Shown here piece after piece: positions 1 through 64,000 of a stretch of DNA of 64,000 nucleotides (position 1 is the stretch's first letter; each line of letters opens with the position of its first letter). This stretch comes from Acidimicrobiia bacterium (GTDB lineage: Bacteria; Actinomycetota; Acidimicrobiia; IMCC26256; JAMXLJ01). Location: contig JAMXLJ010000070.1 of NCBI GenBank assembly GCA_024281095.1, positions 1 through 64,000 of the forward strand. The letters are read 5' to 3'. Below the pieces are notes generated by a model. It did no database searches. It was given only the letters and a program-made list of their open reading frames with translations, and had not been told where the DNA came from. The translations under genes and the position numbers were made by a program.

Positions 1-197
1 ACGACGTCGAACACGGCCGCGAAGCTGCCGGTGTCGCCGATCTCGGCGAGACGGACGAGGTGTTGCACGATCAGCCCGACCTCGATGTACTCGCCCGTGC
101 CCCGCTCGATCAACGCGGCCTCCGGCGAGCCGTCGAACGAGGGACAGGCCGAACGCAACAAGGGAACGACGTCGAGGTAGCGGAGCATGAGACGCAT
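1..197 (-). CDS. Hypothetical protein, N-terminal fragment
   Basis: An open frame reads leftward from an ATG at 197 (a second in-frame ATG is at 188) to the left edge with no stop, so about 65 codons of a longer gene are present. The peptide starts MRLMLRYLDVV and contains GEYIEVGLIVQHLVRL, a helical pattern reminiscent of small uncharacterised proteins such as the DUF7674 group; that link is from memory and weak. It is divergent from the kinase gene at 354, with about 155 bases between them in which no convincing promoter was seen. No function can be assigned. Confidence 0.55.
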   Translation of the reverse strand, partial: MRLMLRYLDVVPLLRSACPSFDGSPEAALIERGTGEYIEVGLIVQHLVRLAEIGDTGSFAAVFDV

Positions 198-353
198 CGG
201 CCGGCATCCAATTCGGACGGGAGAACGTGTCCAACATCGCGAACAGGGCCCATGCCCGTCATCGCCCGTCCGGGTGGGACTCGCGCCCCGATCGGGTGAA
301 ACTGCGCTCGGCCGGGTAGCGCACACCGAGACGGAGCAACGACCGGAGGGCGA

Positions 354-1574
354 GTGACCACCGTCGACGGCGGGTTCCGGGAGCAACTCGATTCGCTCTA
401 CGCCATGTCGGTCGACGTGGCGGCGCAGCGGGACCTCGACGCCGTGTACGGCCGCGCCCTGAGCTACTGCCTCGAGCTGACGGCTTCGGCGATGGGATTC
501 ATCGACCTGGTCAACGAGCAGCGGGTCGACATGGACGTCGTCGCGATCAAGGGGTTCGAGCCCTCGGATCCCGCCTTCTTCGACCGGTTCCGGCGCATGC
601 CCGTCCGCCCGAGCGTCTTCGGGGTCGTGATCACCGAGGAGCGCTCGCACATCTCCAACGACGTCGAGCACGACCCCCATTCGACCGGGACCCCGCCCGG
701 ACATCCGCCCGTGCACACGTTTCTCGGCGTACCGCTCCAGGTCGGGATCACCGTGATCGGGATGATCGGCGTCGCGAACAAACACGGCGGCTACGACGCC
801 GACGACGAGCGCCTGCTGTCGACCTTCGCGAATCAGGTCGCGGTCGCGATCGACAACGGGAAGCTCTACGAGCGTCAACGCGAGATGATCGAACGACTCC
901 AGCAGCTCAACCGGCGCTTGAGCGACTCCGAGCGCGAGCAGCTGCTCTCGCTCGAACGCAGACGCATCGCGGCCGGACTGCACGACCGCATCCAACAGGA
1001 CATCTTCATGATCGGCTTGCAGCTCGGTGAATTGCTGGAGCGCGACGATCTCGAGTCCGAGGTCGGCGATCGCTTGCGCGAGCTGCGCATGGCCGCGAGT
1101 CGCAGCGCCGACGAGCTGCGCGAAGTCGTGTTCTCGCTCGCGTCGCGCGAGGGTTCCGGCAGCGAGTTGACGAGCAAGTTGCGTCGACTGTTGAGCGATG
1201 TGGAGCGCACGTCGGGCCTCGAGACGGACCTGGTCGTGAGCGGGACGCCGACGCCGGCCGTCGAACGGGTCCAGGACACGCTGCACGCGGTCGTGAAGGA
1301 GGCGCTCACGAATGTCGCGAAGCACGCGCGTGCCCGGATGGTGTTGGTGAGCATCCGCTACGAGCCCGATCGGGTCGATCTCGTCGTCCAAGACGACGGG
1401 GTCGGTATGCCCGAGATCGGACGGGAGCGCGCCGAGCCGAGTGTCCTGCACTACGGCATGGACAACATGCGGGCCCAGATCGCCGGCCTCGGCGGTACCT
1501 TCCACGTGGCGAACGGCGATGAACGGGGATTGACCCTCCGACTGGGCGTTCCGCTCCCCGCGGTTGCTTCATGA
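354..1574 (+). CDS. GAF-domain sensor histidine kinase (NarL/DevS type)
   Basis: The 406-residue protein has an N-terminal GAF domain (about residues 15-170), a HisKA_3 dimerisation helix with the phospho-accepting His210 in RRRIAAGLHD, and a C-terminal HATPase with an N-box (KEALTNVAKHA) and G-box (DDGVGMP). No membrane segment is visible, so it should sense a cytosolic ligand, as DevS/DosS-like kinases do. Start is GTG at 354, preceded by GGAGGG. Its stop overlaps the next ATG (ATGA), so it is translationally coupled to the response regulator, its presumed partner. The GAF ligand (heme, flavin or other) cannot be read from the sequence. Confidence 0.92.
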   Translation: MTTVDGGFREQLDSLYAMSVDVAAQRDLDAVYGRALSYCLELTASAMGFIDLVNEQRVDMDVVAIKGFEPSDPAFFDRFRRMPVRPSVFGVVITEERSHISNDVEHDPHSTGTPPGHPPVHTFLGVPLQVGITVIGMIGVANKHGGYDADDERLLSTFANQVAVAIDNGKLYERQREMIERLQQLNRRLSDSEREQLLSLERRRIAAGLHDRIQQDIFMIGLQLGELLERDDLESEVGDRLRELRMAASRSADELREVVFSLASREGSGSELTSKLRRLLSDVERTSGLETDLVVSGTPTPAVERVQDTLHAVVKEALTNVAKHARARMVLVSIRYEPDRVDLVVQDDGVGMPEIGRERAEPSVLHYGMDNMRAQIAGLGGTFHVANGDERGLTLRLGVPLPAVAS

Positions 1575-2203
1575 TCCGGCTCGTGATCGTGGACGACCAC
1601 GAGATGGTGCGCGAGGGCCTGAAGACCATCCTGCAGGCGGAGTCCGATTTCGAGGTGGTCGGTGAGCTGGCCACAGCGGAGCGGCTCCTACCGCTCGTCG
1701 ACAAGATGAGGCCCGACGTCGTGCTGCTCGACGCGCGTCTCCCCGGTGAGGGGGGACCCGAAGCGTGCCGGCGGCTGACGCACGCCCATCCCGAGGTGCG
1801 CGTGCTCATGGTGTCGACGTTCTCCGACGAAGACCTCGTCGACGCCAGCATGCGGGCCGGGGCGAGCGGCTACGTGATCAAGGACATCGAGCGCTTCGAG
1901 CTGCGACAGAGCATCCGCGCGGTGCACCGGGGCGAGACCGTCATCGACGGGTCGGTCGCCGGCCCGCTGCTCCAACGACTGGCCGGAAACGGAGACGGCA
2001 CGTCGGCGGGCCCGCCGCTCAACGCGAGTCAGCTCGAGATCCTCGGCCTGATCGGTGAGGGATTCTCCAACCGCGAGATCGCGGCGCGCGTGCATCTCAG
2101 CGAGAACACGGTCAAGACGCACATCCAGGAGATCTTCCGGAAGCTCGGCGTCGACAGCCGCGTCGAGGCGGCGTTGAAGGCGAGCCGCGAGGGCTGGATC
2201 TGA
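1571..2203 (+). CDS. NarL/FixJ-family response regulator
   Basis: The 210-residue protein has a receiver domain with acidic pocket D8-D9 and phospho-acceptor Asp54 (VVLLDARLPG), followed by a LuxR-type helix-turn-helix (about residues 145-205, NREIAARVHLSENTVKTHI). It overlaps the upstream kinase by four bases and is almost certainly that kinase's output regulator. It is convergent with the next gene, with only seven bases between the stops. Target genes are unknown. Confidence 0.93.
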   Translation: MIRLVIVDDHEMVREGLKTILQAESDFEVVGELATAERLLPLVDKMRPDVVLLDARLPGEGGPEACRRLTHAHPEVRVLMVSTFSDEDLVDASMRAGASGYVIKDIERFELRQSIRAVHRGETVIDGSVAGPLLQRLAGNGDGTSAGPPLNASQLEILGLIGEGFSNREIAARVHLSENTVKTHIQEIFRKLGVDSRVEAALKASREGWI

Positions 2204-2210
2204 CGGCTGC

Positions 2211-2966
2211 TCACGCGTACGTGCGGACGAGCTCGAGCACGGTGGCCGCGTCGGGTCCCGTCCCACGCAGCCCGGTATCGGCGGGGGCGAGCCGCCGGCC
2301 GGCGACCAGACAGAGCTCGTGGGCATCGCCTCGGATGCGCGTGAGCGGCTCGCCGTCGGGCACGAACGACCACTCCGCTCCGGCGGGGCTCCGCAGCTCG
2401 AACGCCACGGGACCCGAAAGCTCCCGCCCGGCGCGGGCGAACGCGTACGGAAGGGTGCGCCACGCGAGCCGGGCGATGTGCCACAACCGGTCGGTGGGCG
2501 GCAGAGGCGTGTCGAGCGCGGCGGCGACGTCTCCCGTGTGGATCCACGACTCCGCGAGACGCGTGGTGGCGAGCGTTCGCGTCGACAACTCGCCCGCGAC
2601 CCAGACCACGCGCGCGTGCGGATCACTCGTTGCGAGGACGGCGCGCAGTTGTCCGGTCGCGGCGCGCCAGCGGTCGTGCACCACCGTGGCGGGCGTGCCG
2701 CGGTCGTGCTCGACCATCGCGGCGGCACCGTCGTCGACGGTCCCGGCCGGTGCGGCGCCGCCCGCAAGAGTCTGCAACGCGTCGTGCATGCGCCCGAGGG
2801 CACTGGCGATCGCGAGCTCGTCGGTCTGCGCGAGATGCAGCACGACGTCCGCCACGCTCCAGCCCGCGCAGGGCGTCGACCGCAGCCAGTCGGCGTCGCC
2901 CAGCGGTTCGAGCAACCCGGCCAGCTCGGCGTGCTGCGCGGCCAGCGCGGTCACGATCGCGTCCAT
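2211..2966 (-). CDS. TIGR03084-like (DinB/maleylpyruvate-isomerase fold) protein
   Basis: The protein begins MDAIVTALAAQHAEL and carries the N-terminal helix typical of mycothiol-dependent maleylpyruvate isomerase relatives (PCAGWSVADVVLHLAQTDE, with a His that usually binds metal). Members of the TIGR03084 group are about 250-270 residues and of unknown substrate; this one is 251. An in-frame ATG at 3005 exists, but the 2966 start matches the family N-terminus and has a TACGCT -10 element nine bases upstream. Being actinobacterial, it probably uses mycothiol or metal, but this is family inference. Confidence 0.8.
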   Translation of the reverse strand: MDAIVTALAAQHAELAGLLEPLGDADWLRSTPCAGWSVADVVLHLAQTDELAIASALGRMHDALQTLAGGAAPAGTVDDGAAAMVEHDRGTPATVVHDRWRAATGQLRAVLATSDPHARVVWVAGELSTRTLATTRLAESWIHTGDVAAALDTPLPPTDRLWHIARLAWRTLPYAFARAGRELSGPVAFELRSPAGAEWSFVPDGEPLTRIRGDAHELCLVAGRRLAPADTGLRGTGPDAATVLELVRTYA

Positions 2967-2975
2967 GTGTTCGGC

Positions 2976-2981
2976 AGCGTA
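2976..2981 (-). promoter_or_regulatory. -10 element of the TIGR03084-like gene
   Basis: Read leftward the hexamer is TACGCT, nine bases before ATG 2966. This spacing predicts a transcript starting two or three bases from the start codon. Confidence 0.5.
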
Positions 2982-3014
2982 GGAGTCCTGCCGAGCGCCT
3001 CGCATTCGTGGCTC

Positions 3015-3043
3015 TTGACCGCGCCCGCGCGCAGGGGTACGTT
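3015..3043 (+). promoter_or_regulatory. Sigma-A-type promoter of the SixA-like gene
   Basis: TTGACC (3015-3020) and TACGTT (3038-3043) are separated by exactly 17 bases, the best -35/-10 pair in the window. The expected start is near 3050, about 145 bases before the coding start. Confidence 0.7.
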
Positions 3044-3050
3044 GACGATT

Positions 3051-3195
3051 GGAGTCCCGAGAAGGCCGCCGAAGGCAGTTCCGAAAGGAACCGCCCGAGG
3101 AACTTTCTCGGGGCTCTGTTGCATTCGGGCCGGCTGACGGATGCGACGGTGGGTCGAGGCCGCGACACGAAGCCGGGTGCCCACCCGAGGTGGCC
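3051..3195 (+). promoter_or_regulatory. Candidate structured 5' leader RNA
   Basis: The predicted transcript opens with a long helix: 3052-3065 (GAGTCCCGAGAAGG) pairs with 3103-3116 (CTTTCTCGGGGCTC), with one mismatch and one G-U. Inside it, GTTCC-GAAA-GGAAC (3078-3091) is a perfect stem capped by a GNRA tetraloop, extended by GGC/GCC across one mismatch. A third helix pairs TTGCATTC (from about 3119) with GGATGCGA (to about 3147). A fourth possible pairing, GGTGGG with CCCACC, sits close to the ribosome-binding site (GAGGTGG, 3187-3193). I do not recognise a known riboswitch class. Confidence 0.5.
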
Positions 3196-3684
3196 GTGAA
3201 GACGCTGCACCTGCTTCGTCACGCAAAGTCCGACTGGTCCGACCCGTCGACACCCGACCGCGAGCGTTCGCTGAACGAGCGCGGGAAAAGAGCCCGCCAC
3301 GACGTCGCGCGCCACGTCGACGGCTGGCCGGTCGATCTCGTCGTCTGCTCGACGGCTCGGCGCGCCCGAGCGACGGCCGAGCCCGTGGCGCGTGTCCTCC
3401 GGTGCCCGGTGCGCTTCGACGCCGCGTTGTACGACGCGGGCGGCGACGTCCGCTCCGTCGTGTCGCTCGTTCGTGAGCTCCCCGACGATGCCGCCACGGT
3501 GATGGTGATCGGGCACAACCCGTGGATCGAAGAGCTGACCGATCTGCTGTGCGGCACCTCGCCGCGGTATCCGACGGCCGCGCTCGGCACGGTCGAGCTC
3601 GACGTCCACGCGTGGCGCGAGGTCGGGGCCGGGTCGGGCCGGCTCGTCCGCCACGTCACCCCCGCCGAGTTGCGTGCTCACTGA
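3196..3684 (+). CDS. sixA: SixA-type phosphohistidine phosphatase
   Basis: The protein begins VKTLHLLRHAKSDWSDP, the histidine phosphatase RHG-type motif in the variant used by SixA-like enzymes, and contains a second core His (VIGHNPWIEEL). SixA removes phosphate from phosphohistidine on signalling or PTS-type proteins; the substrate here is unknown. GTG 3196 gives 162 residues, the usual SixA length; GTG 3190 is an alternative. A longer frame upstream lacks similarity and falls inside the structured leader, so I did not use it. Confidence 0.85.
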   Translation: MKTLHLLRHAKSDWSDPSTPDRERSLNERGKRARHDVARHVDGWPVDLVVCSTARRARATAEPVARVLRCPVRFDAALYDAGGDVRSVVSLVRELPDDAATVMVIGHNPWIEELTDLLCGTSPRYPTAALGTVELDVHAWREVGAGSGRLVRHVTPAELRAH

Positions 3685-3709
3685 CGGGCCTCTGGGCGCG
3701 GGATAGGTT
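3681..3709 (+). promoter_or_regulatory. Probable promoter of the alcohol dehydrogenase gene
   Basis: CTGACG (3681-3686) and TAGGTT (3704-3709) are 17 bases apart. The -35 overlaps the stop codon of the SixA-like gene. Confidence 0.5.
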
Positions 3710-3777
3710 CCGCTCCCCGGTTCGCCCGGCGACCGTGGAGTGGCACGGGCCGAGACGACCGGCACGAGAGGTGAGAA

Positions 3778-4869
3778 ATGCAGGCAGCAGTGCTCGAGTC
3801 GCCCGGCGCGCCCATGGTCGTCGACGACGTCGACATCGCCGATCCGGGCCCAGGACAGGTGCGGGTACGTGTCGCACACTGCGGGGTGTGTCATTCCGAC
3901 GTCACCGTTGCCGCAAGTGGCCTCGCGCCCTTGCCCGTCGTGCTCGGCCACGAGGCGGCCGGACTCGTCGACGCCGTGGGCGACGGTGTGACGTCACTCG
4001 CGGAAGGCGACCCCGTCGTGCTGACGCCGATCCCGCCGTGCGGCCGTTGCTACTGGTGCGTTCGCGGTGAGCCGGGTGCGTGTGTCAACAGCCGTTCGCT
4101 CATGAGCGCAACCTTCCTCGACGGCTCGACCGGACTGTCGCGGAAGGGCACGCCGGTGTACCGCGGCCTCGGCGTCGGTGCGTTCGCGCAGTACGTGCTC
4201 ACACCCGAGACCGGTGCGATCAAGGTTCCGGCGGACACGCCCCTCGACGTCGCGTGTGTGCTCGGGTGTGCGGTGCAGACGGGTGTCGGCGCGGTGCTCA
4301 ACACGGCGCGCGTCGAGCCCGGCGCCACGGTGCTCGTGCTCGGTTTGGGTGGCATCGGTCTCTCGGTGGTGCAGGGCGCGCGAATTGCCGGAGCGTCGCG
4401 CGTCATCGTCAGCGATCCGGTGGAGGCCCGTCGCGCCGCCGCGGCACGCCTCGGCGCCACCGACGTGCTCGACCCGACCGTCGACGACGTCGCGGCAACG
4501 ACGTACGGCATCACCGCGGTGGGCGCGGACTACGCGTTCGAAGCCGCCGGCCGCGCCGCGCTCGTGAGCGTGGGCCTCGACGCCGTGCGGCCCGGCGGCA
4601 CCGTCGTGTGCGTGGGCGCCCCGCCGGTCGACGAGAGCATCACGATCTCGCCGGCCGTGGTGTTCAGTGCCTCGGAGAAGAAGTTGCTCGGCTGCCTGCT
4701 CGGGAGTTGCAACTCTGTGCGTGATGTTCCGCGTCTTCTTGCGTTGTGGCGTTCGGGTCAGCTCGATCTCGAAGCGTTGATCACGATGCGACGATCATTG
4801 GACGAGATCAACGACGCGTTCGCTGATCTGGAAGCAGGGCGGGGGATTCGGACCGTCATCTCGCTGTGA
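3778..4869 (+). CDS. Zinc-dependent alcohol dehydrogenase
   Basis: A 363-residue medium-chain dehydrogenase. The catalytic-zinc region is CGVCHSD and GHEAAG; the structural-zinc loop has four cysteines (PCGRCYWCVRGEPGAC); the Rossmann fingerprint is VLGLGGIGLS. This is the class III/Zn-ADH layout (formaldehyde, aldehyde or alcohol oxidation with NAD or another nicotinamide carrier). Start ATG 3778 follows AGAGGTGAG. It is monocistronic by context, ending at a pair of strong hairpins and converging with the nitroreductase gene. Confidence 0.9.
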   Translation: MQAAVLESPGAPMVVDDVDIADPGPGQVRVRVAHCGVCHSDVTVAASGLAPLPVVLGHEAAGLVDAVGDGVTSLAEGDPVVLTPIPPCGRCYWCVRGEPGACVNSRSLMSATFLDGSTGLSRKGTPVYRGLGVGAFAQYVLTPETGAIKVPADTPLDVACVLGCAVQTGVGAVLNTARVEPGATVLVLGLGGIGLSVVQGARIAGASRVIVSDPVEARRAAAARLGATDVLDPTVDDVAATTYGITAVGADYAFEAAGRAALVSVGLDAVRPGGTVVCVGAPPVDESITISPAVVFSASEKKLLGCLLGSCNSVRDVPRLLALWRSGQLDLEALITMRRSLDEINDAFADLEAGRGIRTVISL

Positions 4870-4888
4870 ACGGGTTGGCCGGCGGGGG

Positions 4889-4961
4889 CGGGCGGGGGCA
4901 GCGCCGCCTGCTCCAGGCGCTTTCCAAGCGAACGTTCCGCAGGCGTCGCTGCCCCCGCCCG
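4889..4961. repeat. Family A palindromic element, copy 1
   Basis: Arms 4889-4910 and 4940-4961 are complementary at 21 of 22 positions. The 29-base loop 4911-4939 (starting CTCCAGGCGCTTTC, ending GAACGTTCCG) contains a small nested stem CGCTT/AAGCG. It sits between convergent genes, so it may also terminate transcription. Confidence 0.85.
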
Positions 4962-4963
4962 GG

Positions 4964-5032
4964 CGGGCGGGGCACCACCCGCTGCTCCAGGCGCTTTCAG
5001 CGAACGTTCCGCAGCGGGCGGTACCCCGTCCG
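4964..5032. repeat. Family A palindromic element, copy 2
   Basis: Arms 4964-4984 and 5012-5032 pair at 18 of 21 positions plus one G-U. The 27-base loop 4985-5011 equals that of copy 1 except for a two-base deletion that shortens both sides of the nested stem (CGCT/AGCG). The arms differ from copy 1, so stem pairing is kept while its sequence is not. Confidence 0.85.
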
Positions 5033-5042
5033 CGCGCGGACT

Positions 5043-5738
5043 TCACCCTCCGGCAGCCGGGTTTGGGTTTAGGGGGAAGGTGTTCCAGCCGGTTACTTGT
5101 TTGGCTGGTTGGCGGGCCGCTCGCTTGAACGCTGTGCCCCTGGTGTAGGCGACGGGGAAGAGGCCGGCTTGCATGTACTGGTCGTGGGGGATGCCGAGGA
5201 GGTCGGCGGCCTCGCGTTCGCGGAGCAGGTGCAGGGTCGTCCAGGCGCTGCCGAGGCCGCGACTTCGCAACGCGAGCATGAAGCTCCAGATCGCGGGGAT
5301 GATCGAGCCCCAACGGCTGGCTTGCTCGAAGACGGGAGCGTCGTCGGTGCGGCCGGCGATTGCCGGCACGACGAGCACCGGGACCTCGTGGAAGTGCTCG
5401 CGTAGCCACATCACGGACTCGGTCATGCGTTGCATCGCCGGTGAGGGTGCTGCGGCCGTCGCCGCGGGTGCGGTGCTGCGCCGGGGCCGGTTGATGTAGT
5501 CGATCATCGCGGCCGCGTAGATGTCGACGAGCTTGCGGCGCACGTCGGCATCGTCGACCACGATCCAGCGCCAGCGTTGTTGGTTGGAGCCGTTCGGCGC
5601 CTGGAGCGCGAGGTCGATGCAGCGCTCGATCACCACGCGTTCCACGGGCCGGGTGAGGTCGAGGCGCTTGCGCACCGCCCGTGTCGTCGTCAACACCTCG
5701 TCGATGTCGGTGGGGCCGTGCCGTTCGTCGACGGTCAC
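5043..5738 (-). CDS. Nitroreductase-family flavoprotein
   Basis: The 231-residue protein has the nitroreductase fold features: an N-terminal substrate/FMN-binding segment (TTRAVRKRLDL), APNGSNQQRWRWIVV, and a C-terminal GIPHDQYMQAGLFPVAYTRG stretch. Such enzymes use FMN and NAD(P)H on nitroaromatics, quinones or enones. GTG 5738 overlaps the stop of the enoyl-CoA hydratase gene by four bases (GTGA), so it is the last gene of a coupled leftward operon. Substrate unknown. Confidence 0.85.
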   Translation of the reverse strand: MTVDERHGPTDIDEVLTTTRAVRKRLDLTRPVERVVIERCIDLALQAPNGSNQQRWRWIVVDDADVRRKLVDIYAAAMIDYINRPRRSTAPAATAAAPSPAMQRMTESVMWLREHFHEVPVLVVPAIAGRTDDAPVFEQASRWGSIIPAIWSFMLALRSRGLGSAWTTLHLLREREAADLLGIPHDQYMQAGLFPVAYTRGTAFKRAARQPAKQVTGWNTFPLNPNPAAGG

Positions 5739-6580
5739 AACGGCTTCCACCGGGCGGCTCGGCCCTCGCGGAACGCGGCGAACGCCTCCGAAAGCTCTCC
5801 GGTCGCGGTGCACATCACCTGGGTGCGGTTCTCCATGTCGAGTGCGTGCCGCAGGCTGGGCGAGTCGATCGTCTGCCACATCGTCTGCTTCGTCATCCAG
5901 ACGGCGAGCGGCCCGTTGGCGGCGATCTGCCGTGCGGTCGTGAGCGCCCGCTCGACCAGCACATCGTCGGGCACCACGTCGAGGACGAGATCCATGTCGC
6001 GCGCCTCGGCTGCGTCGAAGACGCGCCCGGTGAGCATCAACTCCGCCGCGCGCGACGCGCCGACGAGCCGCGGAAGGAAGTAGCTCGTGCCCATGTCACA
6101 GGCCGAGACGCCACGGGTGATGAACACCGCGCCGAAACGGGCCGACGGGGTGCAGAAACGGATGTCGCACGACAACGCAAGTGCGAACCCGCCGCCGACC
6201 GCGGCGCCGTTCACCGCGGCGATCACGGGCTGGCGCAAACGGTGGATCTTCTCGAACAACGACGCCATGAGCTCCTGGGCCATGAGCGTGCGCGCGGTCT
6301 CACCCTGGACGCGCCCCAGCATCGCCGCGACCGGAGTGCCGTCGAGGGCGCTCAGGTCGTCGCCGCCCTTCATGTCCGCTCCCGACGAGAAGCCGTCACC
6401 CGCGCCCGTGACGATGACGACGCGCGTTTCGGGATCGGCGTCGATGGTGTCGAACGTGCGGTGCAGCTCGGCGAGCAACGGTGCGCTCAGCGCGTTCCGT
6501 CGTTCCGGACGGTTCAGCGTGAGCAGCAGCACACCGTCGCCGAGGTCTTCCGAGACGACCAACTGCTCGGTGGAGGTCAT
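5735..6580 (-). CDS. Enoyl-CoA hydratase/isomerase family protein
   Basis: A 281-residue crotonase. It has the oxyanion-hole segment FSSGADMKGG and the second loop NGAAVGGGFALALSCDIRF. At the glutamate position used by classical hydratases the sequence reads RGVSACDMGTSY, so the usual catalytic Glu pair is not obvious and the reaction may differ from simple hydration. ATG 6580 overlaps the stop of the upstream nitronate monooxygenase (ATGA). Likely works on a CoA thioester in the same pathway as its neighbours. Confidence 0.88.
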   Translation of the reverse strand: MTSTEQLVVSEDLGDGVLLLTLNRPERRNALSAPLLAELHRTFDTIDADPETRVVIVTGAGDGFSSGADMKGGDDLSALDGTPVAAMLGRVQGETARTLMAQELMASLFEKIHRLRQPVIAAVNGAAVGGGFALALSCDIRFCTPSARFGAVFITRGVSACDMGTSYFLPRLVGASRAAELMLTGRVFDAAEARDMDLVLDVVPDDVLVERALTTARQIAANGPLAVWMTKQTMWQTIDSPSLRHALDMENRTQVMCTATGELSEAFAAFREGRAARWKPL

Positions 6581-7689
6581 TCGTCACCCATGGACGCGCA
6601 CATCTTCTGCGTCGTGTCGATCCACTCTTCGACGATCTCGTACACGACGTCGCGGGCGGGGCGCACGCGGTCGACCCGGCCGATGATCTGGCCGGCCGGC
6701 GAGCCCGACAGGTCCCGCGACTGCACCCGCATGAAGCGGTGCGCCGCGGGCGCGTACAGCAGGCCTTGCAGCGGCATCGGAAGCGGATCGGGCGCGTCGT
6801 CGCGCTCCCACGCGTCCGTCCACCCGGTGCGGAGCTGACGCGCCGGCTTCCCCGTCATCGACCGCGAGCGCACCGTGTCGCCGAAGCCGGCCGCGAGGAG
6901 GTTCTCGACGACCCACGGCTGCGTCGACGACTCCGACACCGTCAGCCAGATGGAGCCCGTCCACGCACCCTGGGCGCCGAGCGCGATCGCGGCAGCCATC
7001 TGCCGGCCACGGCCGATGCCGCCGGCCGCCAGCACGGGCACGTCGGGACCCACCGTGTCGACCACCTCGGGCACGAGCACCATGGTGGAGATCTCGCCGG
7101 TGTGGCCGCCGGCCTCCGTGCCCTGGGCGATGATCACGTCGACACCGCGCTCGATGTTGCGCTGCGCGTGCCGTGGGCTGCCCGAGAGGGCGCCGACGAG
7201 CACGCCGCGCTCGTGCGCGGCTTCCACCGCGTAGGCGGGCGGCGGACCGAGCGCGTTCACGAGCATCGACACCGGATGTCGCAGTGTCGCTTCGACCTGG
7301 CCCGGGCCCTCGGCCTCGACGCCGAGGCCGGCGGCCTTGAGGACGCCTTCACTGTCGTCGGGAAGCGGCGGCACACCGTGCTCGGCGAGGACCTTCTCGA
7401 CGAAGTCGCGGTGCTCGACCGGGATCATCGCCTGCAAGGACTCGAGCGAGAACTCCTCTCCCTTGCCGACGAACTTCTCCGGCATCGCGAAGTCGACGCC
7501 GTACGGCTTGCCGTCGATGTGCTCGTCGATCCAGTTCAGCTCGATCTCGAGCTGATCGGGGCTGTATGCGAGGGCGCCGAGCACCCCGAACCCGCCCGCC
7601 TTGCTCACCGCGGCCACGACGTCGCGGCAATGCGAGAACGCGAAGAGCGGGAATTCGATGCCGAGTTGTTCGCAGATCGGAGTGCGCAT
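6577..7689 (-). CDS. Nitronate monooxygenase-like FMN enzyme
   Basis: A 370-residue TIM-barrel protein of the 2-nitropropane dioxygenase family. Visible landmarks are MRTPICEQLGIEFPLFAF, GGFGVLGA, AQGTEAGGHTGE (the His-containing FMN/phosphate loop) and AAGGIGRGRQMAAAIALGA. Mycobacterial relatives with this N-terminus exist and their substrates are mostly uncharacterised; several act as enoyl-type flavin oxidoreductases rather than on nitronates. ATG 7689 lies four bases after the stop of the SDR gene, second in the leftward operon. Confidence 0.85.
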   Translation of the reverse strand: MRTPICEQLGIEFPLFAFSHCRDVVAAVSKAGGFGVLGALAYSPDQLEIELNWIDEHIDGKPYGVDFAMPEKFVGKGEEFSLESLQAMIPVEHRDFVEKVLAEHGVPPLPDDSEGVLKAAGLGVEAEGPGQVEATLRHPVSMLVNALGPPPAYAVEAAHERGVLVGALSGSPRHAQRNIERGVDVIIAQGTEAGGHTGEISTMVLVPEVVDTVGPDVPVLAAGGIGRGRQMAAAIALGAQGAWTGSIWLTVSESSTQPWVVENLLAAGFGDTVRSRSMTGKPARQLRTGWTDAWERDDAPDPLPMPLQGLLYAPAAHRFMRVQSRDLSGSPAGQIIGRVDRVRPARDVVYEIVEEWIDTTQKMCASMGDE

Positions 7690-7693
7690 CCGC

Positions 7694-8509
7694 TCAGTTC
7701 CCCGCGAATCCGGCTTGCAGCCGGCCCGTGGTGAGCGCACCGAGGAAGCCGCCGTCCGTCCACAACTGCTCGCAGGTGACATAGCTCATGCGTGGGCTGT
7801 TCAGCAGCACGAGCGGCCAGGCCTGTTCCTCGGGCTCGGAGTAGCGGCCGATCGGGCCCATCGCGGAGTCGACGAGCTCCTTGCCCACGGCGGCGTGGAA
7901 CTGGGGCATCATCGGCGTGGAGGTCGGCCCCGGATTGATGCAGTTCAACCGGATGCCCCGACCGATCAGGTCGGCGCCTTTCGACCCGACCCACGCGTTG
8001 ATCACCTGCTTCGAGAACCAGTATCCGCTCCCGCCCATCACGTCGGGATTCTTCTCGAGGTACGCCTTCGCAGTGTCGAACGTGTCGTTGGCGAGGAACT
8101 CGTTGATGGTCTCGAGGTTCTGCTGCCAGCCGACCGCGGCCGCCGACGCGATCATCCCGACGGATGACCCTTCCGGCATCTTCGGCACCAACCCCTCGAT
8201 CAGGTGACGCGCGCCGACGAAGTTCACGAGCATCGTGTCGACCTCCGTGAACGGCGGTCCCGGAAGGCCGGCGCAGCTGAACACGGAATGAACGGGGCCC
8301 GGGATGTGCGCGACGGTGTCGTCGATCGTGCGCGGGTCCCGGAGGTCCACCTCGAACGACGCCTTCACCGGCACCGACGTCGGCTTGATGTCGAGGGCGA
8401 TGACGTTCGCGCCCACGTCGACGAGGGTCTGAGCGGTTGCCGCACCCATGCCCGACGCGGCGCCCGTGACCACGACGCTGCGGCCTGCGAACCCGAGCAC
8501 GTCTTCCAT
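7694..8509 (-). CDS. Short-chain dehydrogenase/reductase (SDR)
   Basis: A 271-residue SDR with the NAD(P) fingerprint TGAASGMGAA, the catalytic YWFSK (YxxxK), a Ser/Asn region (SAAAVGW) and the INPGPTSTPM loop after it. ATG 8509 is preceded by GGGGGA at good distance, and it is the first gene of the SDR - nitronate monooxygenase - hydratase - nitroreductase operon. It probably oxidises or reduces a hydroxy/keto intermediate of the same pathway. Divergent from the molybdopterin enzyme gene at 8652. Confidence 0.9.
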   Translation of the reverse strand: MEDVLGFAGRSVVVTGAASGMGAATAQTLVDVGANVIALDIKPTSVPVKASFEVDLRDPRTIDDTVAHIPGPVHSVFSCAGLPGPPFTEVDTMLVNFVGARHLIEGLVPKMPEGSSVGMIASAAAVGWQQNLETINEFLANDTFDTAKAYLEKNPDVMGGSGYWFSKQVINAWVGSKGADLIGRGIRLNCINPGPTSTPMMPQFHAAVGKELVDSAMGPIGRYSEPEEQAWPLVLLNSPRMSYVTCEQLWTDGGFLGALTTGRLQAGFAGN

Positions 8510-8651
8510 CTCGTCCCCCAGTCGTGAGCCGGCTCGCTCGAGCCGAGATCGCGAGCCTTGCGCCCGGCGCCCGGAGATGGCAACCCGATCGGCCGTCGCT
8601 TTCCGGCCGCGTGTGGTCGATGATGTGAGGCACACGGGCAGAGGAGAGATC

Positions 8652-9257
8652 GTGGCGCTCATCTCGCGAGGCTTCCGCGGTCGTCGTCGTACCGATGTCG
8701 ACCCCGCACGCATCCCACCCGGCCAGTACGTCGTCGAGGGGTTCCCGGTGCTGTCGGCCGGGCCGACGCCGCACGTTCCGCTCGACCAGTGGACGTTCAC
8801 GGTTCGCGGTGCGGTCGGCGAGCCGCGTACGTGGTCGTGGGAGGAGTTCCTCGCGCTGCCGTCCGAGGCCGTCCATACCGACATCCACTGCGTCACCAAA
8901 TGGACGAAGCTCGATACGGAGTGGCGCGGCGTCAGCGTCGACACGTTGCTCGGCGGCGTCGACGCGTCGGCCGGCTTCGTGATGGCGTTCTGCGACGGCG
9001 GCTACACGACGAACCTTCCGCTGGCCGACGTGACAGGCGGTCATGCGTGGGTCGCGTACGAGTACGACGGCAAGCCGCTCGAGCCGAAGCACGGGGGCCC
9101 CGCGCGCCTGCTCGTGCCACACCTGTACTTCTGGAAGAGCGCCAAGTGGGTGCGTGGCCTGGAGGTGCTCGACCACGACCAGCCGGGATTTTGGGAGAAC
9201 CTCGGCTACCACAACCGTGGCGACCCGTGGAAGGAGCAGCGATATTGGAGCGACTAG
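8652..9257 (+). CDS. Molybdopterin-dependent oxidoreductase (sulfite-oxidase fold)
   Basis: A compact 201-residue protein that is essentially one sulfite-oxidase/YedY-type molybdopterin domain. The molybdenum-ligand Cys is in HTDIHCVTKWTK; GGHAWVAYEYDGKPL and GGPARLLVPHLYFWKSAKW follow. No Tat or Sec signal is visible, so unlike MsrP (YedY) it looks cytoplasmic. GTG 8652 follows GAGGAGAG. It overlaps the flavin reductase gene by 13 bases, which suggests the two proteins form an electron-transfer pair. Confidence 0.88.
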   Translation: MALISRGFRGRRRTDVDPARIPPGQYVVEGFPVLSAGPTPHVPLDQWTFTVRGAVGEPRTWSWEEFLALPSEAVHTDIHCVTKWTKLDTEWRGVSVDTLLGGVDASAGFVMAFCDGGYTTNLPLADVTGGHAWVAYEYDGKPLEPKHGGPARLLVPHLYFWKSAKWVRGLEVLDHDQPGFWENLGYHNRGDPWKEQRYWSD

Positions 9258-9994
9258 CGCCGCGCAAGACGCCATTGGTGTGGCGCGTCGCGACCGTGCG
9301 CGACGTGCGAACGGAGAGCGCGACCGCGCGGACCATCGTGTTCGACGTTCCCGACTGGCCCGGACATCTTCCCGGCCAGCACGTCGATATCCGGCTCACT
9401 GCGGAAGACGGGTACGAAGCACAGCGCTCGTACTCGATCGCGTCGCCGCCCGCGGATCACGCGCTGGAGCTCACGGTCGAGCTCATCGACACGGGTGAGG
9501 TGTCGCCGTATCTCGTCGAAGAGCTGCAGCGCGGAGATCAGATCGAGCTGCGCGGCCCGATCGGCGGCTATTTCACGTGGCAGCCCGCCGACGGCGGCCC
9601 ACTCGTGCTCCTCGCGGGAGGTTCGGGCCTCGTGCCGCTGATGGCGATGTTGCGACACCGTGACGCGAGCGGCGCGACCGTTCCCGTGAGCCTGCTCGTG
9701 TCGGCCCGCGCGCTCCCTGCGCTGCTGTACCGCGATGAGCTGTCGTGTCGAGCGCGTGATGGAGTGGAGGTCTCCTACACCTTGACACGCGAAGCGCCGA
9801 GCGGATGGACCGGCTGGAACCGCCGCGTCGACGCCGAGATGTTGCGCGCTGTCGGTGCCGATCCGCAGCGCCGGCCGTTGGTGTACGTGTGCGGGCCCAC
9901 CGGCTTCGTCGAGCACGTCGCCGAGCTGCTCGTCGGTCTCGGTCACGACCCGCACGCGATCAAGACCGAGCGCTTCGGACCGTCAGGAGGATGA
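9245..9994 (+). CDS. FAD-dependent ferredoxin-NAD(P)+ reductase-like protein
   Basis: A 249-residue reductase with the FAD motif RSYSIASPP, the nucleotide-binding GGSGLVPLMAML and the C-terminal VCGPTGFVE. It has no [2Fe-2S] extension. The TTG at 9245 is chosen because AAGGAG lies eight bases upstream; this start is inside the end of the molybdopterin gene, so the two are coupled. It probably carries electrons between NAD(P)H and the molybdopterin enzyme. The next ATG is only two bases beyond its stop. Confidence 0.88.
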   Translation: MERLAPRKTPLVWRVATVRDVRTESATARTIVFDVPDWPGHLPGQHVDIRLTAEDGYEAQRSYSIASPPADHALELTVELIDTGEVSPYLVEELQRGDQIELRGPIGGYFTWQPADGGPLVLLAGGSGLVPLMAMLRHRDASGATVPVSLLVSARALPALLYRDELSCRARDGVEVSYTLTREAPSGWTGWNRRVDAEMLRAVGADPQRRPLVYVCGPTGFVEHVAELLVGLGHDPHAIKTERFGPSGG

Positions 9995-9995
9995 C

Positions 9996-10274
9996 ATGGA
10001 CCCAACCGACGAGCACGAAGGTGAGCATCTGGACGGCAACGGCGTCGCCGGCATCCTCCAACAGGTCTTCGCGGCCGACTTCACGACCTTCCAGCGCGTG
10101 TGCCAGTCGTGCGGAGATCGCAACATGGGCGGAGCGTTGCGCAGCTACCTCGGTGCCGGGATCGTCCTGCGCTGTGCGAACTGCGGCGACGTCGCGATGC
10201 GCGTGTCGCCGAGAGATCGCGAGATCGTCGTCGAGATGCGCGGCGTCTGGTCGGTCGCGATCACGTCATCGTGA
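9996..10274 (+). CDS. DUF6510-like zinc-ribbon protein
   Basis: A 92-residue protein with two CxxC pairs (CQSCGD and CANCGD), about 25 residues apart, suggesting a zinc ribbon. ATG 9996 has an ideal AGGAGG six bases before it. The gene closes a three-gene operon with the molybdopterin and flavin enzymes, and its stop is followed directly by a 20-bp perfect hairpin. By position it may help maturation or electron transfer of that module; no biochemical role is known to me. Confidence 0.8.
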   Translation: MDPTDEHEGEHLDGNGVAGILQQVFAADFTTFQRVCQSCGDRNMGGALRSYLGAGIVLRCANCGDVAMRVSPRDREIVVEMRGVWSVAITSS

Positions 10275-10325
10275 CGTTCATGCGTGGATTCGCGCCTCTG
10301 AGCGACGCGAATCCACGCATGAACG
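10275..10325. repeat. Family B palindromic element, copy 1
   Basis: A perfect 20-bp inverted repeat (10275-10294 with 10306-10325; core TTCATGCGTGGATTCG) flanks an 11-base loop. It begins one base after the DUF6510 stop and probably ends that transcript, although no T-tract follows. Confidence 0.85.
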
Positions 10326-10409
10326 CTTGGAACGACGCGCGGCCGGCTTGCAGTTCTGTGACATGGGCGTCACACTCGGGCCGTCCGCGGGTGACGAGGA
10401 GGACGTCCC

Positions 10410-11660
10410 ATGGCCGTCAGCGAGCGCATGATGCGGCACCTGCACGAGGCCGAGGGCGGGGCTGAGGGGACGCGCGAGGCGACATTTCTGCCCGAGCCCG
10501 AGCCGCGCGAACCGACGTACACGATCATCTCGGTCGACGACCACCTCATCGAGCCTGCGCACCTCTTCGAGGGCCGGGTGCCCGCGGCGTTCGCCGAGCG
10601 CGCGCCCCGCGTCGTCACGCTGGACGACGGGCGTGAGATGTGGGTGTACGAGGACAACTTCTACCCGCAGGTGGGACTCAACGCGGTCGCCGGGCGTCCG
10701 AAGGACGAGTGGAGCATGGAGCCGGCACGTTTCGACGAGATGCGCCGTGGGTGTTGGGACATCGAGGCGCGTGTGCGCGACATGGATCTCGACGGGATCT
10801 ACGCGTCGTTGTGCTTCCCGTCGTTGATCGCCGGATTCGCGGGGACGATCTTCGCCAACAGCAAGGACTCCGAGCTCGGGCTCGCCTGCCTACGAGCCTG
10901 GAACGACTGGCACATCGACGAATGGGCGGGAGCGCATCCGGATCGGATCATCCCGTTGCAGATCGCGTGGTTGCAGGATCCCGAGATCGCGGCGCGCGAC
11001 ATCGAGCGAAACGCCGAGCGCGGGTTCAAGGCGGTGAGCTTCCCCGAGAACCCCATCGATTTGAGGCTCCCTTCGGTGCACTCGGACCATTGGGATCCGC
11101 TGTTGCGCGCGTGCGAGGAGACCGGGACGGTGATCTGCCTGCACAACGGCTCGTCGTCGTGGACGGCGGCCCGTTCGCCCGGGGCGCCGCTCGAGCTGTA
11201 CACGTCGCTGTTCCCGGTGAACGCACTCGTGACCGCGGCGGATTGGCTGTGGGCTCGCATCCCCACCCGTTTCCCGGAGCTCAAGGTCGCGTTCTCCGAA
11301 GGTGGGATCAGCTGGGTGCCGATGTTGATCGACCGCATCGACTACGTGCTCACCCATTCGGCCGCGGGGTCGCACGGATGGGACGACCCGAACCTCTCGC
11401 CGACCGACGCGATGCGGCGCAACTTCTGGTTCTGCACCATCGACCTCGGTTCGACCTTCGCGTTACGGGAGCACATCGGGATCGACCACATCTGCCTGGA
11501 GAGCGATTACCCGCACGCCGACTCGACGTGGCCGGAGACGCAGGTGCTGGCGGAGCGCGGTCTCGCCGGCCTGAGCGACGACGAGATCCGCAAGGTCACG
11601 TGGCTGAACGCGTCCCGGCTCTTCCGCCACCCCGTTCCCGAGGAGCTCCAGCGCCCGTAG
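10410..11660 (+). CDS. Amidohydrolase-family (amidohydrolase 2) protein
   Basis: A 416-residue TIM-barrel metal hydrolase of the ACMSD/amidohydrolase-2 type. It opens with SVDDHLIEP (variant of the metal-binding DxH), and has HNGSSSW, AFSEGGISWVP and ESDYPHADSTWP near the C-terminus. Actinobacteria carry many such proteins in aromatic or steroid breakdown, acting as hydrolases or decarboxylases; the substrate here is unknown. ATG 10410 follows GAGGAGGA. It stands alone between two palindromic elements. Confidence 0.88.
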   Translation: MAVSERMMRHLHEAEGGAEGTREATFLPEPEPREPTYTIISVDDHLIEPAHLFEGRVPAAFAERAPRVVTLDDGREMWVYEDNFYPQVGLNAVAGRPKDEWSMEPARFDEMRRGCWDIEARVRDMDLDGIYASLCFPSLIAGFAGTIFANSKDSELGLACLRAWNDWHIDEWAGAHPDRIIPLQIAWLQDPEIAARDIERNAERGFKAVSFPENPIDLRLPSVHSDHWDPLLRACEETGTVICLHNGSSSWTAARSPGAPLELYTSLFPVNALVTAADWLWARIPTRFPELKVAFSEGGISWVPMLIDRIDYVLTHSAAGSHGWDDPNLSPTDAMRRNFWFCTIDLGSTFALREHIGIDHICLESDYPHADSTWPETQVLAERGLAGLSDDEIRKVTWLNASRLFRHPVPEELQRP

Positions 11661-11671
11661 CGACCCGCCGG

Positions 11672-11710
11672 TCGGGACGAATGGTCATGCGCCGGAAATT
11701 CGTCCCAACT
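11672..11710. repeat. Family C palindromic element, copy 1
   Basis: GGGACGAAT (11674-11682) and ATTCGTCCC (11698-11706) are perfectly complementary and followed by AACT. Located just after the amidohydrolase stop. Confidence 0.75.
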
Positions 11711-11751
11711 GAGCGTTCGGAGCCGGTTCGCCCCTCTGATGCTCTGGCTAT

Positions 11752-11780
11752 AGGGAAGAAAAACAAGTATCTTCTTCCTT
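11752..11780. promoter_or_regulatory. AT-rich inverted repeat over a possible -10 (SDR-queA operon)
   Basis: GGAAGAA (11754-11760) and TTCTTCC (11772-11778) form an inverted repeat that extends to nine pairs with one G-U and flanks TATCTT (11768-11773). It stands out as an AT-rich island and may be a repressor or activator site for the downstream operon. Confidence 0.4.
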
Positions 11781-11813
11781 AACCAGCGAGACTCGGACGA
11801 GGGAGGACGGGCG

Positions 11814-12509
11814 ATGGCGGTAGCGGTCATCACGGGCGGCTCCCGGGGACTGGGGCGGGCGCTCGCCGATGCACTCGCGGGACGCGGGTGGTCCCTCGTG
11901 ATCGACGGGCTCGACGAGCCGAGGCTCACGGCCACGGCATCGCAGCTGCGCACGCAGCACGGAACGACAGTGGTTGCCATCGCGGGTGACGTGGCCGACG
12001 GCGCGCACCGCGAGGCGCTGATCGCGGCGGCCGAGCAGCTCGGGGGCGTCGACGTCGTCGTCAACAACGCCAGCGACCTCGGACCGAGCCCGCTGCCCTC
12101 GCTCGCCGAGCTGCCCGTCGACGCGTTCGAGCGGGTGCTCGCGGTCAACGTGGTCGCGCCCCTCGCGCTGGTGCAGCGCGCGCTGCCGTCGCTGCTCGCT
12201 CGACACGGCCGCGTGGTGAACATCTCGTCCGACGCCGCGGTGGAGGCGTACGAGGGTTGGGGCGGATACGGAGCGTCGAAGGCTGCGCTCGAGCAACTCA
12301 GCAACGTGCTCGCGGCCGAGCAGCCCGGATTGCGCGTCTATCGCGTCGATCCGGGCGACATGCGCACCGACATGCACCAAGCCGCGTTTCCGGGTGAGGA
12401 CATCAGCGACCGTCCGCCGCCCGAGGCGAGTGTCCCGGGCCTCCTCGCGCTCGTGGAAGGCGAGCTGCCGAGTGGCCGCTACGAAGCACGGGAGGTTCGC
12501 GTCGCATGA
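11814..12509 (+). CDS. Short-chain dehydrogenase/reductase
   Basis: A 231-residue SDR with TGGSRGLGRAL, the NNAS motif, catalytic Ser (NISSDAA) and YGASK (YxxxK). ATG 11814 follows GAGGGAGGA. It overlaps queA by four bases (ATGA). SDR-queA pairs are familiar from other actinobacteria, but why they are coupled is not clear to me; the SDR may act on an unrelated small molecule. Confidence 0.9.
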   Translation: MAVAVITGGSRGLGRALADALAGRGWSLVIDGLDEPRLTATASQLRTQHGTTVVAIAGDVADGAHREALIAAAEQLGGVDVVVNNASDLGPSPLPSLAELPVDAFERVLAVNVVAPLALVQRALPSLLARHGRVVNISSDAAVEAYEGWGGYGASKAALEQLSNVLAAEQPGLRVYRVDPGDMRTDMHQAAFPGEDISDRPPPEASVPGLLALVEGELPSGRYEAREVRVA

Positions 12510-13588
12510 CTGCGCTGAAGTTGGAACAACCGCCAGCCCCGGCGGCGCCGTTCGCTATCGGGCGTGCGCTCGATTTCGACCTGCCGCCCTCGCTCGAGGC
12601 CCACGAGCCGCCCGAGGCCCGCGGGCTCACGCGGTCCGACGTGCGTCTGCTGGTCTCGTCGGGTACCGCCGTGCCCGTGCACGCACAGTTCGAGGATCTC
12701 CCCACGTTCCTCGAGCCGGGCGACCTGCTCGTGGTGAATGTGTCGTCGACGGTGCCCGCCGCACTCGACGGGCGCCTGCGCGACGCGAGCCTGCGGGTGC
12801 ACGTGTCGACCGAGCTTCCCGGCGGGCTGTGGCTGGTCGAGTTGCGCGAGCCGCGCGCACACACGACGACCCGGTTCACCGACGACGTGCAGGGGCAGCG
12901 CGTCACACTGCCGGACGGTGCGGAGATGTCCCTCCTCGCCCGCGCGCCGGAGTCGACCCGGTTGTGGTTGGCCACGTTCTCCGGAATCCACGCGATGGTC
13001 CCGTACCTCCTTCGCCACGGCCGGCCCATCCGATACGCGCACGTACCGCGCGACTGGCCGCTCGCTGCGTACCAGACCGTCTTCGGTACCGAGCCCGGCA
13101 GTGCCGAGATGCCCTCGGCATCCCGGCCGTTCACGGCCGACATCGTCACCCGGCTCGTACGCCTCGGCATCGGCGTGACGCCACTGGTCCTGCACACGGG
13201 CGTGTCGTCGCTCGAGGGCGACGAGGCGCCCTATCCCGAGCGGTACCGCGTGCCTCGGGCGACCGCGGCCCGTGTGAACGCGGCCCGGGCGGAAGGCGGT
13301 CGGGTCATCGCGATCGGCACGACGGTCGTGCGGGCGCTCGAGACCGTGACCGACGAGGCCGGCGCGGTGCACGGCGGTCAAGGCTGGACCGACGTGGTGA
13401 TCACACCGGAGCGTGGCGTGCGGGCGGTCGACGGGCTCCTCACCGGTTGGCACGAGCCCCGCGCGTCGCATCTTTTGATGCTGGAGGCCGTGGCCGGCCG
13501 GGAGACGCTCGAGCTCGCGTACCGCTCCGCTCTGCGCAGCGCGTATCTGTGGCACGAGTTCGGCGACTCGCACCTCTTGCTGCCGTGA
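12506..13588 (+). CDS. queA: S-adenosylmethionine:tRNA ribosyltransferase-isomerase (QueA family)
   Basis: A 360-residue QueA-family protein: it keeps GDLLVVNVSSTVPA, HVPRDWPLAAYQTVFG, and the conserved end region VDGLLTGWHEPRASHLLMLEA and SAYLWHEFGDSHLL. QueA converts 7-aminomethyl-deazaguanine in tRNA to epoxyqueuosine using SAM. No other queuosine gene (tgt, queG) is nearby, and actinobacterial members of this family are divergent, so the exact reaction is an inference. It starts inside the stop of the SDR gene. Confidence 0.85.
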   Translation: MTALKLEQPPAPAAPFAIGRALDFDLPPSLEAHEPPEARGLTRSDVRLLVSSGTAVPVHAQFEDLPTFLEPGDLLVVNVSSTVPAALDGRLRDASLRVHVSTELPGGLWLVELREPRAHTTTRFTDDVQGQRVTLPDGAEMSLLARAPESTRLWLATFSGIHAMVPYLLRHGRPIRYAHVPRDWPLAAYQTVFGTEPGSAEMPSASRPFTADIVTRLVRLGIGVTPLVLHTGVSSLEGDEAPYPERYRVPRATAARVNAARAEGGRVIAIGTTVVRALETVTDEAGAVHGGQGWTDVVITPERGVRAVDGLLTGWHEPRASHLLMLEAVAGRETLELAYRSALRSAYLWHEFGDSHLLLP

Positions 13589-13628
13589 ACACGTAGCGGT
13601 TTCGCGGCGACTGCGGGATACTGCCCGC

Positions 13629-14678
13629 GTGTTCGAGCGCTTCACGGATCAGGCGCGCCGCTGTGTCGTCCTCGCGCAGGAGGAGGCCCGTCTGCTCAAT
13701 CACGGGTACATCGGCAGTGAGCACGCGCTGCTCGGTGTGCTCGCCGAGGGCCACGGGACCGGCGCGCAGACGCTGCGGTCGCTCGACGTCACGGTGGACA
13801 CGGCCCGCGCAAAGGTCGTCGCGCTCGTCGGGCGCGGCGAGCGCGCGCCGGTGGGGCACATCCCGTTCACGCCACAGGCGAAGCGGGCGCTCGAAGGAGC
13901 GCTACGCGAAGCCCTGCACTTCGGCGACCACGAGATCAACACGGAGCATCTGTTGCTGGGCCTCGTGCGGGAGGGTGAGAGCACGGCGGCGCGCGTGCTG
14001 ACGGATCTCGGCGTCGATCTCGACGACGTCCGCAGCCGCGTCACCGAGTTGCGCTCCGGGCACGGGCCCTCGCTTGCGCACATGCACCAGCGAGGCGCCC
14101 ACCCCGGAGCCGTGTCGACCGTTCCGTTCGGTCGCGCCGCGACCGCGTGCTCGTTCTGCGGCCGGGATCTCTGGGAAGTGAACCAGTACGTGCGCGGCGA
14201 CGACGCCGTCATCTGCGACATCTGCGCCGCGCTCGCGCATGACGCAGTGGGCAACGCTCCGGACGACACCCGTTCGGTGAGCCTGCCGCCGCGCGTCTTC
14301 GGCAATCCTCCTGACGACGCCGCGCTCGCCGGCGTCGTCGCGGCTGTCGACGTCGTGCTGTTGTCGGGCCCGGCCGGCGACAGCGCACGCGCCGCCCGTC
14401 TGGAGGACGGCGATCGTCTCGCTCCTCTGTCGGTGGAAGCGCGCCGCCGGAACCCCGACCTCGACATCGAGAACCGTCTCGACCGCATCCGCTTCGTGAG
14501 CCCGGACGTCGCCGAGGTCCGGATCTCGATCAGCATCATGGGCGGCCCCGGCATGAAGTTCGAGGGTCCGGTACGCCGCGTCGACGACGTGTGGAAGGTC
14601 AGCCGGGAGCTGTTCTGCGCGGTGCTGCGTCCATCAGGCGTGCGGTGCCCACCCGTCGAAGAGGGCCACGCGGGATAA
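13629..14678 (+). CDS. Clp N-terminal domain / ClpX-type zinc-finger protein without ATPase
   Basis: Residues 1-145 are a double Clp_N repeat (MFERFTDQARRCVVLAQEEA and FTPQAKRALEGALREAL), as in ClpA/ClpC. A ClpX-type C4 zinc finger follows (CSFCGRDLW and CDICAALAH, about residues 175-205), then a C-terminal domain resembling an NTF2/SnoaL fold. There is no AAA+ Walker motif, so it cannot be an unfoldase itself; an adaptor or sequestering role on ClpC/ClpX substrates is inferred. GTG 13629 lies six bases after GATACT, an imperfect leaderless -10. Confidence 0.85.
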   Translation: MFERFTDQARRCVVLAQEEARLLNHGYIGSEHALLGVLAEGHGTGAQTLRSLDVTVDTARAKVVALVGRGERAPVGHIPFTPQAKRALEGALREALHFGDHEINTEHLLLGLVREGESTAARVLTDLGVDLDDVRSRVTELRSGHGPSLAHMHQRGAHPGAVSTVPFGRAATACSFCGRDLWEVNQYVRGDDAVICDICAALAHDAVGNAPDDTRSVSLPPRVFGNPPDDAALAGVVAAVDVVLLSGPAGDSARAARLEDGDRLAPLSVEARRRNPDLDIENRLDRIRFVSPDVAEVRISISIMGGPGMKFEGPVRRVDDVWKVSRELFCAVLRPSGVRCPPVEEGHAG

Positions 14679-14700
14679 CGGCGCCGAGAGGCTCCAACCG

Positions 14701-14706
14701 TAGACT
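14701..14706 (+). promoter_or_regulatory. -10 element of gltX
   Basis: TAGACT lies nine bases before the gltX ATG; no Shine-Dalgarno sequence is present between them. Confidence 0.5.
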
Positions 14707-14715
14707 CGCAACCAC

Positions 14716-16161
14716 ATGGTCGAGCCCGTACGCGTCCGCTTCTCACCCGCGCCAACCGGTTTCCTGCACGTCGGTGGTGCCCGCACGGCATTGTTCAACT
14801 GGCTCTTCGCGCGTCATCACGGCGGTGCGTTCATCCTGCGCATCGAGGACACCGATGTCGCGCGGTCGCGGGAGGAATGGATCACCGGCATCCAGCAGAC
14901 GCTGCTGTGGCTCGGTCTCACGTGGGACGAGGGCCCTGTGCTCCAGAGCACACGCTTCGACGCGTACCTCGCCGCGGCGCAGCGGCTGCTCGCCGAGGGG
15001 CACGCGTACGAGTGCTACTGCACCGAAGAGGAGGTGCGCGAGCGAAACGAGGCGGCGCGCCGCGAGGGTCGTACTCCGGGATACGACGGCCGATGCCGCA
15101 ACCTCACGGTGGAGGAGCGCGCCGCCCTGGCCGCCGAAGGAAGGCCGCGCACCATCCGTTTCCGCACGCCCGACGAAGGTGTGAGCCGGTTCGTCGACGT
15201 GCTGCGGGGTGAGGTCGCGGTCGACTGGGCCACCGTGCACGATTTCGTGATCGTGCGCTCCGACGGCACGCCGTTGTTCTTCCTCGCGAACGCGGTCGAC
15301 GACATCGACATGGACATCACGCACGTGATCCGAGGTGAAGATCTCATCGATTCGACACATCGCGTGCTGGCGATCCGGGCCGCTCTCGGGCATCCCGAGC
15401 AGCCCGTGTACGCCCATCTGCCGTTGATCGTCGGCAAGGACCGGGCGAAGTTGTCGAAGCGTCACGGCGCGATCGCGCTCGAAGACTTTCGCGAACGGGG
15501 CTATCTGCCCGAAGCGCTCCTGAATTACCTCGCCCTGCTCGGCTGGGCTCCTCCCGACGGACGCGAGATCGTGTCGCGTGACGAGCTGATCGCGATGTTC
15601 GAGCTCGACGACGTGAACCGCTCGGCCGCGTTCTTCGACTACGACAAGCTCGACTGGATGAACGGCGAGTACATCCGCGCCATGCCGCTCGACCGCTTCG
15701 AACGCGAGATCTTCGAACCCGCGTTGCAACGCTTGCGCGTGGCGCCGGAGCTCGACGCGTACCACGCGCTCGCGGAGGCCGCGCAGGTGCGAATCACGAC
15801 CACGAAGGACCTCGAGGACCAATTGTCCTTTCTCGTCGAAGAAAAAAATTTCGTGATTCCGGACGACGAGTGGGAGCGCGTGATTGCCACGGAGCGCGCG
15901 CAAGAGTTGTTCGACGCGGCCATCCGGCACCTCGAGACCTGCGAGTGGACCCACGAGGGGATCAACCTCAAATCGACCGTGGAGGGTCTCGGCCTGAAGC
16001 CGCGCAAGGTCATGCCGGCGCTGTACGTCGCGATCGAGGGGCGAGCTCGGGCCCTTCCCCTGTACGAATCGATCCAGGCCCTCGGCCGGGACCGGTCGCT
16101 CGCCCGACTGCGGCGTGCCCGCGAGCGCCTCGGGGCTCCTTCGGAAGCCCCGCCGGCATAG
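14716..16161 (+). CDS. gltX: Glutamyl-tRNA synthetase
   Basis: A 481-residue class I synthetase with the HIGH-type motif PTGFLHVGGARTALF, the IEDTD segment and the KMSKS-type loop KLSKRHG. It charges tRNA-Glu, and in actinobacteria, which lack GlnRS and use GatCAB, it is expected also to mischarge tRNA-Gln. This fits the two tRNA genes immediately downstream, tRNA-Gln then tRNA-Glu, on the same strand. A short AT-rich patch encodes VEEKNFVIP near residue 375. Confidence 0.97.
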   Translation: MVEPVRVRFSPAPTGFLHVGGARTALFNWLFARHHGGAFILRIEDTDVARSREEWITGIQQTLLWLGLTWDEGPVLQSTRFDAYLAAAQRLLAEGHAYECYCTEEEVRERNEAARREGRTPGYDGRCRNLTVEERAALAAEGRPRTIRFRTPDEGVSRFVDVLRGEVAVDWATVHDFVIVRSDGTPLFFLANAVDDIDMDITHVIRGEDLIDSTHRVLAIRAALGHPEQPVYAHLPLIVGKDRAKLSKRHGAIALEDFRERGYLPEALLNYLALLGWAPPDGREIVSRDELIAMFELDDVNRSAAFFDYDKLDWMNGEYIRAMPLDRFEREIFEPALQRLRVAPELDAYHALAEAAQVRITTTKDLEDQLSFLVEEKNFVIPDDEWERVIATERAQELFDAAIRHLETCEWTHEGINLKSTVEGLGLKPRKVMPALYVAIEGRARALPLYESIQALGRDRSLARLRRARERLGAPSEAPPA

Positions 16162-16257
16162 GTCCCGGTCACGGCCACGGCACCGGGCCGCGACCACGGC
16201 GAGCGACTATCCTCGGCGTTCGGCCGCACGAGCCATGCGTTCGGACGGCGCCACCAT

Positions 16258-16329
16258 TCGGGGGTGGTGTAATCGGCAACACAACAGGTTCTGGCCCTGT
16301 CATTGGGGGTTCGAGTCCTCCCCCCCGAG
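16258..16329 (+). tRNA. tRNA-Gln (anticodon CTG)
   Basis: Acceptor TCGGGGG pairs with CCCCCGA; the D arm is GTGT/ACAC; the anticodon stem ACAGG/CCTGT holds the loop TTCTGGC (anticodon CTG at 16291-16293); the T arm is GGGGG-TTCGAGT-CCTCC. The 3' CCA is not encoded. Confidence 0.95.
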
Positions 16330-16391
16330 CCGGCCGCTGACCGGGAAAAGTCCTGGTCAGGGGCCTAAAGCGCCCACCGGGCGTACAACCT

Positions 16392-16464
16392 GGCCCCGTC
16401 GTCTAGCGGCCCAGGACGCCGCCCTCTCAAGGCGGAAGCGGCAGTTCGAATCTGCTCGGGGCTG
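16392..16464 (+). tRNA. tRNA-Glu (anticodon CTC)
   Basis: Acceptor GGCCCCG pairs with CGGGGCT; the anticodon stem CCGCC/GGCGG holds the loop CTCTCAA (anticodon CTC); the T arm is GGCAG-TTCGAAT-CTGCT. The 3' CCA is not encoded. Confidence 0.95.
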
Positions 16465-16471
16465 CATCACC

Positions 16472-16497
16472 GAAGCCCGGGCTCCGGCCCGGGCTTC
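16472..16497 (+). terminator. Terminator hairpin after the tRNA genes
   Basis: A perfect 11-bp stem, GAAGCCCGGGC and its complement, with a TCCG loop. No T-tract follows, as is common in this window. Confidence 0.65.
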
Positions 16498-16545
16498 GTC
16501 GCGTTCGGGTGGTGCTGCACGCGCGCATTTGCCGCGTGCGCGTCA

Positions 16546-16803
16546 TCACTCGATCTCGACATGTGGCACGCCGTCTTGCACTCGCAACGTGCACGGCAGA
16601 CCGACGAGTGCAACCGGTTCGCCGTGCAATGCGCGCGCGCTCACACTGACAACGTCACCTTTGCGCGCACCCGCAGTGATCGTGATGTCGAGCGCGACGC
16701 GATCGTCGTCACGCGCGTCCGCCCACACGATGAATCCGTCGTAGTCACCGTCTTCGAACGCGTGCATGCGTGCAGCGTCGCGCGCACGACGCACCAATGT
16801 CAC
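16546..16803 (-). CDS. Hypothetical protein, possibly N-terminally decayed
   Basis: An 85-residue frame from GTG 16803, containing FEDGDYDGFIVWADARDDD and ARALHGEPVALVG, with coding-like third-position bias. It matches no family I know. The same frame stays open for 34 more codons upstream (to a TGA at 16906-16908) with plausible protein sequence (KHFLARGAVHTHIARAFA) but no start codon, so the gene may once have been longer. It is divergent from the HU gene, and its upstream frame overlaps the likely HU promoter. Confidence 0.5.
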   Translation of the reverse strand: MTLVRRARDAARMHAFEDGDYDGFIVWADARDDDRVALDITITAGARKGDVVSVSARALHGEPVALVGLPCTLRVQDGVPHVEIE

Positions 16804-16958
16804 CGCGCGCGCGACGCGCGAACACGGAGAGCCGACAGAGGACGCGAACGCGCGCGCGATGTGGGTGTGTACGGCGCCACGCGCGAGGAAATGCTTGACC
16901 TTGACTCACGAATACGTTCTCATTTCTCGGGAACTTCCCATACGGCGGAGGTAAGCGT

Positions 16959-17231
16959 GTGAACAAGGCCGAGCTCGTCGACAAGATCGCCGACGCAGCA
17001 AGCCTTTCAAAGAAGGATGCTGAGGCTGCACTCAACCAGGTGATCGAGTCGATCAAGGACGCAGTAGCACGGGGAGAGAAGGTCGTGCTTCCTGGATTCG
17101 GCAGTTTCTCCCTCACCGAACGCAAGGAGCGCACCGGGCGCAACCCGCGCACCGGCGAGCCTCTCAACATCGCGGCATCGAAGGGCGTGAAGTTCACGGC
17201 AGGCGCCGGCTTCAAGTCCGCCGTGAACTAG
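16959..17231 (+). CDS. hup: HU-family DNA-binding protein
   Basis: A 90-residue bacterial HU: MNKAELVDKIADAASLSKK, the dimer helices, GFGSFSLTERKER, and the DNA-contacting arm GRNPRTGEPLNIAASKGVKF. It ends right after the core fold, without the lysine-rich tail found on mycobacterial and streptomycete HU proteins. GTG 16959 follows GGAGG seven bases upstream. A tandem TTGACC-TTGACT and a TACGTT (16913-16918) lie upstream, but their spacing is not canonical. The gene 63 bases downstream supplies a basic repeat protein. Confidence 0.95.
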   Translation: MNKAELVDKIADAASLSKKDAEAALNQVIESIKDAVARGEKVVLPGFGSFSLTERKERTGRNPRTGEPLNIAASKGVKFTAGAGFKSAVN

Positions 17232-17293
17232 GCCCCGGGTACTCGTCTGCACGTCGAGGGGTCAACCAGTCCAACGAAGGAAAGGTGGTGACC

Positions 17294-17851
17294 GTGCCTC
17301 CGGCAAAGAGAACGACTGCCAAGAGAGCCGGCAAGAAGACAACCGCTCGTAAGAGCACGGCCCGTAAGGGCGCCCGCAAGACCACAGCCCGGAAGACGAC
17401 GGCTCGCAAGACGACCGCGCGTAAGGGCACCCGCAAGACGACGGCCCGGAAGGGCGCTCGCAAGACCACGGCGCGCAAGACCACGGCGCGCAAGGGGACC
17501 CGCAAGACCACGGCCCGGAAGGGCGCTCGCAAGACCACGGCGCGCAAGGCCACGGCGCGCAAGGGGACCCGCAAGACCGCGGCGAGGAAGACCACGGCGC
17601 GCAAGGGGACCCGCAAGACCACGGCCCGGAAGGGCGCCCGCAAGACCACGGCGCGCAAGTCCACGGCGCGCAAGTCCACGGCGCGCAAGTCCACGGCGCG
17701 CAAGGGCACCCGCAAGACGACCGCCCGGAAGGCCGGCGCTCGCAAGACGACGGCCCGCAAGGGCGCCCGGAAGACCACGGCCCGCAAGGCCCCGGCGACA
17801 CGGCGCCGCACAACCAAGCGCGCCCGCAAGGCCACCAGCAACGGCGGCTGA
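17294..17851 (+). CDS. Histone H1-like lysine/arginine/threonine/alanine repeat protein
   Basis: About 185 residues made almost wholly of repeats of the type KTTARK, KGTRK, KGARK and KSTARK, ending with a basic ATRRRTTKRARKATSNGG tail. It has essentially no acidic or bulky hydrophobic residues, so it must be disordered and bind nucleic acid non-specifically, like histone H1 or the tails of HupB. GTG 17294 is chosen because GAAGGAAAGG lies eight bases upstream; GTG 17285 and 17288 are alternatives. It is in a different frame from hup and ends at a strong hairpin. Confidence 0.85.
   Translation: MPPAKRTTAKRAGKKTTARKSTARKGARKTTARKTTARKTTARKGTRKTTARKGARKTTARKTTARKGTRKTTARKGARKTTARKATARKGTRKTAARKTTARKGTRKTTARKGARKTTARKSTARKSTARKSTARKGTRKTTARKAGARKTTARKGARKTTARKAPATRRRTTKRARKATSNGG
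17336..17788 (+). repeat. Tandem coding repeat of the H1-like gene
   Basis: The stretch consists of short degenerate units encoding (K/R)-x-T-A-R-K, with longer near-identical blocks such as GGGACCCGCAAGACC recurring. Repeat number is likely to vary between strains. Confidence 0.8.
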
Positions 17852-17873
17852 GCCTCGCCACGGTCGACTCGGT

Positions 17874-17900
17874 GAGGAGGCGCCTGTCGGGCGCCTCCTC
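17874..17900 (+). terminator. Terminator hairpin after the H1-like gene
   Basis: A perfect 11-bp stem, GAGGAGGCGCC with its complement, and a five-base loop, 22 bases past the stop. It also lies downstream of the convergent PIG-L gene. Confidence 0.7.
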
Positions 17901-17920
17901 ATTCGCGTCCGCTCCCGCTC

Positions 17921-18652
17921 TTACAGGGCGTCGATCCGCTTGAAGGTCTCCACGAAGCCGTCGGTGCCGGCGGCGTCAGCGGCCGTGCGTGCCTCGTCCC
18001 GAATGCGGCGCTCGAATGCTTCACGCTGCTCGTCGCGATTCGCCGCGTCGGGGTCGATGCCGAGCGTCGAGCGCCACTGGCTCGTGTGACACAGCAGCGC
18101 CGCGATCTTGCGGTCGACGTACGCGTCGACACGTTCCACGTGATCGACGACGTCGGCTTCGAACAACAACAGTCGTGCGGGTCGGTGCGGCGGTTCGTGT
18201 TGTTCGGGAAAGAAGTGCGGATCGCGTGCGGCGACGATTGCGTCGATCGTGAGGAAGCCGGCGTGGCGGTGATCCGGATGGATCCGATACCGCTTCCAAG
18301 GGTCGTGACCCAGGATCACCTCGGGACGCGTGCGCCGGATGACGTCGCACACCGTGGCTCGATATTCACGGCGCTCGTCGAGCTCGCCGTCGATGGCGTC
18401 GAGGAAATGCACCCCGACCGCACCCATGGCCTCGGCCGCGGCGCGCTGCTCGCCCGTGCGCCGCTCGACGAGCGTAGGAAGATGCATGTTCGCGTCCCAC
18501 GTCCCCTTGCTGCCGTCGGTGAGCACCAGGAGGTGCACCGCCGCACCGGCTGCAGCCCATTTCGCGAGCGTCGCCCCGCAGCCGAACTCGATGTCGTCCG
18601 GATGCGCACCGACTGCCAGCACGCGGGCCGGCGGCGGGAGCTCGTCGATCAT
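17921..18652 (-). CDS. PIG-L family N-acetyl-sugar deacetylase
   Basis: A 243-residue protein with the zinc motif AHPDDIEFGCG, TDGSKGTWD, and the His pair in RIHPDHRHAG. PIG-L/LmbE enzymes remove acetyl groups from GlcNAc-type substrates (MshB, Mca and relatives). ATG 18652 overlaps the stop of cofC by four bases; longer in-frame starts would run antiparallel through the cofC coding region and were not used. The true substrate is unknown; a mycothiol-related role is possible but not shown. Confidence 0.88.
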   Translation of the reverse strand: MIDELPPPARVLAVGAHPDDIEFGCGATLAKWAAAGAAVHLLVLTDGSKGTWDANMHLPTLVERRTGEQRAAAEAMGAVGVHFLDAIDGELDERREYRATVCDVIRRTRPEVILGHDPWKRYRIHPDHRHAGFLTIDAIVAARDPHFFPEQHEPPHRPARLLLFEADVVDHVERVDAYVDRKIAALLCHTSQWRSTLGIDPDAANRDEQREAFERRIRDEARTAADAAGTDGFVETFKRIDAL

Positions 18653-19242
18653 GCGTGCGTCGTCAACGCGTCGAGGTCGTCGGGTAGGTCGACGTCGAAC
18701 CCGAGCTCGGGATCGCGCACGACCCGGACGGCGAGACCGGCACGATGGGAGTTGCCGACGTGGCGACGGAAGGAGCGCGGGCCGTACGCGAACCGGAACG
18801 CGCTGGGCAGTGGCAGTGGCACCGAGACCACCGGGCTGCCGTCGTCGCGGTGACACGGCACGATCGTGACGATCGGAAGGCGGCCGTCGCGCAGCACCGG
18901 CTGCAACGACCGGGCTCGTGGAAGGTCGGCGTGGACCACCGCGACCCGCGAGTACCCGGCCCGGGTCGCCCAGTCGGCGCCCGCCGCGGCCGCCGCATCG
19001 AGGCTGCCCGGGTCGGGGAGCACGGTGAGCCCGAGCGAGACCGCCCACGCCCGGACGTCGGCGGCGTCGGACACCACGGCGACGTCGCGGCCCGCCGCGG
19101 CCGCGATCACCCGCTCGGCCATGCGGCGAGCGAGCGCGGCCCGGGCGTCGTGGTCGAGCCGCCCGGCGAGCCGCGCCTTGCCGGCCGCGAAGGCGCGCAG
19201 CGGCACGACCACCGCGGCGCCCGCCGGCGTTGTCGTCGTCAC
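18649..19242 (-). CDS. cofC: 2-phospho-L-lactate (or PEP) guanylyltransferase, F420 biosynthesis
   Basis: A 197-residue nucleotidyltransferase of the CofC/FbiD type: VVVPLRAFAAGKARLAGRL, VVSDAADVRAWA, VVHADLPRA and RDPELGFDVDLPDDLDAL. The enzyme activates phospholactate or phosphoenolpyruvate with GTP during coenzyme F420 synthesis; actinobacterial FbiD uses PEP. Start is GTG 19242. It is coupled to the PIG-L gene, an association I cannot explain functionally. The other F420 genes are not in this window. Confidence 0.88.
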   Translation of the reverse strand: MTTTTPAGAAVVVPLRAFAAGKARLAGRLDHDARAALARRMAERVIAAAAGRDVAVVSDAADVRAWAVSLGLTVLPDPGSLDAAAAAGADWATRAGYSRVAVVHADLPRARSLQPVLRDGRLPIVTIVPCHRDDGSPVVSVPLPLPSAFRFAYGPRSFRRHVGNSHRAGLAVRVVRDPELGFDVDLPDDLDALTTHA

Positions 19243-19252
19243 GGCAGCATTC

Positions 19253-19561
19253 TCATCCGTCGCCGGCGGTGACGTAGTTGTGGATCACCGGTTCGACCCG
19301 GAGCAGCTGGCGCACGCGCACCAGCGACTCGGCGACCGCGCGGGAGCTCATTGCCCGCTCGACGTCGGTGCTCGTGCTCCAACGCGACACGAGGACGCCT
19401 TCGAGCAGGCCGCCGACGTTCTCATCGGCGCTCATGAGGAGCTCGACGTCGACAAATCCTGGCTGCGTCTCGAACGCCGGTCTCACGTCTTCCACGAAGA
19501 TTCGGGCGATCTCGTCGCGGTCGGCAGGATCAACTGCCGAGAAGAAGAACCGCACGAGCAT
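19253..19561 (-). CDS. Antibiotic-biosynthesis-monooxygenase (ABM) domain protein
   Basis: A 102-residue ferredoxin-like fold: MLVRFFFSAVDPADRDEIAR, then FETQPGFVDVELLMSADE and LVSRWSTSTDVERAM. Proteins of this dimeric fold include heme-degrading and quinone-forming monooxygenases, and many with no known function. It lies between the phosphoesterase and cofC, all leftward with short gaps (21 and 10 bases), so probably one transcript. Confidence 0.75.
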   Translation of the reverse strand: MLVRFFFSAVDPADRDEIARIFVEDVRPAFETQPGFVDVELLMSADENVGGLLEGVLVSRWSTSTDVERAMSSRAVAESLVRVRQLLRVEPVIHNYVTAGDG

Positions 19562-19582
19562 GCGGTGACCCCCAATGCTCGA

Positions 19583-20440
19583 TCAGGCGTGCCAGGCGGA
19601 CTTGGTGAACATGCCCGCCAGTTCGGGGCTCGTCTCGAGCTGCAGCTCGTGACGGTCGAGGCGGGCTGCGAAACGCTCACCCGAGCCCGGGTAGCGGAAC
19701 GTCACCCTGATCTGAGCGTCGTCGACTTCGATCAGGTTGTAGGACGGGCGGACGTAGCCACGGACACGGTACGACGACACCGTTCCGGAATTCACGACGA
19801 GGACCCCGTTCAAGAGCCACACGTACGGAACGTGCTTGTGCCCACAGAGTACGAGGTGCACTCCGGTTTCCCCGAGCAGCGCGAGGACGTCGCCGCTGTC
19901 CCACACCGTGTTGCGTTCACGCCCGGTGCCCGGCACCGGGACGAGGTGGTGGTGCAGCGCGACGACGCGCAGGTCGGCCTCGGGATCGTCGAGCTGTTGG
20001 CGTATCCAGGCGTAGCGTTCGCGCCCGATCTCGCCCTCGGCCAGATCGGGTTTCGTCGAGTCCAACGCGACCACACGAGCCCGCGCGGGCTGCCCGGGAG
20101 GGGCCTCGCGCACGAGAGTCAGTACGCGATCGGCCTTGCCCTCGACGTCGCCGGGCCCGAACGTGTCGCGGAAGTGGAGGTATCCGACGTTCTTCGCGTC
20201 GTGATTGCCGGGTATCACGACCGTCGACAGGTCGGACTCGAGGACCGGTTCCAGGAAGCGGGCGGCGGTGCGGAACTCGTTGGCGTAGCCCTCGGCAGTG
20301 AGGTCGCCACCCACGAGAACCAGATCGGGGCGCACTGCGAGCACTTCCTGTACCGCGGCGCTCAACAGATCGGGGTCGAAGTACGGCGACCCGCAATGCA
20401 GATCGGAGATCTGCGCGACGAGGAAGCAGTCACGGCGCAT
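19583..20440 (-). CDS. Calcineurin-like metallophosphoesterase
   Basis: A 285-residue phosphoesterase with the full dimetal signature: ISDLHCGSP, VGGDLT, IPGNHDAKN, ALHHHLVP and LCGHKHVPY. Related proteins are cyclic nucleotide phosphodiesterases (CpdA-like) or general phosphatases; substrate is not predictable. ATG 20440 is only 23 bases from the start of the divergent plsC gene, and the two appear to share one symmetrical -10 element. Confidence 0.9.
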   Translation of the reverse strand: MRRDCFLVAQISDLHCGSPYFDPDLLSAAVQEVLAVRPDLVLVGGDLTAEGYANEFRTAARFLEPVLESDLSTVVIPGNHDAKNVGYLHFRDTFGPGDVEGKADRVLTLVREAPPGQPARARVVALDSTKPDLAEGEIGRERYAWIRQQLDDPEADLRVVALHHHLVPVPGTGRERNTVWDSGDVLALLGETGVHLVLCGHKHVPYVWLLNGVLVVNSGTVSSYRVRGYVRPSYNLIEVDDAQIRVTFRYPGSGERFAARLDRHELQLETSPELAGMFTKSAWHA

Positions 20441-20449
20441 TTGGCTGCC

Positions 20450-20456
20450 TATGCTA
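20450..20456. promoter_or_regulatory. Symmetrical -10 element shared by plsC and the phosphoesterase
   Basis: TATGCTA reads TATGCT rightward, seven bases before GTG 20463, and TAGCAT leftward, ten bases before ATG 20440. One hexamer region can thus serve both strands. Confidence 0.55.
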
Positions 20457-20462
20457 CCGACC

Positions 20463-21182
20463 GTGGAGCCCGTCTACGGATTGGCGCGCGCGCTGCTGAC
20501 GCCGCCGTTGCGCTACGGCCTCAAATGGACGGTCGAGGGTGCTCATACGATTCCGGTGCGCGGACCGGTGATCCTCGCGAGCAACCACGTGTCCTACCTC
20601 GATCCCCTCGTGCTCGCGTATGTCGCGAAGGACCGCGCCCGCAACGTGCGTTTCCTCACGAAGGCCGAATTGTTCGAGCACCGCGCGCTCGGCCCCGTGC
20701 TACGTGCCACGCACCAGATCCCGGTGCAGCGCCAGACGACCGACGCCGCCACGTCGCTTGCCGCCGCCGAGCGCGCGCTGAACGACGGCGAGTGTGTCGT
20801 CATCTTTCCCGAGGGAACGATCTCGCTCGACCTCGATCCGATGCCCGGAAAGTCTGGTACCGCGCGGCTCGCGCAGAGCACCGGTGTCAAGGTCACACCC
20901 GTGGGTGTCTGGGGTGCGCAGCGCATCTTGTTCAAGGGCCGGAAGCCGTCGTGGAGCCCGGGCGTCGCCGAGTCGGTGGTGATCGGCGCGCCCCTGCGGG
21001 TCCGTCCCGGTGACGACATCGGTGCGGCGACGGATCGCATCATGAACGCCATCGCGCACGCGGTCGCTCGAGCGCGTGAGTTGTACACGCAGCAGCCGTC
21101 GCACGGTGAGGACGACTGGTGGGCACGCCCGCCCGGGAGCGCGTTCCGCCACATCGGGCACGCCTCCGGAGCCGCGTCGTGA
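20463..21182 (+). CDS. plsC: 1-acyl-sn-glycerol-3-phosphate acyltransferase
   Basis: A PlsC-family enzyme of about 239 residues with the acyltransferase motifs NHVSYLD (HX4D), the glycerophosphate-binding segment and FPEGTIS, then a divergent tail. It makes phosphatidic acid at the membrane. GTG 20463 is used because a -10 hexamer ends eight bases before it and overlaps the alternative ATG at 20451. The stop overlaps gpsA by four bases, so two consecutive steps of phospholipid synthesis are coupled. Confidence 0.9.
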   Translation: MEPVYGLARALLTPPLRYGLKWTVEGAHTIPVRGPVILASNHVSYLDPLVLAYVAKDRARNVRFLTKAELFEHRALGPVLRATHQIPVQRQTTDAATSLAAAERALNDGECVVIFPEGTISLDLDPMPGKSGTARLAQSTGVKVTPVGVWGAQRILFKGRKPSWSPGVAESVVIGAPLRVRPGDDIGAATDRIMNAIAHAVARARELYTQQPSHGEDDWWARPPGSAFRHIGHASGAAS

Positions 21183-22192
21183 AGGTTGCGGTGATCGGTG
21201 CGGGCTCGTGGGGCACCGCGTTCGCCGGCGTCGTCGCCACGAACGCACCAACGCTTCTCTGGGCCCGCAATCCGGAGGTCGCGTCCACGATCGAGAAGCG
21301 CCGCGAGAACGTCGACTATCTCGAAGGCATCACGCTGCCCGATCAGCTGCACGCGACGCCCGACATGGACGAAGCCTGTGCGGCCGCCGATGTCGTCGTG
21401 CTCGCGGTGCCGTCGCACGGGTTCCGATCGGTGCTCACCGAAGCACGCGGGTGCATCGCACCGGACACACCGGTCATCAGCCTGTCGAAGGGTGTCGAAC
21501 AGGGAACCTTGGCGCGAATGACGCAGGTGGTCGCGGACGTGCTGCCCGACCACCGGTCGGAGCGGATCGGCGTGCTCACGGGCCCGAACCTCGCACGTGA
21601 GGTCGCGTACGGGCAGCCGACCGCTTCCGTCGTGGCGATGTCCGACGAGGCGGCCGCGACCGCGCTGCAGCGGCTGTTCATGACCCGCACGTTTCGGGTC
21701 TACACGAACCCCGACGTGGTGGGGTGCGAGATCGCGGGCGCGCTGAAGAACGTCATCGCGCTCGGCGCGGGCATCGCCCATGGTCTCGGCTACGGAGACA
21801 ACACGAAGGCTGCGCTCATCACGCGCGGCCTGGCGGAGCTCGCCCGGCTCGGGGTGGCGTTGGGTGGCGAGCCGCTCACCTTTTCCGGTCTGGCCGGCAT
21901 GGGCGACCTCGTCGCGACGTGCACGAGCGAGAAGAGCCGCAACCGCACCGTGGGGGTCGCGCTCGGTCAGGGCCGTCCCCTCGACGCGATCGTCGCCGAG
22001 ATGAAGATGGTCGCCGAGGGCGTCAAGAGCACCGCGGCCGTGCTCGAGCTCGCCGCCCGGCATGACGTCGAGCTGCCCATCGCGGAGCAGGTCGGCGCGG
22101 TGCTGTACGAAGGGCGCAAGCCGGAGGAGATCGTGCCCGCGCTGATGCTGCGGCAGGCGAAATCCGAGCTGGGGGGCATCCGGCCCGGATGA
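21179..22192 (+). CDS. gpsA: NAD(P)-dependent glycerol-3-phosphate dehydrogenase
   Basis: A 337-residue GpsA: the dinucleotide motif VAVIGAGSWGTAFAGVV, SLSKGVEQGTL, LTGPNLAREVA, the catalytic-Lys region GALKNVIALGAGI and TFSGLAGMGDLVATC. It reduces dihydroxyacetone phosphate to sn-glycerol-3-phosphate for phospholipids. GTG 21179 overlaps the plsC stop, and its own stop overlaps the next gene, making a three-gene coupled unit. Confidence 0.96.
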   Translation: MKVAVIGAGSWGTAFAGVVATNAPTLLWARNPEVASTIEKRRENVDYLEGITLPDQLHATPDMDEACAAADVVVLAVPSHGFRSVLTEARGCIAPDTPVISLSKGVEQGTLARMTQVVADVLPDHRSERIGVLTGPNLAREVAYGQPTASVVAMSDEAAATALQRLFMTRTFRVYTNPDVVGCEIAGALKNVIALGAGIAHGLGYGDNTKAALITRGLAELARLGVALGGEPLTFSGLAGMGDLVATCTSEKSRNRTVGVALGQGRPLDAIVAEMKMVAEGVKSTAAVLELAARHDVELPIAEQVGAVLYEGRKPEEIVPALMLRQAKSELGGIRPG

Positions 22193-23343
22193 CCGTTGTC
22201 GGCGTGCTCGGCTCGCCGCGCCGGGCCGAGGTCGACCAACGCGGCGCGATCACGTTGCCGTCGGGGGTGCGCGTCGACTGGATCGTGGGGGCGGACGATC
22301 GCTGGCACGTGGCCGCGGCCGACGTCGCGGTACGTCAGCGGCGGAGAGGCCCCGCACCCGCGGTCGAGACCGCGATGCGGATTCCCGGCGGTGACGCGCT
22401 CCAACGCGTGTACGCCGTCGGCGGTCGAGGCGACGTCGTCGTGTCGGAGTTCGAGAATGCCTCGCCGGTGCCGTTCGTGCTCGGCATCGTGGTGCGTGGC
22501 GGCCGCGGGGTCGGCATGGAAGGTGCGACCGTGCTCGTCGACGGCGCGCCGACGCTCGTCGCGCCGCGCGCGCCGGCGCGCTTCGCCGCTGGCGCGGTCG
22601 GCGAAGCCGGGGCGGCCGCGATGTCGGGCCGGGCAACCGACGCCCCGCTGCGCGAGGTGCGCGCGGCCGAGGTCGTGGTGCTGTGGCCGGTCACGCACCG
22701 CACCGTGTTCCGGCTCGCGTTGGCGCTCGACGGCGGGCTGGACCGAAGTGCCGTTCCGGCGCCGGGTGCGCTGCCGTCGATGGACGAGGTGGTGGCCGGA
22801 TGGGTGGCGCAACTCCGGCGCGGGATGCGGGTCGAGCTTCCCGACGAGCCCCTGCAGTCGACGCTCGACGCGGCGCGTGCCGACGCGCTCCTCGCTGCCA
22901 CCGCAATCGCCCGGCCCGACGAGGGCCTGTTGGCCGCGCTCGAGGACTGGGGCTTCGATGCCGAGGCCGAGGCCGCCTGGCAGCGGGCCGGGTGGCGAGC
23001 CCGACGGGGCGCGCGACGGCGTCGCCGGCGCGATCCGGCCGGCGAATCTGACGACGTCCTCGCCGGCGTTCGTGACGCGGTCGTGCGCGAGCACGGCAAC
23101 GTGCTGGAGGTGCTGCCGGCGCCACGACCACACTGGCGAGGCCAGTCGCTCGACGTGCGCGACGCACCGACGCGCATCGGCCGGCTGTCGTACTCCGTGC
23201 GCTGGCACGGCGAGCATCCCGCGTTGCTGTGGGAAGTGCACGAGCCCGTCGACGGCGTGATCCTGCGCGCACCGGCGCTCGACCCGGAGTGGTCGAGCTC
23301 GGAGCCGTCGGGCGAGGCTCTGCTGCGGGGGACGCGGGCGTAG
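22189..23343 (+). CDS. Conserved-looking hypothetical protein coupled to gpsA
   Basis: A 384-residue protein I do not recognise. The first 200 residues look like a beta-rich domain (SGVRVDWIVGADDRWHVAAAD, then ENASPVPFVLGIVVRGGRG). The centre is helical, with PDEGLLAALEDWGFDAEAE and an arginine run (ARRGARRRRRRDPAGE). The end is again beta-rich (RIGRLSYSVRWHGEHPALLWEVHEP). No signal peptide, membrane segment or catalytic motif is evident. It starts within the gpsA stop (ATGA), so production is tied to lipid enzymes. Confidence 0.7.
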   Translation: MTVVGVLGSPRRAEVDQRGAITLPSGVRVDWIVGADDRWHVAAADVAVRQRRRGPAPAVETAMRIPGGDALQRVYAVGGRGDVVVSEFENASPVPFVLGIVVRGGRGVGMEGATVLVDGAPTLVAPRAPARFAAGAVGEAGAAAMSGRATDAPLREVRAAEVVVLWPVTHRTVFRLALALDGGLDRSAVPAPGALPSMDEVVAGWVAQLRRGMRVELPDEPLQSTLDAARADALLAATAIARPDEGLLAALEDWGFDAEAEAAWQRAGWRARRGARRRRRRDPAGESDDVLAGVRDAVVREHGNVLEVLPAPRPHWRGQSLDVRDAPTRIGRLSYSVRWHGEHPALLWEVHEPVDGVILRAPALDPEWSSSEPSGEALLRGTRA

Positions 23344-23358
23344 CAGGAGCCGCGGCGG

Positions 23359-23901
23359 TCAGACGGGCGCGAGCGGTTGGTGCGGTTCGGGCGGCAATTC
23401 CACGCGGATGACGTCGCCGGGGCGGATGTCGCCGCCGGTGCGCACGACCGCCATGATCCCGGCTTTGCGAACGACGTTGCCGTCGTCGTCGCGCGGCATG
23501 CACGCGGCCATCAGCCCGGCCTGAATTCCTTCGAGTTGCCGGCACGGGTTGCGGAGACCGGTCACCTCGACAACTGCCGCGTCGCCGAGGTGGAGACGCG
23601 TGCCGGTTGGCAGCGAGAGCAGGTCGACCCCGCGCGTGGTGACGTTCTCACCCATCTGACCCGCGGACACCGCGAAGCCGGCGGCGCGCAGCTCCTCGTG
23701 CAGCTCGGCGTGGATGAGATGCACCTGGCGCAGATTGGGTTGGGTGGCGTCGCGCTCGACCCGCGAGCGGTGCTTCACCGTTTCCCCGCCGTGCACGTCA
23801 CCCTCGACGCCGATCCCTTCGAGCAGGGTGATGCTTTCGCGGTTCGGCTTGCTCATGGTGTGCGTCGGTGTGGAGCTGACCGCGGTGACGATGGATGCCA
23901 T
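23359..23901 (-). CDS. MOSC-domain protein
   Basis: A 180-residue MOSC (molybdenum cofactor sulfurase C-terminal) protein: GVEGDVHGGETVKHRSRV, QVHLIHAELHEEL, GQMGENVTTRGVDL, and VTGLRNPCRQLEGI with the conserved Cys. MOSC proteins bind molybdenum cofactor or act in N-hydroxylated-compound reduction and sulfur transfer. It reads leftward downstream of the mannosidase gene, separated by a family B hairpin. Confidence 0.9.
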   Translation of the reverse strand: MASIVTAVSSTPTHTMSKPNRESITLLEGIGVEGDVHGGETVKHRSRVERDATQPNLRQVHLIHAELHEELRAAGFAVSAGQMGENVTTRGVDLLSLPTGTRLHLGDAAVVEVTGLRNPCRQLEGIQAGLMAACMPRDDDGNVVRKAGIMAVVRTGGDIRPGDVIRVELPPEPHQPLAPV

Positions 23902-23916
23902 CGGTACATCTTCGCG

Positions 23917-23963
23917 TTCATGCGTGGATTCGTGTCGCTCAGCGACCGAATTCCACGCATGAA
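23917..23963. repeat. Family B palindromic element, copy 2
   Basis: TTCATGCGTGGATTCG (23917-23932) and its near-complement (23947-23963, one extra T) enclose a loop with a small GTCGC/GCGAC stem. Sequence and loop are homologous to copy 1 at 10275. Confidence 0.8.
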
Positions 23964-23977
23964 GCGGTGTTACGCAG

Positions 23978-26737
23978 TCACGTCAGCCGCAGCGTCGCGA
24001 TCTCGTGGGGGCGGAGGCCGATGCCTCCCTCGAAGCGGTCGAGAGGCCGGCCGCGAAGGTCCACCCGCCAGCCGCGCGCGGGCGCGTCCTCGTGCACGAC
24101 GCGGGCGGTGACCGGCTCCGGGGCCGGGTTGAAGAGCCGCACGACGAGACCACCCGGTTCGCGCAACACGGCCGACACGACCGCCCCGTCGACACCCAGC
24201 GCCGAACCCTCCGGCGGACGGGACGCTCCACCGACGCCCCCACCGCGCACGCGCTCGAGCGGGACGAGGAACGCGTCGGCCAGGGCGTACAGCCCCGCGG
24301 CATGCCAGTCGCCGCCGTGCGGCACGACCGCGTAATCGAACGCGAGTGGTTGCAGCAGCTGCGGGCCGCGCAGCGGATCGAGCGGGCCGGCCGGGTTCGG
24401 ACGCAGCGCCGTCTGCGAGCGCGACAGATAGCCGGTCGCGCGCAGCAGCGTGAGCGCAAGCTCACGACCGCCGTCGACCACCTCGTATTCGAGCAAGCCG
24501 TCGTGGAGCAATGCCAGCCCCACGTGCCCGTCGGACGCGTCGACGAACCGGCGCGACACGAACGTCGGCAGCGGCGCCTCGTGCGGACCACCCTCGGTCT
24601 CCAGCCCACGGCGCACGACGGCGAACGCGCACTCCGCGTCGGACCCGTCGACGCGCGCCGGCAGCGGGAAATGCGCACGCAGGCGGTGATCGCGGCACAG
24701 GTTGAACAGCTCGGTGTGCACGCGTACGAAGGATTCGCCCGGCCGCAGCTCGAGCCACGTGCGCACGTCGACAACCGCGGACTCGTCGCTACGAGCCGAG
24801 CACGAACGCTCGTCGCCGACACAGTGGGTCGGCCAGCGGTATGTCGACTCGACGAGCAGCCGAGCCTGCACCGGGCCCTCCTCCAGTGAGGAGACGCGAA
24901 CGCTTTCCGGCGCGTCGACCACACGGTCGACCTCCGGCGGTGAGTAGTTGTACGTGTCGCCGCCGTCGCCGCCGTCGACGTACCGGTTGCAGCCGGCGAC
25001 CTCGACGCCGTCCGCCGTCGTGACGGTGAAGGTGCCGTCGCGGTCGTCGACGCGCACACGCAGGTGTTCGTTCTCGAGCGTGGAAGGGCCCGAGCGAAGC
25101 GGCGTCGCGGGGCCGGGGCCGGCCGCCGGCTCGTAGGTGCGCCATCCGAACCCGGGCACATCGGACGCGAGGAACACCAGCTCGGTGGTCGACGGCTGCA
25201 GCACGCGGAATCGCACCGTTGCTCCGGCGCGGCCCAGGCGCAGCACCTCGTCGCGCAACTCCTCGAGGTCGTCGACCGTCGACTCGCCCGCGGCCGCGGC
25301 CTGGAACACGACCTCGACCGAGCCGTCGTCGAGCTCGCGCACGTCGTACGTCGCGATCCCCGCACCCGCGAATTCCGCTCCCCGCATCATCTCGAGGACC
25401 CAGCGGACCTTCTCGCCGACCACCGTGGCCGAGAAGCCTTCACCGGTGGTGACACGAACGACCTGTGTCGGGCAGGCGCCGCCGTCGAGCGAGGTGAAAT
25501 GCACGGGATCGACCGTCGCGTCGCCCGGAACCCGGGCCTCGACGAGGCCGCCACGGGCGGCCGCCGTGGGGTTCACGACGATCGTGGACGCCGCGGGTGC
25601 TCGCACCTGCCGTGCGAGACGATGGAGCGCGTCGCGTGTGAGACCGTCGCCGATCTGGCGCGCCTCCCGGTATCGCACGAGCACCTCGTCGACCACCTCG
25701 TCGTGACTGCACGCGCACGACGAGTCGTGCGCGGCGTTCAGGACGAGGCGCTGCCAGGCGACGTCGAGCACCGCGTGCGGCTGCTCAGCGGCCGGCAGGA
25801 GCAGTGCACTCAACGGCTCGGCGCGACGCTCGATCGTGCGCTCGGCCGCGGCTGCAGCCTGATGCACGTCGACGCGGTTCGACGCCACGCCCATCAACAC
25901 GTTGGCGCGCGCGCCCGAACGCAGCTCACCCCTCCAAGTGGTGAGACCGTCGGCCGGCTGGGCGGCGAGGTACTCGGCGAGCGAGGTGACGACGAACCGG
26001 TAGTCGTCCTGGATCGAGTTGGCCTCCGCGACCACCCGGCCCAGCCACGGCTGTGGAAGTTGGTGGTCGGTGCCGTTCATCAACAGCATGGCGCCGCCGT
26101 CGAGCAGCGCGTCTCCGAGCTCGAGCTCGTAGCCGCGCGCCCGTGCGACGAGTTGCTTCGCGTCGTCGGGGAGGTCACGCCCGTTGGAGTAGGAGCCGTA
26201 GAGATACTCGGCCCGGACACGGGAACCGTCGGGCGCCTCCCACCAGAACGCGGTCTGGCGCACCGCGCTCGGCACCCCGCGCCACACCACCGCGTGTTCG
26301 AGCCCGGCCTCGCGCAGGATCTGGGGCATCTGCGCGACGTGGCCGAACATGTCGGGGAGATATCCGACCTCCATCGGGCCGCCGAGGTCCGTCGCGCGTG
26401 CCATCCCGCGCTGCAGGTCGCGCACGATCGTCTCGCCCGAGACCATGTACTCGTCCATGAGGATGGCCCATGGGCCGATCGAGATGCGGCCCTGAGCGGC
26501 GAGCCGGCGGAGAGCGTCCGCCGCTTCCGGGCGCACCTCGAGGTAGTCGTCGAGCACGGCCGTCTGGCCGTCGAGCAGGAAGCGTGCATAGGAGAGGTCG
26601 GCCTCCAACATCGGCAGCAGCGTGTCCATCAGGCGCACGAGGCGGAGCCGGAATTGCTGGAACGGCGCGTACCACTCACGGTCCCAGTGCGTGTGCGGGA
26701 CGATGGCGACCGTGACCGGTCGCTGACGAGCGGCCAT
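23978..26737 (-). CDS. Glycoside hydrolase family 38 alpha-mannosidase
   Basis: A 919-residue GH38 enzyme. The metal-binding PHTHWDREWY is at residues 14-23, the nucleophile Asp129 is in YLPDMFGHVAQMP, and a later metal His is in NAAHDSSCACSHDE. A middle three-helix region and the C-terminal beta-domains complete the family architecture. No signal peptide is present, so it is cytoplasmic, like bacterial mannosylglycerate or N-glycan-type mannosidases; the substrate is unknown. ATG 26737 is leaderless by its TATCGT -10, which lies inside a perfect inverted repeat. No sugar transporter or regulator is adjacent. Confidence 0.92.
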   Translation of the reverse strand: MAARQRPVTVAIVPHTHWDREWYAPFQQFRLRLVRLMDTLLPMLEADLSYARFLLDGQTAVLDDYLEVRPEAADALRRLAAQGRISIGPWAILMDEYMVSGETIVRDLQRGMARATDLGGPMEVGYLPDMFGHVAQMPQILREAGLEHAVVWRGVPSAVRQTAFWWEAPDGSRVRAEYLYGSYSNGRDLPDDAKQLVARARGYELELGDALLDGGAMLLMNGTDHQLPQPWLGRVVAEANSIQDDYRFVVTSLAEYLAAQPADGLTTWRGELRSGARANVLMGVASNRVDVHQAAAAAERTIERRAEPLSALLLPAAEQPHAVLDVAWQRLVLNAAHDSSCACSHDEVVDEVLVRYREARQIGDGLTRDALHRLARQVRAPAASTIVVNPTAAARGGLVEARVPGDATVDPVHFTSLDGGACPTQVVRVTTGEGFSATVVGEKVRWVLEMMRGAEFAGAGIATYDVRELDDGSVEVVFQAAAAGESTVDDLEELRDEVLRLGRAGATVRFRVLQPSTTELVFLASDVPGFGWRTYEPAAGPGPATPLRSGPSTLENEHLRVRVDDRDGTFTVTTADGVEVAGCNRYVDGGDGGDTYNYSPPEVDRVVDAPESVRVSSLEEGPVQARLLVESTYRWPTHCVGDERSCSARSDESAVVDVRTWLELRPGESFVRVHTELFNLCRDHRLRAHFPLPARVDGSDAECAFAVVRRGLETEGGPHEAPLPTFVSRRFVDASDGHVGLALLHDGLLEYEVVDGGRELALTLLRATGYLSRSQTALRPNPAGPLDPLRGPQLLQPLAFDYAVVPHGGDWHAAGLYALADAFLVPLERVRGGGVGGASRPPEGSALGVDGAVVSAVLREPGGLVVRLFNPAPEPVTARVVHEDAPARGWRVDLRGRPLDRFEGGIGLRPHEIATLRLT

Positions 26738-26762
26738 GGCGCCACGATACGACCGTGGCGCC
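26738..26762 (-). promoter_or_regulatory. Mannosidase promoter with overlapping operator palindrome
   Basis: GGCGCCACG (26738-26746) and CGTGGCGCC (26754-26762) are a perfect 9-bp inverted repeat with a 7-base spacer, starting one base before the ATG. The leftward -10 TATCGT (26744-26749) lies within it, six bases from the start codon. A bound protein here would block transcription. Confidence 0.55.
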
Positions 26763-26876
26763 GTTGGTCAGTATTCGGTCACGAATCGGACCAGGTCCGG
26801 TAATGGACGTGTCGTCTGTGAGCAACGAAGTGTCCTGATGATGACCGGCGTCGTCTCGGTCACAAGGGGGAACCGG

Positions 26877-28601
26877 ATGCCCGCGCGGCCCGTGCTCATG
26901 TCGATCTTCACGCTCGCGCTGCTGTTGCCGGTGATGTACCGGCGCTTCCAGCGGCGGACGGGCGCACCGGCCGCGGTGTACGCGAACCGCAAGGGCCGGC
27001 TCCTGATCGCGGCGATGGCGATGGTCGTCGTGCTCGGAGTCGCCGGCGGCGCCGCCTTCGCCGCGAACGGCGACCCGAACGGCGGCAGGACCGGCACGGA
27101 TGTGACGAACCTCGTCACGCCGGGAACGCAGGCGAAGGAGCCCAACGCGGGCGAGGTCGCGAACCAGACGGAGAAGAACCGCGTCGCGATCAACATCACC
27201 TGGCTGATGCTGGGCGGGATCCTCGTGCTGTTCATGCAAGCCGGGTTCGCGCTCGTCGAAACCGGCTTCACCAGAGCCAAGAACGCGGCCCACACGATGA
27301 TGATGAACATGGTCATCTTCGCGTTGGGCGTCGTGGGCTGGTTCGTGTGCGGCTACGCGCTCATGTTCGGCGCGGCTGACCAACATACGACGCTCGGCCT
27401 CACGCCACTTGGGAGCCCGCTGCACATCGGCAGCTGGAACGTCCTCGCGAAGTCCGGCTTCTTGCTCACCGGGCACGCGTACGACGTGTCGGTGATGGCG
27501 TTCTTCTTCTTCCAGTTGGTCTTCATGGACGCGACCGCGACCATCCCGACCGGCGCGATGGCGGAGCGATGGAAGTTCAAGTCGTTCTGCGTGTGGGGTC
27601 TGTTCGCGTCGATGCTGCTGTACCCGGTCTACGGCAACTGGGTGTGGGGCGGCGGCTGGCTCTCGCAGCTCGGCGCGCTCGGCCCGAAGTGGGGCCACGG
27701 CGCGGTCGACTTCGCGGGGAGTGGAGTGGTGCACGCGATGGGCGGGGTGGCCGCGTTCTGGGGCGCGAAGATCCTCGGCCCGCGCATCGGCAAGTTCGAC
27801 GCCGAGGGCAAGCCGCGTGCGATCCCGGGCCATCACCTGCCGATGGCGATCCTCGGCACGTTCATCCTTCTCGTCGGCTGGATGGGCTTCAACGGCGGAT
27901 CGACGTTCGCGGGCACCGACTTCCGCCTCGCGGTGGTCATCACGAACACGATCCTCGCGTCGGCCTTCGGTTGCCTCGCGGCGATGTTCGCGATGTGGCG
28001 CGTGTTCGGGAAGCCCGATCCGTCCATGACCGCGAACGGTCTGCTCGCCGGGCTCGTGGCCATCACCGCGCCGTGCGCCTTCGTGTCGCCGTGGGCCGCG
28101 GCCGTCATCGGCACGGTTGCCGGTGTGCTCGTGGTCGCGGCGGTGCTGTGGGTCGAGCGCAAGGCGAAGGTCGACGATCCCGTGGGCGCGGTCGCCGTCC
28201 ACGGCGCGAACGGCTTGTGGGGGGTGTTGGCCGTCGGGTTGTTCGCGGACGGGAAGTACGGCGACGGCCTGAACGGGGTGACGGGCGGTGTCAAGGGACT
28301 GTTCTACGGCGGCGGTGGTCAGTTCCTCGCGCAGCTCACCGACGCGGTTGTGCTGGTCGTGTTCTGCAGCCTGATGTGCATCGCGTTCTTCACGCTCCTC
28401 GACCGGACGATCGGCATGCGCAGCGACACCGAGGCCGAGATCGGCGGTCTCGACCTCCCCGAGATGGGTGCGCTCGCGTACCCCGACTTTCTCGAGGCCC
28501 AGGGGCCGGTGTTCGTGCCCGTGGAGCACGGCGACGGCAACGGCCACGACAGTCTCGGACCGGTCACCGCCGCCGGTCTTCGTGAGGAGTTGGGACGATG
28601 A
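26877..28601 (+). CDS. amt: Ammonium transporter (Amt family)
   Basis: A 574-residue membrane channel. It starts with two hydrophobic stretches (SIFTLALLLPVMY and LLIAAMAMVVVLGVAG), longer than the usual single signal or first helix, then the Amt core: TWLMLGGILVLFMQAGFALVE, GSGVVHAMGGVAAFWGAKILG and WMGFNGGSTFAG, with pore His residues. A C-terminal tail of about 70 residues follows the last helix. ATG 26877 is chosen for AAGGGGG six bases upstream; an in-frame extension from 26736 lacks this. It overlaps the PII gene by four bases. Confidence 0.93.
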   Translation: MPARPVLMSIFTLALLLPVMYRRFQRRTGAPAAVYANRKGRLLIAAMAMVVVLGVAGGAAFAANGDPNGGRTGTDVTNLVTPGTQAKEPNAGEVANQTEKNRVAINITWLMLGGILVLFMQAGFALVETGFTRAKNAAHTMMMNMVIFALGVVGWFVCGYALMFGAADQHTTLGLTPLGSPLHIGSWNVLAKSGFLLTGHAYDVSVMAFFFFQLVFMDATATIPTGAMAERWKFKSFCVWGLFASMLLYPVYGNWVWGGGWLSQLGALGPKWGHGAVDFAGSGVVHAMGGVAAFWGAKILGPRIGKFDAEGKPRAIPGHHLPMAILGTFILLVGWMGFNGGSTFAGTDFRLAVVITNTILASAFGCLAAMFAMWRVFGKPDPSMTANGLLAGLVAITAPCAFVSPWAAAVIGTVAGVLVVAAVLWVERKAKVDDPVGAVAVHGANGLWGVLAVGLFADGKYGDGLNGVTGGVKGLFYGGGGQFLAQLTDAVVLVVFCSLMCIAFFTLLDRTIGMRSDTEAEIGGLDLPEMGALAYPDFLEAQGPVFVPVEHGDGNGHDSLGPVTAAGLREELGR

Positions 28602-28999
28602 AACGGATCGAGGCGATCTTCCGGCCCGAGCGGCTGCAACAGGTCGCGGCTGCGCTCGATGGCGCGGGCTTCCACGGCTTCACCATCGAGGACGCACGGG
28701 GCCATGGCCGTGCGGCCGACAAGGTGGGCGAGTGGCGCGGCGTCCCCTACGAGATGATGGTCACGCACAAGCTCGTCATCACGGTGTACGTCGACGACGA
28801 CGAGGTCGACGGCGTCGTGCGCGCCATCGCTGCGGGCGCGGCAACGGGCGCCGTGGGGGACGGGTTCATCGCGGTATCGGACCTGCGCGCGGTGTACCCG
28901 ATCCGAGCGGTTGCCGCCGGCGAGAACGGCAACGGCGGCACGGCACCCGGGGCCGGCACGTCCGCGCCCGTGGTGGAGCCCGGACCCGCGGCCACGTGA
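28598..28999 (+). CDS. glnK: PII nitrogen regulatory protein (GlnK/GlnB)
   Basis: A 133-residue PII protein. It has MKRIEAIFRPERLQQVAAAL, a T-loop with Tyr51 at the uridylylation/adenylylation position (GEWRGVPYEMMV), and GDGFIAVSDLRAVYPIR. The T-loop around residues 36-50 (HGRAADKVGEW) differs from the classic GRQKGHTELYRGAEY sequence, and the protein carries a Gly/Pro/Ala-rich tail of about 25 residues. It should gate the co-encoded Amt channel in response to 2-oxoglutarate and ATP/ADP. No glnD follows, unlike many actinobacterial amtB-glnK-glnD operons. Confidence 0.92.
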   Translation: MKRIEAIFRPERLQQVAAALDGAGFHGFTIEDARGHGRAADKVGEWRGVPYEMMVTHKLVITVYVDDDEVDGVVRAIAAGAATGAVGDGFIAVSDLRAVYPIRAVAAGENGNGGTAPGAGTSAPVVEPGPAAT

Positions 29000-29034
29000 C
29001 GATGCGTCCGGCGTGACGCGGGTGTGGGCATCGG

Positions 29035-29040
29035 TACGCT
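29035..29040 (+). promoter_or_regulatory. -10 element, HAD phosphatase gene
   Basis: TACGCT ends seven bases before GTG 29047 (six bases between), the leaderless arrangement. Confidence 0.6.
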
Positions 29041-29046
29041 GGGCCG

Positions 29047-29703
29047 GTGCCCACACTCGATCTCGACCTCGCGGAGACGTCCGTCTTCTTCGACTTCGAC
29101 GGCACGCTGAGCACGGTCGACATCGGCAAGCACCTGCTCGAGCGGCTCGGGCCGCCCGAGTGGCGCGACATCGAGCGCCGCTTCGTGCGCGGCGAGATCA
29201 GCAGCCGCGAGTGTGTGCTCGATCACTGGGACATGCTCCCGCACGACGAGGCATTGCTCCGCGACGTCGCGCGCGAGGTGCCGCTCGACGACGGCTTCGG
29301 GCCGTTGCTCCACGCGTTGCGCCGGGCCCGCGCCGAGGTGACCGTCGTCTCCGACGGTTTCGGCTTCTACGTGTACGAGTTGTGCGCGCCCTTCGGCGTG
29401 AAGGTCCTCACCAACGAGCCGGACTTCACGACCGGCCGGTTGGAGTTCCCGCACGGCGACCGCTGCTGCGCGTGCTCGTCGTGCGGCACGTGCAAGCAGG
29501 CGCCGGTGAAGGACGCCCGCTCCCGCGGCCGCACGACGGTGCTCGTCGGCGACGGCACGAGCGACGCGAAGGCCGCGCTCCTGTGCGACGTCGTGTTCGC
29601 GAAGGCCGAGCTCGGCGAATGGTGCCGGCGCAGCGGCGTGCCGTTCATCCAATTCGAATCGTTGGCCGACGTGGCCGACGCGCTCGTCGGTGCACGGCTG
29701 TGA
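29047..29703 (+). CDS. HAD-superfamily phosphatase (MtnX-like)
   Basis: A 218-residue HAD enzyme: nucleophile Asp16 and Asp18 in FFDFDGTLS, motif II VVSDGFGF, and motif III VGDGTSDAKAA. The HAD-IB/MtnX group includes phosphoserine phosphatase and enolase-phosphatase-like enzymes. Unusual is a cysteine-rich CCACSSCGTCK (about residues 139-149) in the cap/core loop, which could bind zinc. GTG 29047 is leaderless. The stop overlaps the rpiB-like gene. Confidence 0.88.
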   Translation: MPTLDLDLAETSVFFDFDGTLSTVDIGKHLLERLGPPEWRDIERRFVRGEISSRECVLDHWDMLPHDEALLRDVAREVPLDDGFGPLLHALRRARAEVTVVSDGFGFYVYELCAPFGVKVLTNEPDFTTGRLEFPHGDRCCACSSCGTCKQAPVKDARSRGRTTVLVGDGTSDAKAALLCDVVFAKAELGEWCRRSGVPFIQFESLADVADALVGARL

Positions 29704-30134
29704 AGATCGTCCTCGGCTCGGACGAGCGCACGCTGCTCACCGACGAGGTCGGCGCGATGCTCCGGGAGCGCGGCGCCGAGGTGACCCTGGTGGGCCCTCC
29801 GGGTGGAGAGCACGAGCAATGGGCCGACGTCGGACGGCGCGTCGGCGAGCTCGTCGCCAGCGGCCAGTACGACACCGGCGTGCTGTTCTGCTGGACCGGT
29901 ACGGGTGCGTCCATCGCGGCGAACAAGGTGAAGGGTGTACGCGCTGCGCTCTGCACCGATGCCGCCACCGCGGCCGGCGCTCGGCGCTGGAACGACGCCA
30001 ACGTGCTCGTGATGAGCCTGCGTCTCGCGAGCACCGAGGTCGCGCGCGAGATGCTCGACGCGTGGTTCGCCACCGAGGCCGACGAGAGCGAGGCAGCCAA
30101 CATCGCCAAGCTCGAGGAAGCCACGGGCCGGTAG
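29700..30134 (+). CDS. rpiB: Ribose-5-phosphate isomerase B / LacA-LacB family
   Basis: A 144-residue sugar-phosphate isomerase: it begins VKIVLGSDE and has Cys64 in VLFCWTGTGASIAANKVKG, the RpiB active-site block in which Trp replaces the usual Gly after Cys. RpiB interconverts ribose-5-P and ribulose-5-P; the changes mean another aldose phosphate is possible. GTG 29700 overlaps the HAD gene stop by four bases, so phosphatase and isomerase may act on related sugar phosphates. Confidence 0.85.
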   Translation: MKIVLGSDERTLLTDEVGAMLRERGAEVTLVGPPGGEHEQWADVGRRVGELVASGQYDTGVLFCWTGTGASIAANKVKGVRAALCTDAATAAGARRWNDANVLVMSLRLASTEVAREMLDAWFATEADESEAANIAKLEEATGR

Positions 30135-30137
30135 TGT
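30132..30137 (+). promoter_or_regulatory. -10 element, GYD-domain gene
   Basis: TAGTGT, which contains the stop codon of the rpiB-like gene, is seven bases before ATG 30145. Confidence 0.55.
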
Positions 30138-30144
30138 GCCGGTG

Positions 30145-30435
30145 ATGTCGACCTACGTCATGCTCAGCACGATCGGTCCCGACGGTTGGGAGACGGTGCG
30201 TGAACGCCCCGACCGTATCCACGAAGTGACCCGTGAGGTCGAGGCGATGGGCTGCAGGGTCATTGCCCAATACGCGGTGATGGGGCAGTACGACTTCGTG
30301 AACATCGTCGAGGCGCCCGACGCGAAGACGATGGCGCGCGTCGCGGTGATGCTCGCGGCCAGAGGCACGATGCGCAGCACGACGCTGCAGGCGATCCCTC
30401 TGCACGAGTTCATCGAGACGCTCAAGGAAGGCTGA
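30145..30435 (+). CDS. GYD-domain protein
   Basis: A 96-residue GYD protein: MSTYVMLSTIGPDGWETVRE, the characteristic MGQYDFVNIVEAPD, and LAARGTMRSTTLQAIPLHEF. The family is small, of ferredoxin-like fold and unknown function. ATG 30145 is used rather than GTG 30136, because the -10 hexamer overlaps the latter. Confidence 0.85.
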   Translation: MSTYVMLSTIGPDGWETVRERPDRIHEVTREVEAMGCRVIAQYAVMGQYDFVNIVEAPDAKTMARVAVMLAARGTMRSTTLQAIPLHEFIETLKEG

Positions 30436-30465
30436 CAGCCTCGACGCGGGTCGCTGCGTCGTACG

Positions 30466-30666
30466 TCAGTACCACCACATCGACGAACGGCGCTTCTCCT
30501 CGCGCACGTCGTCGTCGTTGAAGAGGGCCGGGAGCACCGTTCCGTCGGATCGACGGCGGATGCGGTACTTGGGCGCGCCGTCGCCGAGCACCTCGGCGAT
30601 CTCGAAGCCGCGCCCCCACGAGTCGTCGAAGCGGGTCCGTACTTCGACACGCGTGCCGGGCGTCAC
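30466..30666 (-). CDS. Small conserved-looking hypothetical protein
   Basis: A 66-residue protein starting MTPGTRVEVRTRFDDSWG and containing YRIRRRSDGTVLPALF, ending in KRRSSMWWY. The beta-strand pattern suggests a small SH3/Tudor-like barrel. The sequence type is familiar from actinobacteria, but I know no function. GTG 30666 is leaderless (-10 TACCAT seven bases away). It is divergent from rnhB with about 100 bases between the starts. Confidence 0.7.
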   Translation of the reverse strand: MTPGTRVEVRTRFDDSWGRGFEIAEVLGDGAPKYRIRRRSDGTVLPALFNDDDVREEKRRSSMWWY

Positions 30667-30673
30667 GGCGCAG

Positions 30674-30679
30674 ATGGTA
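30674..30679 (-). promoter_or_regulatory. -10 element, 66-residue hypothetical gene
   Basis: Leftward TACCAT, seven bases before GTG 30666. Confidence 0.6.
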
Positions 30680-30752
30680 CGGCCTCCGCGACCCCTGCCG
30701 GTACACGATTGTCCGGGGCGCGGGGTAATCCGCCCACTCCGAATCCTCGCGC

Positions 30753-30758
30753 TACCGT
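30753..30758 (+). promoter_or_regulatory. -10 element of rnhB
   Basis: TACCGT, six bases before GTG 30765; leaderless. Confidence 0.6.
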
Positions 30759-30764
30759 GCCGCC

Positions 30765-31433
30765 GTGAGTCCGGGGGCCCCTTATCCCACGCTGAGGCTG
30801 GAGCGGCGGTTCTGGGAGGCGGGCGATCGTGTCGTATGCGGTATCGACGAGGTCGGGCGCGGAGCATGGGCCGGGCCGGCCACCGTCGCGGCCGTCGTCT
30901 CCGCTCCCGAGCACCTGCGCGGGGTGCGCGACTCGAAGCAGCTCACCCGGCCAGAGCGCGAAAAGGCCGCGGGGCGGATCCGGTCATGGGCGATCGCGAT
31001 CGGGATCGGGCACGCGTCGCACGAGGAGTGCGACACGTTCGGGATGACGGCCGCGCTGCGTGCGGCCGGTCGCCGGGCGTTGGCCCAGGTCGAAGCCCAG
31101 GGCTGCGTCCCCGACCGGATCATCCTCGACGGCAACCACGACTATCTGGGCCTCGGGTCGCGTGTCACCACGGTGATCAAGGGCGACACGAGTTGCCTCG
31201 CCGTCGCGGCGGCGTCCGTGGTCGCCAAGGTGACCCGCGACGGCCTCATGGCCGAAGAGGCCGAGCACTATCCCGCCTACGAGTTCGACTCCAACCGGGG
31301 ATACCCCGCGCCGGTGCACAAGATGGCGCTGGCGGCCTACGGCCCGAGCGCCATCCATCGCCGCACGTGGATCTTCATGGAGAACCTCTGCTGGCGAGGG
31401 CTCGACCCGCCACCGGGGCGGTTGTTCGTGTGA
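30765..31433 (+). CDS. rnhB: Ribonuclease HII
   Basis: A 222-residue RNase HII: active-site Asp28-Glu29 in CGIDEVGRGAWAGP, VRDSKQLTRPER, ILDGNHDYL with the third acidic residue, and the fourth in AAASVVAKVTRDGLM. It removes ribonucleotides from DNA. It ends FDSNRGYPAPVHKMALAAYGPSAIHRRTW, as expected for the family. A large hairpin follows its stop. Confidence 0.96.
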   Translation: MSPGAPYPTLRLERRFWEAGDRVVCGIDEVGRGAWAGPATVAAVVSAPEHLRGVRDSKQLTRPEREKAAGRIRSWAIAIGIGHASHEECDTFGMTAALRAAGRRALAQVEAQGCVPDRIILDGNHDYLGLGSRVTTVIKGDTSCLAVAAASVVAKVTRDGLMAEEAEHYPAYEFDSNRGYPAPVHKMALAAYGPSAIHRRTWIFMENLCWRGLDPPPGRLFV

Positions 31434-31436
31434 CAC

Positions 31437-31484
31437 CGGCGCCGGACGCACCCGCCGGTTCCATCCGACGGGCGTCCGGTGCCG
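31437..31484. terminator. Hairpin between rnhB and a small basic gene
   Basis: CGGCGCCGGACGC (31437-31449) pairs with 31472-31484 at 12 of 13 positions, with further pairing inside. It lies between convergent genes and could terminate both. Confidence 0.6.
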
Positions 31485-31492
31485 TGACCGGT

Positions 31493-31624
31493 TCAGCTCA
31501 CCAGCCGTGCGAACGCCTTGCGAACCTTCTGCAGTCGCTTCTTGACGCGCCTGGGCGCTTTCTTGCCGATCGCTTTGTCGAGTCGGTTGACGGACCGCTT
31601 CGCCCGCTTCTGAGCTTTGTTCAC
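31493..31624 (-). CDS. Very small basic protein (43 residues)
   Basis: Begins VNKAQKRAKRSVNRLDKAIG and ends KVRKAFARLVS; nearly one residue in three is Lys or Arg and only one is acidic. It probably forms one amphipathic or nucleic-acid-binding helix. GTG 31624 has a strong GGGAGGAG five bases upstream, which is why I prefer it to the longer frame from 31705. No homologue is recognised. Confidence 0.55.
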   Translation of the reverse strand: MNKAQKRAKRSVNRLDKAIGKKAPRRVKKRLQKVRKAFARLVS

Positions 31625-31759
31625 CGAAGCTCCTCCCGTTTCCGGTACGCGCTTCACGTACCCGGAACCGCTCGAGGGACATTCCACTGCCAGGCGGACG
31701 GGCACGGCCCGCTCTTTTGACGCGTGCGCGGCCTCGGGAAGCGGTTCCCCCGCGCGGCC

Positions 31760-31765
31760 TATGCT
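31760..31765 (+). promoter_or_regulatory. -10 element, gene at 31774
   Basis: TATGCT, eight bases before ATG 31774. Confidence 0.55.
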
Positions 31766-31773
31766 GCGGCGCG

Positions 31774-32205
31774 ATGGGTCAGGAGATCACCGTTACGGCG
31801 CTGCACGGGGCGAGCCCTTCGGTCATGCTGTTCGACCTGAACCGCTCGCTCACCGGCATGGCGATCGAGCGGTACACGTCGGCGAGTGACGTGCGCGGGG
31901 AGCGCCCACCGGACGTACTGGCCCGCCGTCTCTTCGCTCTCGGGGCGACGAAGGTCACGATCTACTCCAGCGTGGTGACGGTGGAGGCGCCGCCCGAGCG
32001 GTGGGACGCCCTGCTTCCCGACGTGACGCGCACCATCGAGCACCTGTTCCTCTACTACGGCGACGACGCGGGGTGGTCGCCGGAGGCGCTCGGACAGCCT
32101 GCGCCCGCCCCGGAAACCGGCACCGACGGCGCAAGCGACGGGGTCGCGACGTCGCCCGCGGAACCGGCGCCCGCGGAACCGACGAACGGGGCACCGGCGT
32201 CGTAG
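31774..32205 (+). CDS. Hypothetical protein with Nfu N-terminal-like domain
   Basis: A 143-residue protein. Residues 1-100 (FDLNRSLTGMAIERYTSASD, then ARRLFALGATKVTIYSSVVTVE and LFLYYGDDAGW) follow the pattern of the Nfu N-terminal domain, in which a short loop helps position iron-sulfur scaffolds. The cysteine-bearing C-terminal NifU domain is absent. The remainder is a disordered Pro/Ala/Glu-rich tail. The Nfu relation is a pattern judgement only. Confidence 0.65.
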   Translation: MGQEITVTALHGASPSVMLFDLNRSLTGMAIERYTSASDVRGERPPDVLARRLFALGATKVTIYSSVVTVEAPPERWDALLPDVTRTIEHLFLYYGDDAGWSPEALGQPAPAPETGTDGASDGVATSPAEPAPAEPTNGAPAS

Positions 32206-32288
32206 GCGCCGTTCCGGCGTCGACTGGCGCGGATATTGCGCGGGAAGTGACGCCGGAAGGTCCCGGGCGTGCCCGCGCACTTGCCGGA

Positions 32289-32304
32289 TCGAACATACGT
32301 TCGG
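32289..32304 (+). promoter_or_regulatory. LexA operator (SOS box) of the mutasome operon
   Basis: TCGAACATACGTTCGG matches the Gram-positive/actinobacterial SOS box (TCGAAC-N4-GTTCGA) with one departure at the last base. It abuts the -10 of the downstream gene, so LexA binding would occlude RNA polymerase. Confidence 0.85.
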
Positions 32305-32310
32305 TACGGT
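32305..32310 (+). promoter_or_regulatory. -10 element of the imuA-imuB-dnaE2 operon
   Basis: TACGGT starts one base after the SOS box and lies seven bases before GTG 32318, predicting a leaderless SOS transcript. Confidence 0.65.
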
Positions 32311-32317
32311 CTGCGTC

Positions 32318-32983
32318 GTGGCCCTCGCTGCACTTCCCCGGCGTGACGAGCACGCACGTCGCCGCCTGGCCGACGTTGCCCGCAGCGCGCGACCGGTCGT
32401 GCTCGCACGTGATCGTGTCCTGCCCGTGCCCGGGCCGATCGGGGAGCGCCTGCCCTCGGGAGGGCTGCAGCGCGGCACCGTGACCGCGGTCGACGGCCCG
32501 TATGGCGCGGGAGCCACCACGCTCGCCTTGCGGCTCGCGTCCGCGGCAAGTGCGGCAGGCGAATGGGTGGCGGCGGTCGACGGCGAACGCGCCCTCGGTG
32601 GCCTCGCGGCGTGTGAAGCGGGCATCGCACTCGATCGGTTCGCGGCCGTTCGAGGTGTGTCTCCACAGCAATGGCCGGCGACGGTCGCGGCATTGCTCGA
32701 CGGGGTGGCGTTCGTCGTCGCGTGCACGCCCACGGGCGTGCGGGCGGGTGACGCGCGCCGGCTCGTCGCGCGCGCACGCGAACGGGGCGCGATCCTCGTC
32801 GCGCTCGGTGCGTGGCCGTTCGAGGCGATGCTGCGCCTCCACGTCACGGGTGCCCCGTGGGAAGGGCTCGGCGACGGCGCCGGTCTCCTCGTGCGACGCC
32901 CGCTCGCGTTCACCGTCGACGGGCGCGGCGGTCTGATGCCGGGCGAAGTGACTGCACCGCGCCGTCTCGCACGAGCCGGCTGA
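32318..32983 (+). CDS. imuA: ImuA-like mutasome accessory protein
   Basis: A 221-residue RecA-like protein: a P-loop-like GPYGAGATTLALRLA, a central AVDGERALGGLAACEAGIALDRF and VVACTPTGVRAGDARRLVARARE. It matches the ImuA/ImuA' group, which supports translesion synthesis by ImuB and DnaE2. The Walker A lysine is replaced (GAGATT), so ATP hydrolysis may be lost, as in several ImuA' proteins. It is first in an operon controlled by an SOS box and precedes imuB by 31 bases. Confidence 0.85.
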   Translation: MALAALPRRDEHARRRLADVARSARPVVLARDRVLPVPGPIGERLPSGGLQRGTVTAVDGPYGAGATTLALRLASAASAAGEWVAAVDGERALGGLAACEAGIALDRFAAVRGVSPQQWPATVAALLDGVAFVVACTPTGVRAGDARRLVARARERGAILVALGAWPFEAMLRLHVTGAPWEGLGDGAGLLVRRPLAFTVDGRGGLMPGEVTAPRRLARAG

Positions 32984-33014
32984 CGCGGGCTGAGAGCAAC
33001 GAGAGGGGCCACGG

Positions 33015-34712
33015 ATGGCCAACCTGCGGACGGAGCGGAGCTCTGCCGAGCGAAGCTCCCACGACGCGATCCGGACGTGTTGTGTGTGGTGGCCCGACTG
33101 GTCCGTCGTCGTCGCTCGCCGTACCGACCCGGAATGCCGCGACCTTCCCGTCGTCGTGCTCGAGCCGTTGGGATCGCGCCGCACCGGGCTGGTGCGCGCC
33201 GCGTCGCTCGAAGCTCGCCGCGCCGGGGTCGTGCCCGGGTTGCGCCGGCGCGAGGCCGAGGCGCGTTGCCCGGGCGTGATCGTGCGCGACGCCGACGTCG
33301 GCGCGGAAGCCCGGACGTTCGAGATCCTGGCCCGCGCGATCGAGGAGCTCACGCCGCGAGTGCAGCTCGAGCGGCCGGGGCGGCTGTCGTTCCCCACCCG
33401 CGGGCCGTCGCGTTACTTCGGCGGTGACGACGCGCTCGTCGCGCACGTCCGTGCCGCGACGGCGTCGGTCGATCCGGGTGACGTGCCGGCCCGGGTCGGC
33501 GTCGCGGACAGTCGCTTCGCGGCCCGGCTCGCCGCGGGTCACGACACCGTCGTGGCTGCCGGGGCGACGGGTGCCTTCCTCGAGCCGTGGCCGGTGCGCG
33601 TCCTCGGCGACCCCGAGCTCGCTGATCTCCTCGTACGCCTGGGCCTGCGCACGCTGGGCGCGTTCGCGGCGTTGCCCGCGCCGTCGGTGCTCGCGCGGTT
33701 CGGCCCCGCGGGTGCACGAGCGCACCGGCTCGCGCGCGGTGTCGACCTCCACCCGCCTGCGCTCGCACCACCACCACCCGAGCTCGTCGAGACACACGAG
33801 TTCGAGCCGCCGGCCGAACGGGTCGACGTCGCGACGTTCGTCGCCAAGACGATGGCCGACCGTCTGCTCAGCGCGCTCGCGGCGCGCGGGCTCGCGTGCA
33901 CACAGGTGCTCGTGGAGGCGGAAACCGAGCATGCCGAGGTCATCGCGCGTTGTTGGCGACACGACCGCGCGCTCACACCGGGCGCACTCGCCGAGCGGGT
34001 CCGCTGGCAGCTCGAGGGTTGGCTCGCGGCGAGCGAGGGGAGCGCTCGCGGCGACGCCACACCGGGAACGGGCGCGAGCGCGCGACGCCACGACACCGAG
34101 CTGCTCGCGGCCGACGCGGTCACGGGCGGCCTCACGCGGCTGCGTCTCGTCCCCGAGGAGGTCGTGCCCGCAACCGGGCGACAGCTCGGATTCTGGGGTG
34201 GCGACGCGGTCGCCGCCGACCGTGCCGCCCGCACGTTCGCCAGGGTGCAGGGCCTGCTCGGGCCGGACGCGGTCGTCACCCCGGTCGTGCAGGGCGGCCG
34301 CACCCCCGCGGAATGCATCCGGTGGGTGCCGTGGGGCGAGCCGCGCGAGCCCATGCACTTCCGTTCCGAGGGAGTGTGGCCGGGCGCGGTGCCGTCACCC
34401 GCCCCGGCTCGCGTGCTCGATCCGCCCGTCGCGGCGGAGCTCCTCGATCGCAACGGCGCCGCCTTGACGGTGTCGGGTCGGGGCGACGCGTCGGGCGTTC
34501 CGGGTGAGGTCCGCAGCGCGGCGCTACCGCAAGGCGGCGGCCGGGTCGTCGCGTGGACGGGCCCGTGGTTGCACGACGTTCGCTGGTGGGATCCGATCGA
34601 ACGGCGACGGCACGCGCGCTGGCAGGTCGTCGTACGTGCGGGTGGCATCGACATCGCGTGCCTCCTCGCGCTCGAGCGCGGTCGCGCCGTCCTCGAAGCT
34701 GTCTACGACTAA
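33015..34712 (+). CDS. imuB: ImuB, catalytically inactive Y-family polymerase
   Basis: A 565-residue DinP/UmuC-family protein: CVWWPDWSVVVARR replaces the DxD palm motif, and the second acidic motif is absent, as in ImuB. Finger, thumb and little-finger regions follow (VGVADSRFAARLAAG, LGDPELADLLVRLGL), with a long C-terminal part expected to bind the beta clamp and DnaE2. ATG 33015 has AGAGGGG upstream; the first 18 residues (RTERSSAERSSHD) are atypical and encoded by short direct repeats, so translation could start later. Confidence 0.92.
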   Translation: MANLRTERSSAERSSHDAIRTCCVWWPDWSVVVARRTDPECRDLPVVVLEPLGSRRTGLVRAASLEARRAGVVPGLRRREAEARCPGVIVRDADVGAEARTFEILARAIEELTPRVQLERPGRLSFPTRGPSRYFGGDDALVAHVRAATASVDPGDVPARVGVADSRFAARLAAGHDTVVAAGATGAFLEPWPVRVLGDPELADLLVRLGLRTLGAFAALPAPSVLARFGPAGARAHRLARGVDLHPPALAPPPPELVETHEFEPPAERVDVATFVAKTMADRLLSALAARGLACTQVLVEAETEHAEVIARCWRHDRALTPGALAERVRWQLEGWLAASEGSARGDATPGTGASARRHDTELLAADAVTGGLTRLRLVPEEVVPATGRQLGFWGGDAVAADRAARTFARVQGLLGPDAVVTPVVQGGRTPAECIRWVPWGEPREPMHFRSEGVWPGAVPSPAPARVLDPPVAAELLDRNGAALTVSGRGDASGVPGEVRSAALPQGGGRVVAWTGPWLHDVRWWDPIERRRHARWQVVVRAGGIDIACLLALERGRAVLEAVYD

Positions 34713-34722
34713 CGGTCGCTCC

Positions 34723-37700
34723 ATGAGATCTCCCGCGTACGCCGAGCTGCACTGCCACACCAACTTCTCCTTCCTCGACGGTGCAAGCCATCCCGAAGAG
34801 CTCGTCGAGGAAGCGGTGAACCTCGGCTTGTCGGCACTGGCGATCACGGATCACGACGGGTTCTACGGCATCGTGCGCTTCGCCGAGACGGCACGTGCGC
34901 TGGGGTTGCCGACGGTGTTCGGCGCCGAGCTCACTCTCGGGGCGACGAAGCCTCAGAACGGCGAGACCGATCCCGAAGGTGAGCATCTCGTGGTGCTGGC
35001 CGACGGGCCGGTGGGATACGCACGTCTCGCTCGTGCGATCAGCGACGCGCAGTTGCAGGGCGAGAAAGGTGCGGCGCGCTTCGATCTCGCTTCGCTCGCC
35101 GGTGCGGCCCGTGCCGGTGTGCACGCAACCGGAAATCGCGCGTCGGACGCGAACGACACGTGGTTCGTGCTCACGGGCTGCCGCAAGGGCACGGTGCCCG
35201 CGGCCTTGACCCGTGACGGGCCCGCCGCGGCCCGCCGCGCGCTCGACCGGCTCGTCGAAGGCTTCGGGCGTGATCGGGTGCTCGTCGAGCTGTGGGATCA
35301 CGGCGACCCGCTCGACCGGCACCGCAACGACGCGCTGGCCGCGCTTGCCGCGGCCGCGGGTGTCGAGGTGGTCGCGACCAACAACGTGCATTACGCGACA
35401 CCGCGCCAACGCCGGCTCGCGCACGCGCTGGCCGCGATCCGGTCCCGCCGTTCGCTCGACGAGCTCGACGGGTGGCTGCCTGCGTCGCCGCTCGCCCATC
35501 TGTGCAGCCCCGCGGAGCAGCAGCGGCGGTTCGCGCGCTACCCCGGTGCCGTCGAGCGCAGTGTCGAGATCGCCGCGCATACTGCGTTCGATCTCCGGCA
35601 CGCGGCGCCGAACCTGCCCGACCACGGGGTGCCGCGCGGCCATACGGAGATGAGCTGGCTGCGTGAGCTCACGCGCCGGGGCGCGACGCGGCGGTACTCG
35701 CCGGCGCATGCCGATCATGACGACGCCATGCGCCAGATCGAGTACGAGCTGCGGGTCATCGAGGAGCTCGGGTTCCCGGGTTACTTCCTGCTCGTGTACG
35801 ACATCGTCGAGTTCTGCCGCGCCAACGACATCTACTGCCAGGGCCGGGGGAGTGCCGCGAACAGCGCGGTCTGCTATGCGCTCGGCATCACGAAGGCGGA
35901 CGCGGTGAGTCTCGGCCTGCTGTTCGAGCGGTTTCTCTCGCCGGAACGCGACGGCCCTCCGGATATCGATCTCGACATCGAGCACCAACGGCGGGAGGAG
36001 GTGATCCAGTACGTCTACAACCGCTACGGGCGCGATCGGGCCGCGCAGGTGGCCAACGTCATCACGTACCGACCGCGTTCGGCACTGCGCGAGATGGCGA
36101 AGGTCGCCGGCTTGTCACCGGGCCATGCCGACGCGTTGACACGATGGGTCGACCGGTGGCGTTCGAGCGCGGGCGCGTTCGACGACTTGCAGCAGAGCTC
36201 CGACAACGCACCTCCGGCGCCCGAGATGGTGCTCGACCTTGCCCGGCAGGTGCTCGACTTCCCGCGTCATCTCGGCATCCATTCGGGCGGCATGGTGATG
36301 GCCGACCGACCGCTCGTCGAGTGTTGTCCGGTGGAGTGGGCCCGCATGGAGAACCGCTCGGTGCTGCAGTGGGACAAGGACGACTGCGCCGCCGCGGGGC
36401 TCGTGAAGTTCGACCTGCTCGGCCTCGGGATGTTGACGATGCTGCACCTCGCGGTCGATCTCGTTCGCGAGCACGAGGGCCTCGAGATCGATCTCGCCAC
36501 GATTCCGCAGGAGCCCGAGGTGTACGACCTGCTGTGCGCGGCCGACACGATCGGGGTGTTCCAGGTCGAGAGCCGGGCCCAGATGGCGACGCTGCCGCGC
36601 CTGCGGCCGCGCGACTTCTACGACCTCGTGGTCGAGGTCGCGTTGATCCGCCCCGGACCCATCCAAGGTGGCTCCGTGCACCCGTACCTGCGCCGGCGCA
36701 GCGGCGAGGAGCCGGTCACCTACCCGCACCCGATCCTCGAGCCGTGCCTGAAGAAGACGCTCGGCGTGCCGCTGTTCCAGGAGCAGCTCATGCAGATGGC
36801 GATCGACGCGGCCGGGTTCACACCGGGTGAGGCCGACCAGCTCCGCCAGGCGATGGGCTCGAAGCGTTCCCACGCGCGCATGGCGCAGATGCGTGAGCGG
36901 TTGCTCGAGGGCCTCGAGCGCAACGGCATCACCGGCGACACCGCCGCCGACATCGCCAAGAAGCTCGAGGCCTTCGCCGACTTCGGGTTCCCCGAGAGCC
37001 ATTCCGTGAGCTTCGCCTATCTCGTCTACTCCAGCTCGTGGGTGAAGCTGCACTATCCCGCCGAGTTCGCCTGCGCGCTGCTCAACGCGCAGCCGATGGG
37101 CTTCTACTCGCCGCACACGATCGTGCGGGACGCGATCCGTCACGGGGTGGAGGTGCTCGGCCCCGACGTGAACGAGTCGCGAAAGGACTGCACACTCGAG
37201 CCCCGCACCGTGGAAGCCGGCCCGGTCGGCTTCCCGCAACCGGGGTGGCACGCGGATCCGTCGACGCGCGCGCTGCGCACCGGCCTGCGCTACGTGCGGG
37301 GCTTGAGCGACGCGCTCCTCGACCGCATCGACGAAGAACGGGCGCGAGCGGTGTTCACGTCGTTGGAGGACTTCGTGCGCCGTACCGCGCCACCGGTCGA
37401 CGCGATCGAGGCGCTCGCGACCGCGGGCGCGTTCGAACGTTGCTTCGGGCGCGATCGGCGCGACGCCTTGTGGGCCGCGGGTGCGATACGCGACGCGGCA
37501 CCCGAGCGCCGCGGCGACGTCGTCGTCGAGCGACTACCCGGCCTCGTCGTCGGCGCCGACGCGCCGGTGCTGCCGGGGATGACCGACGTGGAGGAGACCG
37601 CGGCCGACCTCTGGGCGCTCGGGCTGTCGCCGCACCGCCATCCCACCGAGTTCGTGAGGACGCAGCTCCACGCGTCCGGCGTGGTCACGGTCGCCGCGCT

Positions 37701-37998
37701 GCGCGAGCTCGCGCACGGCACGATCGTCGAGGTCGGCGGTGTCGTCACCCACCGTCAACAGCCCTCCACCGCGAAGGGCACCGTGTTCCTGAACCTCGAG
37801 GACGAGACCGGTCTGCTGAACGTGATCTGCACGCCCGGTGCATGGAAGCGGTTCCGGTCGGTCGCCCGCACCCAGCCCGCACTGCTCGTACGGGGCGTCC
37901 TCGAACGCCATCAGGGTGTGATCAACCTCGTTGCCGGGCGCATCACCCCGTTACCGCTCGCAACGGCCGCGTCGTTGCGGTCTCGCGACTTCCACTGA
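34723..37998 (+). CDS. dnaE2: Error-prone DNA polymerase DnaE2
   Basis: A 1091-residue C-family polymerase: an N-terminal PHP domain (YAELHCHTNFSFLDGASHP), palm aspartates in PDIDLDIEHQRR, the finger segment FGFPESHSVSFAYLVYSSSW, a helix-hairpin-helix region and a C-terminal OB fold (FLNLEDETGLLNVICTPG). Length fits DnaE2 (about 1080). ATG 34723 is ten bases after the imuB stop; longer frames overlap imuB. With ImuA and ImuB it forms the SOS mutasome that copies damaged DNA with mutation. Confidence 0.96.
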   Translation: MRSPAYAELHCHTNFSFLDGASHPEELVEEAVNLGLSALAITDHDGFYGIVRFAETARALGLPTVFGAELTLGATKPQNGETDPEGEHLVVLADGPVGYARLARAISDAQLQGEKGAARFDLASLAGAARAGVHATGNRASDANDTWFVLTGCRKGTVPAALTRDGPAAARRALDRLVEGFGRDRVLVELWDHGDPLDRHRNDALAALAAAAGVEVVATNNVHYATPRQRRLAHALAAIRSRRSLDELDGWLPASPLAHLCSPAEQQRRFARYPGAVERSVEIAAHTAFDLRHAAPNLPDHGVPRGHTEMSWLRELTRRGATRRYSPAHADHDDAMRQIEYELRVIEELGFPGYFLLVYDIVEFCRANDIYCQGRGSAANSAVCYALGITKADAVSLGLLFERFLSPERDGPPDIDLDIEHQRREEVIQYVYNRYGRDRAAQVANVITYRPRSALREMAKVAGLSPGHADALTRWVDRWRSSAGAFDDLQQSSDNAPPAPEMVLDLARQVLDFPRHLGIHSGGMVMADRPLVECCPVEWARMENRSVLQWDKDDCAAAGLVKFDLLGLGMLTMLHLAVDLVREHEGLEIDLATIPQEPEVYDLLCAADTIGVFQVESRAQMATLPRLRPRDFYDLVVEVALIRPGPIQGGSVHPYLRRRSGEEPVTYPHPILEPCLKKTLGVPLFQEQLMQMAIDAAGFTPGEADQLRQAMGSKRSHARMAQMRERLLEGLERNGITGDTAADIAKKLEAFADFGFPESHSVSFAYLVYSSSWVKLHYPAEFACALLNAQPMGFYSPHTIVRDAIRHGVEVLGPDVNESRKDCTLEPRTVEAGPVGFPQPGWHADPSTRALRTGLRYVRGLSDALLDRIDEERARAVFTSLEDFVRRTAPPVDAIEALATAGAFERCFGRDRRDALWAAGAIRDAAPERRGDVVVERLPGLVVGADAPVLPGMTDVEETAADLWALGLSPHRHPTEFVRTQLHASGVVTVAALRELAHGTIVEVGGVVTHRQQPSTAKGTVFLNLEDETGLLNVICTPGAWKRFRSVARTQPALLVRGVLERHQGVINLVAGRITPLPLATAASLRSRDFH

Positions 37999-38038
37999 TC
38001 CAGATCCCGATCGGTTGATCCGTCGATCCCGACGACGG

Positions 38039-38761
38039 TCAGTCGTTGTGGTCGCCGTCGTGGGCGCCGGCCCGCGCCTGCTCACGGGCTTCGGCGTTGG
38101 CGTGCCCGGCCCGCATGCACGCGAACACGAAGCGGATCAGACGTTCACGGTCGCCCTGACTCATGGCACTGAACTGCACGCGCAGCACGTAATCCCCGTG
38201 CCGGTCGTCGTCGAAGGCCGGGTGAGGATCGCCCCGCCGGCGGTGGATCGGCTCGAGCAGGCGGCCCAGTGTCACGAGCGGACGCTCGCCCGGCACCGCG
38301 AGCGAGCACACGACGATCGCGCCCCGCGGCGCGATCACGTCCGCGGCGAGCGCGACGCCACCGCCGCCGATGTCGTGCACCCGGGCCTCGAACGGCGTGA
38401 ACGTGTTCGTGCGCTCGTCGAGCAGGAGGCAGCTCATGAGACCACCGGCGTCCACGCGCACGTACCGGCGTCGCTGGACCGGTTCCGCATCGTGCGGTAC
38501 GTCGACGGTCACCTTGCGTGGCGAGCGTTCCACGACGACCGCGTCCGACGTGTAGACACCCGAGCGGGTGATCGCGGTGACCGCGACGTGCGCGCCGCGG
38601 CGGAACTCCTTCGGCAGCGGACCGGCGTCGCTCCCCGCCAGCACGAGGCAATCGCCGTCGACGGTTTCGATCGCGGCCCGCCACCCGATGAGTTGGCCCG
38701 CCGCACCGACCTCGAGGAGCACGGGCTGGCGAGTGGCGAACGGCGGACGGGTCGCCGGCAT
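38039..38761 (-). CDS. PilZ-domain (YcgR-like) cyclic-di-GMP-binding protein
   Basis: A 240-residue protein with an N-terminal YcgR-like beta domain and a C-terminal PilZ domain. The c-di-GMP ligands are visible: QRRRYVRVD (RxxxR) at about residue 94 and VHDIGGGGVAL (D/NxSxxG variant, with Gly in the Ser position) at about 130. It should report c-di-GMP to a surface or motility process; no flagellar gene is near. ATG 38761 is leaderless (TACGCT six bases upstream). Confidence 0.88.
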   Translation of the reverse strand: MPATRPPFATRQPVLLEVGAAGQLIGWRAAIETVDGDCLVLAGSDAGPLPKEFRRGAHVAVTAITRSGVYTSDAVVVERSPRKVTVDVPHDAEPVQRRRYVRVDAGGLMSCLLLDERTNTFTPFEARVHDIGGGGVALAADVIAPRGAIVVCSLAVPGERPLVTLGRLLEPIHRRRGDPHPAFDDDRHGDYVLRVQFSAMSQGDRERLIRFVFACMRAGHANAEAREQARAGAHDGDHND

Positions 38762-38767
38762 TGCCAA

Positions 38768-38773
38768 AGCGTA
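38768..38773 (-). promoter_or_regulatory. -10 element, PilZ gene
   Basis: Leftward TACGCT, six bases before ATG 38761. Confidence 0.6.
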
Positions 38774-38959
38774 CGACCCCGGCAGTGACGTACTTGACCA
38801 CTCTCCCTTCCAGGCCACGATCGGGGTACGGCCCGCCGTCGATTCCGCGCCGGTGGTGTGCAGGTGTGTGCTTTCGGACGTACCCTCGTCGTGTGGTACC
38901 CGTGAGCGACGTCGACGGTCACACCGGCTCGCACGACCAGTGCTCTGGAAGACGCTGAC

Positions 38960-40300
38960 GTGCGCCGGACCGTGGGCGTCGCCTTCGTGGCGCTCACGTT
39001 CCTTGCGGTCGCGGTCGCACCGGCGTTTTCGGCCACCACGAAGCCGGTGGTCTACGAGGTCCCCGTCACCGGTGTCGTGGACCCGCTCGTCGCCCGCATG
39101 GTGAACCGTGGCATCAATCAGGCTCGTGATGCGCATGCGGCCGCGGTGCTCGTGCGTCTCGACACGCCCGGCGGTCTCGACTCGTCGATGCGATCCATCA
39201 TCAAGGCGATCCAGCGATCGCGCGTGCCCGTGATCTGCTGGGTCGGGCCGCCCGGCTCGAGGGCCGCGTCCGCGGGCACGTTCATCCTGATCGGCTGCCC
39301 GGTCGCGTCCATGGCGCCCGGTACGAACGTCGGTGCCGCCCATCCCGTCGGCATCACCGGCGACGTGCTTTCGACGAAGGTCACCAACGACGCGGCCGCG
39401 TACATTCGCTCGCTGGCCGAGAGCCGCGGCCGAAACGCCGACTGGGGTGAGCGGGCCGTGCGCGACTCGGTGAGCATCTCCGCGAGTGAGGCCGTGCGCA
39501 TCCACGTCGCCGACCTCCTCGCTCCGGATCGTGTGACGCTGTTGCGTACACTCGACGAGCACCCCGTCGAGACGGCCGCCGGCCCCGTGAACCTGCACCT
39601 CACGGGAGCGTCGATCCACGTCGTGCACCTCACCCTCGGCGAATCGATCCTGCACCTGATCGACGATCCGAACATCGCGTTCCTGTTGTTCGTCGCCGGC
39701 ATCGCCATGATCGTGCTCGCCGCGATTCATCACGGCATCCACGTGTACGGCGTCGTCGGTCTGGTGCTCCTGCTGTCTTCGCTCGTCGTGTTCTCCGTGC
39801 TGCCGGTGAACGTGGCCGGCCTCGTGCTGCTCGTTGCCGCGTTCGTGCTGTTCGTCGTCGATCTCAAGCTGCACCTGCACGGCGCGCCCGTCATCGCAGG
39901 CATCGTCGCCTTCGTGTTCGGAGGCCTGTACCTCTACAACGGCGCGGTTCCGAACGCGCGAGTCTCGCGGCCATTGGTCTTTGCGCTCGCGGCTGTCTTC
40001 GCGGGCTTGTTCTTCCTCGCCGTGCGTGCCGTGATGCGCTCGCACCATGCACCGCTGCAGTCGAACCGGCCGGTGGCCGGCTCGCACGGCGTCGTGGTGC
40101 GCGATCTGAATCCCGCCGGTGTGGTGCGGGTGAACAGCGAGGAGTGGACCGCCCGGCTGACCGGTGACGCGCCGGCGCCGGCCGCGGCGGGCACGTCGGT
40201 ACGTGTGGTGGGCATGACGGGCCTCACGCTCGAGGTGGTCCCGGATGCCGTGGACGGCGAGGCCCGACCGGCCGAGCCCGGTGCGGAGGTGAGCCGTTGA
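38960..40300 (+). CDS. NfeD-type membrane serine protease (ClpP class)
   Basis: A 446-residue NfeD1b protein. It has a signal peptide (VAFVALTFLAVAVAPAFSA), a ClpP/SppA-like domain with Ser104 (SRAASAGTF) and a likely catalytic Lys140 (TKVTNDAAAYI), then five or so membrane helices (about residues 225-355), and a C-terminal OB-fold NfeD domain. In the archaeal homologue the protease cleaves stomatin, and here the next gene, overlapping by four bases, is exactly such a stomatin. GTG 38960 has no clear Shine-Dalgarno. Confidence 0.9.
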   Translation: MRRTVGVAFVALTFLAVAVAPAFSATTKPVVYEVPVTGVVDPLVARMVNRGINQARDAHAAAVLVRLDTPGGLDSSMRSIIKAIQRSRVPVICWVGPPGSRAASAGTFILIGCPVASMAPGTNVGAAHPVGITGDVLSTKVTNDAAAYIRSLAESRGRNADWGERAVRDSVSISASEAVRIHVADLLAPDRVTLLRTLDEHPVETAAGPVNLHLTGASIHVVHLTLGESILHLIDDPNIAFLLFVAGIAMIVLAAIHHGIHVYGVVGLVLLLSSLVVFSVLPVNVAGLVLLVAAFVLFVVDLKLHLHGAPVIAGIVAFVFGGLYLYNGAVPNARVSRPLVFALAAVFAGLFFLAVRAVMRSHHAPLQSNRPVAGSHGVVVRDLNPAGVVRVNSEEWTARLTGDAPAPAAAGTSVRVVGMTGLTLEVVPDAVDGEARPAEPGAEVSR

Positions 40301-41235
40301 CTGCGGTCCTGATCGTCGTAGGCGTCTTCGTGTTGCTCGTGCTCATCGTCTTGTGGTCGTCGGTCAAGGTGGTACGCGAGTACCAGCGGATCGTGGTCTT
40401 CCGCCTCGGGCGGATGATCGGGCTGCGCGGGCCGGGGATCGTGCTGATCATCCCGTTCGTCGATCGGCCCGTGTGGGTGGACCTGCGCGAGTTCTATCTC
40501 GAGATCCCACACCAGACGGCGATCACGAAGGACAACGCGCCCATCTCCATCGACTTCATCACGTTCTTCAAGGTGGTCGACGCGCAGGCGAGCGTGGTAC
40601 AGGTGGCGAACTTCACCGGCGCGGCACAGAACATCGCGGCGACGACGTTGCGATCGGTCGTCGGTGACATCAGCCTCGACGACGTGCTCGCCAAGCGCGA
40701 CGAGATCAACACGATCCTGCGGACGAAGCTCGACGAGATCACCGAACGGTGGGGCGTCAAGGTGACGAACGTCGAGATCCGCGAGATCATCCCGCCTCCC
40801 GCGGTCCAGGAGGCCATGACCCGCCAGATGTCGGCCGAGCGCACGCGACGCGCGGTCGTCACCGAGGCCGAGGGCGACAAGGCGGCCCAGATCCTGCGGG
40901 CCGAGGGTGAGCAGCAGGCGGCTGTGTTGCAGGCCGAGGGTCAGCGTCAGGCGAACATCCTGCAGGCCGAAGGCGAGAAGCAGGCCGCGTTGTTGCGGGC
41001 CGAGGGCTTCGCGTCCGCGTTGCGCGCGGTATTCGAGGCGGCGAGCACCGTGGACGCGAAGACGATGGGCATCCAGTACCTCGAGGCGTTGAAGGCGCTC
41101 GGCGCGTCACCGTCGACCAAGTTCGTGCTTCCGCTCGAGCTGACCGGCGTGCTGTCGGGCCTCGCTTCGTACACGGGCCAGGCCTTCAACGGCGCGGCTG
41201 AAGGCGCAAAGCCGGTCTCGCGGGCCGAGGAGTAG
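40297..41235 (+). CDS. SPFH/Band 7 stomatin-like protein
   Basis: A 312-residue stomatin/prohibitin-family protein: an N-terminal membrane helix (VLIVVGVFVLLVLIVLW), the SPFH core (EYQRIVVFRLGRMIGLRGPG), and a long coiled coil of EAEG/QAEG repeats (ILRAEGEQQAAVLQAEGQ). It assembles into rings at the membrane and pairs with NfeD in microdomain quality control. TTG 40297 overlaps the NfeD stop (TTGA), so the two are translated in tandem. Confidence 0.93.
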   Translation: MTAVLIVVGVFVLLVLIVLWSSVKVVREYQRIVVFRLGRMIGLRGPGIVLIIPFVDRPVWVDLREFYLEIPHQTAITKDNAPISIDFITFFKVVDAQASVVQVANFTGAAQNIAATTLRSVVGDISLDDVLAKRDEINTILRTKLDEITERWGVKVTNVEIREIIPPPAVQEAMTRQMSAERTRRAVVTEAEGDKAAQILRAEGEQQAAVLQAEGQRQANILQAEGEKQAALLRAEGFASALRAVFEAASTVDAKTMGIQYLEALKALGASPSTKFVLPLELTGVLSGLASYTGQAFNGAAEGAKPVSRAEE

Positions 41236-41241
41236 CCGGGG

Positions 41242-41263
41242 CGGACGGGGCACCGCCCGCTGC
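41242..41263. repeat. Family A element, single arm
   Basis: Twenty of 21 bases (CGGACGGGGCACCGCCCGCTG) equal the reverse complement of the right arm of family A copy 2. No second arm follows; a family C element begins two bases later. Lies between convergent genes. Confidence 0.65.
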
Positions 41264-41265
41264 GT

Positions 41266-41307
41266 CGGGACGATCTTCCGCTCATTCGGCGGGAAATCGA
41301 CCCAACT
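41266..41307. repeat. Family C palindromic element, copy 2
   Basis: CGGGACGAT on the left and AATCGACCCAACT on the right enclose about 20 bases; 12 of 15 arm positions pair. Sequence matches copies at 11672 and 49368. Confidence 0.65.
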
Positions 41308-41337
41308 GCGGGAAGGGTCGGAAGTGCGGGGTCGCGG

Positions 41338-44052
41338 TCAGATGGCCCGCATGCGGCGGAGGCCCTGGAGCGGGCTCTCGGTCGGCGGCACCAAACGGAT
41401 TCGTGCGTCGACGACGGCGGCGCCCCGCGGCGACGCGATGACCGGGTTGCAGTCCATCTCGGCGATCTCGGGGATCGCGTCGGCGAGCCGCCCGACGCGA
41501 AGCACGACGTCTTCCAACGCGGCGACGTCGACCGCAGGTGCACCGCGATAACCCATCAGCATCGGCGAAGTCTTCAGCGAGCGCACCACCTCGTGGGCGT
41601 CGACGTCGGTGATCGGGACGATCCGCAACGCGGTGTCGCGCAACAGCTCGGCCGCGGTGCCGCCCATGCCGAAGAGCACCAGCGGTCCGAACGACGGATC
41701 GTGCGTGATCCCCACGATCGTCTCCACACCGGGCTCGACCATTGTCTGTACGACCGCGCCCCCCATCGCGTCGCCGAGCCGTGCCGCCATCGCGCGGAAC
41801 GCTTCACGCACCGCGTCGGGAGACGTCAGCCCGAGCGTCACCGCACCGACGTCGCTCTTGTGCACGATCGCGCCCGAAGCCGCCTTCAACGCGACCGGAA
41901 ACCCGAGCTTCGCGGCGACCGCGGCGGCGTCGTCGGCGGTGCCGGCGCGCTCGAGGCGCGCGTTCGGGATGCCGAAGCATGAGCACAGCTCCATGGCGAC
42001 GTCGGGATCGAGCCACAGCCCGTCGGGGTGGCCGCGTAACGCGTCGGTCACCAGTGTTCGAGCCCGTTCGACGTCGATTCCCCCGATTGCGGGCACGCTG
42101 CCGGCCGGGCGCCGCAGCCATTCGGCGTGGGCAGCGGCCCGGGCCAGTGCCGCCGCGGCCGACTCGGGGAACGCGTACGACGGGATCCGCCGGCCGTGGT
42201 CGACGGCGTCGCCGGCTTCGGTCGCGAGGCCCTGCCGGCCGAGGAAGCACGCGACGACCGGTTTGTCGCCTGCATCTGCGGCGCCGGCGTTGATGGCGGC
42301 CGCAACCTCGTCGGCTCGCGTGACGAGCGGGGGGACGAAGATCACCACGAGCGCGTCGATTCCGGGATCGGCGAGCACCGTGCGGACCGCGCGCTCGTAC
42401 ACCTCCGCGCTCGCCGACGCGACGAGATCGACGGGGTTGCCCACGCTTGCGTCGGGCGACACGAACTTCCGCAGCGCGACCTGGGTCGCAGCTGCGAGCT
42501 CGGGCACCTCGAGGCCCGCGCCCTCGCACGCGTCGGCGGCGAGGATCCCCGGACCGCCACCGTTGCTCACGATCGCAACCCGTCGCCCCGGTGGGAGCGG
42601 CTGGTTCACGAGCACCTGGGCCGTGTCGAAGAGCTGCTCCATCGTGTCGACCCGGATGACGCCTGCCTGGCGGAACAGCGCGTCGACCGCGACGTCGGGC
42701 GTCGCGAGCGCCGCGGTGTGCGACGATGCCGCGCGCGTGCCGGCTCGGGAACGGCCGCTCTTCACCGCGACGATCGGCTTCGTACGCGAGATCCTCCGTG
42801 CCAGCCGGGCGAACTTACGCGGGTTCCCGAACGACTCGAGATACAGGAGGATCACGTCGGTGCCGGGGTCGTCTTCCCAGTGCTGCATCAGGTCGTTGCT
42901 GGACACGTCGGCCTTGTTGCCGACCGAGACGAACGACGAGACACCGAGCCCGATCGCACTCGCCTGCGCGAGCAACTCGATGCCGAGCGCGCCGGACTGC
43001 GACGAGAACGCCACCCGGCCCGGCCTCGGCGTGAAGGGCGCGAACGTGCCGTTCATGCGGACGGCGCGATCCGTGTTGACCACGCCCATGCAGTTGGGCC
43101 CGACCAGGCGCATGCCGTGACGGCGTGCGATCTCGGCGACCTGGCGTTCTGCGGCGCGGCCCTCGGCCCCCGTCTCGGCGAAGCCGGCGGTGATGATGAC
43201 GAGCCCGTTGACCCGCTTCTGGGCACATTCCCTCACGACGTCGAGCACGTGCGGCGCGGGAACCGTGATGATTGCGACGTCGATATCGTCCGGAATGGCG
43301 AGCACGCTGGGCCAGGCACGGACGCTCGCAATGGAGGCGGCCGTCGGATGAACCGGATAGACGGGGCCGTTGAAGCCACCGGCGATGAGGTTCCGGAACA
43401 GCTCGTGGCCGATCGTGTTCGGCTGCCGACTGGCGCCGATCACCGCGATCGAACGCGGTGCGAGCAACCTCGCCATCGAGCGGGCTTCCGCCTGGTGCTC
43501 GCGCTGGTCCTGCGCGGCGCGTGATGCCGCGGTCGGCGCGATCGGGAACGCGAGCTCGACGACGCCTTCGGCGAACTGCCGGTCGACCTCGAAGCCGGCG
43601 TTCCGGAACACTTCGAGCATCTTGCGGTTCTGCGGCAGGGTCGACGCGACGAACCGGGTGATGCCCTGCTGGCGTGCGATGCCGGCGAGATGCTCCAGCA
43701 TCAGCGTGCCGAGGCCGCGACCCTGCTGGTCATCCTGGACCGTGAACGCGACCTCCGCCCTCGTGGGGTCGTTCAGCCGGTCGTAGCGAGCGACCGCGAC
43801 GATGTCGTCGCCGAGCTCGGCGACGAGAGCAAGAGTCTCGTCGTAGTCGACGCTCGTCAGACGTTCGAGCTGCCGAGCCGACGGGGCGGAGACCGGCGAG
43901 AAGAACCGAAGGTAGATGGAGTCGGCCGACATCCGTTGATAGAGCGCGAGGAGCGCATCGTCGTCTTCGGGACGGATCGGCCTGATGTGCACCGTGCCGC
44001 CGTCGGCGAGCACGACGTCGGACTCCCACTGCGCGGGGTAGGCAGCCGGCAT
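41338..44052 (-). CDS. GNAT acetyltransferase fused to NDP-forming acyl-CoA synthetase
   Basis: A 904-residue fusion. Residues 1-175 are a GNAT domain (RPIRPEDDDALLALYQRM, then DQQGRGLGTLMLEHL). A CoA-binding domain (IAVIGASRQPNTIGHELF), a succinyl-CoA-ligase-like domain with the phospho-His loop region, and an ATP-grasp domain (PVALKAASGAIVHKSDVGAVTLGL) follow. This is the Pat family of lysine acetyltransferases, with the GNAT at the N-terminus instead of the C-terminal position of Salmonella Pat. It probably controls acetyl-CoA synthetase. ATG 44052 is set by a TACGCT -10 eight bases upstream. Confidence 0.9.
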   Translation of the reverse strand: MPAAYPAQWESDVVLADGGTVHIRPIRPEDDDALLALYQRMSADSIYLRFFSPVSAPSARQLERLTSVDYDETLALVAELGDDIVAVARYDRLNDPTRAEVAFTVQDDQQGRGLGTLMLEHLAGIARQQGITRFVASTLPQNRKMLEVFRNAGFEVDRQFAEGVVELAFPIAPTAASRAAQDQREHQAEARSMARLLAPRSIAVIGASRQPNTIGHELFRNLIAGGFNGPVYPVHPTAASIASVRAWPSVLAIPDDIDVAIITVPAPHVLDVVRECAQKRVNGLVIITAGFAETGAEGRAAERQVAEIARRHGMRLVGPNCMGVVNTDRAVRMNGTFAPFTPRPGRVAFSSQSGALGIELLAQASAIGLGVSSFVSVGNKADVSSNDLMQHWEDDPGTDVILLYLESFGNPRKFARLARRISRTKPIVAVKSGRSRAGTRAASSHTAALATPDVAVDALFRQAGVIRVDTMEQLFDTAQVLVNQPLPPGRRVAIVSNGGGPGILAADACEGAGLEVPELAAATQVALRKFVSPDASVGNPVDLVASASAEVYERAVRTVLADPGIDALVVIFVPPLVTRADEVAAAINAGAADAGDKPVVACFLGRQGLATEAGDAVDHGRRIPSYAFPESAAAALARAAAHAEWLRRPAGSVPAIGGIDVERARTLVTDALRGHPDGLWLDPDVAMELCSCFGIPNARLERAGTADDAAAVAAKLGFPVALKAASGAIVHKSDVGAVTLGLTSPDAVREAFRAMAARLGDAMGGAVVQTMVEPGVETIVGITHDPSFGPLVLFGMGGTAAELLRDTALRIVPITDVDAHEVVRSLKTSPMLMGYRGAPAVDVAALEDVVLRVGRLADAIPEIAEMDCNPVIASPRGAAVVDARIRLVPPTESPLQGLRRMRAI

Positions 44053-44060
44053 CGCGAGCG

Positions 44061-44066
44061 AGCGTA
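44061..44066 (-). promoter_or_regulatory. -10 element, GNAT-synthetase gene
   Basis: Leftward TACGCT, eight bases before ATG 44052. Confidence 0.55.
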
Positions 44067-44122
44067 CTTCGCCGGAGCCGTCCGTCCCGCGGCGCCGCGC
44101 GACCGGTGGCACCAGCGCCGAG

Positions 44123-44128
44123 TAGCTT
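44123..44128 (+). promoter_or_regulatory. -10 element, P-type ATPase gene
   Basis: TAGCTT, six bases before GTG 44135; leaderless. Confidence 0.6.
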
Positions 44129-44134
44129 CACGGC

Positions 44135-46534
44135 GTGACCGCGCTCCCAGCACCGGTCGAGTCGCGCGAGGGCGACGGCGCCTTCGTCACGCCGCCGACG
44201 GGATTGAGCGCGGCCGAGGTGGCGTCGCGCGTCGAGCGCGGCCTCGTGAACGACACCGGCGAACGAACGAGCCGCACGTTCGCCGAGATCGTGCGCGCCA
44301 ACGTGTTCACACGGTTCAACGCGCTCCTCGGCTCACTCTTCGTCGTGATCCTGATCGTCGGCCACGTGCAGGATTCGTTGTTCGGGATCGTCCTGGTCAC
44401 CAACGCACTCATCGGCATCGTGCAGGAAGTGAGGGCGAAGCGCACTCTCGACCATCTCGCGGTGTTGAACGCCCCGCGTGCGCGCGTGGTCCGCGACGGC
44501 GCGCCGGTCGAGATCCCGGTGGATCAAGTCGTGCTCGACGATCTGCTCGAGTTGCGTACAGGGGACCAGGTGCCGGCCGACGGAACGGTCCGCGTGTCGC
44601 AAGGCTTGGAGCTCGACGAGTCGTTGCTCACCGGAGAGTCGGATCCCGTGCCGAAGCAGCCTGGAGACGAGGCGCTGTCAGGAAGCTTCGTCGTGGCCGG
44701 GGCCGGGCGAATGCAGGCGACCCGGGTCGGCGCCGACGCCTACGCGCGCCGGCTCGCTGACGAGGCGCGCCGGTTCACCGTTGTGCGTTCCGAGCTCGTC
44801 GACGCGATCAACAGGATCCTCAAATGGGTGACGTGGGCGATCGTGCCGACTGCCGCGGTGCTGGCGCTGAGCCAGTTCAAGGCCACCAGCGGCTGGCGGG
44901 AGGCGATGAGCGGCACGATCGCCGGCGTGGTCGGCATGGTGCCCGAGGGCCTCGTGCTGCTCACGAGCATCGCCTTCGCCGTCGCCGCGGTCACGTTGGC
45001 ACGGCGGCGGGTGCTGGTGCAGGAGTTGCCCGCCGTCGAGGGTCTCGCCCGCGTTGACGTTGTCTGCCTCGACAAGACCGGCACACTCACCGAAGGAGAC
45101 GTCGCGCTCGACGGCATCGAGCCGCTCGCCGACATGGACCCCGCTCCCGCGCTCGGCGCGCTCGCCTCGGACCCGAACCGCAACGCGACGCTGGCCGCGA
45201 TCGCGGAGGCGTTCCCGCCGCCCGACCCGCCGTGGACCCGGAGCGGCACGATCGCGTTCTCGTCGTCGCGCAAGTGGAGCGCCGCGAGCTTCGACGGTCA
45301 CGGATCGTGGGTCATCGGAGCGCCCGAGATGGTGCTCGCCGGCGTCGCCCCGTCGGATCCCGTGCGGGCCCGAGCCGACGAGCTCGCGGCACGCGGCAGG
45401 AGAGTGTTGGTGCTCGCGTATTCCGACTCGCCGCTCGTGGGCGAGAGTCTCCCCGAGCCGCTCACCCCGGTGTGCCTCGTCATGCTCGAGGAGAAGGTCC
45501 GGCCGGACGCCGCGGACACGCTGCGGTACTTCACCGAGCAGGGCGTGACGCTCAAGGTCATCTCCGGCGACAACCCCCGCACCGTCGGTGCCGTCGCGCA
45601 GCGGGTCGGCCTCCCGGGCGCAGATGACCCGGTCGACGCGCGCGAGCTGCCCGAGGGCGGCGACGAGCTCGCCGAGGTGATGGAAGCCCATTCGGTGTTC
45701 GGCCGCGTGACGCCGCACCAGAAGCGCGCCATCGTCGCCGCCTTGCAGTCGCGCGGACACGTCGTCGCGATGACCGGCGACGGCGTGAACGACGCACTCG
45801 CTCTCAAGGACGCGGACATCGGCATCGCCATGGGGTCCGGTGCCGCCGCGACGCGTGCGGTCGCGCAGTTGGTGCTCCTCGACAGTGAGTTCGCGACGAT
45901 GCCCGGTGTCGTCGCGGAGGGACGGCGGGTCATCGCGAACATCGAGCGTGTCGCGAACCTCTTCATCACGAAGACCTTCTACGTGATGCTCCTCGCGATC
46001 GCGATCGGCATTGTCCGCTGGCCGTTCCCGTTCCTGCCCCGACACCTCACGATCGTGAGCTCGTTGACCATCGGAATCCCGGCGTTCTTCCTGTCGCTCG
46101 CGCCGAACTCGCGCCGGTACGTGCCCGGATTCATCAGACGCGTGCTGCGCTTCACCGGGCCGACGGGCGCGCTCGGTGCCGGCGCCGTGCTCGTCGCCTA
46201 CTGGATCGCCCGCTCCAACGGGGTGACGCTCACCGAGGCGAGAACGGTCGCGACTGTCGTGCTCATCACGTACGCGATGTGGGTGCTGCTGGTGCTGGCG
46301 CGGCCGCTCAACTGGTGGCGCGGGCTTCTCGTTCTCGTGATGGCCGCGGCCTTCGTCGTCGTGATGGCCGTGCCGGGTCTGCGCGACTTCTACGCACTCG
46401 AGCTTCCCGCCACCGACGTGGTCGTCGAGACGCTCCTCGTCGCTGCGGGGGCGATCGTGGCGCTCGAGATCTTGTTGCGCGCGACGAGGTCGGCGCCCGC
46501 TGAGGCCGTTCCGCTGCGCAGCCGCTCCGCTTGA
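44135..46534 (+). CDS. P-type cation-transporting ATPase (CtpE-like)
   Basis: A 799-residue P-type ATPase: LLTGES actuator motif, PEGL in membrane helix 4 (GMVPEGLVLLTS), phosphorylated Asp313 in DKTGTLTEGD, and TGDGVNDALALKDADIGIAMGSG. There is no N-terminal metal-binding domain. Length and the GMVPEGL signature match mycobacterial CtpE, a calcium importer; the ion here is an inference. About eight to ten membrane helices are seen. Divergent from the acetyltransferase fusion and convergent with ackA. Confidence 0.9.
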   Translation: MTALPAPVESREGDGAFVTPPTGLSAAEVASRVERGLVNDTGERTSRTFAEIVRANVFTRFNALLGSLFVVILIVGHVQDSLFGIVLVTNALIGIVQEVRAKRTLDHLAVLNAPRARVVRDGAPVEIPVDQVVLDDLLELRTGDQVPADGTVRVSQGLELDESLLTGESDPVPKQPGDEALSGSFVVAGAGRMQATRVGADAYARRLADEARRFTVVRSELVDAINRILKWVTWAIVPTAAVLALSQFKATSGWREAMSGTIAGVVGMVPEGLVLLTSIAFAVAAVTLARRRVLVQELPAVEGLARVDVVCLDKTGTLTEGDVALDGIEPLADMDPAPALGALASDPNRNATLAAIAEAFPPPDPPWTRSGTIAFSSSRKWSAASFDGHGSWVIGAPEMVLAGVAPSDPVRARADELAARGRRVLVLAYSDSPLVGESLPEPLTPVCLVMLEEKVRPDAADTLRYFTEQGVTLKVISGDNPRTVGAVAQRVGLPGADDPVDARELPEGGDELAEVMEAHSVFGRVTPHQKRAIVAALQSRGHVVAMTGDGVNDALALKDADIGIAMGSGAAATRAVAQLVLLDSEFATMPGVVAEGRRVIANIERVANLFITKTFYVMLLAIAIGIVRWPFPFLPRHLTIVSSLTIGIPAFFLSLAPNSRRYVPGFIRRVLRFTGPTGALGAGAVLVAYWIARSNGVTLTEARTVATVVLITYAMWVLLVLARPLNWWRGLLVLVMAAAFVVVMAVPGLRDFYALELPATDVVVETLLVAAGAIVALEILLRATRSAPAEAVPLRSRSA

Positions 46535-46549
46535 CCGCGCGAACGGGGC

Positions 46550-47764
46550 TTACCTGCTCTCGCCGCGACTGAGCACGGACACCGCGTCGCGCGCGGCGAC
46601 GCTTGCTTCGTCGACGTGAACGACCCACGCCGCGACCCGTGAGCCGGACGCGTCGACCCGTCCCTCGCGTCCGCCCGTCGTGGCGTCGTTGCGCTCGTGA
46701 TCGAGCTCGATCCCGGCCCAGCTCATCCCCTCGAGGATGCGTCGCCGCACCTCCGCCGCGTGCTCGCCGATGCCGCCGCCGAACGCGACCGCGTCGAGGC
46801 CGCCGAGCACCGTCATGTACGCGCCCACGTACTTGCGCGCGCGGTAGCAGAAGAGGTCGACGGCCAACGCGGCGCGGGAGTCGCCGGTCGCCTCGGCTGC
46901 GAGCAGATCCCGCATGTCCCGGGACCGGCCCGACACGCCCAGCAGGCCGGAGCGGGTGTTCAGCTGATCTTCCACGTGGCCGATCGAGACGTGCTGGGCG
47001 CCGGCGAGGTACGCGGGAAGGCTGGGGTCGACGTCGCCCGAGCGTGTCCCCATGACCAGGCCTTCGAGTGGTGTCAGCCCCATCGACGTGTCGACCGATC
47101 GCCCCCGGTGGACGGCGGTGGCCGAACAGCCGTTGCCGAGTTGGAGCGTGACGAGCCGGTCCGGCGCCGCTCCATCGCGACTCAGTGCGGTCACGCGTTC
47201 GGTGATCGAGCGATGTGCGAGGCCATGAAAGCCGTACCGGCGAACATGGTGCCGCTCGGCTACGTCGAGATCGATCGCGTAGCGCGCGGCCCGGTTGGGC
47301 ATGGTCGCGTGGAAGGCGGTGTCGAACACCGCCACCATCGGCAGCTCGCCGCCCAGTGCGTCTCGTGACGCGCGCAACGCGGCGAGGGCCGGGCGGTTGT
47401 GCAGCGGCGCGAGCGTGGTCGCCTCGGTGATCTCGCGCAGTACGTCGTCGTCGATGATCGCGGCCTCGACGACGCGTGTTCCCCCGTGCACGATGCGGTG
47501 CGCGACTGCGTCGAAACCGCGCGTCCTCGGATGACCGGCGCCGGTGAGCCACCTCAGCACGACTCGGATCGCTTCACCGTGATCGTCGGCCACCACGTCC
47601 TCGTCGACGGTGGACTCGCCTGCCTGGGCGCGGAGCACCGGTGATGCGCCGATGCGTTCGATCTCTCCGCGTGCCGGTCGGTCGACGATCTCTCCGCTGC
47701 TGTCGAGCACCATCACGTCGAATTTCAGAGACGAGCTCCCACAGTTGACCATCAGCAGTTCCAC
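46550..47764 (-). CDS. ackA: Acetate kinase
   Basis: A 404-residue acetate kinase: MVNCGSSSLKFDV near the N-terminus, HRIVHGGTR, FDTAFHATMP, YGFHGLAHRS, LGNGCSATAV and FGGGIGEHA. It interconverts acetyl phosphate and acetate with ADP/ATP. Pta or phosphoketolase genes, usual partners, are not adjacent. GTG 47764 fits the family start; ATG 47752 is a shorter alternative. The 295 bases upstream, to the divergent regulator gene, hold no gene I can support. Confidence 0.95.
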   Translation of the reverse strand: MELLMVNCGSSSLKFDVMVLDSSGEIVDRPARGEIERIGASPVLRAQAGESTVDEDVVADDHGEAIRVVLRWLTGAGHPRTRGFDAVAHRIVHGGTRVVEAAIIDDDVLREITEATTLAPLHNRPALAALRASRDALGGELPMVAVFDTAFHATMPNRAARYAIDLDVAERHHVRRYGFHGLAHRSITERVTALSRDGAAPDRLVTLQLGNGCSATAVHRGRSVDTSMGLTPLEGLVMGTRSGDVDPSLPAYLAGAQHVSIGHVEDQLNTRSGLLGVSGRSRDMRDLLAAEATGDSRAALAVDLFCYRARKYVGAYMTVLGGLDAVAFGGGIGEHAAEVRRRILEGMSWAGIELDHERNDATTGGREGRVDASGSRVAAWVVHVDEASVAARDAVSVLSRGESR

Positions 47765-48005
47765 GCAACGATGTTCGCTCCTCGCCGTTTGCACTTCCAG
47801 ACAGGCTCGCGCTCTCGTCCGGCGTTCCCGCCCCGAGCGGCTCACGGAGGGCCGTCCACCATGCGCTCCCAGCGACCCAGATGCCTCGACGCGCGTCCCC
47901 CTTGCGGGGTGGCCGCGGGCCGCCGTCCTGGCTCCAGAGCGCGAACGTCCATGCTGACGTGACCCGATGTCGCCGGCGTACCCGTGACGCCCCCGATGCG
48001 GCCGG

Positions 48006-48011
48006 TAGGCT
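48006..48011 (+). promoter_or_regulatory. Possible -10 element, regulator gene at 48060
   Basis: TAGGCT with GTGACG 16 bases upstream; the leader would be about 40 bases and contain the Shine-Dalgarno GAGGTGA. Confidence 0.4.
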
Positions 48012-48059
48012 CGACACCGACGCGGAGCGGTCTCGCGCCGACGCAGATCGAGGTGACGC

Positions 48060-48722
48060 GTGTCCGGTGAGCCCACACGTGTGTTTCTGCTCGACGACCA
48101 CGAGGTCGTGCGACGCGGGCTGCGCGAGATGATCGACGTCGAGGACGACCTCCGGGTCGTCGGCGAGGCCGCAACGGCCGAGGAGGCGCTGGCGCGGATC
48201 CCGGCCAGCCGTCCGGACGTCGCGGTGCTCGACGTGCGCCTCCCCGATGGCAACGGCGTCGAGGTGTGTCGTGAAGTGCGTTCCCGCCACGCCGACATCC
48301 AGTGCCTGATTCTCACGTCGTTCGCGGACGACGAGGCGTTGTTCCAAGCGATCATGGCCGGCGCATCCGGGTATCTGCTCAAGCAGATCAAGGGTCCCGA
48401 CATCGTCGAAGGCATCCGGCGTGTCGCGCTCGGGCAGTCGCTGCTCGACCCCTCGGTGACGACCCGAGTGCTCGATCGGCTCCGGGCGGGCCCCGAGGAG
48501 GACGAACGACTCGGGACGCTGACCGAACAGGAGCGACGGATCCTCGACCTCATCGCCGAGGGGCTCACCAACCGTCAGATCGCGCAGACGGTCCACCTCG
48601 CCGAGAAGACGGTCAAGAACTACGTGTCCAACCTGCTCGCGAAGCTCGGCATGGAGCGGCGGACACAAGCGGCGGTGTACGCGGCGAAGCTTCTCGAACG
48701 CCAGCCGCCGGGGCCCGACTGA
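48060..48722 (+). CDS. NarL/DevR-type response regulator
   Basis: A 220-residue response regulator: acidic pair D12-D13, phospho-acceptor Asp58 (VAVLDVRLPDGNG), and a LuxR helix-turn-helix (GLTNRQIAQTVHLAEKTVKNYVSNLL). The linker helix and the KTVKNYVSNLLAKLGMERR end resemble mycobacterial DevR/DosR, the dormancy regulator. No kinase is adjacent (an orphan), so it may answer to the GAF kinase at 354 or another. It is divergent from ackA; control of ackA is possible but unproved. Confidence 0.9.
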   Translation: MSGEPTRVFLLDDHEVVRRGLREMIDVEDDLRVVGEAATAEEALARIPASRPDVAVLDVRLPDGNGVEVCREVRSRHADIQCLILTSFADDEALFQAIMAGASGYLLKQIKGPDIVEGIRRVALGQSLLDPSVTTRVLDRLRAGPEEDERLGTLTEQERRILDLIAEGLTNRQIAQTVHLAEKTVKNYVSNLLAKLGMERRTQAAVYAAKLLERQPPGPD

Positions 48723-48743
48723 CGCCGACGTCACCGGCCCCTC

Positions 48744-49313
48744 TCAGCAGCTGACGGAGCCCGTGTCGCGGCGCGCGACCGGCTCCCGCGCCGGCAGCGG
48801 CCCGAAGCTGCCCGAGTGCGTGGACCCGAACTCCTGGGTCGCCCAGATCGTCCCGTCGGGCGCGCACACGACACCGATGCCGATGCGTTCCAGATTCGGC
48901 GCGAGCACGTCGTGACGGTGTGAGTCGGAGCGCATCCACGCCACGTGCAGCGCTCCGGCCGTCGTGCCCGGCGGTCCGTTGCCGATGTTCTCCGCGACGG
49001 CGACGAAGTGCGCGAGCAGCGGGTGCAGGTCGCTGTGGCGCAGGCCGGTGCGCGACATCTCCTCGCTCCAGGCGAACGCCCGTTGCGTGAGTTGCCCGTC
49101 CGGCGTGAGCACTCGCAAGCCGCGCGCGGCGCGCTCTTCGTTGACCCGCGTCACCAAGTCCGCGGCGATCGCCTGTTCGTGCGCGGTCGCGGCGTGCCAG
49201 ACGACGGATTGGGCCGCGCCGGCGTCGTCCACCGTCGCCACGGCCTGCGTGCACGCGAGCCCCGCGGTCGCGAGCGCGACCAGCGAAGCGGCGACGGCGA
49301 GAATGCGGCCCAC
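48744..49313 (-). CDS. Secreted CAP/SCP-domain protein
   Basis: A 189-residue protein with a signal peptide (ILAVAASLVALATAGLACTQA) and a CAP domain: LVTRVNEERAARGLRVLTPD, FAWSEEMSRTGLRHSDL, VAENIGNGPPG, MRSDSHRHDVLAPNLERIGIG. Bacterial CAP proteins are extracytoplasmic and mostly of unknown role. GTG 49313 places the signal correctly; the longer in-frame extension is rejected. A Cys at residue 22 or so is a poor lipobox. Confidence 0.85.
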   Translation of the reverse strand: MGRILAVAASLVALATAGLACTQAVATVDDAGAAQSVVWHAATAHEQAIAADLVTRVNEERAARGLRVLTPDGQLTQRAFAWSEEMSRTGLRHSDLHPLLAHFVAVAENIGNGPPGTTAGALHVAWMRSDSHRHDVLAPNLERIGIGVVCAPDGTIWATQEFGSTHSGSFGPLPAREPVARRDTGSVSC

Positions 49314-49367
49314 GCCGTCGTATCGGTCGCAGTCGGGACCTCCTTGACGCCGGCCGCATCTGCTGCC

Positions 49368-49408
49368 TTGGGACGATTTCGTGCCGTATCGCGTGAAAAT
49401 CGTCCCAA
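49368..49408. repeat. Family C palindromic element, copy 3
   Basis: TTGGGACGATTTC and GAAAATCGTCCCAA are complementary with one bulged base. Located just past the stop of the VanW gene, so it may terminate that leftward transcript. Confidence 0.8.
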
Positions 49409-49416
49409 CTCGGTGG

Positions 49417-51246
49417 TCAGGAGGTGGGCGGCGGTGTGCTGGTCGGCGAGGCCGTGGTGGGCGGGGCGCCCCCGGGACCGCGGGCGACCTTCTCGGGGAA
49501 CATCTCGTAGTGCGTGAAGTACTGCTCGCGCACGTCCGGTGCACCGGGCTTCGAGATGACGCGGTTCACGATCACGTCGTAGCCGGTCTCGCCCGGCTGC
49601 AGCACACGGGTCGACCCGGCCGGGAGGGTCGGATCGTCGACGTACTCCGTGGTCGGCGCCACGGTCTTGAGCACCAGTGGGCCCTCGGCCCGCACGGCGC
49701 GACCTTCGGAGTTCCCGTAGAACGTCACGCTGACCGACGTCGCCGAGTACGAGGTTCGCACGAGGATGCCCGACGCGGTGTCGTTCTGGAACTCGAGGTC
49801 GATCGAGCCGTAGTTCAGCGTCGCGTCGCGGCCGAGTGGATAACGGCTGATGTACACGAGGTGGGCCGCGTGCACGACGTCCTTGTAACCACCGAAGAAC
49901 ACGGCGTTCCAGAACGTGGTCGCGAGCTGACTGACCCCACCGCCGTAGTCCTCCCCGAAGCTGTCGCTGAGGACGACGGGCGCTTTCACGAACCCGCGCT
50001 CCGGAGTTCGTGGCCCGAGCGCGCCGTTGAGCGAGAACGTGGCATGGGGCTCGATCACCGTGTTGTCGAGGATGTCGGCGGCTCGATGGATGTTCTTCAC
50101 GCGTGGTTCGCCGGCAGGGTGGCGTGTCGTGAACGTCGACACCTGCCCGGTGATGTTCAGCCGTTGCGCCCAGGCCGTGTCGTGGGCCGGCGCGGTCTCG
50201 CTCAGGCTCGCGGTCACGGCGCGCTCACCCCGAAGGATCGCCGGTGCCGCGGCAGTGGTGTCGAGGGTGCGACCCGATTTCGACGGCACCACGCTGACAC
50301 GCGTGCCCTGCACCGCGAAGGTCGCGTCGACGGGGGGCTGCTCGAGCGCGGCGAGGCCGTCGCCGAGCGCGTGCCGCAACGCAGCACCGTCGACGTCGAG
50401 TACGACGTCGCGGTGCTCGACGCGCGTCGTCAAGGTCATCGCGAGTTGCGCGGGCGCGAGCGTGAACGGACGACCCTCGACAGTCATCGTCACGGGTGCC
50501 GCCAGCACGGCGCGCGCGCGTTGCGCGGCCCGTTCGTACGCGGCGCGATCCGTCGGGGGTGCCACGGCGCCGACCGGGAGGTGGATCACGCCGGTGCGCC
50601 CCGAGCGAAGCGCCGCTTCGATACGGCGGCGGGCGTCGTCACGAAGGAGGTGACGTCCGGGTTGCGGCGGGCGCACGAGCACATCGGTGCCGTGGAACTG
50701 GAGCGAGCCCGGATCGAGGCCGCGCGCCGCTTGCACGCTCCAGCCGTCGAGCACCCCTTCGAGCCGGAGACGGTCGAGGTGCACCACGAGCGGGACGCGC
50801 TCGGGTCGGAAGCGGCGTTCGACGACGTCGAGCCACTGCGCGAACACGTTGCCCCGCCGCCCGACCTGCCGCGCTGCGCGCACCGTCGCCGGGACGTCGA
50901 CCGCGAGGCCGACGACGCTCGGGTCGACTGCGAGCCGCTGACCTCCGACGTCGACGGTGACCGGCCGGCCGGACAAGCGCGCTGCGAGCCGCGCGACGCG
51001 CGTCGTCGCCTCACCTGTCGACGCGTTGCCCACGGCCACACCGGCCACTTCGACGTTGCGGACAACCTTGCCGCCACTCGCCAGCGCCTCGCCGAGCACG
51101 ACCCCGGCGAGCACGAGCAGCGCGCCCGCGAGGACGACTCCGCCGGCGAGCACGACCTGCGGCGAACGACGCGCCGCGGCTCGGGACCCGGGGTTCGTCG
51201 TGGCGCGGTCGCGCGAGGAGGTGTCGTGAAGGCCGTCGAGGGACAA
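49417..51246 (-). CDS. VanW-family protein with peptidoglycan-binding domains
   Basis: A 609-residue membrane-anchored protein: a short cytoplasmic lead, one helix (VVLAGGVVLAGALLVLAGVVL), two PG-binding_4-type domains (about residues 60-330), then the VanW domain (NIHRAADILDNTVIEPHATFS, GGGVSQLATTFWNAVFFGG) and a Pro/Thr tail. VanW proteins accompany cell-wall remodelling; function is unknown. TTG 51246 is chosen because no better start precedes the membrane segment and a TAGCCT -10 lies eight bases upstream. Confidence 0.85.
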   Translation of the reverse strand: MSLDGLHDTSSRDRATTNPGSRAAARRSPQVVLAGGVVLAGALLVLAGVVLGEALASGGKVVRNVEVAGVAVGNASTGEATTRVARLAARLSGRPVTVDVGGQRLAVDPSVVGLAVDVPATVRAARQVGRRGNVFAQWLDVVERRFRPERVPLVVHLDRLRLEGVLDGWSVQAARGLDPGSLQFHGTDVLVRPPQPGRHLLRDDARRRIEAALRSGRTGVIHLPVGAVAPPTDRAAYERAAQRARAVLAAPVTMTVEGRPFTLAPAQLAMTLTTRVEHRDVVLDVDGAALRHALGDGLAALEQPPVDATFAVQGTRVSVVPSKSGRTLDTTAAAPAILRGERAVTASLSETAPAHDTAWAQRLNITGQVSTFTTRHPAGEPRVKNIHRAADILDNTVIEPHATFSLNGALGPRTPERGFVKAPVVLSDSFGEDYGGGVSQLATTFWNAVFFGGYKDVVHAAHLVYISRYPLGRDATLNYGSIDLEFQNDTASGILVRTSYSATSVSVTFYGNSEGRAVRAEGPLVLKTVAPTTEYVDDPTLPAGSTRVLQPGETGYDVIVNRVISKPGAPDVREQYFTHYEMFPEKVARGPGGAPPTTASPTSTPPPTS

Positions 51247-51254
51247 GCGGGCCC

Positions 51255-51260
51255 AGGCTA
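51255..51260 (-). promoter_or_regulatory. -10 element, VanW gene
   Basis: Leftward TAGCCT, eight bases before TTG 51246. Confidence 0.5.
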
Positions 51261-51314
51261 GTGACCGCCCCGAGGCGTCCGGCACGCCCCGGGGCCCGTG
51301 CGCCCGGTCGTACC

Positions 51315-51328
51315 TGACCGAGCGGTCA
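51315..51328 (+). promoter_or_regulatory. TetR-type operator upstream of the acyl-CoA dehydrogenase gene
   Basis: TGACCG-AG-CGGTCA is a perfect 6+6 palindrome lying over the -35 region of the likely promoter. The shape is that of TetR-family operators in lipid catabolism; no regulator gene is adjacent. Confidence 0.55.
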
Positions 51329-51338
51329 AGAGAGCCGA

Positions 51339-51344
51339 TACGAT
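51339..51344 (+). promoter_or_regulatory. -10 element, acyl-CoA dehydrogenase gene
   Basis: TACGAT, followed by a leader of about 30 bases with GGAGGA six bases before ATG 51380. Confidence 0.5.
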
Positions 51345-51379
51345 CGACCGGCTGTTCCGAGCGCTCTGGAGGATGCCTC

Positions 51380-52660
51380 ATGGCCGTCGACGTCGCCGCC
51401 CTCACGCCCGAGCAGTTGCGCGAGCAGACGCGCGCATGGCTGCGCGAGAACCTTCCCGCGGGCTGGATGGAAGCGGTCGACACCGGCGACGACGCGACGT
51501 TCGCGCAGCTGCGTCAACAGCTCGACTACGACGACTGGTGCGTCCGGCTGGGCGAGGCCGGTTACGCGACGCCGACGTGGCCGGCCGAGTACGGCGCCGG
51601 GCTGTCGCTCTCGCCCGGTCAGGCCAAGCACGTCAACGACGTGCTGAGCCACTACAAGGTCCCGCGTCCCTTCAACATCATCGGCATCGGCATGGGCGGC
51701 CCGACGGTGATGGCCTGGGGAAGCGAGGAATTGAAGCACCGCCTCCTGCGCGGCATCGCGACGAACCAGGAGATCTGGTGCCAGCTCTTCAGTGAGCCCG
51801 GCGCCGGATCCGACGTCGCCGGTCTCGCGACGCGCGCCGTGCGTGACGGCGACGAGTGGGTCGTGACCGGACAGAAGGTGTGGACCACCCTCGCGCACGT
51901 CTCGCGCTACGGGATGCTCGTCGCGCGCACGAACCCCGACCTGCCGAAGCATCAGGGCCTCAGCTATTTCATCGTCGACATGCAGGCGCCCGGTGTCGAC
52001 GTGCGGCCGCTCGTGCAGATGACCGGCGACGCCGAGTTCAACGAGGTGTACCTCAACGACGTGCGCATCCCCGACTCGATGCGACTTGGTCGTGAGGGCG
52101 ACGGGTGGCGTGTCGCGATTACGACGCTCATGAACGAGCGTGTCGCGCTGTCGGGCGCGGGCTCCGTCAGCCACGAAGGCGTGGGCGGCAGCGGTGTGGA
52201 ACGGATCATCGATCGGCACAAGCCGGTCACCGACCCCGGCTTCCGGCAGCGGCTCGCGCAGGCCTACATCGAGGGCACGCTCATCAGGCTCACCAACCAG
52301 CGGGCCGCGGCCCGGCGCAAGAGCGGCGCCGAGGCCGGCCCCGAGGGCTCGGTTACCAAGCTCTTCCAGGCCGAGTACAACAAGCGCCTCCAGAAGCTGG
52401 CGATCGACATGGAGGGCGCGGCGGGCATGGCGTGGGACGGGCCGGCCCTCGGCCGTCGCGAGCGCATGGGCCGCGTCGCCGTCGCGCCCGACGACGCCCG
52501 TTCGGTGCCCGTCGGATTCCTGCGGGCCCAGGCCAACACGATTGAAGGCGGGACGTCGGAGATCATGCGCAACATCCTCGGCGAGCGTGTGCTCGGCCTC
52601 CCCAAGGAGCCGGACAACTCTCGCGAGCTGCCCTGGAAGGACGTGCCAAGAAGCGGCTGA
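51380..52660 (+). CDS. Acyl-CoA dehydrogenase
   Basis: A 426-residue ACAD: QLFSEPGAGSDVAGLATRAV, WVVTGQKVWTT (FAD and substrate binding), EFNEVYLNDVRIPDSMRLG, and the C-terminal NTIEGGTSEIMRNILGERVLGLP. It introduces a C2-C3 double bond in an acyl-CoA. The long N-terminal region (EQTRAWLRENLPAGW) resembles FadE proteins active on branched or steroid side-chain substrates. Strong GGAGGA before ATG 51380; a TetR-type palindrome lies upstream. Confidence 0.93.
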   Translation: MAVDVAALTPEQLREQTRAWLRENLPAGWMEAVDTGDDATFAQLRQQLDYDDWCVRLGEAGYATPTWPAEYGAGLSLSPGQAKHVNDVLSHYKVPRPFNIIGIGMGGPTVMAWGSEELKHRLLRGIATNQEIWCQLFSEPGAGSDVAGLATRAVRDGDEWVVTGQKVWTTLAHVSRYGMLVARTNPDLPKHQGLSYFIVDMQAPGVDVRPLVQMTGDAEFNEVYLNDVRIPDSMRLGREGDGWRVAITTLMNERVALSGAGSVSHEGVGGSGVERIIDRHKPVTDPGFRQRLAQAYIEGTLIRLTNQRAAARRKSGAEAGPEGSVTKLFQAEYNKRLQKLAIDMEGAAGMAWDGPALGRRERMGRVAVAPDDARSVPVGFLRAQANTIEGGTSEIMRNILGERVLGLPKEPDNSRELPWKDVPRSG

Positions 52661-52719
52661 GCGGGCCCACGGTACGCCGGGCGGGCTTCGATCGGGTCCG
52701 GGCGGGGGAGAAGTGGCGC

Positions 52720-53802
52720 ATGACCGCTCCTCAGCACCGCACCGGCGCCCGCGCCGCCTTCGTCGCCCTGCTCGCGTGCATTGCGCTCGCCGCCGGATGC
52801 TCCAGTTCCGCCGGCAACAAGTCGTCGTCCACCTCGACGCCGGCGGTCCGACCGCCGCGGCTCGGCAGCGCCGTCGGCGGTGCGCAGGCCGTTGCGCCCC
52901 CCGCGGCCGACTCCGGGATTCCCGGGGTGGTCGCCCGTGTCTCACCGTCGGTCGTGACGATCCTCACGTCGAGCGGGCTCGGGAGCGGTGTGGTGTGGGC
53001 CGCCGACGGAACGATCGTCACCGACGATCACGTGGTCAACGGCAACAAGAACGTGACGGTCGCGTTCGCGGACGGAAGACGCGTGGGTGCCACCGTGCTG
53101 GCCGGCGACAAGGTCACCGACCTCGCGGTCGTGAAGGCCGACCGGGCCGGCCTCCCCGCGGCGACGTTCGCGTCCGCGCTGCCGCCCGTCGGCGGGACCG
53201 CGATCGCGATCGGCAGCCCGCTCGGCTTCGAGAACACCGTGAGCGTGGGGGTCGTATCAGGGCTGCAACGGTCGGTTCCGGGATCGGCACAGCAGGGGAC
53301 GCCCCTCGCGAACCTGGTCCAGACCGACGCCGCGATCTCTCCGGGCGACTCCGGTGGCGGATTGTTCAACGGCAGCGGGCAGGTCATCGGCATCAACGAG
53401 GCGTACCTGCCGCCGTCGACCGGAGCGGTCGAGATCGGGTTCGCGACACCGGTGACCACCGTGCAGCAGGTCATCCCGCAGTTGATCAAGAACGGGAAGG
53501 CCGTGCATCCGTTCGTCGGCGTCCAGCTCGCGCAGCTGACACCCGACATTGCGAGCCAGCTCGGTGTGAAGGCGCAGTCGGGCGCGATCGTGGTCAGTGT
53601 CGTGTCGGGGAGCCCGGCGCAGAAGGCGGGCATCGCCGAAGGGGACGTGATCACCGCGGTCGACGGCAAGTCCGTGAACTCCGTCGAGGACTTCGTCGGG
53701 ACGCTCGCGAATCATCAGCCCGGCGACACGATCACGCTGACGATCGTGCGCGGCGACGCGACCAAGCAGGTGAAGGTCACGCTGAGCGAGCAGCCCGGGT
53801 AG
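52720..53802 (+). CDS. Lipoprotein HtrA/DegP-type S1C serine protease
   Basis: A 360-residue protease with a lipobox (ALAAGC, Cys27), a Ser/Thr/Pro linker, a trypsin-like domain with His in DDHVVNG, Asp in DLAVVKAD and Ser in SPGDSGGGLF, and one PDZ domain (AIVVSVVSGSPAQKAGIAEGDVI). The usual NAHV around the His is DDHV. It acts outside the membrane in protein quality control. The ATG is 59 bases past the dehydrogenase stop; the two are probably unrelated functionally. Confidence 0.93.
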   Translation: MTAPQHRTGARAAFVALLACIALAAGCSSSAGNKSSSTSTPAVRPPRLGSAVGGAQAVAPPAADSGIPGVVARVSPSVVTILTSSGLGSGVVWAADGTIVTDDHVVNGNKNVTVAFADGRRVGATVLAGDKVTDLAVVKADRAGLPAATFASALPPVGGTAIAIGSPLGFENTVSVGVVSGLQRSVPGSAQQGTPLANLVQTDAAISPGDSGGGLFNGSGQVIGINEAYLPPSTGAVEIGFATPVTTVQQVIPQLIKNGKAVHPFVGVQLAQLTPDIASQLGVKAQSGAIVVSVVSGSPAQKAGIAEGDVITAVDGKSVNSVEDFVGTLANHQPGDTITLTIVRGDATKQVKVTLSEQPG

Positions 53803-53805
53803 CGC

Positions 53806-54642
53806 TCAGCCGGTATCCGGCGACCCGGTCGTGACAGTCGTTTGGCCGTTGCGTCCGTGCGCTGGCTTGTAGCCGAGGCTCCATGGAAACGCGATGATCG
53901 CCACCGCCATCGCGCCCGCGGCAAGCAGACCGAGCCTGCCGGCAGGGTGCGGTCGCGCTCGCGTGCGACCGTGGCGGATCACGTGCACGCGCCCCCACCA
54001 CGCGACGATCGCGATCACGAGGGCCAGCGTGGCCCACGCAAGCCCCCGGGCGACGCACGGTACGAACGCAAGATCGCTTCCCGCCGCCTGGTTGAGGAGG
54101 CGATGCGACGCGCCGAACGGAAGCACGCCTTCGAGCGTCCCCCTGCTCGGCAGGCTCATCTCGATGCCCACCATCCCGATGAGCACGAGCGTGCCCTCGA
54201 GCTCATGGGGAACGATGCCCGCGATGGCAAGGCCGAACGGCACCGCGACGAGCGCGACGAGCAGCATGGCCACGATCAGTGCGACCGCGTTCTTCGGCGG
54301 AACGAAGGCCCACATCATGCCGGTGAACGCGGTCGCCAACACCAGGCCGAAGCTCGTCAGCAGCAGCACCCGGCCGGCGAGGAGCTCGGCCGGACGGTAC
54401 CCGTCGAGCACGAGCCTACGGTCCACCGGCCGCGCCGCAAGTGCCGAGTACAGCGCCGCGCCCGCAATGGACCAGCTCAAGCCGATGCCGCCCGACGTGT
54501 AGCCGTTGCCGCCCTCGCCGAAGCGTGTCGACACGTAGAACGCGACGGGTAATGCGACGAGCAACACGAGCGCCAGACGCCGGCGCAACAGATCGCGTCC
54601 GAGCATTTCGGCGGTCGCGACGACGCGCCCGAGGGTCGTCAC
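53806..54642 (-). CDS. ABC transporter permease (ABC-2-like)
   Basis: A 278-residue integral membrane protein with about six helices (LALVLLVALPVAFYV, VLLLTSFGLVLATAFTGMMW, ALIVAMLLVALVAVPFGLAIAG, LAWATLALVIAIVAWW and LLAAGAMAVAIIAFPW among them). It has no substrate-binding motif. GTG 54642 overlaps the ATPase gene stop by four bases, so the pair forms one transporter; the substrate, and whether it exports, are unknown. It converges with the protease gene. Confidence 0.8.
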   Translation of the reverse strand: MTTLGRVVATAEMLGRDLLRRRLALVLLVALPVAFYVSTRFGEGGNGYTSGGIGLSWSIAGAALYSALAARPVDRRLVLDGYRPAELLAGRVLLLTSFGLVLATAFTGMMWAFVPPKNAVALIVAMLLVALVAVPFGLAIAGIVPHELEGTLVLIGMVGIEMSLPSRGTLEGVLPFGASHRLLNQAAGSDLAFVPCVARGLAWATLALVIAIVAWWGRVHVIRHGRTRARPHPAGRLGLLAAGAMAVAIIAFPWSLGYKPAHGRNGQTTVTTGSPDTG

Positions 54643-55253
54643 GCGGCGGAGGTCGTGACTGCGGGATGCAGTTCGACGACGCGGTCGACACGGTTCAGCT
54701 CCGCGAGCATGTGCGTCACGACGAGGACGGCCTTGCCCTTCGCGCGCCACTCGTCGACGTGATGCCAGAAGTTGACGTACGTGCCGTGATCGAAACCCTG
54801 GTACGGCTCGTCGAGCAGCAGGACGTCCTGGCCGCCGAGCAGCGCCAGCGCGAGGTTGAGCTTCTGGCGTGATCCGCCCGAGAGGTGACGGGTGACCTCT
54901 CTGCGGTGCACGGGAAACCCGAGCTCCTCGAGCAGTTGGTGCCCCACTGCGAGCGCATCGGCGCGAGTCATCCCGTGCGCCCGCCCGAACAGCACGAGGT
55001 GCTCATCCGCGTTGAGCAGGTCGAGCAGGCCCGGCACCTGCGGGCAGTATCCAATGGCGCCGTCGACGGTGATGGTGCCGCTGTCGGGCGCCATCAGGCC
55101 CGCGCAGACGCGAAGCAGCGTGCTCTTCCCCGCGCCGTTCTCGCCGATGAGCGCCACCGCCTCACCCGCGTCGAGGTCGAGGTCGACGTGTGAGAGCACG
55201 ACGTGGCGCCCGAACCGCTTGGAGATGTCGCGCACCGTGAGTGAGGTGCCCAT
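54639..55253 (-). CDS. ABC transporter ATP-binding protein
   Basis: A 204-residue ATPase: Walker A GENGAGKST, Q-loop YCPQVPG, signature LSGGSRQKL, Walker B VLLLDEPYQGFD, and the H-loop VVTHM. ATG 55253 follows AAGGA and matches the family start (SLTVRDISKRFGRHVVL). It partners the downstream permease in a two-gene exporter-like operon. It is divergent from the adenylate cyclase gene. Confidence 0.92.
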   Translation of the reverse strand: MGTSLTVRDISKRFGRHVVLSHVDLDLDAGEAVALIGENGAGKSTLLRVCAGLMAPDSGTITVDGAIGYCPQVPGLLDLLNADEHLVLFGRAHGMTRADALAVGHQLLEELGFPVHRREVTRHLSGGSRQKLNLALALLGGQDVLLLDEPYQGFDHGTYVNFWHHVDEWRAKGKAVLVVTHMLAELNRVDRVVELHPAVTTSAA

Positions 55254-55360
55254 CGTCAGTACGTCCTTGCGCGCAAGGGCGCGGGCAGTCGTTCGGGCCC
55301 ACATTGTGCCCCGGCCCGCGACGACCCACGGACTCGCGCCCGGCTGCGAGCCTGCGGTCG

Positions 55361-55366
55361 TATCGT
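55361..55366 (+). promoter_or_regulatory. -10 element, adenylate cyclase gene
   Basis: TATCGT, six bases before ATG 55373; leaderless. Confidence 0.6.
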
Positions 55367-55372
55367 CGGCGG

Positions 55373-56467
55373 ATGGACCTGAAGCTGCGTGGGTTCCTGT
55401 ACCGGCGGGGCGCCTCCCCGGAGGAGATCCGCCGGGCGGAGCAGGAGGGTTGGCTCGCCCTGCTCGCCGCGGACCGCATCGTGGTCCCCGGCCGGCCCCG
55501 CTACGACCAGGCCGAGGTGGCGGAGAAGGCGGGAGTCGAGCGCGAGGTCGCCGATCGCATTTGGCGGGCGCTCGGCTTCCCGGATCCGCCGGAGGGCCTG
55601 CCCGTGTTCAGTGATCGCGACGCGAAGGCGTTGCAGACGCTGATGGAGCGGGTCGGCTCGTCGCCTCTCACTCAGCAGCTCGACGGGTCCGGCGACATGC
55701 TCGTCGAGCAGACCCGTGCGGTCGCCGCAGGGCTGCAACGACTCGCCGAGCTCTTCTCGGATCAGCTCGCGGCTGCGATCGAGCTCGGGCGCGCGTCGGG
55801 GATGAGCGACGAGGAGTTGGCACTCGAGCTATCCGAGGACGTGGACTGGTCGACTCTCGAGCGATTGATCGATTACGCGCTGCGGCTCCAGACCCGTGCC
55901 GCGCTGTGGCGGAAGCTCGCGCAGCGCGGCACGGGCGACGAGTCGGGCGCACCGTTGACCGTCGGGTTCGTCGACCTCGTCGGATACACGGCGCTCAGCC
56001 AGACGCTCGAGCCGCCGCAGCTCGCCGCGCTCATCGCGCGATTCGAGGCACTCGCTTACGACACGGTGGCCGCGCGGGGTGGACGGGTCGTGAAGACGAT
56101 CGGCGACGAGGTGATGTTCGTCGCCGACGCCGTCGAGGTCGGTGCCACGATCGCGCTGGCGCTCGTCGACGCGGTCGTGTCCGACCCGGCGCTGCCGGGG
56201 GCCCGTGCCGGGATCGCCAGCGGGCCCGTCGTCGCGCGTGAAGGCGACTACTTCGGCCCGACGGTCAACCTCGCCGCCAGGCTCGTCGGCATGGCCCGCA
56301 ACGAGGCCGTCCTCACGTCAGGAGATGTACACGACGCGCTGAGCGCCGACGGCAGCTTCCGGTGGCGGCGGCTGCGCGCCGGAAAGGTCCGCGACATCGG
56401 GCGGGTGGAGGTGTGGCGCCTGCGTCCCGGTCGGGACGGCCGCACGCCGCCGGCCGATCCCTCCTGA
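55373..56467 (+). CDS. Class III adenylate/guanylate cyclase
   Basis: A 364-residue soluble cyclase. The N-terminal 185 residues are an actinobacterial regulatory domain (ASPEEIRRAEQEGWLALLAAD). The catalytic domain begins LTVGFVDLVGYTALSQ (metal Asp), continues VVKTIGDEVMFVA (second Asp) and ends with GPTVNLAARL carrying the transition-state Asn/Arg. It lacks membrane helices. cAMP is the probable product. Leaderless ATG at 55373; alone in its operon. Confidence 0.9.
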   Translation: MDLKLRGFLYRRGASPEEIRRAEQEGWLALLAADRIVVPGRPRYDQAEVAEKAGVEREVADRIWRALGFPDPPEGLPVFSDRDAKALQTLMERVGSSPLTQQLDGSGDMLVEQTRAVAAGLQRLAELFSDQLAAAIELGRASGMSDEELALELSEDVDWSTLERLIDYALRLQTRAALWRKLAQRGTGDESGAPLTVGFVDLVGYTALSQTLEPPQLAALIARFEALAYDTVAARGGRVVKTIGDEVMFVADAVEVGATIALALVDAVVSDPALPGARAGIASGPVVAREGDYFGPTVNLAARLVGMARNEAVLTSGDVHDALSADGSFRWRRLRAGKVRDIGRVEVWRLRPGRDGRTPPADPS

Positions 56468-56507
56468 ACGATTCCGGGGCGGGATCGGGCAACACCGGCC
56501 GAACGGG

Positions 56508-56513
56508 TAGCTT
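56508..56513 (+). promoter_or_regulatory. -10 element of mca
   Basis: TAGCTT, six bases before ATG 56520; leaderless. Confidence 0.6.
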
Positions 56514-56519
56514 CGTCGC

Positions 56520-57404
56520 ATGGAAGCAACCCCCCTGTGCCTCCTGACCGTGCACGCCCATCCCGACGACGAGGCGTCGAAGGGAGCGGCGACCGTCGCC
56601 AAGTACGCCGCCGAAGGCGTGCGCACGGTGCTCGTGTGCTGTACCGGCGGCGAGGCCGGCGACATCCTGAACCCGGCGGTCGACACGCCGGAAGTCCGCG
56701 AGAACCTCACGCGGATCCGCATGCAGGAGCTCAACGCGAGCGTCGGCGCGATCGGCTACTCGACGTATCACCTGCTCGGCTACCACGACTCGGGAATGCC
56801 TGACACGGAGACGAACGCGCGGGCCGACAACTTCGCCAACGCGCCGATGGACGAAGCGGTCGGGCGACTCGTGTCGCTGATCCGGGCCGAGCGGCCGCAG
56901 GTGATCGTCACCTACGGCGACGACCGCAAGTTCTATCCGCATCCCGACCACATCAAGGTGCACGAGATCAGCGTCATCGCGTTCGAGGCTGCGGGCGACC
57001 CCGACCAGTATCCCGAGGCCGGCGAGCCATGGCAGCCGTCGAAGATGTACTACACGGGCTTCTCGGTCGCGCGGGTCAAGGCACTCCACGAGGCGTATCT
57101 GCGCCGAGGTGAGGAGAGCCCGTATGCGAGCTGGTTCGAACGCGGCTTCGAGGAGCGGCCCGACCGTTTCACGACCCTCGTCGACGTGTCGGATTTCTTG
57201 CACAAGCGCCGCGAGGCGCTCCTCGCGCACCGGACCCAGGTCGATCCCGAAGGCTTCTGGATGCGCCTGCCCGACGACGTCGTGCGCGAAGTGTTCCCGT
57301 GGGAGGAATACGTGCTCGCGCGTTCGCTCGTCGACACCGGCGTTCCCGAGGGCGACGTGGAGGACGACCTGTTCGCCGGTGTGCGCACGAGCGTGCGGCG
57401 GTAG
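56520..57404 (+). CDS. mca: Mycothiol S-conjugate amidase
   Basis: A 294-residue PIG-L-fold zinc amidase: VHAHPDDEASKGAAT, CCTGGEAGDILNP, LGYHDSGMPDTE and YPHPDHIKVHEIS. Length and the GYHDSGM block match Mca, which cleaves mycothiol conjugates of toxins to release mercapturic acids; the close paralogue MshB lacks some of these features. Its presence indicates that the organism makes mycothiol. Confidence 0.93.
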   Translation: MEATPLCLLTVHAHPDDEASKGAATVAKYAAEGVRTVLVCCTGGEAGDILNPAVDTPEVRENLTRIRMQELNASVGAIGYSTYHLLGYHDSGMPDTETNARADNFANAPMDEAVGRLVSLIRAERPQVIVTYGDDRKFYPHPDHIKVHEISVIAFEAAGDPDQYPEAGEPWQPSKMYYTGFSVARVKALHEAYLRRGEESPYASWFERGFEERPDRFTTLVDVSDFLHKRREALLAHRTQVDPEGFWMRLPDDVVREVFPWEEYVLARSLVDTGVPEGDVEDDLFAGVRTSVRR

Positions 57405-57451
57405 CGTTCCGCCGGGCCGGCGCGCCCAACGCCACCGACAGGGGGAACACC

Positions 57452-57841
57452 ATGGCGAAGTACCTCTCGCAGGATTGGCTCGATCAGGGAAGAAAGCTTG
57501 CCGAGTCGCAACCCGAGCGGGCCGGGGCGACGGCAAAGATGCAGTACGTCGTGACCGGCGGCCCCGACGGCGACATCAAGTACTACTGGGTGTTGGAGAG
57601 CGGCAAGCTGCTCGACTCGAGCCTCGGCGAGCTTCCCGATCCTGACTTCACGATGACGCTCAGCTACGCGGACTCCGTCGCGGTGCAGAAGGGCGAGCTC
57701 GACCCGAACGTGATCTTCATGCAGGGACGCATGAAGGTCACCGGCAACATGGCGAAGCTCATGCAGCTGATGCCGCTCACGATGTCGCCCGAGTACAAGC
57801 AACTGCAGGAGCAGGTGCGGGACATCACCGAGTACCCGTAA
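57452..57841 (+). CDS. SCP2 sterol-carrier-type domain protein
   Basis: A 129-residue single SCP2 domain: YVVTGGPDGDIKYYWVLESGK, PDPDFTMTLSYADSVAVQKG, and MQGRMKVTGNMAKLMQLMPL. Such proteins bind acyl chains or sterols in a hydrophobic tunnel and often sit in lipid-catabolic operons. ATG 57452 follows AGGGGGA. It is 47 bases past mca on the same strand. Confidence 0.85.
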   Translation: MAKYLSQDWLDQGRKLAESQPERAGATAKMQYVVTGGPDGDIKYYWVLESGKLLDSSLGELPDPDFTMTLSYADSVAVQKGELDPNVIFMQGRMKVTGNMAKLMQLMPLTMSPEYKQLQEQVRDITEYP

Positions 57842-57855
57842 CGGGCGGCCGCGCC

Positions 57856-58673
57856 TCAGTCGCCCGTCAGCACGAGCTTCGCGGTGCGGAACACGCGGCT
57901 GACGTGCGCGCCGGCTTTCGCATAGAAGCCCACGGGGCCGACCCACGAGATCTCCGTTTCGGTGAGGCCGTGCATCTCGGCGATATCGGCGCAGAGCGCA
58001 CCGAGAACGGCATGGCCGATACCGAGCCCGAGATGCCCCGGGTCGGTCGCCATCGGGCCGATGTGACCGTGGCGGTTCACCGAGTGACAGCCGAGGCCCA
58101 GCGTCTTGCCGCCGGCGTCGCGGGCGACGACACACACGCCGTCGTCGGTGGCGCGCTGCACCTCGTCTTCCCACATGGGATGGTGCCGTCGCACGAGCTC
58201 GACCGCACCGTCGCCGTCTTCGCGCGTGATCACGACGCCTGCCGGCGCGGGAGCGCGGAACGCGGTCGAGATCGCCATGTTGAACTCGGCGCCGTACGGC
58301 TCGAACCCGCACTCCTCGAACAGCGACAGTGCCCCGGTGAAGCGGAAGTCGACCCCCGGCCATACGTAGCGGGGGATCGCGGTGCCGAGGTGCAGTTCGC
58401 GCGCGCCCTGTTCGCGCGCGTACTCCGCCGCCTGCTCGACGAGCGCGCGCCCGAGGCCCTGGCGTTGGCGCTCCGGCACGACCGCCAGGAGGATGATCCA
58501 CGCGATGCCGTAGTCGCCGAAGTGCCGGACGGTGACGACCGCGGCCGCGTCGCCGTCGCCGATGGTCACCGATCCCTCGCCGCCACAGCAGGTCAACAGG
58601 TCGGCCGCGGTGAGGTCTTCGTCGGGCAGCGAGGCGCGTACGAGGTCGGCGAGCTCCGCCGCGGTGACCGTGC

Positions 58674-58677
<4 letters not shown>
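57856..58677 (-). CDS. GNAT-family N-acetyltransferase
   Basis: A 273-residue protein with one clear GNAT core in the first half (ILLAVVPERQRQGLGRALVEQ) and a weaker second half (GPMATDPGHLGLGIGHAVLGA), suggesting a tandem GNAT of which one copy may have lost activity. GTG 58677 overlaps the upstream deacetylase stop by four bases. Acceptor substrate unknown; context with a ChbG-type deacetylase hints at an amino-sugar. Confidence 0.82.
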
Positions 58678-61432
<2,755 letters not shown>

Positions 61433-61476
61433 GACCGCCGCTCAATCCCCGGGCGCGCTTCGAACGTACAGGCGGC

Positions 61477-62076
61477 ATGCACTCTGACGGGAGGCGTTCG
61501 CGCTCGCGCGCCCAGGTGGTGTTGTGGAGCTTCGTTGCGGTCGCCGCGGTTGCCGCGATGGCTGTCATCGCGGCGTGCAATGCCACTTCGAGTGGTCGGC
61601 CGGCGGCGACGGGCACGACGCGCGCCGCCGAAGACTTGGGCGTGACGCCGAACGACTTCCACAACCTGCAGTCGATGACGAAGGTGCGTGGGTTCTTCGT
61701 GGACAACCGGCTCGGTCACCTCGCCGCGGCGCTGCAGGTCGCGAACTCGCCGACCGGCGGCACCTATCCAGTTGGAACGATCATTCAGCTGGTGCCGCAG
61801 GAGGCAATGGTCAAGCGGCGACCCGGCTTCAGCCCGGCTACGCACGATTGGGAGTTCTTCAGCCTGAAGGTGAGTGCCGGAGGCACGGAGGTGGTGCGGC
61901 GTGGTGGTGCCGAGGTGGTCAATCAGTTCGGCGGCAGTTGCGCCGGTTGTCACAGTGCGGCCGACACCCGCTTCGACATGGTCTGCGAGCACGGCCACGG
62001 CTGTGCACCGCTTCCGATCAGCGACGCGGTCATTGCTGCCGTGCAGCGAGCCGATCCGCGCCCTCTGCGCCCGTGA
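61477..62076 (+). CDS. Lipoprotein with heme c motif, cytochrome P460-like
   Basis: A 199-residue secreted lipoprotein (membrane segment then lipobox VIAACN). The body FHNLQSMTKVRGFFVDNRLGH, GGTYPVGTIIQLVPQEAMV and HDWEFFSLKVSAGG follows the cytochrome P460 fold, and it carries a single heme-attachment motif CAGCH near residue 153, with a further Cys pair in MVCEHGHGC. P460 proteins oxidise hydroxylamine or other small N-compounds; whether the unusual lysine or other cross-link exists cannot be seen. ATG 61477. Confidence 0.78.
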   Translation: MHSDGRRSRSRAQVVLWSFVAVAAVAAMAVIAACNATSSGRPAATGTTRAAEDLGVTPNDFHNLQSMTKVRGFFVDNRLGHLAAALQVANSPTGGTYPVGTIIQLVPQEAMVKRRPGFSPATHDWEFFSLKVSAGGTEVVRRGGAEVVNQFGGSCAGCHSAADTRFDMVCEHGHGCAPLPISDAVIAAVQRADPRPLRP

Positions 62077-62113
62077 TCGCACACTGGTACCGATGCTCAC
62101 GAGGCGAACAGGC

Positions 62114-63094
62114 TCAGCGGCAGTCGAGGATGACCTTGCCGAACGTCGTGTCGGACGCGACGAGCTCGTACGCCCGTTCTGCTTCTGCAAGCGGGACGAC
62201 TTCCGCGACGACGGGTTTGACCGCCCCCGATTCGAGCAGCGGGCTGACGTCGGACGCGAACGCCCGCGTCGCGGCCGCCTTCTCCTCGTCGTCGCGGGCG
62301 CGCAGCACCGTGCCCATCACGGTGAGCCGCTTCGACATCGCGACCAAGATCGGAAACTGCGCGGTGCCGCCGGCGAGCGTGCCGACGAGCACGACACGTC
62401 CCATCAAGGCGGCGGCGCGCAGGTCCACTTCGAGGTACGGGCCGCCGGCGAGGTCGATGGTGACGTCGCAGTCGCCGGCGCGCTCCTGGATCTCGGTCGC
62501 GAGCGCGATCACATCGAGCGGCGAAGGCGCGAGGATGCCGTGGTGGAGGCCGATTCCCGCCGCGGCGTCGAGCTTCCACTGCTGGCGTGACGTGCCCACC
62601 GTCGTCGCGTCCAACGCCGACGCGAGCTGCACCACCGCGGTGCCCACACCCGAGCCGGCCGCGTGCACGAGCACGACTTCGAGCGGCTGCATGCGCGCCC
62701 GTGTGCACAACGCGTCGTGCGCGGTGATGAACGCCTCGGGCACGCCGCCGGCCACGACCGTGTCGAGTCCGGACGGCACCGGGACGCAGTGCGCGGCCCG
62801 CACCCGAACGTATTCGGCCTGGGCGCCGCCTCCGACGATGCCGAAGACGGTGTCGCCCACCGCCGGGCTGTCGACGTCGGCGCCCGCTTCCTCCACCACG
62901 CCGGCGAACTCCATGCCGGGGATGTCGGGCGGGGCGTCGGCGGGCGGTGGGTAGAGGCCGGCCCGCTGGAGCAGATCGGCCCGGTTGAGGCCCGCTCCGT
63001 CCACCCGCACGACCACGTCGGCGGGTCCCGGCTCGGGTCGTGGACGCTCCGTGACCGTCAACCTCCCAGCGTCGCCGATCACCAGAGCTCGCAC
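62114..63094 (-). CDS. NADPH:quinone oxidoreductase family protein (zinc-free MDR)
   Basis: A 326-residue medium-chain reductase: GAGLNRADLLQRAGLYPPP, PGMEFAGVVEEAG, the nucleotide-binding VLVHAAGSGVGTAVVQLA, then LVGTLAGG and a C-terminal PLAEAERAYELVAS. It lacks zinc ligands, as in QOR and TP53I3-like proteins, and probably reduces quinones or enones with NADPH. GTG 63094 is leaderless. Confidence 0.9.
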   Translation of the reverse strand: MRALVIGDAGRLTVTERPRPEPGPADVVVRVDGAGLNRADLLQRAGLYPPPADAPPDIPGMEFAGVVEEAGADVDSPAVGDTVFGIVGGGAQAEYVRVRAAHCVPVPSGLDTVVAGGVPEAFITAHDALCTRARMQPLEVVLVHAAGSGVGTAVVQLASALDATTVGTSRQQWKLDAAAGIGLHHGILAPSPLDVIALATEIQERAGDCDVTIDLAGGPYLEVDLRAAALMGRVVLVGTLAGGTAQFPILVAMSKRLTVMGTVLRARDDEEKAAATRAFASDVSPLLESGAVKPVVAEVVPLAEAERAYELVASDTTFGKVILDCR

Positions 63095-63101
63095 GGCGGG
63101 G

Positions 63102-63107
63102 ACCCTA
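63102..63107 (-). promoter_or_regulatory. -10 element, quinone oxidoreductase gene
   Basis: Leftward TAGGGT, seven bases before GTG 63094. Confidence 0.55.
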
Positions 63108-63198
63108 CCCGCCGGCCTCCGGCCTGCCTCCGGGGCGGCGCCCCGAAGCGCAGGTGGCGCCCGTGCTCGCCGTGGTCCCGATCGGGGCCCGACGGCGG

Positions 63199-63204
63199 TA
63201 GCTT
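63199..63204 (+). promoter_or_regulatory. -10 element, gene at 63211
   Basis: TAGCTT, six bases before ATG 63211; leaderless. Confidence 0.6.
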
Positions 63205-63210
63205 GCCGGT

Positions 63211-63585
63211 ATGGCGAGGTGTCCGCAGCCCCCCAGGGGCGGCCTCGACTTCCTCGACGACGAAGGCGAACGCGTGTCGCTCGACGTCGACGAGGCTGCG
63301 TCGCTGCTCACGCTCACCGACGGCCTCGATGCCGCGACGGTCTCGGCATGTCCCGACTGCCGCAGCCGCATCGTCGCGGTCGTGGCGTTGGTGGATCTGC
63401 TCGACCAGGCGCCGCCGCACCCGCGCGTGCCGGACCTCTTGGACCTCGCGGATCAGGCGCCCACGCTGCACCTCTACGTCGTCGACAGCGCCTCGAGGTG
63501 TGAGCACCGGCGCTGGCGGGATCCGGGTTTCGCCGAGTGGTTCGACGCGGTCGACGAGCCGTCGGTGCGGACGCACCGCCCGTAG
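63211..63585 (+). CDS. Hypothetical protein with a CxxC motif
   Basis: A 124-residue protein. ARCPQ and ACPDCRSR together with a later Cys/His (SRCEHRRW) could form a zinc site. The centre is helical (IVAVVALVDLLDQAP). Not recognised. ATG 63211 has a leaderless -10, and the gene converges with the acyltransferase gene, 13 bases apart. Confidence 0.65.
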   Translation: MARCPQPPRGGLDFLDDEGERVSLDVDEAASLLTLTDGLDAATVSACPDCRSRIVAVVALVDLLDQAPPHPRVPDLLDLADQAPTLHLYVVDSASRCEHRRWRDPGFAEWFDAVDEPSVRTHRP

Positions 63586-63598
63586 GCGGGGAGCGCGA

Positions 63599-64000
63599 CT
63601 ACGCGCCGGCCGCGAGCAACGCGTCGAACGACTCCCGCATCGCGTCGAGCAACGCGCCGGAATCCGTGATTGCGGCCGGGTCGAGATGGACGCCCATCTG
63701 CAGTTCCCCGCGGTACGAGAGCATCGTGATGTTGAGCGGTACGCCTTCTCGCGGACCCATCGGGTAATTCGCCTCGATGCGCGCGCCACCCGTGTACAGA
63801 TCCACCGGGCTGCCGCGCAGGTTCGACGTCGCGAAGTCGATGGTGGCCGACTGCACGCGTGCGAGCGAGAGCAGTACCGGCGGAGGCAATGCAGTCATGA
63901 TCCCGGACAGCCCTCCAGCGGCTCCCAGCGCGGGCTCGTGGCGCAGGCCGGCAAGACGCGATCGCACCGCCGCGAAGCGCTCGACCGGGTCCTTCGGGAT
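63599..64000 (-). CDS. WS/DGAT-type diacylglycerol O-acyltransferase, C-terminal fragment
   Basis: The last 133 codons of a leftward gene that continues past the right edge. DPVERFAAVRSRLAG and the C-terminal domain SNLRGSPVDLYTGGARIEANY, then PLNITMLSYRGELQMGVHLDP, match the C-terminal half of wax-ester synthase/diacylglycerol acyltransferases, which make storage lipids in actinobacteria. The catalytic HHxxxDG would lie outside the window. Confidence 0.85.
   Translation of the reverse strand: MPKDPVERFAAVRSRLAGLRHEPALGAAGGLSGIMTALPPPVLLSLARVQSATIDFATSNLRGSPVDLYTGGARIEANYPMGPREGVPLNITMLSYRGELQMGVHLDPAAITDSGALLDAMRESFDALLAAGA

Follow-up and report, generated by a model that had tools for sequence, protein, structure and literature searches.

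The 4.39 Mb genome of an Acidimicrobiia bacterium (assembly GCA_024281095.1) carries about 18 long hairpins, by a census that rests on samples, which share a nearly exact core while the sequences of their paired arms covary. The hairpins lie in gene 3′ regions, mostly between convergent genes, they are absent from the sampled relatives, and their cores and arms have been reshuffled among copies. We interpret them, from sequence and at about even confidence, as a species-restricted dispersed stem-loop family that may terminate transcription in both directions, or act as a barrier to read-through, without a U-tract.

The twin hairpins A1 and A2

Two members of the family lie side by side in the window, the whole stretch of 64,000 nucleotides that was analysed. 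A1 occupies positions 4889 to 4961, with arms at 4889–4911 and 4939–4961 that form 23 bp with one mismatch around a loop of 27 nt. A2 follows after a single base, at 4963 to 5033, where the arms (4963–4985 and 5011–5033) form 23 bp with three mismatches on the plus strand around a loop of 25 nt; two of these mismatches are A.C on the plus strand and read G.U on the other. Neither hairpin is assigned to a strand. The folding z values were −7.3 for A1 and −7.1 for A2, none of 200 shuffles was as good, and the covariance model matched A1 with 82.5 bits (E 2.5e-11) and A2 with 80.2 bits (E 6.3e-11).

The constant core, read on the plus strand, spans 4910 to 4940 in A1 (GCTCCAGGCGC-TTTCCAA-GCGAACGTTCCGC) and 4984 to 5012 in A2 (GCTCCAGGCGC-TTTCA-GCGAACGTTCCGC); the constant halves flank an apical part that varies. 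The two loops differ solely by two bases (CA), a change that shortens the apical stem from CGCTT/AAGCG to CGCT/AGCG and leaves it paired, and the arms differ in sequence with pairing kept in each. The sequence-only reading had described just such a pair, with a near-constant loop, arms that differ but pair and a preserved nested stem, and this description holds. A plain recent tandem duplication was rejected as the origin of the twin, the cores being nearly identical while the arms differ. Upstream, the stop codon of a zinc alcohol dehydrogenase gene (3778–4869, plus strand) is about 18 nt before A1; downstream, a nitroreductase family gene (5043–5738, minus strand) has its stop codon about 8 nt from A2.

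Copies, core and position in the genome

The bipartite core GCTCCAGGCGC-n-GCGAACGTTCCGC, with a spacer of 3–7 nt, occurs exactly 15 times in the genome, compared with zero for the reversed control, and variants at C124, C165 and C70:90.4k raise the number of hairpins from 15 to 18. The sequence-only reading depended on further copies that do not match in the arms alone, and those found match in the loop rather than in the arms, which makes structure plus loop sequence the conserved unit. The core, of about 30 letters, consists of an asymmetric internal loop and a small stem that caps it. On the plus strand, an arm of 20–23 bp leads through closing G-C and C-G pairs to the TCCAGG side of the internal loop and then to the apical stem, which consists of CGC/GCG plus a variable pair and a short loop; AACGTTCC on the opposite side of the internal loop, the closing pairs and the other arm follow. 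The alignment of 15 copies shows 23 core columns without any variation, and the fourth apical pair covaries as well (U-A to C-G). Double changes were seen at 21 of the 23 arm pairs, and 93% of the cells pair, far above the shuffled and slid controls. The core is under much tighter constraint than the arms, paired as these are. Outside the core, no constant sequence was found within 24 nt on either side of the 15-copy alignment. The 15 exact cores against none in the control, the 18 hairpins and the double changes along the whole stem together indicate that the A1/A2 pattern did not arise by chance.

Cores and arms do not travel as fixed pairs. The same apical loop is found with different arms in C133 and C146, in C140 with C12 and C175, and in C1 and C145 (16–21 differences in 32 arm positions), and nearly the same arms (1–2 differences) carry different loops in C84, C140 and C146. 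This reshuffling indicates independent exchange of core and arms. Errors of short-read assembly at repeats, near contig ends, could contribute to the apparent modularity.

Gene neighbours were typed with a gene model made for this analysis. Among 15 typed loci, 10 are convergent, five are codirectional and none is divergent, compared with a convergent background share of 13% of intergenic gaps by length and 16% by count (p about 1e-5, and below 1e-3 once the group linked to DUF222-HNH genes is collapsed). Stop codons are usually 0–60 nt from the hairpins; wherever both neighbours were typed, at least one stop codon is no more than 70 nt away, with the weakly called C145 as the sole exception. 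The orientation of the motif relative to the nearer gene is mixed, and whatever the hairpins do therefore works in both directions. No conserved neighbour gene was seen beside the copies, other than in the HNH subgroup.

Other palindromic repeats were also observed. A second dispersed family, at 10275–10325 of the window and again at 23915, has constant arms (GTTCATGCGTGGATTCG) and a near-palindromic centre (GTCGCTSAGCGAC), with 49 nt between its fixed ends; about 15 copies are listed, one of which adjoins a hairpin of the present family at C12. Hairpins with constant outer stems and variable inner stems occur both in this genome (AGTTGGGA..., L243, L244 and L256) and in a genome of the same genus (GATGCGGCACT..., L228, L229 and L315), where at least two are directly behind genes.

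Known elements and related genomes

The family belongs with known stem-loop repeat families as a variant of them, and what sets it apart is that the core is constant instead of the arms. Like REP and REPIN elements with TnpA-REP (RAYT), the 18 intergenic hairpins are short, dispersed, extragenic and sometimes paired, and recognition of REP/REPIN sequences can involve unpaired stem positions or the loop (PMC8266576, PMC3116915). Unlike those elements, they have arms that are not conserved, number about 18 rather than hundreds, and have no recognisable GTAG-like tetranucleotide foot. The sequence-only reading had named a REP-associated tyrosine transposase as a thing to look for, but a search for Y1_Tnp (PF01797) found none in the genome, which is 98% complete; the control search matched six of 14 known genomes. 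With no detectable Y1_Tnp, membership in a RAYT/REP system is rejected as tested. Dispersed stem-loop sequence (SLS) families, of which 41 of 92 published ones are intergenic, resemble the present family in being repeated in one genome with a common predicted stem-loop, here mainly intergenic (PMC1590033; PMC2267715), but here sequence conservation is confined to the core and the arms change yet pair. A known Rfam RNA family was also rejected, as the hairpins reach no curated gathering score; only tRNAs do so in the window, and weak matches to microRNA models fall far below the cut-offs.

No U-tract follows A1 or A2, and the consensus terminator scan calls neither, so a canonical intrinsic terminator was rejected despite the strong G+C-rich stems. 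The hairpins bear a closer likeness to hairpin-cluster terminators, in which one or two stable hairpins lie within tens of bases of stop codons, the prediction scheme does not call for a U-tract, and the commonest unit is a two-hairpin cluster near a stop codon (PMC8355165). The measure for U-less terminators is a stable hairpin no more than about 80 nt from a stop codon, and the typed copies, C145 apart, conform to it. However, hairpin-cluster terminators have short stems and no common sequence (PMC8355165), in contrast to the 20–23 bp stems and exact repeated core described here. The sequence-only reading had set its hairpins apart from a plain terminator; this contrast is weakened by copies that stand just after stop codons and mainly between convergent genes, as bidirectional terminators would.

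Copies in relatives were sought without success. The exact core was absent from GTDB r220 contigs, from 99 relatives and from viral contigs (IMG/VR), and no similar DNA was found in phages and plasmids. A looser core with CTG/CAG ends had no match in 394 other genomes of the class, although such ends fit only about one third of the genome's own copies. A relaxed contig scan returned at least 106 stretches, and none among the matches listed had the motif inside convincingly paired arms. Covariance-model searches gave nothing above chance in 60 relatives or in 1.47 Mb of the genome from the same genus, the latter yielding no copy. So far, then, a single species is known to carry the family. Its nearest relative, of the same genus, is distant (51–92% identity in the orthologues examined), and C124 is the single syntenic site with both neighbours kept there, the flanking orthologues being 70% and 77% identical. 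The equivalent gap of the relative holds an unrelated 23 bp palindrome (CGAGATGCGGCACTGACGTACGG-att-), and several further hairpins there share its outer stem. The relative's alcohol dehydrogenase, aminotransferase and thiolase orthologues have a different neighbour gene and no comparable hairpin behind them. This one syntenic case fits the idea that gene-end hairpins may be replaced over time by lineage-specific families.

Interpretation and alternatives

We propose that the hairpins would stop transcription in both directions at gene ends. The family is defined by the fixed internal loop, asymmetric in form, and the apical stem on it, both set in a strong G+C-rich stem that is free in sequence provided that it pairs. 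The core may be held constant through recognition by a putative RNA- or DNA-binding factor or by a putative copying machinery, and the arms may be re-perfected in part by replication template switching. The constant core, the covarying arms, the convergent 3′ sites, the synteny at C124 (one site) and a wobble bias considered below were counted for the terminator reading; the missing U-tract and the 24 invariant or nearly invariant bases of the fixed core, needless in a plain terminator, were counted against it. With only about 18 hairpins, the family cannot be the general terminator of the genome.

One alternative hypothesis, which we regard as possible but rather unlikely, is that the hairpin is a REP-like miniature mobile element, its internal loop being recognised by a putative transposase or recombinase that is not Y1_Tnp, and that it was copied into intergenic regions at gene 3′ ends, where it would do no harm. 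The family is dispersed and species-restricted, and convergent intergenic sites would be a neutral refuge. The core is exact in almost all copies: the half motif GCGAACGTTCCGC has 17 exact occurrences in the genome, 16 in family hairpins and one half copy (C175:4828), and its one-mismatch matches resemble background, except for the known C124 variant and a weak C172 candidate. By these counts, decayed copies are almost lacking. Truncated left halves directly precede full hairpins at C140 (345–422), C145 (13740–13816) and C70 (90412–90474), each of them ending at GCTCCAG(G), and C175 has a right half 86 nt beyond its full copy. The recurrence of this junction suggests that replication stalled and slipped within the hairpin, or that the core has a favoured site of breakage. 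Besides the absence of Y1_Tnp, however, recent transposition predicts matching arms, whereas outside the HNH-linked group about half of the arm positions differ between most copies, and neither an empty site nor a target duplication could be shown.

Another scenario, to our minds unlikely, is that the hairpin, as RNA or extruded DNA, binds a protein in cis for mRNA 3′-end processing, stability or nucleoid organisation, the core being the putative site and the stem a scaffold, with termination not its job. A core much more constrained than its arms is what one expects of a recognition motif in a scaffold, and the presence of both orientations relative to genes would suit a role at the DNA level. 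An RNA-level role would be suited by the wobble bias: in the 16 bp beside the core, wobble-type mismatches on the plus strand are 11 A.C against one G.T, equivalent to G.U on minus-strand RNA (p 0.006, ignoring shared ancestry). This bias hints at transcription or an RNA-level constraint on the strand 5′-GCGGAACGUUCGC-n-GCGCCUGGAGC-3′, and the same sign would be expected from a transcription-linked mutational strand bias. On the other hand, no candidate partner was found, the copies outside the HNH subgroup have no conserved gene next to them, and placement at gene ends is equally what a terminator needs.

DUF222-HNH genes, counting fragments, number about 16 in the genome (at C142, C62, C82, C81, C85, C110, C146, C165, C105, C140, C84, C41, C77 and C128); their 5′ regions share a TGTCACACCCCCCGTTCATA-like upstream sequence, and several contigs end inside this gene. 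Just behind the stop codons of five of them (C84, C105, C140, C146 and C165) stands a hairpin with near-identical arms. The likeness to the REP13E12-type DUF222-HNH repeats of actinobacteria (named in PMC10589994) lies in these multicopy genes, five with a 3′ hairpin, and one could envision that the hairpin is the 3′ end of such a mobile element and that solitary hairpins are remnants or short derivatives. Past the hairpin, the five loci are unlike one another except for the arm extension GAAGTGTGTGAAGC in C105 and C165. We nevertheless think this explanation very improbable. Six other copies with intact 3′ ends (C142, C62, C82, C81, C85 and C110) lack the hairpin, so that the repeat includes it at only five of about 11 intact ends rather than throughout; the five themselves differ in the stretch from stop codon to hairpin; and most hairpins lie away from these genes, with no HNH fragments seen beside them. 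Probably, gene and hairpin were duplicated together, as hitchhiking in one subgroup and not as a general rule. At C105 the arm runs on into GAAGTGTGTGAAGC on one side, and at C165 into the complement of GAAGTGTGTGAAGC on the opposite side (L045, L103), possibly as the trace of a longer palindrome that template switching produced and that was later lost in part, or of mixed assembly paths.

Replication template switching can create and repair both arms of a stem in one event (PMC8794818) and so also yields covariation in long DNA palindromes; covariation alone is therefore not proof of selection on RNA structure. The sequence-only reading had taken structure plus loop as selected, and of this claim the conserved unit across copies stands, while the covariation may have the other origin. 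That the palindromes were perfected in this way with no function at all, the core being merely recent, is nonetheless extremely improbable, for although one-sided arm changes are rare, G.U intermediates are few and C105/C165 may bear a footprint of the process, it leaves unexplained the exact core alongside diverged arms, the convergent 3′-end bias and the wobble asymmetry.

Beyond the terminator reading, a bolder and distinctly doubtful proposal is that the fixed core is a module installed and exchanged within free palindromic arms by a putative machinery that is neither RAYT nor any described system, and that it would serve as the lineage's gene-end punctuation, to be replaced by other hairpin families over time. 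To our knowledge, the arms are conserved in REP elements and in most other dispersed palindromes. The nearly exact core, combined with turnover of arms that keep their pairing, is a natural experiment that separates the recognised part of a hairpin from the part that merely pairs. The family also offers a clean case in which to set selection against replication template switching as the source of compensatory changes in long hairpins. Finally, it suggests that a lineage draws its gene-end hairpins from repeat families of its own, one of which can take the place of another at a given site.
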